Below the pieces are notes generated by a model. That model was given only the letters and a program-made list of their open reading frames with translations. It was not told where the DNA came from and searched no databases. The position numbers and the translations under genes are program-made. A DNA stretch of 24,803 bases from Saccoglossus kowalevskii (lineage: Eukaryota; Hemichordata; Enteropneusta; Harrimaniidae), in the NCBI RefSeq assembly GCF_000003605.2, contig NW_003107593.1:1-24803 (forward strand), in the 5' to 3' direction. Shown here piece by piece: positions 1 to 24,803 of this stretch. The first letter of the stretch is position 1, and each line of letters begins with the position of its first letter.

Positions 1-914
1 TAACTTGCGCCAATTGCGCTACCAGACTAGTCGCAAGATAATTTCTTTGAAATACATTTTTCCAGCTAGTAAATTAATCTAGTCTTCAAATTAAAATAAA
101 ATATGAAAATTAATTGATTACATCTGTTCTATTTATGCAGAAGAACCTTCCTAAATAAAAGAAATTTTAATATTTGAAAGAAATAAGGGTTAGTCGCTGA
201 ATCATGTCTTTTCACAATCAAGCAAGAAAAGATACATATGAGACTTGCCTAGTGTTTCATTGTTTGCAGTCTTGAAAACACCAGTTTTTCACAAATAAAA
301 TATGAAAAAAAATGCAGACCTCACATCATTATATAAGTTTTCTATATACAAAAATACACATTCTATCTCTATTTAATTTATTTTATAATATTTCCACTGA
401 ATCTTTTAATTTAATTTGTTATAGATTTTGAACAATATTTCGCTTGATTTTTGGGGAATTTTAGTTTTACTATGCACAGACATAAAAAACTCCTAGAAGT
501 ATCAAATAGTAATTAAAAATACTCAATTTCGGATGTAATTAATTCATGAATTCATTAATGTACATAGTTGCATCAAGTAAGGGGTTGACCAGTAACAGTA
601 GTAGGGAAAGAGGAATGGGAAGAGAAGGAGGGTGGACATGGCATATTTGACAGCCACTTGGGCCGTTGTTACACTACACTTGGATAAATACTGCTTTTGA
701 AAATTGGAAATGAACACATGACCACAAAATACATTAAAACACACCATCTAAAAAGCCCTTGCTATTGCAATTAACTAAATAATTATTTGACATGTGGAGA
801 GTCACATATGGCTACACTTAATTAAGTTATAAGTTAACTAAAATATCCAGATCAGAAAAAAAAATATCTGATAATGATCGTTTAACTATTTACATGAGAA
901 GAATTAAAAGTAAT
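1..914. other. Upstream non-coding region
   Basis: AT-rich, with no exon with coding character, RNA gene or repeat that I can recognise on either strand. The only sizeable open frame is on the minus strand at 544-747 and shows no family motif. Confidence 0.5.
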
Positions 915-1022
915 TAAATTTACCATGCGTGTGTATGTCACGACAGCTGGCTGATGTTAGTCAGTGGTATTGAACTACAGTTTGTCCGCATGTTCGATCA
1001 AATTCAATTAATGTTCACAAAC
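915..1022 (+). promoter_or_regulatory. Upstream block of gene 1 shared with gene 2
   Basis: This ~108-bp block aligns with 13587-13697 upstream of gene 2. Shared cores include ATGTCA[CT]G[GA]CAG[CA]TGGCTG (936-953 here) and a second patch around GTCCGCATGTTCG (986-998) against GTCAGCATATTCG. It lies about 80-190 bp upstream of the TATA box. Retention while the surrounding DNA diverged suggests a shared proximal enhancer, though it could simply be residual duplication homology. Confidence 0.5.
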
Positions 1023-1099
1023 GAAAACGATGTCTTGAGAGTTAAAATGTACTTTGGCCAGCAAATAATTGATTCTTTTATCTACATTCTGAGGTGACA

Positions 1100-1106
1100 T
1101 ATAAAA
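1100..1106 (+). promoter_or_regulatory. TATA box, gene 1
   Basis: TATAAAA within ACATATAAAAAAGG. It aligns with the TATA-like AATAAAAG of gene 2 in a shared context (GTGAC..TA.TAAAA..G.A.AGCA). The predicted start is about 1130, giving a non-coding first exon ending at a GTAAAT donor at 1191 (or 1175). The acceptor would be the TTTATCCCTCCAG that ends at 1568, leaving 25 nt of leader before the ATG at 1594. No strong initiator element is visible. Confidence 0.45.
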
Positions 1107-1593
1107 AAGGAAAGCAAGAACACGTGAATACAACCAACAGCAAGCTTAAACTGTCTTACAACGGAACGAAATCGGTAAATTTTGTCAAAGGTAAATGTTG
1201 TCAGTTGATTGTTGCGTATTACTTGTATGAAATTTTAAACTGTGTTGGCAGTGCATTTGAGAAGCGGGAAATAGGGAGCGTTTCCTCTTCATGGTTCGAG
1301 TTATATGTTAAATATCGTTCTTTGTTATATATGTGTTTCAAGCACCGTATTAATACATTCAATTTCATTAATTTTTTTGTAACTTTAACCCATCAACCAA
1401 AACGCAACACACAGGATTTAACCTGACGCTACATATAATTATCATTGAATACGTGTGACAAGGTGAACCACATAGTTATTATCTGAGAGAATTCTATGTG
1501 CTTGTCCTAAATCGAACTATTCTGGTACCACCAAATACCCAATAAAACTTATTCCTTTATCCCTCCAGGGATTAGAATTCTGATATTGCTATC

Positions 1594-1668
1594 ATGAATG
1601 CCATCATTGCCTTGGTGGTCGCTGCTGTCCTGATTTGTACACGTGTTCATGCTGATGATCTGCTTGAG
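1594..1668 (+). CDS. Gene 1 exon 1: signal peptide
   Basis: Encodes MNAIIALVVAAVLICTRVHA followed by DDLLE. It has a hydrophobic core and a small residue at -1, so cleavage is predicted after residue 20. The exon ends in phase 0 at GAG|GTGAGT. The matching gene 2 exon also ends in DDL[LV]E|GTGAGT, which supports this start codon. Confidence 0.85.
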
Positions 1669-4600
1669 GTGAGTCCAGTATTGATGAAATAGTGTTTAAA
1701 GTGAGTCGTGTACGCTACATGTATACGTGTATGGTTATGATTGTACCAAAGTATATTTTGAACGTCTTTTAATTGAAAGCATCATTCAAATACGTGTGTC
1801 TGCAGAATATCTCTGATTACTCTAAAATTGCTCTAATGTGAAAGATTCTACGTAATGTTCTTGATTACATGTGAATTCCGCTGACGATAATATTTTCAAT
1901 GATTGAAGAAGAACTCTCTCTCTTTCCATGACTAGCAAAGTTGCAAAGTATATTCCATATAAATGAAAGTAATGTGACTCACAGAATGTGTTCAATTAAA
2001 TACCCGTTTGCAAGTCAGAAGACATTCACAATGTCGTATATCGGTTAACATTCCCCATAAATACGGGGTTGCATAATGGTGTCTCATATGATTCAGTTAG
2101 CTTAACGATTTTATTGAAAATAATGTGAATTTAAAATATCGCATATGCAAAATGTTCTAGTAAAACCCTTCCCCTGAAATGAATTTCTTGCGTTATAGTC
2201 ATATTACTTAATACTTAATATATATTTACGAGTTCTTTATTTCTAGGCAAATGAAGCTGGAGACGGTAAGTAAATTATAATTCTCTTTATAGGTGATTTT
2301 TGGTACGAAGGATCACAAGAAGTGCACATCTAGATCAAGATATTAAATTTTAAAATATTCTGCAACAATTCATGTCGGCATTAAAAGCGTCTCATAGCAA
2401 CGGTTATGCAAATAACCATGTGTTGACCATGTGCATCTACTAACTATTTTGTCTGCTTCAAATGTATTTTGAAGACATAGTATTGTGGTCTTCACAATAT
2501 GTCAAAATTGCGACAGTTGTAGAATTTACTAGTAACATTGTCCCGATTTTGATTATTGTGTTCTATATCTGAAACTCGAAAGACAAGACTGACACCGCCA
2601 TGATATGCATTAAATAATTGAATATAAAGTTATAAATGAGAACGTTTTAAAGATGAACCTCATTTCAAGTACTGTTTAGTTGAACAAATAAAACAAAGAA
2701 CAAAATTCCACACTAATTATGTTTGTATTTGTGTTTTACCAATTAGAAGCGTGTGATGTCACAGGTAATGTCTGTTTTAAGTTCTTCCATGCATCTCGGG
2801 AGGAGTGGAGTGTAGCTAGAGATATATGTGCCGAGGACGGAGGACAACTACTCGTCATCGATTCATTAATCCTTCACAAAAAGATCAGACAATACATCAA
2901 CCTACATCCGGGTATTCAGAGTCCAAAGGGCAAAGGTTACTGGACGGGTGCAAATGATATAGAGGAAGAAGGTAAATTTCAACTAAATGAATGTACTCCG
3001 TTCACATACGACGATGGATGGCATTCCGAAAAACGCGGAAATCGAATAGTAAAACAACCTAGCAACACAGTTAAACAGGACACTGATGGACAAGACTGTG
3101 TTCAGATATGGTGAGTTTTCAACTAATGTTAAAACATTGTTCTAGTCATGTTTAACACGCCGAAAATGTTAGTTATATTTTAAAAGTCATATTTGTTTTT
3201 GTTTTCCAGGAAGCGTCCGACAAAAAATCCAGCGTGGAGATTTGACGATGACTATTGTTGGAAACCGAAATCGTTTATTTGCGAATATGTTGGTGAGTTT
3301 TGTCTATTATAGAAACCAATAGTCACTCCAATCGTATATTTGTATAATAGGCAGTAATGTGGTACCAACGTTGATGGGGTATTCAGAGGCTTTTGATAGA
3401 TATAAGGAGCTTATGTTTAAATATGATAGAAACTCAAACACAATTTGATCTTAGGGGCATCAGGTTTCCAAATAGAAAGTTTTCATTGACGACTTGGGGG
3501 CCAAATAATGATAATGATGTACGACGGGGGCCAAATGCAGAGCTGAATGTTCGTACTTGTTGCGAAACACGTTATACCACCTTGGTTGTGAACCGTATCA
3601 TGTATTTAAAGAACTGTTTGACGTAGTTTGGTTGTGGTAGTATTTGTTTATGGGCATGTATTTTCCCGTTGACTTTCGATACTGATCCATTGTTTTGTAT
3701 TTTATTTCAATTGAATATGTTGTTGTTATACTTGTTTTAGCTCTAACCTGCGAAAGTGGATTTTATGAACACGATGGAGAATGCAAACGTAAGTAGGTGT
3801 GTTTCGGGTGGGGTTGTATAGTGCGTCACATACAAACAAATCCAATATCATATACTGTTACAGTAATAGTTACCTAAAGTATACTGTTTCTGTTATTGTT
3901 TGCCTTCATCAGCATCAACATCGTACTTTGTTACTTTCGTGTTCACGTCAGTAAATGGAGTCACGGCCACCTACAGTGATGTTTATGTCGATCCAGCATC
4001 GAATGAATATCTCACACTCTCGGAGTTGGTTAGTGATTGGGTATGTATTGGCCATGCAAATCGTGGGTAGAGTAATTTACATATTTACACTTTCCTAGAG
4101 CGTTTTCAGTATTCGCAGAGTAGTTGTTATTGTTGTTGTTGCTGTAAAACATCATGAGAAGATTAGAGGCGAGAGTGCTAACCAGTAGAGACGAGTTTAG
4201 GTTGACCACGAGTTTTATTCGGCACAAGATATTTGGTATTCTCGTAATTGAAATAAATGTCAGTAACTGTAAACGTTAACAATTGTTTTTCTTCTTACTC
4301 ATGTGGAAATGATTTCATACTCACAGATCAACTCAGTCCTTGGTATAGAAAGCGCAGATTACTATGGTATTGAAATCCTTGGTTTTTATCCTGGTAGCAT
4401 AGGCGTCGATGCTGTTGTGCATTTTGACCAGACTACTACTACAACAACAACCGATGTGCGAGAATCTCTGAATACTGCGTCTGACACTGCACCGTTAGAA
4501 ATACTTCAAGCGACTATTAATGTGGCTGATGACCGCGTTTCGTGGCGAGCGGACGGCCATTGTGGTCCACTTTACCGAGGAACGAACGGGGTCAACCCAG

Positions 4601-6550
4601 CTGAATGTGATCCTTATAATACCACACCTTGCTGCTCTCCTTCGAAGGAATGCGGTGATTCACCAGCTCACTGTGATTGTGATGAATGTATAGACTACAG
4701 GGATGTGTATGGAGGTAAGCATTTACTTATTTGTCGGTGCCGCTAAACATCATATTGTCAGGTGTTTGACACTATTGGCAATTCCTAAGAACTGATTTCA
4801 AATTGCATTTACTTTATACACCAGATGATGCATTTCCACTGCCGTATCTAATTCACTGCCTGATTTACAATCATTTTGATAAATATTAAAATGACTTACT
4901 TTTTTGTCGAACTCCGAACAAACGAACTCCGAGGTCAATATGTCTTTTTTAGTCGGTTTGTACAATGTGTTACAGTGTAGTTCAATAAAGTACGTAACTG
5001 TATCAGTTATTCATTGCATTTTAGTGTTCTTGTGCAAAGCCATACTAGCAATGGGAGACACTTTTTGACCGGTGTCGTCTGTAAATACTACCGGTAAACA
5101 CTTATCAAATCGACTATGAATTGATTCTTGTTGTGGTCAACTTCGTATTTCATATTCTATTTGTCAATCATTCTTTATTTAATATTTTATAAGTTATTTA
5201 TAAAAATGGTAACGAAAATATATGTTGTGCTTCATTTAACATATATTCATTTTGCTTTCAGTCAAAAAGATAACAGCAGCTACACCAATCGCTACAACCG
5301 CTTTACCCACACCAATCCAATCTGGTGAGAATGTGTATCTTATGTATAAGTACTAATTTAAATATTGAAATTTTATTTATAGGGACGTATTGTTAGCATT
5401 GTAACAAATATACTAGGAATTTAAATCGCATTTTTTGTTAAATTTGATGAAAACAACATTCAATCAACAGACATATTTAAGTGTATCTTTTTTTAATTTT
5501 ATTCTCAAATGTTTGACATTCCTAAATCTGGTATCGAATACCAATGACATTATATATATTTAAAAAAATAACATCTTATGTAAGGTGCACGTTATATGTA
5601 TCTAATTCGCTGAATTTATCATTTTGCGACAGGTATTTATGTTAAGTATTTAATTACAGTAGTCATTCGAAGATCTATGATATTTCCACCGACTTGTTGT
5701 TAACTTAACATCACGTTTTTGCAATACAAACTTCTGAATCACAGTTTTGTTTACTTCCTTTTTCACAGCTGGGCCAGAAAAAGCACTTCCTAGAAGTAGT
5801 CAAACAAACTATTCACTGATTAGATTAGATGGTATACAATGACAATAATTTGATATATATTCGCAAAAAAATATGCAAATTAGGAAATGTGAATAATATG
5901 TATACTTAATTTAATGCAATTATTGTTCCTGGCCTAGTCATGCCGTCTGTCTATTTGTTATCAACTCTAGACTATAACACAACGTTTAAGCAAGGCGAGA
6001 TTCTCATGTAAATATTTGATTTTCTTACAGATGGACCCGTGATCAGCACCTTTAAAGCACTACCTGGCACCACTCAATGTGCATCACATTACAAAGTTTT
6101 CAATTATGCTAGTTTGGACTTGGCATTAAACGCGCTTATCGCTAACGAAGTGTATGTTAATTTCTGGGTAGATGGCACTATTGCTGGCAGTACAATCACC
6201 TTCAGTGATGGCACGTCGATGGCTGTTGACCATTCACTGTTTCATGCTAATGAGCCCAACGGAAGTGGTGGCTGCCTTCATTTGTGGTGAGTCGACTATA
6301 CTGTGCGACTTTGCGTCCGATTTATTTTGTAGATTAACCTTATTAAAGTAAGGTAGTCCCGTTGCAATTTATACCGTGATTCAATCCATCAACTATGGAA
6401 TGTTCCACACTTGCAACAGCCAGTGAATACTTCTCATTACATTTCAACAAACACGACATGTGTCTTTCATTTCACAGGTTCCATAACAGTGAATGGAAAT
6501 TAGATGATACGCCATGTACCTATGCTCAGATGTTCCTATGTTCGGGTTAA
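1594..6550 (+). CDS. Gene 1: secreted CTLD-SEA-hevein-like-CTLD protein (519 aa)
   Basis: Coding exons are 1594-1668, 2247-2265, 2747-3110, 3210-3292, 3741-3788, 3913-4040, 4327-4714, 5262-5324, 5769-5831, 6031-6286 and 6478-6550. They total 1560 nt, all junctions are GT-AG and phases match throughout. Order: signal peptide (1-20), CTLD (about 33-178), short Cys-pair segment (183-195), SEA-like domain (about 198-305), eight-Cys hevein-like module (312-363), Pro/Thr linker (369-410), short CTLD (about 414-517) ending in TAA. There is no transmembrane helix, so the product should be secreted. SEA domains often self-cleave and occur in mucin-like proteins; CTLDs commonly bind glycans with Ca2+. 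I infer an extracellular carbohydrate-recognition role. The ligand is unknown, and I do not recognise an orthologue with a name. The exon model is inferred without transcripts. Confidence 0.85.
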
Positions 6551-8800
6551 GTGAAACTAGAATTATGTGCACTTTTTACAGACATTTATCATGTTTATTA
6601 CTTGATTAGATATGGAATATAGTATTCTTTTCGATAGTTATTGTCATAGTTTTTATCGCAAATTCAGTTGTAACCCCACAATGGTAACGTGTTAAGTATT
6701 CTATATTGTAGGCGATTATACCATACACAGAACTAAATTGAACAAGATTTAAAAATATTAACATCTTATATTGTACAGCAATTGTAAACCAACTCAATAT
6801 TATATCTTTTTTATCGCTTGATATTAAGTAATGAATTATTTGTTACTGTTTAAACAAATAAGTGTTCTTTGTATTCAACATGTTTTTTTCTATTTATTTT
6901 TCAGTCCCAATAACAGAATTAGGTAAGAGAGGCATACTATTGTAATTGTAGTTTAATAAATAAGTTGCTATTCACACCAGTAAGTTATTTTACTGACTAA
7001 CCAGAGGTTGAAATTAAAAATGTGTTTCCTGTCCATTGGACAACTTAATGTATCTGTCCCTGGTAAAGTAAACTACTTCAATTACATACCATACCATTTA
7101 TGTTATTTCTATTGAAATGAATCAGTTTTATGGTTTTATTTTCATTTTCGTACAGAAATGATCTCGATAATTCTTTTGAAGTACAGATGAACCCTTACCT
7201 ATTTTAAGTAACTTGTGATATATGTGAAGTTACATATATAACGAAAGCGTATGAGATGGTAGGATACTTATAACAATATTTCTTACAGTTGGGATTGTAA
7301 TAAGTACGGAGAAAGAGCTTCCTGGAAGTACCCAGTGTTCATCACCATACAAAGTATTCGATCACTCCAGTTTGGACTTGGCAGTGAATGCGCTTTTCGC
7401 GAATGAAGATTATGTCAATTTCTGGGTTGATGGTACTATAGCTGGCAGTACAATTACCTTCAGTGATGGCACATCGATGGCTGTTGATCATTCACTGTTT
7501 CATGCTAATGAGCCAAATGGAAGCGGTGGCTGCCTCCATTTGTGGTGAGTGAGACTTTTATTTTGTGATTGTGACGAAGTAAACATGGGGCGCACATTTC
7601 ATATTTGGCAGTATTTAATATAAAGAGGCTATTCGCCGCCAACAGAAAAATGCCACATGATTTATGTTCGGTGTTCTCACGAATTCTTGCATTGTAGGAG
7701 TGAGAATAAGGAAACGAGATATATAACGCGATATTTTCTTGTTTGCAGCAAATTACCTCCCTTTATCATAATGCAACAGCTTCAATAAAGCGTAAATAAG
7801 GATTGAATGAACTCATACGACTGACTTCTGGCATGAAAGCTGTGAGGCGCGGATTAATATATAACGCAATCGTGACTTGGCAATTATTGACGTTTGTAAA
7901 CACGTCGTAGAATTTTATAGCATTTCACTTTTATATATGACACTCAGTTATTATCGTGACAGGCGCATTCAGGATATTAAGTACTTAAATATTCAAAGTG
8001 TGCATTATTGCGGCACTATTTTATCTAAGGTCACGGGTGATACGTTTTTTTTTTAAGTCATTAGGTGTATCCTGCTGTACTGCGCGAAAAGAATTACACT
8101 GAAAAGTGCTATGAAACCGAACTTTTATTTACCTTTTTACATTGGTATGAATTAATTCGAATAATTGAGTGTCAATTGTGAATGAAAACAATCGATTGCT
8201 AAGATTTTTATTTCAAAATACGACCATAAAGCACAATCGGTCATGGATGCTTGTTGTTGTTGGTAGGTGTTCTACTACGATAGTTGATTTTCAGCTGTTT
8301 CCTCGTCAGAGTAATTATCGTCTCGATTAGGAACGTTGCCAGATTTTTGTCATAACCACTTGCTAAATCCCATAACTCTTGGTCACCATCGTGGTTTGCT
8401 ATTCTGTTCTTTTCCAACGTAATCAAAGCTCCATGGCGTTCCCTGGCTTCTATTCTACCATTTTAGCGAATGAGACCTTTGAAACGATAGCCGACATGAA
8501 CGCACTTACTAAAACTACATGGTCGTACTACCAGCTAAATTGCTCATGTTTCTCCATAAGATTCTATGATTTGTATATTTCCACTTTTAACATTGTATCT
8601 AGCATGAATTCTTATTTCATGTTGATACTTACTACGGAGTGCGGGACAAGGCAAACAATCTGGCTATTTGTTCCGGTACCTTAGCTTATATGAGCATCGT
8701 GCTTATTTTCGTTATTTCCATTCACAGGTACCATAACAAGAAATGGAAATTGGATGACACACCATGTACCTATGCTCAGATGTATTTATGTGTGGATTAA
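1594..8800 (+). CDS. Gene 1 alternative isoform with second C-terminal CTLD cassette (525 aa)
   Basis: Exons 1-9 as in the main model, then 6905-6922, 7289-7544 and 8728-8800, replacing 6031-6286 and 6478-6550. Exon 9 ends in phase 1, the 18-nt mini-exon is 1-1, and exon 7289-7544 starts in phase 1, so the frame is kept and ends at TAA 8798-8800; total coding length 1578 nt. The replacement exons have the same lengths (256 and 73 nt) as those they replace. They have no signal-peptide exon or promoter of their own that I can see, so use as alternative 3' exons of gene 1 is the simplest reading. The mini-exon is the weakest element; direct splicing of exon 9 to 7289 would also keep the frame. 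Confidence 0.6.
2247..2265 (+). CDS. Gene 1 exon 2: 19-nt micro-exon
   Basis: GCAAATGAAGCTGGAGACG between TTTCTAG and GTAAGT encodes ANEAGD plus one base (phase 0 to 1). Its partner in gene 2 (14896-14914) has the same length and encodes the same six residues, so it is a genuine micro-exon despite its size. It adds to an acidic stretch just after the signal peptide. Confidence 0.85.
2747..3110 (+). CDS. Gene 1 exon 3: main part of N-terminal CTLD
   Basis: Residues 32-153. It shows the long-form CTLD start C34-x6-C41, the helix motif EEWSVARDIC (to C59), DGGQLL, the WTG core (97-99), and QPSN-x10-DC (135-149). Expected disulphides are C34-C41, C59-C177 and C149-C169. C114 has no partner in the canonical fold and is Gly in gene 2. 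The QPS motif replaces the usual EPN/QPD of Ca2+ site 2, so classical sugar binding is uncertain. The exon ends in phase 2 inside a Trp codon (TG|G). Confidence 0.9.
3210..3292 (+). CDS. Gene 1 exon 4: end of N-terminal CTLD
   Basis: Residues 153-180, with WRFDDDYC (162-169) in the place of the usual WND-x-C and SFICEY at the end, closing the CTLD. The exon is 83 nt, phase 2 to 1, the same as its gene 2 partner at 16147-16229. Confidence 0.9.
3741..3788 (+). CDS. Gene 1 exon 5: Cys-pair linker
   Basis: Encodes LTCESGFYEHDGECK (phase 1 to 1) between the CTLD and the SEA domain. Its two cysteines are 11 residues apart, which resembles half an EGF-like module; no complete EGF domain is present. 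Absent from gene 2. Confidence 0.75.
3913..4040 (+). CDS. Gene 1 exon 6: first half of SEA domain
   Basis: Residues 197-239. The pattern YFVTFVFTSVNG.TATYSDVYVDP, then SNEYLTLSELVSDW, matches the first strand, loop and helix of SEA domains. The exon ends in phase 0 after the Trp codon (TGG|GTATGT) and continues in 4327-4714. Confidence 0.75.
4327..4714 (+). CDS. Gene 1 exon 7: SEA second half and hevein-like Cys module
   Basis: Residues 240-369. SEA continues to about 305, with FYPGSIGVDAVVHF including G262-S263-I264-G265-V266, the turn where SEA domains self-cleave (G|S). A run of seven Thr (275-281) follows. Residues 312-363 form an eight-Cys module: CG (318), C333-DP, P-CC-SP (341-342), CG (348), HC-x-C (355, 357), C360, then IDYRD. 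This order is that of hevein-type (chitin-binding type 1) modules, and similar ones occur in other marine invertebrate proteins. The aromatic residues before the fifth Cys are Lys-Glu here, so chitin binding is doubtful. Confidence 0.8.
5262..5324 (+). CDS. Gene 1 exon 8: Thr/Ala/Pro linker
   Basis: Encodes VKKITAATPIATTALPTPIQS, phase 1 to 1, 63 nt. Rich in Thr, Pro and Ala, so likely an extended, O-glycosylated spacer. Being symmetrical, it can be skipped without a frame change. Confidence 0.75.
5769..5831 (+). CDS. Gene 1 exon 9: linker, relic of a CTLD-start exon
   Basis: Phase 1 to 1, 63 nt. It contains EKALPRSSQ, which aligns in frame with EKELPGSTQ (exon 7289-7544) and FKALPGTTQ (exon 6031-6286); 18 of 22 bases match the former. 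It appears to be the truncated start of a third copy of the C-terminal CTLD exon, now a spacer. The donor (GTATAC) is weaker than the others. Confidence 0.6.
6031..6286 (+). CDS. Gene 1 exon 10: C-terminal CTLD cassette 1, first exon
   Basis: Residues 411-496, phase 1 to 2. It shows TQC (C427), a helix-like LDLALNAL, FWVDG (455-459), FSDGT, and HANEPNGSGGC (482-492). EPN is the mannose-type Ca2+/sugar site 2 signature in CTLDs. The usual first strand and helix upstream of the first conserved Cys are not recognisable, so this is a shortened CTLD. Nearly duplicated at 7289-7544. Confidence 0.88.
6478..6550 (+). CDS. Gene 1 exon 11: CTLD cassette 1, last exon with stop
   Basis: Encodes FHNSEWKLDDTPCTYAQMFL, then CSG and TAA. 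WKLDD takes the place of the WND motif, with C509 and C517 closing the two disulphides. The 73-nt length equals that of the copy at 8728-8800. Confidence 0.87.
6905..6922 (+). CDS. Gene 1 exon 12: 18-nt symmetrical mini-exon (alternative)
   Basis: TCCCAATAACAGAATTAG between a T-rich TTTTTCAG acceptor and GTAAGA. It encodes PITEL between split codons, phase 1 to 1, and would join exon 9 to cassette 2 in frame. Both splice sites are good matches, but at this size chance is possible. Confidence 0.5.
6955..6960 (+). terminator. Poly(A) signal for cassette 1
   Basis: AATAAA, 405 nt after the cassette 1 stop. It lies just past the mini-exon 6905-6922, so use of this signal and splicing to cassette 2 would compete. 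Confidence 0.5.
7289..7544 (+). CDS. Gene 1 exon 13: CTLD cassette 2, first exon (alternative)
   Basis: A 256-nt near-copy of exon 10 with the same phases (1 to 2). The half covering FWVDG to CLHLW is identical in protein, including HANEPNGSGGC. The first half differs (ISTEKELPGSTQCSSPYKVF), with an open frame throughout and intact splice sites (TTTCTTACAG, GTGAGT). The following intron is 1183 nt against 191 nt after exon 10; it holds no gene that I recognise. Confidence 0.8.
8728..8800 (+). CDS. Gene 1 exon 14: CTLD cassette 2, last exon with stop
   Basis: Encodes YHNKKWKLDDTPCTYAQMYL, then CVD and TAA. Same length and phase as exon 11, with the Cys and DD residues kept. Acceptor CCATTCACAG. 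Confidence 0.8.
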
Positions 8801-8927
8801 ATGGTGAGCCAACTAATACTACTATGTTGATTATTATAATATTTATAATATGTTCAATTTTAGCGTCAAATGCATTCCCGATATGAACAGTAATCGCATC
8901 TTCCGCATTAATTTGATCATGTTGTAA

Positions 8928-8933
8928 AATAAA
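8928..8933 (+). terminator. Poly(A) signal for cassette 2
   Basis: AATAAA, 128 nt after TAA 8798-8800. Further AATAAA copies at 9052-9057 and 9135-9140 could serve as alternatives. Confidence 0.55.
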
Positions 8934-10125
8934 ATTTGTACATTATTCTATTGTACACATTATCTGGCTGGTGAACAGTGTATTGTAATGCAATATTGTT
9001 ATCTTACTCAGTTACCATCGTAATACAATAGTCCGTATAAGGTTGACTACCAATAAATCAAGTCTATTTTACTGCGAATTGTTTTCTATATTATTTCTAT
9101 TATGCTGTGGCCTTATGTCAGCATGGTATAGCAAAATAAACCATTAAGCAAAAATTGCAATATTTAAAATTGTTATTTCGACTTGTGTATTAAGCTTGTG
9201 AATGAAAATCGTATTTAAGTATGGAAACGACTTTTATATAACTCGTGTTTCTTACGGTCTTATTGTTTTCAGGATATGGTTTAATCGAAATCAACGGATA
9301 AAAAATAACTTTTTTGCGGACATATTCTGCAAACATATCAATCATGTGACTACGTTGTAATAATGAATTGTATTTTAGCAGAACATTAAAATTATCCCAA
9401 GTATAATTATACATGAGTTTGTGTTTTTTGTGTGTGAGTAATTACTGCTACTATCTTACTCAATTATTTATTGGGGTCGTTCGTAACATCGGTTATATAT
9501 TGTCTATATATAATATATACAGAGCTGGCAATTGGCGGTGACAATAATCACGTTATACAGTTTAACCAAGTAAATTGACTGATAAGAATCATTAATATGC
9601 GGGTTATGCCATTGTGTAAATAGGTAGCAAAGGTTGTCAAGAAGAACAATGAATTATACAGGAAGGGGTAGAAAAGACCACTGAAATAAAAAAAAACACT
9701 ATTTACATGTTTTATTAATATGTTTAAACTCACTGTAGTTGAGATTGGTAAATATGTCCAACAATCACCCGTCAGGAATTTGCTCATTTATTTCTGCTTC
9801 TCATCAAAAACGGATAACTATCTGTTTGTGGCACTTTTGCGTCGGCCTACTTGAACTTACGGTATCAGGGACCAGTACGCATTGTTTACACTGCGAAAAA
9901 GCTAAAGATGGTGTGTGTTATATAATAATAGTTTTACATGGCTTAGTAAATATTACAGTGAAATCAAACTGAACTGTGTACGAAAACGAATATTGTTATT
10001 ATTTGCTACACATTGCGGAACAAATTTGTCATATTGACACATTGTTCTCAGGCACGTGGGATAACTGTTTATGTCTCCACAACGCAGAAAAAATGGTTGT
10101 AATTATATTTAGTATACGATTACAG
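8934..10125. other. Intergenic, nothing recognised
   Basis: Spare poly(A) signals at 9052 and 9135 belong to gene 1. Short open frames on both strands (for example minus 9548-9787 and plus 9739-9972) lack domains, splice context and coding character. Confidence 0.5.
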
Positions 10126-10195
10126 TTCGAAGGTCCGATCAATCAACACTAATGGTCAGCTTATTAAGTTCTTCCACGCACTCGGAACAGTGTGA
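10126..10195 (+). pseudogene. Decayed CTLD exon fragment (relic paralogue)
   Basis: Follows a splice-acceptor-like GATTACAG. The stretch AATGGTCAGCTTATTAAGTT, then CTTCCACGCACTCGGAACAG, aligns with the start of CTLD exon 3 in gene 1 (AATGTCTG, TTTTAAGTTCTTCCATGCAT, CTCGGGAGGAGTGG) and gene 2. Small indels break the frame and no downstream exon follows. It lies between the two intact paralogues, so it is probably the remains of a third copy. Confidence 0.55.
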
Positions 10196-10772
10196 CACAA
10201 TCACATTTTAAATCGTTTCAAAACCTATAAACACTGTATTCACGAACAAATAACCCACTAGTGGTACATGCTACAGTGAGCTACCTCACAATAAGTGACA
10301 GTTATTAAAAATGTTTTGAGAAGAGATGTGACTCTCTCACTCGACAGCTACGCAATAATGCTTACGAGATTATGGGGAGTCTACTTCGTATATGTTTAAT
10401 CTGTTACGTTCGAACTTTTGAATCTATCTTCACTGGGTCGTCGCAACCCAACACACAATGCATATAAATCTACCACAATGAAGATATAATACAATTCACA
10501 AATCAATATTATCTTTTAAATCAATGTAGCAGTGTCATGTATTATATAATGTTAGAATGGATATATATACATTTCCAGTATCAGTGACGCCGACACACTC
10601 TTGCAAACGATTGCATAAGATATGTAAATTTAATATACAAGAAACATATACAAATTCCATAATTTCCTGATTGACATCTCTAGCTTCGACTAGTTCGTAC
10701 ACTTTTAGATGAGCACACAAGTCTGGAGACGACGCAACCTCCTCCGCCGTCTGCTCCACGCAAAACAGCCAG
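10196..10772. other. Intergenic, nothing recognised
   Basis: No exon, RNA gene or clear element. A minus-strand open frame near 10535-10789 runs into the tandem repeat and looks incidental. Confidence 0.45.
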
Positions 10773-11420
10773 TAGATTGGTTGAAACATTCATGAGACAC
10801 ACATGCTCCAAATTGTGCCCATTTTTGCTGAAAATCCAAGATGGCGGCAAAACAATGTGACAGATCTTTTCCTTTTCATAATAAGCTTCAGCCATACATG
10901 CTATATACAAAATATCAAGTCTATCAGTTAGTATTTTATTTTTCCCTGGAGAAGCTTTGGTCTGACATATTTTATATGCTAAATATCAAGTTTACGGGGT
11001 AAATATTCATGAGAAAGAAATACACCAAATTACGGTCTGCCAAACCAGGTGACCGACCAAAACTATTTTATTTTATTTTCAGAAGCTTTAGCCATAAACA
11101 TTTTATACAAAATATCTAGTTGATTGGTTGAAGCACTAATGGGAAATAAATGCCCAAAATTGTGGTCATTTTGCGAGAAAACCAAAATAGCGACCAAACC
11201 AACCAATCGAAATTGTTTCATTTTTCCCTTGAGAAGCTGCGGCCATACATACAAAATATTAAGTTGATCATTTGAAGCATTCATGAAAAACAAATGCCCA
11301 AACGTTTGGTAATTGTTACTGGAAAAGTATAGATGGTGTCGAAATAATCACATGACTAATTTAAACTCGTTTTCCCCTTCCTGAAGATTTTCAGTTGAGA
11401 GATGCAACATGACATATTTC
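10773..11420. repeat. Degenerate ~145-bp tandem repeat
   Basis: Units start near 10773, 10990, 11119 and 11263, with a truncated unit at about 10920-10989. Shared elements in order: TTGATTGGTTGAAGCATTCA, TGAGAAA.AAATGCCCAAA, TTGTGGTCATTTT, GAAAATCCAAGATGGC, TTTTTCCCTTGAGAAGCTT, CAGCCATACAT, ATACAAAATATCAAG. The minus strand stays open across parts of the array because units 3 and 4 are 144 bp apart (a multiple of three). The units are quite divergent, so this is an old array; family not identified. Confidence 0.7.
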
Positions 11421-13586
11421 AAAGAAATGGCATAACTAAGACAACAGTAAAAAAAAACTACTTGTTTGGGAGAATCAAATATGTCGAACAAAAATGTTCA
11501 TACGTCAATAGCCGAAAGTGAAGTGAGCTCTTTAGGAAGAATTGAAGTCTTGGTTTGGAAGAAATCTTTATACCCTAAAAGTTTGAAAACGCTGCACTTT
11601 TGGCCAATGGGTGGCGCCATTTTGTTTGTTTGTGTCACAAATTATGGAAGCGAGAATGCTTAATCATTAAAAAGCATCTTCAGAACACGTCCGTAGCCTA
11701 GATTTTGCTTAGAGGGATATTTTTACTTTTGCTGTCTGAAATGGCATTTCCTGCGTTTTTTTAGAAGATTTCAAAGGAAAAATCAGAGACACTCACATAA
11801 CTGCTTCAGACAATATTTTATTAGATGAAAACGAAAGGTTGAGTATATCCGTTATGAAATGGCCTCCAGATTTTAATTACTCCGCCTTTAGAAAAATATT
11901 GTGCATTAAAAAACGGACCTTCGAGCGCGCTTCTGAACTCCCCAAAGCCCCCTAACTACGGGCATGCAGAATGTTGTTCAATGATAAGGCAATCGGTTTT
12001 TGTCAACGGACTGAAAATACTTCAACTTTGAATAGTGTTTTGAGTCATAAACTGTAACAATATATGCAATACACATTTATTTCCAACTTTTTCCTCGTCA
12101 GGCTTAATAGTATTTCTGATTTGGCACGTAACTACTGGCTAACTACCAAAACACTTGTTCGCCGTCATCGTCAGTTTGATATTGCACCATGTATGCTGAT
12201 ATTAATTAGCATAAATATGATAACGAATAAATAGGCTATAAATAAGCATATTAGAAAGATAATTTATCAAAGTGTTTAGAATGAAAACCACAAATGAACG
12301 CTAGAGGTGCTATTCTGTAGCTTTTGTTTGATACAACGTAAATGTTCAGCGACCATACGTCAGGCACATGTTTCCCAAGTACGTCTATTACAAATATGTT
12401 AGAGGTGAATCGGTTGCAGCGTCGGCATTTTTAGGTGATGACCTCATCTTAACGGGAACACATAAAGTTAGGCAGCCCCATTTCAAGAATGTAATGTTAC
12501 AAGTCGCCCTGCGAAAGCAGTTCATATTTCCGATACCTCTTATAGAAAAAAATTATGAAGCACTGACATATCTATCTATTAATTTAAAAAGAATGGAATT
12601 TTTTATAAGTACTAACAATAGAAATATACATGCGAAAAGGTACAATTACACACGAATATATGTGTGTGACGTAAGAATCACCAACATTTGTTGCATATAT
12701 ATATATATATATACAGAATGAATAAAGGTCACATGTTGTCTTTCCATATTACCTGCAATTTTTGTCATATTTTTTTTTTAAATCCACGATTCACTGAGAC
12801 GAATTGAAATGACACGAACAATAGAATTGTACAAAGTAACGTTAAACTGTAAGTATGAACGTGCATTCTGAAGCAGAAGCTCTGGGAATTGTTTTGAAAA
12901 TTGTGACGTTACATCACCTATTTTTTTATATGATCGACATGATTTCTTCATTGGTCGATTAAAGTCTGGTATTACTCATCTCACTACCATAATTAATTCA
13001 ATCGTGCTTAGAGTTAATTGATAGTTGAGTATCTCAGCATTCTTACATTAGTTCGCCACATTGAAGGCGCTGGTCGCTTGTTTGTCTTTTATCTGTATTG
13101 TGTGAACAGTGTCATTCCATGTTAAATTTTACAACCTGCTAATTTCCATAGAACCAACCTTGTAAAATAAATTAGGGTTTTCAAAGGTAATTAGTATATA
13201 ATACGGTGACCCCTGTGGTACTATAATCCACACAGCTTCGCTTCAGATGAATGTATCAAGGGTCACTCAGAAGGCAATATAGATATTCAGTTAGCCATGC
13301 TCTTTCAAGGACAGTTATCTATATCATTTGAATTCGGAGCTCGTTGTCTTTTTCGGTTAGGGGAGACAATCGAAGAAATGTGTGATCTGTATTTTTTACA
13401 TAATGCTTCGGAACTATTTACAAATAATTTCACGAAGCGTTTGTGGCATAGAGCAGAATTATTCTGACAGTATATGTCACTGAGCAAGAATAAGCATAAA
13501 CAAATTTTAACAAAATTTTCAATTCAGCAGCTCGAGAAAGGATAATAATAGAACGTTTAACCATTCAGAAACGACGAACCACAAAT
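11421..13586. other. Intergenic, mostly nothing recognised
   Basis: The 11.45-12.05 kb part has a transposon-like feel (a GC-rich patch CGAGCGCGCTTCTGAACTCC near 11924 and many A/T runs), but I find no terminal repeats or coding domain. The plus-strand open frame 12368-12721 (117 codons) matches no family that I know and runs into an AT repeat. Confidence 0.4.
12695..12713. repeat. (AT)n microsatellite
   Basis: Uninterrupted AT dinucleotide run of 19 bp. Confidence 0.9.
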
Positions 13587-13697
13587 AATTAACTCACCCA
13601 TACGCTTGCATGTCATGGCAGATGGCTGCATTTTATCAATAGTTATAATGTCGAGTACGTCAGCATATTCGTACCATTTCATTCATTCACACACACA
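13587..13697 (+). promoter_or_regulatory. Upstream block of gene 2 shared with gene 1
   Basis: Counterpart of 915-1022. Core GCATGTCATGGCAGATGGCT at 13608-13627, followed by GTCAGCATATTCG. It sits about 115-220 bp upstream of the TATA-like element. A short CA run overlaps its end. Confidence 0.5.
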
Positions 13698-13811
13698 CAA
13701 GATGGAGTTGAAAATTGAAACTTATATGTACCGAGTGCTGGGGGTTCATCGCATAACACGTCGTTAATAATTTGTTGACGACCTATGAATTTAACAGGCT
13801 AGATGACCGGT

Positions 13812-13848
13812 AATAAAAGAAGAGCATTACAGACAACGAGTGTCAGTC
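13812..13848 (+). promoter_or_regulatory. TATA-like box and initiator, gene 2
   Basis: AATAAAAG at 13812-13819 lies 33-26 bp upstream of the A in TCAGTC (13843-13848), the invertebrate initiator consensus, so the start is predicted at 13845. A 23-nt non-coding exon would run 13845-13867 to a perfect GTAAGT donor (13868). It would join the acceptor GGGTTCACAG ending at 14590, leaving 14 nt (CTGTCATTACCACC) before the ATG. Confidence 0.55.
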
Positions 13849-14604
13849 ACACTTCAGAGCGAAACAAGTAAGTAAAACAAATTTAGTTAACGATCTCTTT
13901 AGAAATTCACCATGCAGCCATATTTCAGTAAATACACATTTTAAAATTATATATCATCTACACATGTTAATTTGAGCTTTGATTATATTAATCACATTAT
14001 TGGTTAAAAAGGATTCCGATGATTCATCTTGAAATCAATTTAGAAAAAGCTGCAGTAATTCGACACCAGTTGATTTGATTTCTATTTTAAATCATGATTG
14101 TGCCTTTTACACCTTTTCGGCTCCTTGGATGTGTAATTATTTTAGTTGCCAGTGTCATTTATTAATCGGAGCTTCCCAGATAGCTACGAAATACAGAGCG
14201 TTTCCCTGTGCATATTATATGTACGGGACATTCCGGCCGTACACTCCTATCTAGTAGATGTGGACGCCTGCTGAACGAACAAGGCCAAAAGCTGTTTCCT
14301 TGTGAGGCATTGCGTGTTGTTCAGTAGGGCGAATTCACACCCAAGGTTGTACATATCAATGTGTATATTTCATTTCTGCGCTGATACATTCTTCGTGCCA
14401 TGTACATCCGTTTCAAAATTAAACAATTGGCCAATTACTAGACACGTAGTTATATTGATGTAACTATTACATATCACTGGGTGTCACACTATTACTTAGT
14501 TTTGATTGTATTAGCGCCATAATTTGTCTGATTTTCGATATTCGCATGAGTTGTTGTACATATTTTATTTGTCTCCGTAAGGGTTCACAGCTGTCATTAC
14601 CACC

Positions 14605-14676
14605 ATGAACGTCATCTTTGTAATTCTGATCTTTGCCATGGGGCACACATCTGTTAATGGGGACGATCTGGTTGAG
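14605..14676 (+). CDS. Gene 2 exon 1: signal peptide
   Basis: Encodes MNVIFVILIFAMGHTSVNG then DDLVE, phase 0. The ATG has a good context (CACCATGA) and the exon parallels gene 1 exon 1. Confidence 0.87.
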
Positions 14677-17600
14677 GTGAGTAAGATGGTCTTTAATTGA
14701 AACTGAATGCAATCTATGAGCATTACATATTGATATCAATGACCTGTTTATATATACATCGGAAAACAATGTTAGATTAAACTGCACGTGTTTCAAATCA
14801 ACCAGAGCAATGTGTGTAGAGAATTCTAATGCAACCCCGGAAGTGATCATCCTGAACACATATTACGCTATGTGTTCTATCTTCTATATTTCCAGGCAAA
14901 CGAAGCGGGAGACGGTGAGTTTATTCTGATTCATTCACCAATACATGTACACATCGTGAATTACTCGTATACGTCATAGGATATGACCAACTACGAAGAT
15001 TTTTTATTATAACTTCGTAACAAATGTAAATTTGAAAAAACTGTTTGTAGTTGGTAGTATTGAATATAGTGATTGGAAATCGTTCTACAGATGTGTTGCG
15101 CATTCGTAAGGCAGTAAATACGTTTTGGTTATTACTGTTTTCACCTACAGAAGCATGTGATGCAACAACCAATGATTGTTTTAAATTCTTCCATTCAACA
15201 CGTGAGGAATGGAGTGTAGCTAGAGATATATGTGCCGAGGACGGAGGGCAACTACTCAACATTGATTCAGCATCCCTACACAAGAAGATCAGACAATACA
15301 TCAACTCACATCCAAATATAGAGAATCCCGGTGGCAATGGTTACTGGACTGGTACGAATGACATAGAGGAGGAGGGCGTATTTCAGCTGATCGACGGTAC
15401 TCCTTTAACCTATGCCGATGGGTGGCATTCTGAGAAACGTGGAAGGAGGATAATAACACAACCAAGCAATACGGTTAAACAGGATATCAATGGACAGGAT
15501 TGTGTCCAGCTATGGTAAGCTTTCATCACGTACAATTCGCGCTGTATAATTGATAACATCGTAGCAATGTAATAATAGATGGAATGATATACATTCTCAT
15601 TTCGGTGTCATAGTACTTCCGGAGTAGAATCATTCATTACACATTTTGCATTTATAACATGCTTATTTCAAACACAGTATAGACAGGTGTTACTTCAGAC
15701 CCCATATCATAAAACATAGTATATAATGTTGAACGTCACCGATATATGTTTATGTTTGTTGCGGCAGCTACTTCCGTAACTTTGATCAGCATCTGAGGTC
15801 ATCTTTACGTTATCTATCATTGTACGCGCACAGTCGCGCGCGTTTCCTTTTTGTCGATTTTGTCCAGATTCCCAGAGAATTACAATTTGATTTGTTTTAT
15901 AAACTTGTGATTCGTTGGACAATAATTTCACAAATTATCAAGAGGACGATATATTCCGTTTGTTATCGTATTCCGTAAGCTTAAAAAAAATCTTGAATAT
16001 CCTGTAATAAAAAAAATGTTCGTTAATTTCTACAATCATTACCATACGGCACTCTTAATAATACAAACGTTATTACTGCGATAAATATATTCTTTTTCAA
16101 TTTGCGTGCAATCACAATTGTATTTGATGTTATATTTATCATCCAGGAACCGTCCGGCCAAAAACTCAGTATGGAATTTCGACGATGACTATTGTTGGAA
16201 GCTTAAATCCTTCATTTGTGAATATACTGGTAAGTTTATGCTCTGAAAAAAATATTGATGCAACATAATATTGTTTCCGTTATTCAACATTTTCTCACGT
16301 TGTTGTATATGTGATTTGAAAGTCATTTGTTGTGAATATAATCGATAGTTAAACTAATAATATCGATATTGGCCTATGATTTCTAGTTTCAATTTCAGTT
16401 ATCGTAAATGAAACATTATGTATCTTTATTCTTTCACACGTAACAAGCCGTATCACCGACAACGGAACAACGTAAGTATTATAACATATCGACTAATTAA
16501 ACAGTGTGTGTGATGCAGTTACATGCAGTTGCATGTGTTACCTATGACAAATATTCCATGTGCGCAGGTTCAGTGAACTTGTATATATGTTTTGAGATTT
16601 TTCTATCGATTTATATATATTTCGATTCATTGATTGACTTAGAAGACAATTTAGCTGGGGTTATTTCAAGGACAACTTGAAAAAATGTGTATTTATCCTC
16701 AAAATAGAATATCTTTTTTTTTTCGAATGAAGTATATTTACGTGTTCATTTCACAAATTGTACCAGTAGTTATGACTACTTTTTAATTACGTCCTTCATA
16801 TGTATTTTGGTTAGAGGGAGTTGTTGCTGTGAACGTCCGTAATTTACATAATCATATTATTTAAATATTACATAATTCTTTTGTATGCTTTTTCATTGTT
16901 TTTCAGTTATTACGTCTGCGGCGCCACAGGAAGCTGTCCTACCTGAAAGTGTACCAGGTACATTTCTCTTTTTGTCTTTCCTGGACACACTAATTGATTT
17001 CAATGTTTTCACAATATTTGGCAGCAGAGTATTACCATGAGATATTTTAATGAACCCTTTAAATTTCTGGATTTAGACAGGCAAAGGATATACCGGGCTT
17101 TCTACATAGATCTGAATTGGCAGGACGCAAAAGATGCGTGCGTGGAGGACGGTGGGGAGTTGGCATCGCTACCAGACATTAGTGCTCATCAGAAAGTGAT
17201 GGAGGAAATTGTCAGTGCTGGAGATCACACGGAGGAACGTATGTAATTGGATAATTTCCCAATTGGATCTCATTTTATACTGAAACTGCTTTTCAGATTT
17301 GCTAATTTTCTGAAGTAACGAGGTCTGAACTCACTAACACCCTGATATGTACCGCACGTCATACGTGTTTGCAAACTTCATTCTAGAAATGAATTACACA
17401 TCCACAATGCATATGACTGCTATGATGTTATTGATATTAATAGCATATGTTATAAGGAATTGTAATTCGTACTAATGTTCATCTGTGACACATGCATTGC
17501 AGATGCATTCTGGGTTGGAGTGCGACGACTCGCTGAAGAGAACGGATACAGGAGTCTGAATGTTACTGAGCAAACATATACAAATTGGGCTGCCCATAAT

Positions 17601-20600
17601 CCTGTTGACAGCAGTGACCGTCTCTGTGTAGCGGTCTAGTATGTATTGCATTTTTTTTCAAACTAAATAACGCAGTGTATTATTGGTTCGATAATTATAC
17701 AAAGGCACTTAATCTTATATGTATATATAAGTATATATTTTGTGCTGTTTTTTTTTTATCCGACAGCACATCCCGACTGTCACTTTTTGGAAGGTGGTTC
17801 AATAACAGATGTACTTTGGAAGGACCTTATGTTTGCGAATACGGTGATTCCATATTTTTTGTCGCAGTATAACATTGTGAAATTTAATTCAATTTTGTGA
17901 TTGTATCATATTCCATAGATGCATATTGTCAATTGAATGAATTGAAGTTCAACAAAGCAAATTTTGGGCGTGTCAATTTTTATTATCCATAAACACATTT
18001 CTGTTTTGTTTTGTTTTGTTTTTTAATTCAGAGGGTATACCAACAGTGATTCCACCTGTAACGACTGAGCCAGGTAAATTATTATTTTCTTCACTACGCA
18101 GACCATTTTTTTGCCGGGAGTGGTTTATCTCTCCGTCAGCTGGAAGGACCGATTGTTGTGATTGTTCAGAAGGGTTTACTTTTTTGACGACCGGATAATT
18201 CTCTATTTTGAATAATACCTGGATATGTACAGTTATGAACATGTTATGAAATGTTGTAAATTCTTAAGATGGATAGCCTTTGACATACGGACTAGTCAGA
18301 TATATTAGGAGAGGTCGGCATTTGTTAGTCATTGAGATTTCACCATTCAGATAAGTGAAAATAGTTTCGAAACACATTTGATGACGAGTTGCTCCTATTT
18401 AAAGGGCGGTGGTCGTTACATCGCGTTCTGTTTGATATACGACTACGACTCATAGCGAAGGACACAGCGCTACACAAATACAATGTTTATTTGCTTTAAA
18501 TTCGAAGATGCTCTGCGCGACGACCGCCGCTCTTTAATAATAACTATATAATTGGTAAGTGTTGCCCTGATTTTCAAATTAATTTCACACAGTATTATAA
18601 TATTAACTACCAATTATAGTATATTTTTTAAATTTATTCACAGAGGAAGAAGTGAAATCGACATACTGGGCACACTGGGGTAGCTACGATTGGGATACAA
18701 CAATATCTAAATGTGCGGAACACGGAGGATACAGTGTATCCATTCCAAATGCAGAGGCCCAGCGAGACCTAGAAATTAAAATTCTGACTGACACGGAACA
18801 TGTTCGAACTGGTAGGTATCTTCGACGACTCAACGATCGCTGCTCAGTGTTGTTGCAGTAAATGATTTGCATTATTCTAAGAATCATGGGTAAAAGAACG
18901 ATACCGTGGGAACGAGGTTATTAGAACCTGGTGTAACTCGTATCAACCGGGTCTACGAATAATATTTGATAATCGTATAACGTCAGAACATATAATTAGC
19001 ATTTGGTGAGGTTTGCGTTTACGCAAATAATATGATATTATTCAGTTTAAAAGTCAATGAAGCATTTGGTTTGACATCGGTGAGATTCTGCGTTGTGTTT
19101 TGACGACACCATCGTTGTTTTTTTGCGTTTAATTAAAGGTTTTCCGTTAATTGAGAGGATCGGAGTGCGGAATAATATTGTTACACTAAACCGAGATTGA
19201 ATATCGAAACGTTGCAACTGTTGCTTATGAAAATTCAATAGTAGACCTATACTAAATAAATTAGGCATACAGTTAATTCTGTATCTTTTTTTAAAATAAA
19301 TTGACTTATAATGTAATTGAAGGAAGTTGTACTATAGGAATAAAATGTCAGTATTATAAGCTATAGTAATCAATAAGTCAACTCATTCCTTCTATCACAT
19401 GATAGATGCGCGGGTAACTAATTTTCACAAACTATCCATACATTTACCACGTGGTCATCAACATTGTATATGTGCGCCTATTATTAAGACATCCAAGCAC
19501 ACTAGTGAGATTCGAAGTATAGCAAATCTGTTTTACGACTGCATGTCAGAAAATCATGACAATGAAACTGTTTGGTATTATGTTGTCATGAAAACATCCC
19601 GGGAAATAAATTCAGGAAAATCGAACCCGGATAAATACAAATATTTCAAAAACGAGGATTTATTTGATTTATGACTTAATTGTAATGGATCACCAAAAAC
19701 CACTGTAAAGTTTTGCGTACGTCTGAGTCAAGATTACGCACTGTACACATCTACAATAGGAGTAAACACATTTAATTCATTAACTAATTTCTATTGTTTC
19801 AAAGTTGGATATTTCACTGGAATTCATCGAATGCTGGATAGAACATGGGCAAATGCAGATGGGTCTCCGCTGACGTATACTAACTGGGACGATGGCTATC
19901 CTGATAGCGAAGACGATGACTGCGTTTGGATATTGTAAATAGCATATTTTATAAATTTTAAGTTTTGTATAATCGCTTCAGATTATCACGCGCAATGATT
20001 CGATATTGCCATATACTGGGTGAGATTGCCTCGTGGTTATGTATAGTAAATGTGGTATATATTATAGAATGACGTCACTCCGTCAAACATACAAATATAC
20101 TGGTCATAGAGATAGAAACACGAGGTACACATTCAGGATACTAGTATACTTCTCATTTCCAAGGTACACAGAAAATGCGATGATTCGATAGAATATACTC
20201 ATTGTAAAATGATAGAGCTCGGAATTACTTTTGAGTTGATATTTCGCTACCATAGTATTGCTGTTCCAGCATTGAAATAAACATCAACTTATTCTACAAC
20301 ACATTTTGTGGATACACTGTAAAACACTTTGAAATAGCTACTTGCCATTTTTGCGAGTTTGACTCAACACATAAATAAACAAAATCTTAATTTAGCTAAA
20401 ATGCCAACAATCTCATTGCGAGAATACACTTTATTCTAAATTAGCGACATCTTGAATTAGCGAAATTACAGGTTAGCTAAATTAGCAAAAATGACATGCT
20501 AGCTAAAAAGACGTATTTTACAGTGGGTAATTTATACATTTCGCAGCGTGGGTGGCATTGCAGCTGCTTGGCTTCCATCGTTTGGAAAATGGAGGAATCG

Positions 20601-23179
20601 ACCTTGTAATGACAGATTGACAATTGCCTGTCAATATGACGTCGACGGTAAGACTACGTATTTGTCTTCACACTGTAATATGCCTGTCTATTAATTTTTG
20701 TCGATTTCTGTCTATACATTATCACCATGCGTCTCCGACATATGCCTACTTTATGTACGAATACGTTCTGGTTTTATTGACAAATAAGAACGAGACACCG
20801 TGGTGCCCGAAGAGAGATATTACAAGGCTTATTTAGAACCTAAAAGTTGGAATTCAGCTAGGTCATTTTGCATCGAAAATGGTGGAGACCTTGCCTCGGT
20901 CCCCGATGAAGCTGCATATGCACAGTTGGTACCGGTACTTCTTGAAGATGGCATTTACACGGTGTCTGGTAAGTGTCTTCATAACCTATAACCCTCGTAT
21001 ATGCATCTGTTTCTCGCACGGTTTCAGACTAGCCACCTTCTGATAACTGTATTTAGAAGATAAGTTGTACTTATGCCGAATGCACACAACATGTATTGAG
21101 ACACTGACAGATGTTATGGAGTGTCTTCATTTCTGTACCCATGTATCCATTCCAGAAGTTGGATCTCAATATGCATGGTATATCTCAAATGTTTGGTTTA
21201 ATAATAGCAACATCGGAATTTACATTAATATGTTTTTTTGTTACAAGACTTTTTCTGGATTGGGGTACGTCGAGGCGCTGGGGGCGTCTTCAAAGATTTG
21301 AACGGAGATGAACAGACATACCTAGTCTGGCCGTCGGTGGGGATATTCTCTGAGCCACAACATTACGAATGTACATCCGTTTGGTAAATAAGATTAATTT
21401 TATTTGCCTGATGCGTAGAACGATATGGATTTTGATGAACAACTTTAAATTCCTTCTGGTCACAGACTGAATACTCGATTTTAATTTTTAGACGTGTTTA
21501 AGGCCAATACAATGCCAAACTGTTTGAAGTTATAATTTGACAGCGGGCGAAATTTTATGTCGCCTGAGACAGATCTAGGGTAATTTTTCACTAATTCATA
21601 AATATATTGATGGTTTACTTTTTGATAACCGGAACACAAATTTAACCGACTGTTTATTAGCTCAAGGATAAATATTGCTGTAGACAAACGTTAAACTATG
21701 AGACATACATTGGTGGCATTACATCTCAAATTGATCAAGCAGATGAAAATGATCGGAAAAGGCGATATTAGAATCATGATTCAGAAGACACGTAGAATGA
21801 GTGTAGAGCGAGTTGTGTTTTTAGGCGCAGTGCATATTACTAACATCGTGAACACAACAGTGCATCCTGTGAAATCTCGCCAGTCCGCAGTGAGATATAA
21901 TAAACAACCAGCCTGGTGTAGGATGCACAGACTGAAATCATTTTTTCGTTATTTTACAGGACGAAGAAAGGAGTTTATTGGCCTTACTACTGGAGAACTG
22001 TCTCTTGTTCATCTCGTCAGGCTTTTGTGTGCGAGTTTCTCGCTGAACCAGACGATGAGCAAGACTATAACGACGAGGGGCAGACGGGCAGGTACCGTGT
22101 CTACCATGATGCAACTGACTGGGAAACAGCCAGAGGGCGGTGTCACGAAAGAGGCGGCGATCTCGCATCCGTTCCTAGCGCAGATGACCAGGAAGATATC
22201 GCAAACAAAATCGGGCTATCGGATTGGACATATCGTATGTATATCATTGTTGCCATTGCCAAGAAGTTTTAGTATACAACTGTCCAATAATATATTTATT
22301 ATTCACGTTTAGTTTCTACTTCTAATCATGAAACCCCAATGTATACGTATATTTGTCATTGGCTAGCATATATGAAAACACGCGTTTGACCAATCAAAAC
22401 GTCGCTTATAGACAATTGAAATATGCTGGTTAAATATAGTCATATATTAACTATAAATACTTATTTCATTATAAAAACATTAACAATTTCAAAATCAATA
22501 TAAAAACAATTCGCCAAACAGTGTTTCTACATTCATTATGTATCTATTATTATCAGGTGGATATTGGATTGGTATTAAGAGAGAAGCACCCGGGAGTGTA
22601 TTCACAAACCTAGATGGAACGAGACTGACTTATAATAACTTTTCAAGTAATCCTTGGATCGGATATCCTTGCGCGTATATCAGGTAATTATTGCATGAAA
22701 CAGCAATTGAATTAACGTCATGCTAATTTATCATTGGAGAGACTCTTTGATGCACTTTGATAACGTGCTTAGAGCCTGGATTGAAACAGAAACTTCCTGA
22801 ATATATTTATGAGTTGGTTTCGCTACTGTGTTTTTAGCTAAAACTCCAAAACTCAATTATGAGGAAAAGTTTGGTAAACTTATTATTTTAGGAGCAATAT
22901 TAGATATATAGATTGTATTTGCCACCATGTTGAAATAGCTTGTTTTCAGGGAATTTGGAATGAAACAAAATAACCCTGTTACTGATTGCGAATTGAATAA
23001 TAGATTGAATTTATAATGTCAAATACAACAGTGTGATATAAACTACAATCATTTGTTTTAATCTATGTGATATTTCTACATGTCACAGAGGAAATGGATT
23101 TCCGTCATCTTTTTCTAAGTGGGAAGCCAGTTATTGTAATGTATGGCGTTATTATGTTTGTGAATTTGACCTTGAATAA
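14605..23179 (+). CDS. Gene 2: secreted protein with five C-type lectin-like domains (745 aa)
   Basis: Coding exons are 14605-14676, 14896-14914, 15151-15514, 16147-16229, 16448-16471, 16907-16957, 17077-17238, 17503-17638, 17767-17843, 18032-18073, 18644-18811, 19805-19934, 20547-20647, 20789-20968, 21248-21383, 21960-22234, 22557-22683 and 23089-23179 (2238 nt, all GT-AG, phases consistent). Order: signal peptide (1-19), CTLD A (33-178), Pro/Thr linker, CTLD B (205-330), linker, CTLD C (345-475), CTLD D (483-607), CTLD E (620-742). The tandem CTLD layout recalls the mannose receptor family, but there is no ricin, FN2 or transmembrane region, so it is a soluble multi-CTLD protein. Only domains A and C keep site-2-like Ca2+ motifs (QPSN, YPD); the others have diverged. 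Ligand unknown. Confidence 0.85.
14896..14914 (+). CDS. Gene 2 exon 2: 19-nt micro-exon
   Basis: GCAAACGAAGCGGGAGACG between TTTCCAG and GTGAGT, encoding ANEAGD. It differs from gene 1 only at two synonymous positions. Confidence 0.87.
15151..15514 (+). CDS. Gene 2 exon 3: main part of CTLD A
   Basis: Residues 31-152, 364 nt as in gene 1, with EACDATTNDCFKFFH, EEWSVARDICAEDGG, YWTGTND, and QPSN before GQDCVQLW. Strongly conserved with gene 1, but Gly replaces the odd extra Cys. Ends in phase 2 inside a Trp codon. Confidence 0.92.
16147..16229 (+). CDS. Gene 2 exon 4: end of CTLD A
   Basis: Encodes NRPAKNSVWNFDDDYCWKLK then SFICEYT. WNFDDDYC stands in for the WND region. 83 nt, phase 2 to 1. 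Confidence 0.9.
16448..16471 (+). CDS. Gene 2 exon 5: 24-nt linker exon
   Basis: Encodes VSPTTEQ between split codons, phase 1 to 1. The acceptor is ...CACACGTAACAAG after a pyrimidine-rich stretch; the donor is GTAAGT. Symmetrical and skippable. Confidence 0.65.
16907..16957 (+). CDS. Gene 2 exon 6: linker exon
   Basis: Encodes ITSAAPQEAVLPESVP, phase 1 to 1, after the acceptor TGTTTTTCAG. Pro/Ala-rich spacer before CTLD B. Confidence 0.75.
17077..17238 (+). CDS. Gene 2 exon 7: CTLD B, first exon
   Basis: Residues 205-259: DRQRIYRAFYID then LNWQDAKDACVEDGGELASL, the W-x2-A-x3-C-x3-GG CTLD helix pattern. The acceptor chosen is GGATTTAG ending at 17076, because it alone fits the phase-1 partner. 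The AG sites at 17024 and 17027 would meet TAA within a few codons in that phase. Confidence 0.8.
17503..17638 (+). CDS. Gene 2 exon 8: CTLD B, middle exon
   Basis: Residues 259-304: AFWVGVRR (the WIG core), TYTNWAAHNPVDSSDRLCVA. NPV sits where EPN/QPD would be, so Ca2+ site 2 is probably altered. Phase 1 to 2; the donor GTATGT overlaps an in-frame TAG. Confidence 0.85.
17767..17843 (+). CDS. Gene 2 exon 9: CTLD B, last exon
   Basis: Encodes TSRLSLFGRWFNNRC then TLEGPYVCEY. The donor is a weak GTGATT. If it is not used, reading continues for nine codons to TAA (17871-17873). Confidence 0.82.
18032..18073 (+). CDS. Gene 2 exon 10: Pro/Thr linker exon
   Basis: Encodes GIPTVIPPVTTEP between split Glu codons, phase 1 to 1, after a long TTTTG run and the acceptor TTTTTAATTCAG. 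Confidence 0.8.
18403..18533. mobile_element. MITE-like element with TTAA target duplication
   Basis: TTAA is present on both sides (18399-18402 and 18534-18537). The ends are AGGGCGGTGGTCGT and, on the other strand, AGAGCGGCGGTCGT (12 of 14 match). It is 131 bp, non-coding, in intron 10 of gene 2. TTAA duplication is typical of piggyBac-type insertion, but the ends do not start with the usual CCY, so the family is uncertain. Confidence 0.6.
18644..18811 (+). CDS. Gene 2 exon 11: CTLD C, first exon
   Basis: Residues 344-400: STYWAHWGSYDWDTTISKCA, EHGGYSVSIPNAEAQ. Usual CTLD helix 1 with Cys and GG. Phase 1 to 1 (G|GTAGGT). Confidence 0.85.
19805..19934 (+). CDS. Gene 2 exon 12: CTLD C, middle exon
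   Basis: Residues 400-443: GYFTGIHRM, ADGSPLTYTNWDDGYPDSED then DDCVWI. YPD sits at the EPN/QPD position with several acidic residues around it, making this the best candidate Ca2+ site of the tandem repeats. Acceptor TTGTTTCAAAG; phase 1 to 2. The preceding 993-nt intron holds nothing recognised. Confidence 0.85.
20314..20525. mobile_element. MITE-like element with ~50-bp terminal inverted repeats
   Basis: The left end CACTGTAAAACAC and right end GTATTTTACAGTG are inverted copies. Homology continues inward for about 50 bp (TAGCTA..TG.CATTTTTGC.A.TTT on both sides). It is 212 bp, AT-rich and non-coding. No clear target duplication is seen. It ends 21 nt before the exon 13 acceptor. Confidence 0.7.
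20547..20647 (+). CDS. Gene 2 exon 13: CTLD C, last exon
   Basis: Encodes VGGIAAAWLPSFGKWRNRPC then NDRLTIACQYDVD. WRN replaces WND. Phase 2 to 1; donor GTAAGA. Confidence 0.85.
20789..20968 (+). CDS. Gene 2 exon 14: CTLD D, first exon
   Basis: Residues 477-537: VVPEERYYKAYLEPKSWNSA, RSFCIENGGDLASVPDEAAY. No separate linker exon precedes it, unlike CTLD B and C. The acceptor GACAAATAAG is chosen by phase and the open frame. Confidence 0.82.
21248..21383 (+). CDS. Gene 2 exon 15: CTLD D, middle exon
   Basis: Residues 537-582: FFWIGVRRGAGG, DLNGDEQTYLVWPS, FSEPQHYECTSVW. It contains EP but not EPN, and is 136 nt, the same as exon 8. Ends in phase 2 inside a Trp codon, as in CTLD A. Confidence 0.85.
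21960..22234 (+). CDS. Gene 2 exon 16: fused end of CTLD D and start of CTLD E
   Basis: Residues 582-674. The first part (YWRTVSCSSRQAFVCEF) closes CTLD D. An acidic linker (EPDDEQDYNDEGQT) follows, then RYRVYHDATDWETARGRCHE, RGGDLASVPSADDQ starts CTLD E. Elsewhere in this gene these parts are separate exons, so an intron seems to have been lost here. The end TAT C|GTATGT gives phase 1. Confidence 0.85.
22557..22683 (+). CDS. Gene 2 exon 17: CTLD E, middle exon
   Basis: Residues 674-716: GYWIGIKREAPGS, NLDGTRLTYNNFSSNPWIGY then PCAYI. NPW at the EPN position suggests no classical site 2. Phase 1 to 2. Confidence 0.85.
23089..23179 (+). CDS. Gene 2 exon 18: CTLD E end and stop
   Basis: Encodes GNGFPSSFSKWEASYCNVWR then YYVCEFDLE and TAA (23177-23179). 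KWEASYC lacks the WND Asn-Asp. No hydrophobic tail follows, so the protein is not membrane-anchored by this exon. Confidence 0.87.
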
Positions 23180-23549
23180 TCTACACTATGACGTCACGGT
23201 AAGCTCGTCAGTTTGATTTAATAGTGCATACTGCGTAGAAACTGAAATCCGTGATTGTTTACTATAAGCGTTCCATTATCTATCATGATATTAGCACTAG
23301 GTATAGGTCGGATCATAATTAGGTTTTGTTTTACCAAATCATTCAATTGCTCACATTGTTGATGTCTTATCAATTTAAGATTTTTGTTTTCAAAAGTATG
23401 GAGTACCAAACAACAAAGTCCATTTTTCACCTTAAATATCGTTTGTCAACATCTTCATGTGTTGGAAATATTTTGTCGGTTCACCGGGCAATATCGTATA
23501 TTTGTGTAGCGTGAATTTAAGTTATAATATCTGAACCGTTGAATTTCTC

Positions 23550-23587
23550 TGTGGTGCAGTGGATAGGATGTCGCTTTGGATTCTTTC
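23550..23587 (+). repeat. Possible tRNA-derived SINE fragment in 3' UTR
   Basis: GTGGTGCAGTGGATAGGATG then TCGCTTTGGATTC resembles a tRNA 5' half with an A-box (TGGTGCAGTGG) and an anticodon-stem-like region. No B-box follows, so it is neither a functional tRNA nor a full SINE. Confidence 0.3.
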
Positions 23588-24080
23588 AAAAACATTTTAT
23601 CTGTTTTGGCTGCAAAAATATCGAGTTATTTAATATCATATACAATATTTTGCATGTATTGCGTATGCATTTCGCATGATATGGAAGTATATATTGTAAT
23701 CATTTTATTCGAAATGTTTTTATATAAAAATTTGCGTTTGATATAAATCCGACATTTATGAACACTCATTGGTATAATTATAGGTATGGAACTTACAGCT
23801 ACCAAGGTATGAATGTAGTTGCATGTATTTGGCGACACCTCCCCTCTAACCTGAAAAGACCCCCTATCTCCATCTTGTTTCACCCCTGGTACGTTGTGCT
23901 ATACTGTCGTATGTTGTATTGTGAATTTACACGTGTACTACACGGTGCTTATTACTCTGCCGATGCGTTTAACTGTTCTGTATATTGTTTACATTACAGC
24001 ATGGTTACTAACTAAAGACGAGCTGTCCAATGGATACGTGGATATGATGTAATTATTCTACCCAACGTGTATTAATGATT

Positions 24081-24086
24081 AATAAA
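24081..24086 (+). terminator. Poly(A) signal for gene 2
   Basis: AATAAA about 900 nt after the stop, followed by a T/G-rich stretch (TGTGTTATTTT). It is the first AATAAA after exon 18. The 3' UTR between holds no recognisable coding exon. Confidence 0.5.
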
Positions 24087-24803
24087 TATTTTATTGATGC
24101 AATATACAATTGTGTTATTTTCATTCAAATTATAGATGTGTAAAAAATGTGATTGTTTCTCGGAAACATCACGCATGGCATCATGTTTGAATACTTCGTA
24201 ACTAAGTACAGCTATAAAGAACATTCAGGTAATCGACAAATTTTGAATATATCCACGTTTTTGCTTCAAACGAACTTACAAACGTTCCGTCATGTGAATC
24301 ACATTTGATGAAATGTACCTACCCGAATTACGTAATGTTGCGAATCTCAAACAATAAGATGAGCTATTGATTCATAACTAGAATGTCTAGCTAGGTACAC
24401 ATGTTCGGGAACTAGCAACCATAATACAATGTATTGTTGTTGTTTTTTTTAAATTTTAAATTAAATTGTTAACACTGTAACTTAAAATCTCGAACACAAG
24501 TGGAGCACACAAATTACCGGGAAAGTACAAAAATGAGTTTTTGGAGCACTCTGCATAACTTTTAATAAGTATTTTTATGATAATGTTGGTTGTGGTAAAT
24601 TATGCTGATGCCTTGTTTATGTATAATATACTGTTTTGTTCACTTGGTTTTGCTTTTAATTAAGCCTACACACACGTGTATCATTTTCTGAAAACAAAAG
24701 TCCTTCTTTTCAAGAGATTCACACCAAGTACATTAGTGTGAAAACACATATTTAATGCGCACAAACTCTTGAAGTTATTTGAGCATGAAACTCTCATCAG
24801 CTG
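24087..24803. other. Downstream non-coding region
   Basis: AT-rich, with no exon, RNA gene or repeat that I can support on either strand. Confidence 0.5.

Follow-up and report, generated by a model that had tools for sequence, protein, structure and literature searches.

Two homologous C-terminal lectin cassettes in a gene of Saccoglossus kowalevskii and their possible origin from a tandem domain pair

Duplicated 3´ regions in described genes

In Drosophila, pip carries mutually exclusive tandem terminal exons, and the 3´ variable regions of PGRP-LC are tied to competing RNA structures (PMC9013439). Human capping protein beta possesses homologous 3´-terminal exons and multiple poly(A) sites (PMC3228551). 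The gene described here, gene 1 of Saccoglossus kowalevskii, resembles pip and PGRP-LC in its tandem homologous 3´ regions, which in those genes are chosen one at a time (PMC9013439); there the choice is documented, whereas gene 1 is known from its sequence and displays no convincing competing pairing. Gene 1 is also similar to capping protein beta (PMC3228551) in having duplicated terminal exons that agree with each other in length and phase. It differs from capping protein beta in that its duplicated unit is a domain cassette made up of two exons, and in that a 3´UTR intron probably follows copy 2. Unlike in PGRP-LC and pip, the first of the two ends of gene 1 seems to be derived from a splice donor of a tandem-domain arrangement.

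In the secreted/membrane switch of immunoglobulin mu, the terminal exon is composite, and splicing competes with intronic polyadenylation. Gene 1 shares with immunoglobulin mu a stop codon lying just beyond a 5´ splice site, but this site is degenerate in gene 1 and probably unused. PGRP-LC is an immune recognition receptor, and gene 1 is like it also in kind of gene; as in the PGRP-LC type, homologous C-terminal cassettes (82% identical), each with its own stop codon, stand behind a common in-frame upstream exon. Mutually exclusive internal exons of the Dscam type are ruled out, since both cassettes carry a stop codon. Among the literature matches listed in a narrow check, no title concerned a lectin with this arrangement.

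As a general layout this has been described before; the origin proposed for it in gene 1 is unusual and testable. It would show how domains repeated in tandem can become alternative C-terminal ones, a change of the linking donor both blocking splicing and creating a stop, and the earlier state seems to be preserved at related loci in the same genome. For invertebrate immunity, this would add a way for a lectin to vary its ligand-contacting end.

Anatomy of gene 1 and its two cassettes

The window, that is, the whole stretch of DNA analysed, comprises the first 24.8 kb of the 338-kb contig C207 in a genome of 572 Mb. Gene 1 lies on its forward strand, as do all gene 1 features given below. Exons 1-8 (1594-5324), starting with an ATG at 1594 and a signal-like N-terminus, form a splice-consistent open model which encodes a CTLD (exons 2747-3110 and 3210-3292), then a SEA domain with a Cys-rich segment (3913-4714) and, in exon 8 (5262-5324), a linker. 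Compared with Pfam, the 519-aa gene 1 model reaches 52.8 bits for Lectin_C and 28.8 bits for SEA. The cassettes are preceded by exon 9 (5769-5831), a 63-nt linker exon of phase 1-1, whose donor ATG|GTATAC is the weakest among the 20 window donors scored. Gene 2 (14605-23179) has exons 2-4 in common with gene 1 according to self-BLAST; the rest of it, by reading, appears to be a tandem CTLD array with short phase-1 linker exons. Between both genes, positions 10761-11330 hold diverged interspersed direct repeats, the copies being 66-81% alike.

Cassette 1 is composed of a 256-nt first exon coding for a short CTLD (6031-6286) and a 73-nt second exon (6478-6550) with the end TGT TCG GGT TAA. Cassette 2 has a 256-nt first exon (7289-7544) and a second exon whose coding part (8728-8800) ends with GTG GAT TAA; this exon probably extends to 8803. 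The initial annotation had described the final two CTLD exons (256 + 73 nt) as present twice, each time with a stop, and the lengths, phases and TAA codons confirm this. In a self-BLAST of the window the first exons match over 272 nt (6021-6292 and 7279-7550, 82%, E 8e-75) and the second exons over 89 nt (6465-6553 and 8715-8803, 82%, E 6e-19). The aligned part thus consists of the exons and roughly 10 flanking nt at either end. Beyond these the introns cannot be aligned, which marks the duplication as old. The end of exon 9, the mini-exon described below and the exon starts at 6031 and 7289 are all in phase 1, and the common upstream exon fits either cassette in frame; both phases and splice sites agree with the earlier proposal that exon 9 can be joined to either of them.

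The inferred cassette proteins are 83% identical. Codons 42-86 (6153-6286 and 7411-7544), spanning the EPN region, give 45 consecutive identical residues. Out of 19 amino-acid differences, 13 fall into codons 1-41 and the remaining 6 into the last exon, so the previously stated divergence of the N-terminal halves describes the larger group of differences but not those of the last exon. With their four Cys and an EPN motif, both cassettes read as short CTLDs. Their designation as EPN-type domains is correct as regards the motif, which is what the label is based on, but the Lectin_C scores (PF00059, cut-off 22.6 bits) straddle the cut-off, with 22.0 for cassette 1 alone and 22.9 for cassette 2 alone. 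The WND region reads LDD and, judged by the generally known list of ligands, the acidic residue before Cys, which is present in CLEC4D, is missing. A sequence search of the PDB gave five matches up to E 1, the best one being CLEC4D (E 0.0023, residues 68-107).

Ahead of cassette 2, an 18-nt mini-exon of phase 1-1 (6905-6922) encodes VPITEL and is similar in type to the linker exons of phase 1-1 in both gene 1 and gene 2. Splice matrices were trained on the exons of the gene 1 and gene 2 models, the mini-exon being excluded. With these, its acceptor scores 12.7 bits, second-best of 22 (leave-one-out), and its donor a sound 6.6. When the 24.8-kb window was scanned for short in-frame phase-1 exons with thresholds of 8 and 6 bits, five candidates emerged: exons 5 and 8, two linkers of gene 2 and the mini-exon, the first four of which had trained the matrices. 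Markov shuffles of 6551-7288 (738 nt) yield any such candidate in 5 of 500 cases; looser thresholds give 7 and 8 candidates in the window, and 10 and 46 of 500 shuffles, respectively. The symmetrical mini-exon postulated ahead of copy 2 is accordingly found where expected, and as a predicted exon it stands convincingly above chance.

Two further ways of splicing may be considered here. The two first exons finish in phase 2, which is taken up by either second exon, so that a hybrid with 6286 joined to 8728 would keep the frame; it would, however, skip an exon with a good acceptor. Alternatively, cassette 2 might belong to a separate transcript, but in 6551-7288 the scan for short phase-1 exons gives the mini-exon only. 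We consider hybrid or otherwise different splicing of this kind very improbable.

Paralogous copies and the boundaries of the cassettes

The first exon of cassette 2 matches 8 places in the genome at the DNA level, and the protein search gives 13 matches at E up to 10. Ten of these 13 were read, on six contigs: two each on C207, C350, C1647 and C1343, and one each on C3803 and C728. Outside the copies read are the matches on C3173, C216 and C2724 (E 0.02-7). The first exon on C728 is truncated by the contig end, and one of the C350 copies (C350a) adjoins a run of N. The distance between the two members of a pair is about 1 kb on C1647 and 1.4 kb on C1343. Both pairs are located downstream of astacin exons, which were recognized on C1647 by Pfam (Astacin, 98.1 bits for the piece) and on C1343 by reading. 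The paired arrangement is therefore not peculiar to gene 1. These astacin-CTLD-CTLD loci have the same short CTLD pair as gene 1, the same phases and alike 3´ boundaries; they differ in retaining a GTAA donor in the upstream copy and in having astacin upstream instead of CTLD-SEA. Since the second exon of copy 1 on C1343 (C1343c1) and the first exon of C350a are out of frame, C1647 carries the only intact putative tandem pair among the copies read. The other C350 copy (C350b) is out of frame from the first acceptor chosen and open from a nearby place. Between the members of the pairs, a homologous mini-exon was found neither in C1343 nor, apart from a single weak 15-nt candidate, in C1647. The astacin exons of both loci seem to need a GC donor, CAG|GCAGGT, for the phase-1 CTLD exon; it is common to both and was read at L020 4575-4583 and at L021 (minus strand) about 8520-8511.

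Upon comparison, the copies show two types of 3´ end. The upstream type, comprising C1647c1, C1343c1 and C350a, reads TGT TCN G|GTAAnn, a phase-1 donor in the family frame; G|GTAAAA, G|GTAAAG and G|GTAATA occur in these copies where cassette 1 has its stop. In the pairs on C1647 and C1343, the upstream members conform to TGT TCN G|GTAAAR and the terminal members to TAA NNG|GTRRGT. Presumably, splicing at the upstream-type sites links the two members of each paralogous pair in tandem. A TAA stands at the same codon in six of the ten copies, and in five of the six a donor follows three nt later. These terminal-type ends are TAA ATG|GTGAGC in cassette 2 of gene 1, TAA ATG|GTAAGT on C1647, TAA ACG|GTAGGT on C1343, TAA GCT|GTAAGT on C728 and TAA ACG|GTGAGT on C3803 (read, unscored). 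Cassette 1 is the exception, its end reading TGT TCG GGT TAA GTG without such a donor. C350b has neither type of end (TGT TCA GAT TAT).

The post-stop donor in these five copies, at 8801-8809 in cassette 2 (intron from 8804), indicates that the second exon is probably a terminal coding exon followed by a 3´UTR intron. Since cassette 2 is of the terminal type with such a donor, the AATAAA at 8928 probably lies inside this intron, and the 3´ end formerly placed near 8950 is probably not there. Each cassette had been credited with an AATAAA of its own. The hexamers do exist, but they are too common to count: the window contains 27 on the forward strand, about one per kb, and 45% of 405-nt intergenic stretches contain one. 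For this reason we rejected poly(A) signals as evidence; the AATAAA at 6955-6960, which could serve cassette 1, is weak evidence as well, being a common hexamer. A very weak candidate for the last, 3´UTR exon is found after the acceptor tattgttttcag (9273-9405, end uncertain, ATTAAA at 9385). This acceptor, with 9.4 bits, is one of three with at least 8 bits in 8806-10600, and 4.1 kb of intergenic DNA hold four. A MAFFT alignment of the candidate exon with the stretches behind the C1647, C1343 and C728 copies, in which the gene 1 row is one base late, was unconvincing.

Positions 6543-6551 of cassette 1 read CGG|GTTAAG, a putative decayed 5´ splice site which overlaps the TAA (6548-6550) and with which the exon would end at 6545, in phase 1. 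The copies, C3803 excluded, were compared over the 33 nt that follow the codon of the last Cys, against 20000 shuffles. The flank of cassette 1 is closest to upstream-type CTLD exons, sharing 23/33 positions with C1343c1 (0/20000 shuffles), 20/33 with C1647c1 (p 5e-5) and 16/33 with C350a, versus 12/33 with each of the terminal-type C1647c2, C1343c2 and C728 and 13/33 with C350b. The flank of cassette 2 shares 21/33 with C1647c2 (0/20000), 18/33 with C1343c2 (p 3.5e-4) and 13/33 with C728 (p 0.09), all of terminal type, and 11/33 and 12/33 with the upstream-type C1647c1 and C1343c1. Evidently, both 3´ boundaries are like those of paralogues. Because the flank of cassette 1 is most like the donor type, its TAA most plausibly arose as a side effect when the donor decayed to GTTAAG. 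Descent of both TAA codons from one ancestral stop is disfavoured by this comparison, although the two flanks agree in 15/33 positions, above shuffles (p 0.018), and may have some ancestry in common.

Since the stop of cassette 1 belongs to a decayed donor, a two-domain product is a real rival. The site at 6545 would still be spliced to the mini-exon and further to cassette 2, giving two C-terminal CTLDs, the unspliced form having a single one. Phase 1 on both sides and the linker type of the mini-exon fit such tandem use, since a gene with tandem domains would be just as likely to contain a linker of this sort. The paralogues are so arranged, their donors being only moderate and devoid of G at +5, and read-through past the donor is halted by a stop immediately in gene 1 and three codons further on in C1647. 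The strength of the site speaks mostly against it. With window-trained scoring it reaches 0.33, the three paralogue sites 5.5, 3.9 and 3.5 and the 20 window donors 4.0-11.4 (leave-one-out), and 35% of the 1540 GT dinucleotides on the forward strand score equally or better. Animal donors very rarely combine T at +3 with A at +5. A second, approximate donor matrix gives 1.4 for the site, which is only slightly less than the 2.1 of the accepted exon 9 donor, the lowest of 19; for this reason the GTTAAG donor, weak as it appears from its sequence, may still be live. Taken together, we regard tandem use as unlikely.

Selection on the cassettes and their probable use

Between the cassettes, the method of Nei and Gojobori gives dN 0.10 and dS 0.91 overall, dN 0.185 and dS 2.8 (near saturation) for codons 1-40, dN 0.014 and dS 0.54 for codons 41-86, and dN 0.154 and dS 0.64 for the last exon. 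Identity in codons 42-86 despite silent differences, next to 40 preceding codons that have freely diverged, points to strong constraint or old gene conversion. In a DNA tree of seven first exons (C350a, C728 and C3803 left out), C1647c2 groups with C1343c2 (100/99) and C1647c1 with C1343c1 (98/97); both first exons of gene 1 group with C350b (99/97), with inner order unresolved, and are nearer to the upstream type. As judged from its sequence, cassette 2 combines a first exon of upstream type with an end of terminal type. For such a mosaic, the origin preferred below would need gene conversion or partial re-duplication within gene 1; the reduced dS of codons 41-86 agrees with conversion.

The 40 differences over 90 codons were polarised by C350b, C1647c1 and, for the first exon only, C1343c1; the counts represent parsimony on single sites, uncorrected for multiple hits. 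The line of cassette 1 acquired 10 nonsynonymous and 10 synonymous changes (dN/dS about 0.25, p 0.0025 versus neutrality), that of cassette 2 6 and 14 (dN/dS about 0.11, p 1.7e-6). By these counts both copies are under purifying selection, both cassettes look functional, and cassette 2 is, if anything, the more conserved copy. Cassette 2 is therefore not long-silent. This signal is an average over history, and a recent loss of use would leave no mark. Cassette 2 could be recently orphaned, decay of the donor having truncated the protein after cassette 1 with too little time left for cassette 2 to decay. Such decay would give exactly the observed layout, and the family has out-of-frame copies elsewhere, namely those in C1343c1 and C350a. 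Cassette 2, however, contains no internal stop or frameshift, has good splice sites and shows the lower dN/dS of the two lines, and we hold recent orphaning to be rather unlikely, if conceivable.

The explanation we prefer, and to which we would give about an even chance, is that gene 1 once encoded two CTLDs in tandem, that the donor linking them turned into a stop by decay, and that the gene now has alternative C-termini. We infer the following order of events. The ancestor would have ended in a tandem pair of short C-terminal CTLD modules, linked via a phase-1 intron. The linking 5´ splice site, which is GTAAAG, GTAAAA or GTAATA in paralogues, would have decayed to GTTAAG; as this form of the site contributes an in-frame TAA, module 1 would have become the terminal domain. 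Module 2 would have retained its terminal stop, the donor of the 3´UTR intron behind it and its coding constraint. It would most likely be reached by splicing of exon 9 (or 8) past module 1, with or without the 18-nt linker exon, the alternative C-termini being module 1, with cleavage in the next intron, or module 2.

If GTTAAG is dead, the cassette 1 transcript must be cleaved before or within the next intron, and cassette 2 can be reached only if exon 8 or 9 is spliced past cassette 1. Stop codons upstream of exon junctions invite nonsense-mediated decay, to which a cassette 1 transcript running on and splicing 6922 to 7289 would be exposed. Weak donors often precede skipped exons, and the weak donor of exon 9 would favour skipping. 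A point against skipping is that the bypassed exons have good acceptors, 10.4 and 10.8 bits. As for competing RNA pairing, 5832-8727 contain 14 inverted-repeat pairs (14-34 nt, 71-93% complementary), none of them convincing in a search without shuffle control. The original suggestion that one lectin carries either of two domains thus agrees with the homologous ends, with the phases and with the functional appearance of both copies; what it did not foresee are paralogous pairs with a donor where cassette 1 stops.

A bolder version, which we deem quite improbable, is a three-way switch at a stop nested in a weak donor: the unspliced form would give CTLD 1, splicing at GTTAAG CTLD 1 + 2, and skipping of cassette 1 CTLD 2 alone. 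If true, a tandem repeat would allow one gene to produce forms with one head and forms with two, and it would take only small changes at the linking donor to convert domain arrays into alternative ends.

Related genes elsewhere in the genome show further variety. In C350:236000-271000 (minus strand) there are two paralogues of the 5´ part of gene 1 (CTLD-SEA-Cys-rich), in which pentraxin/laminin-G-like open-frame arrays, recognized by Pfam on one frame, replace the short CTLDs; these are the same heads with other tails. On C4110 (37.8 kb), matches to Lectin_C are spaced at 8-kb intervals on each strand (minus 4287, 12274, 20299, 28328 and 36318; plus 7273, 15258, 23282 and 31313); either units of about 8 kb are arrayed in tandem here, or the assembly is at fault.
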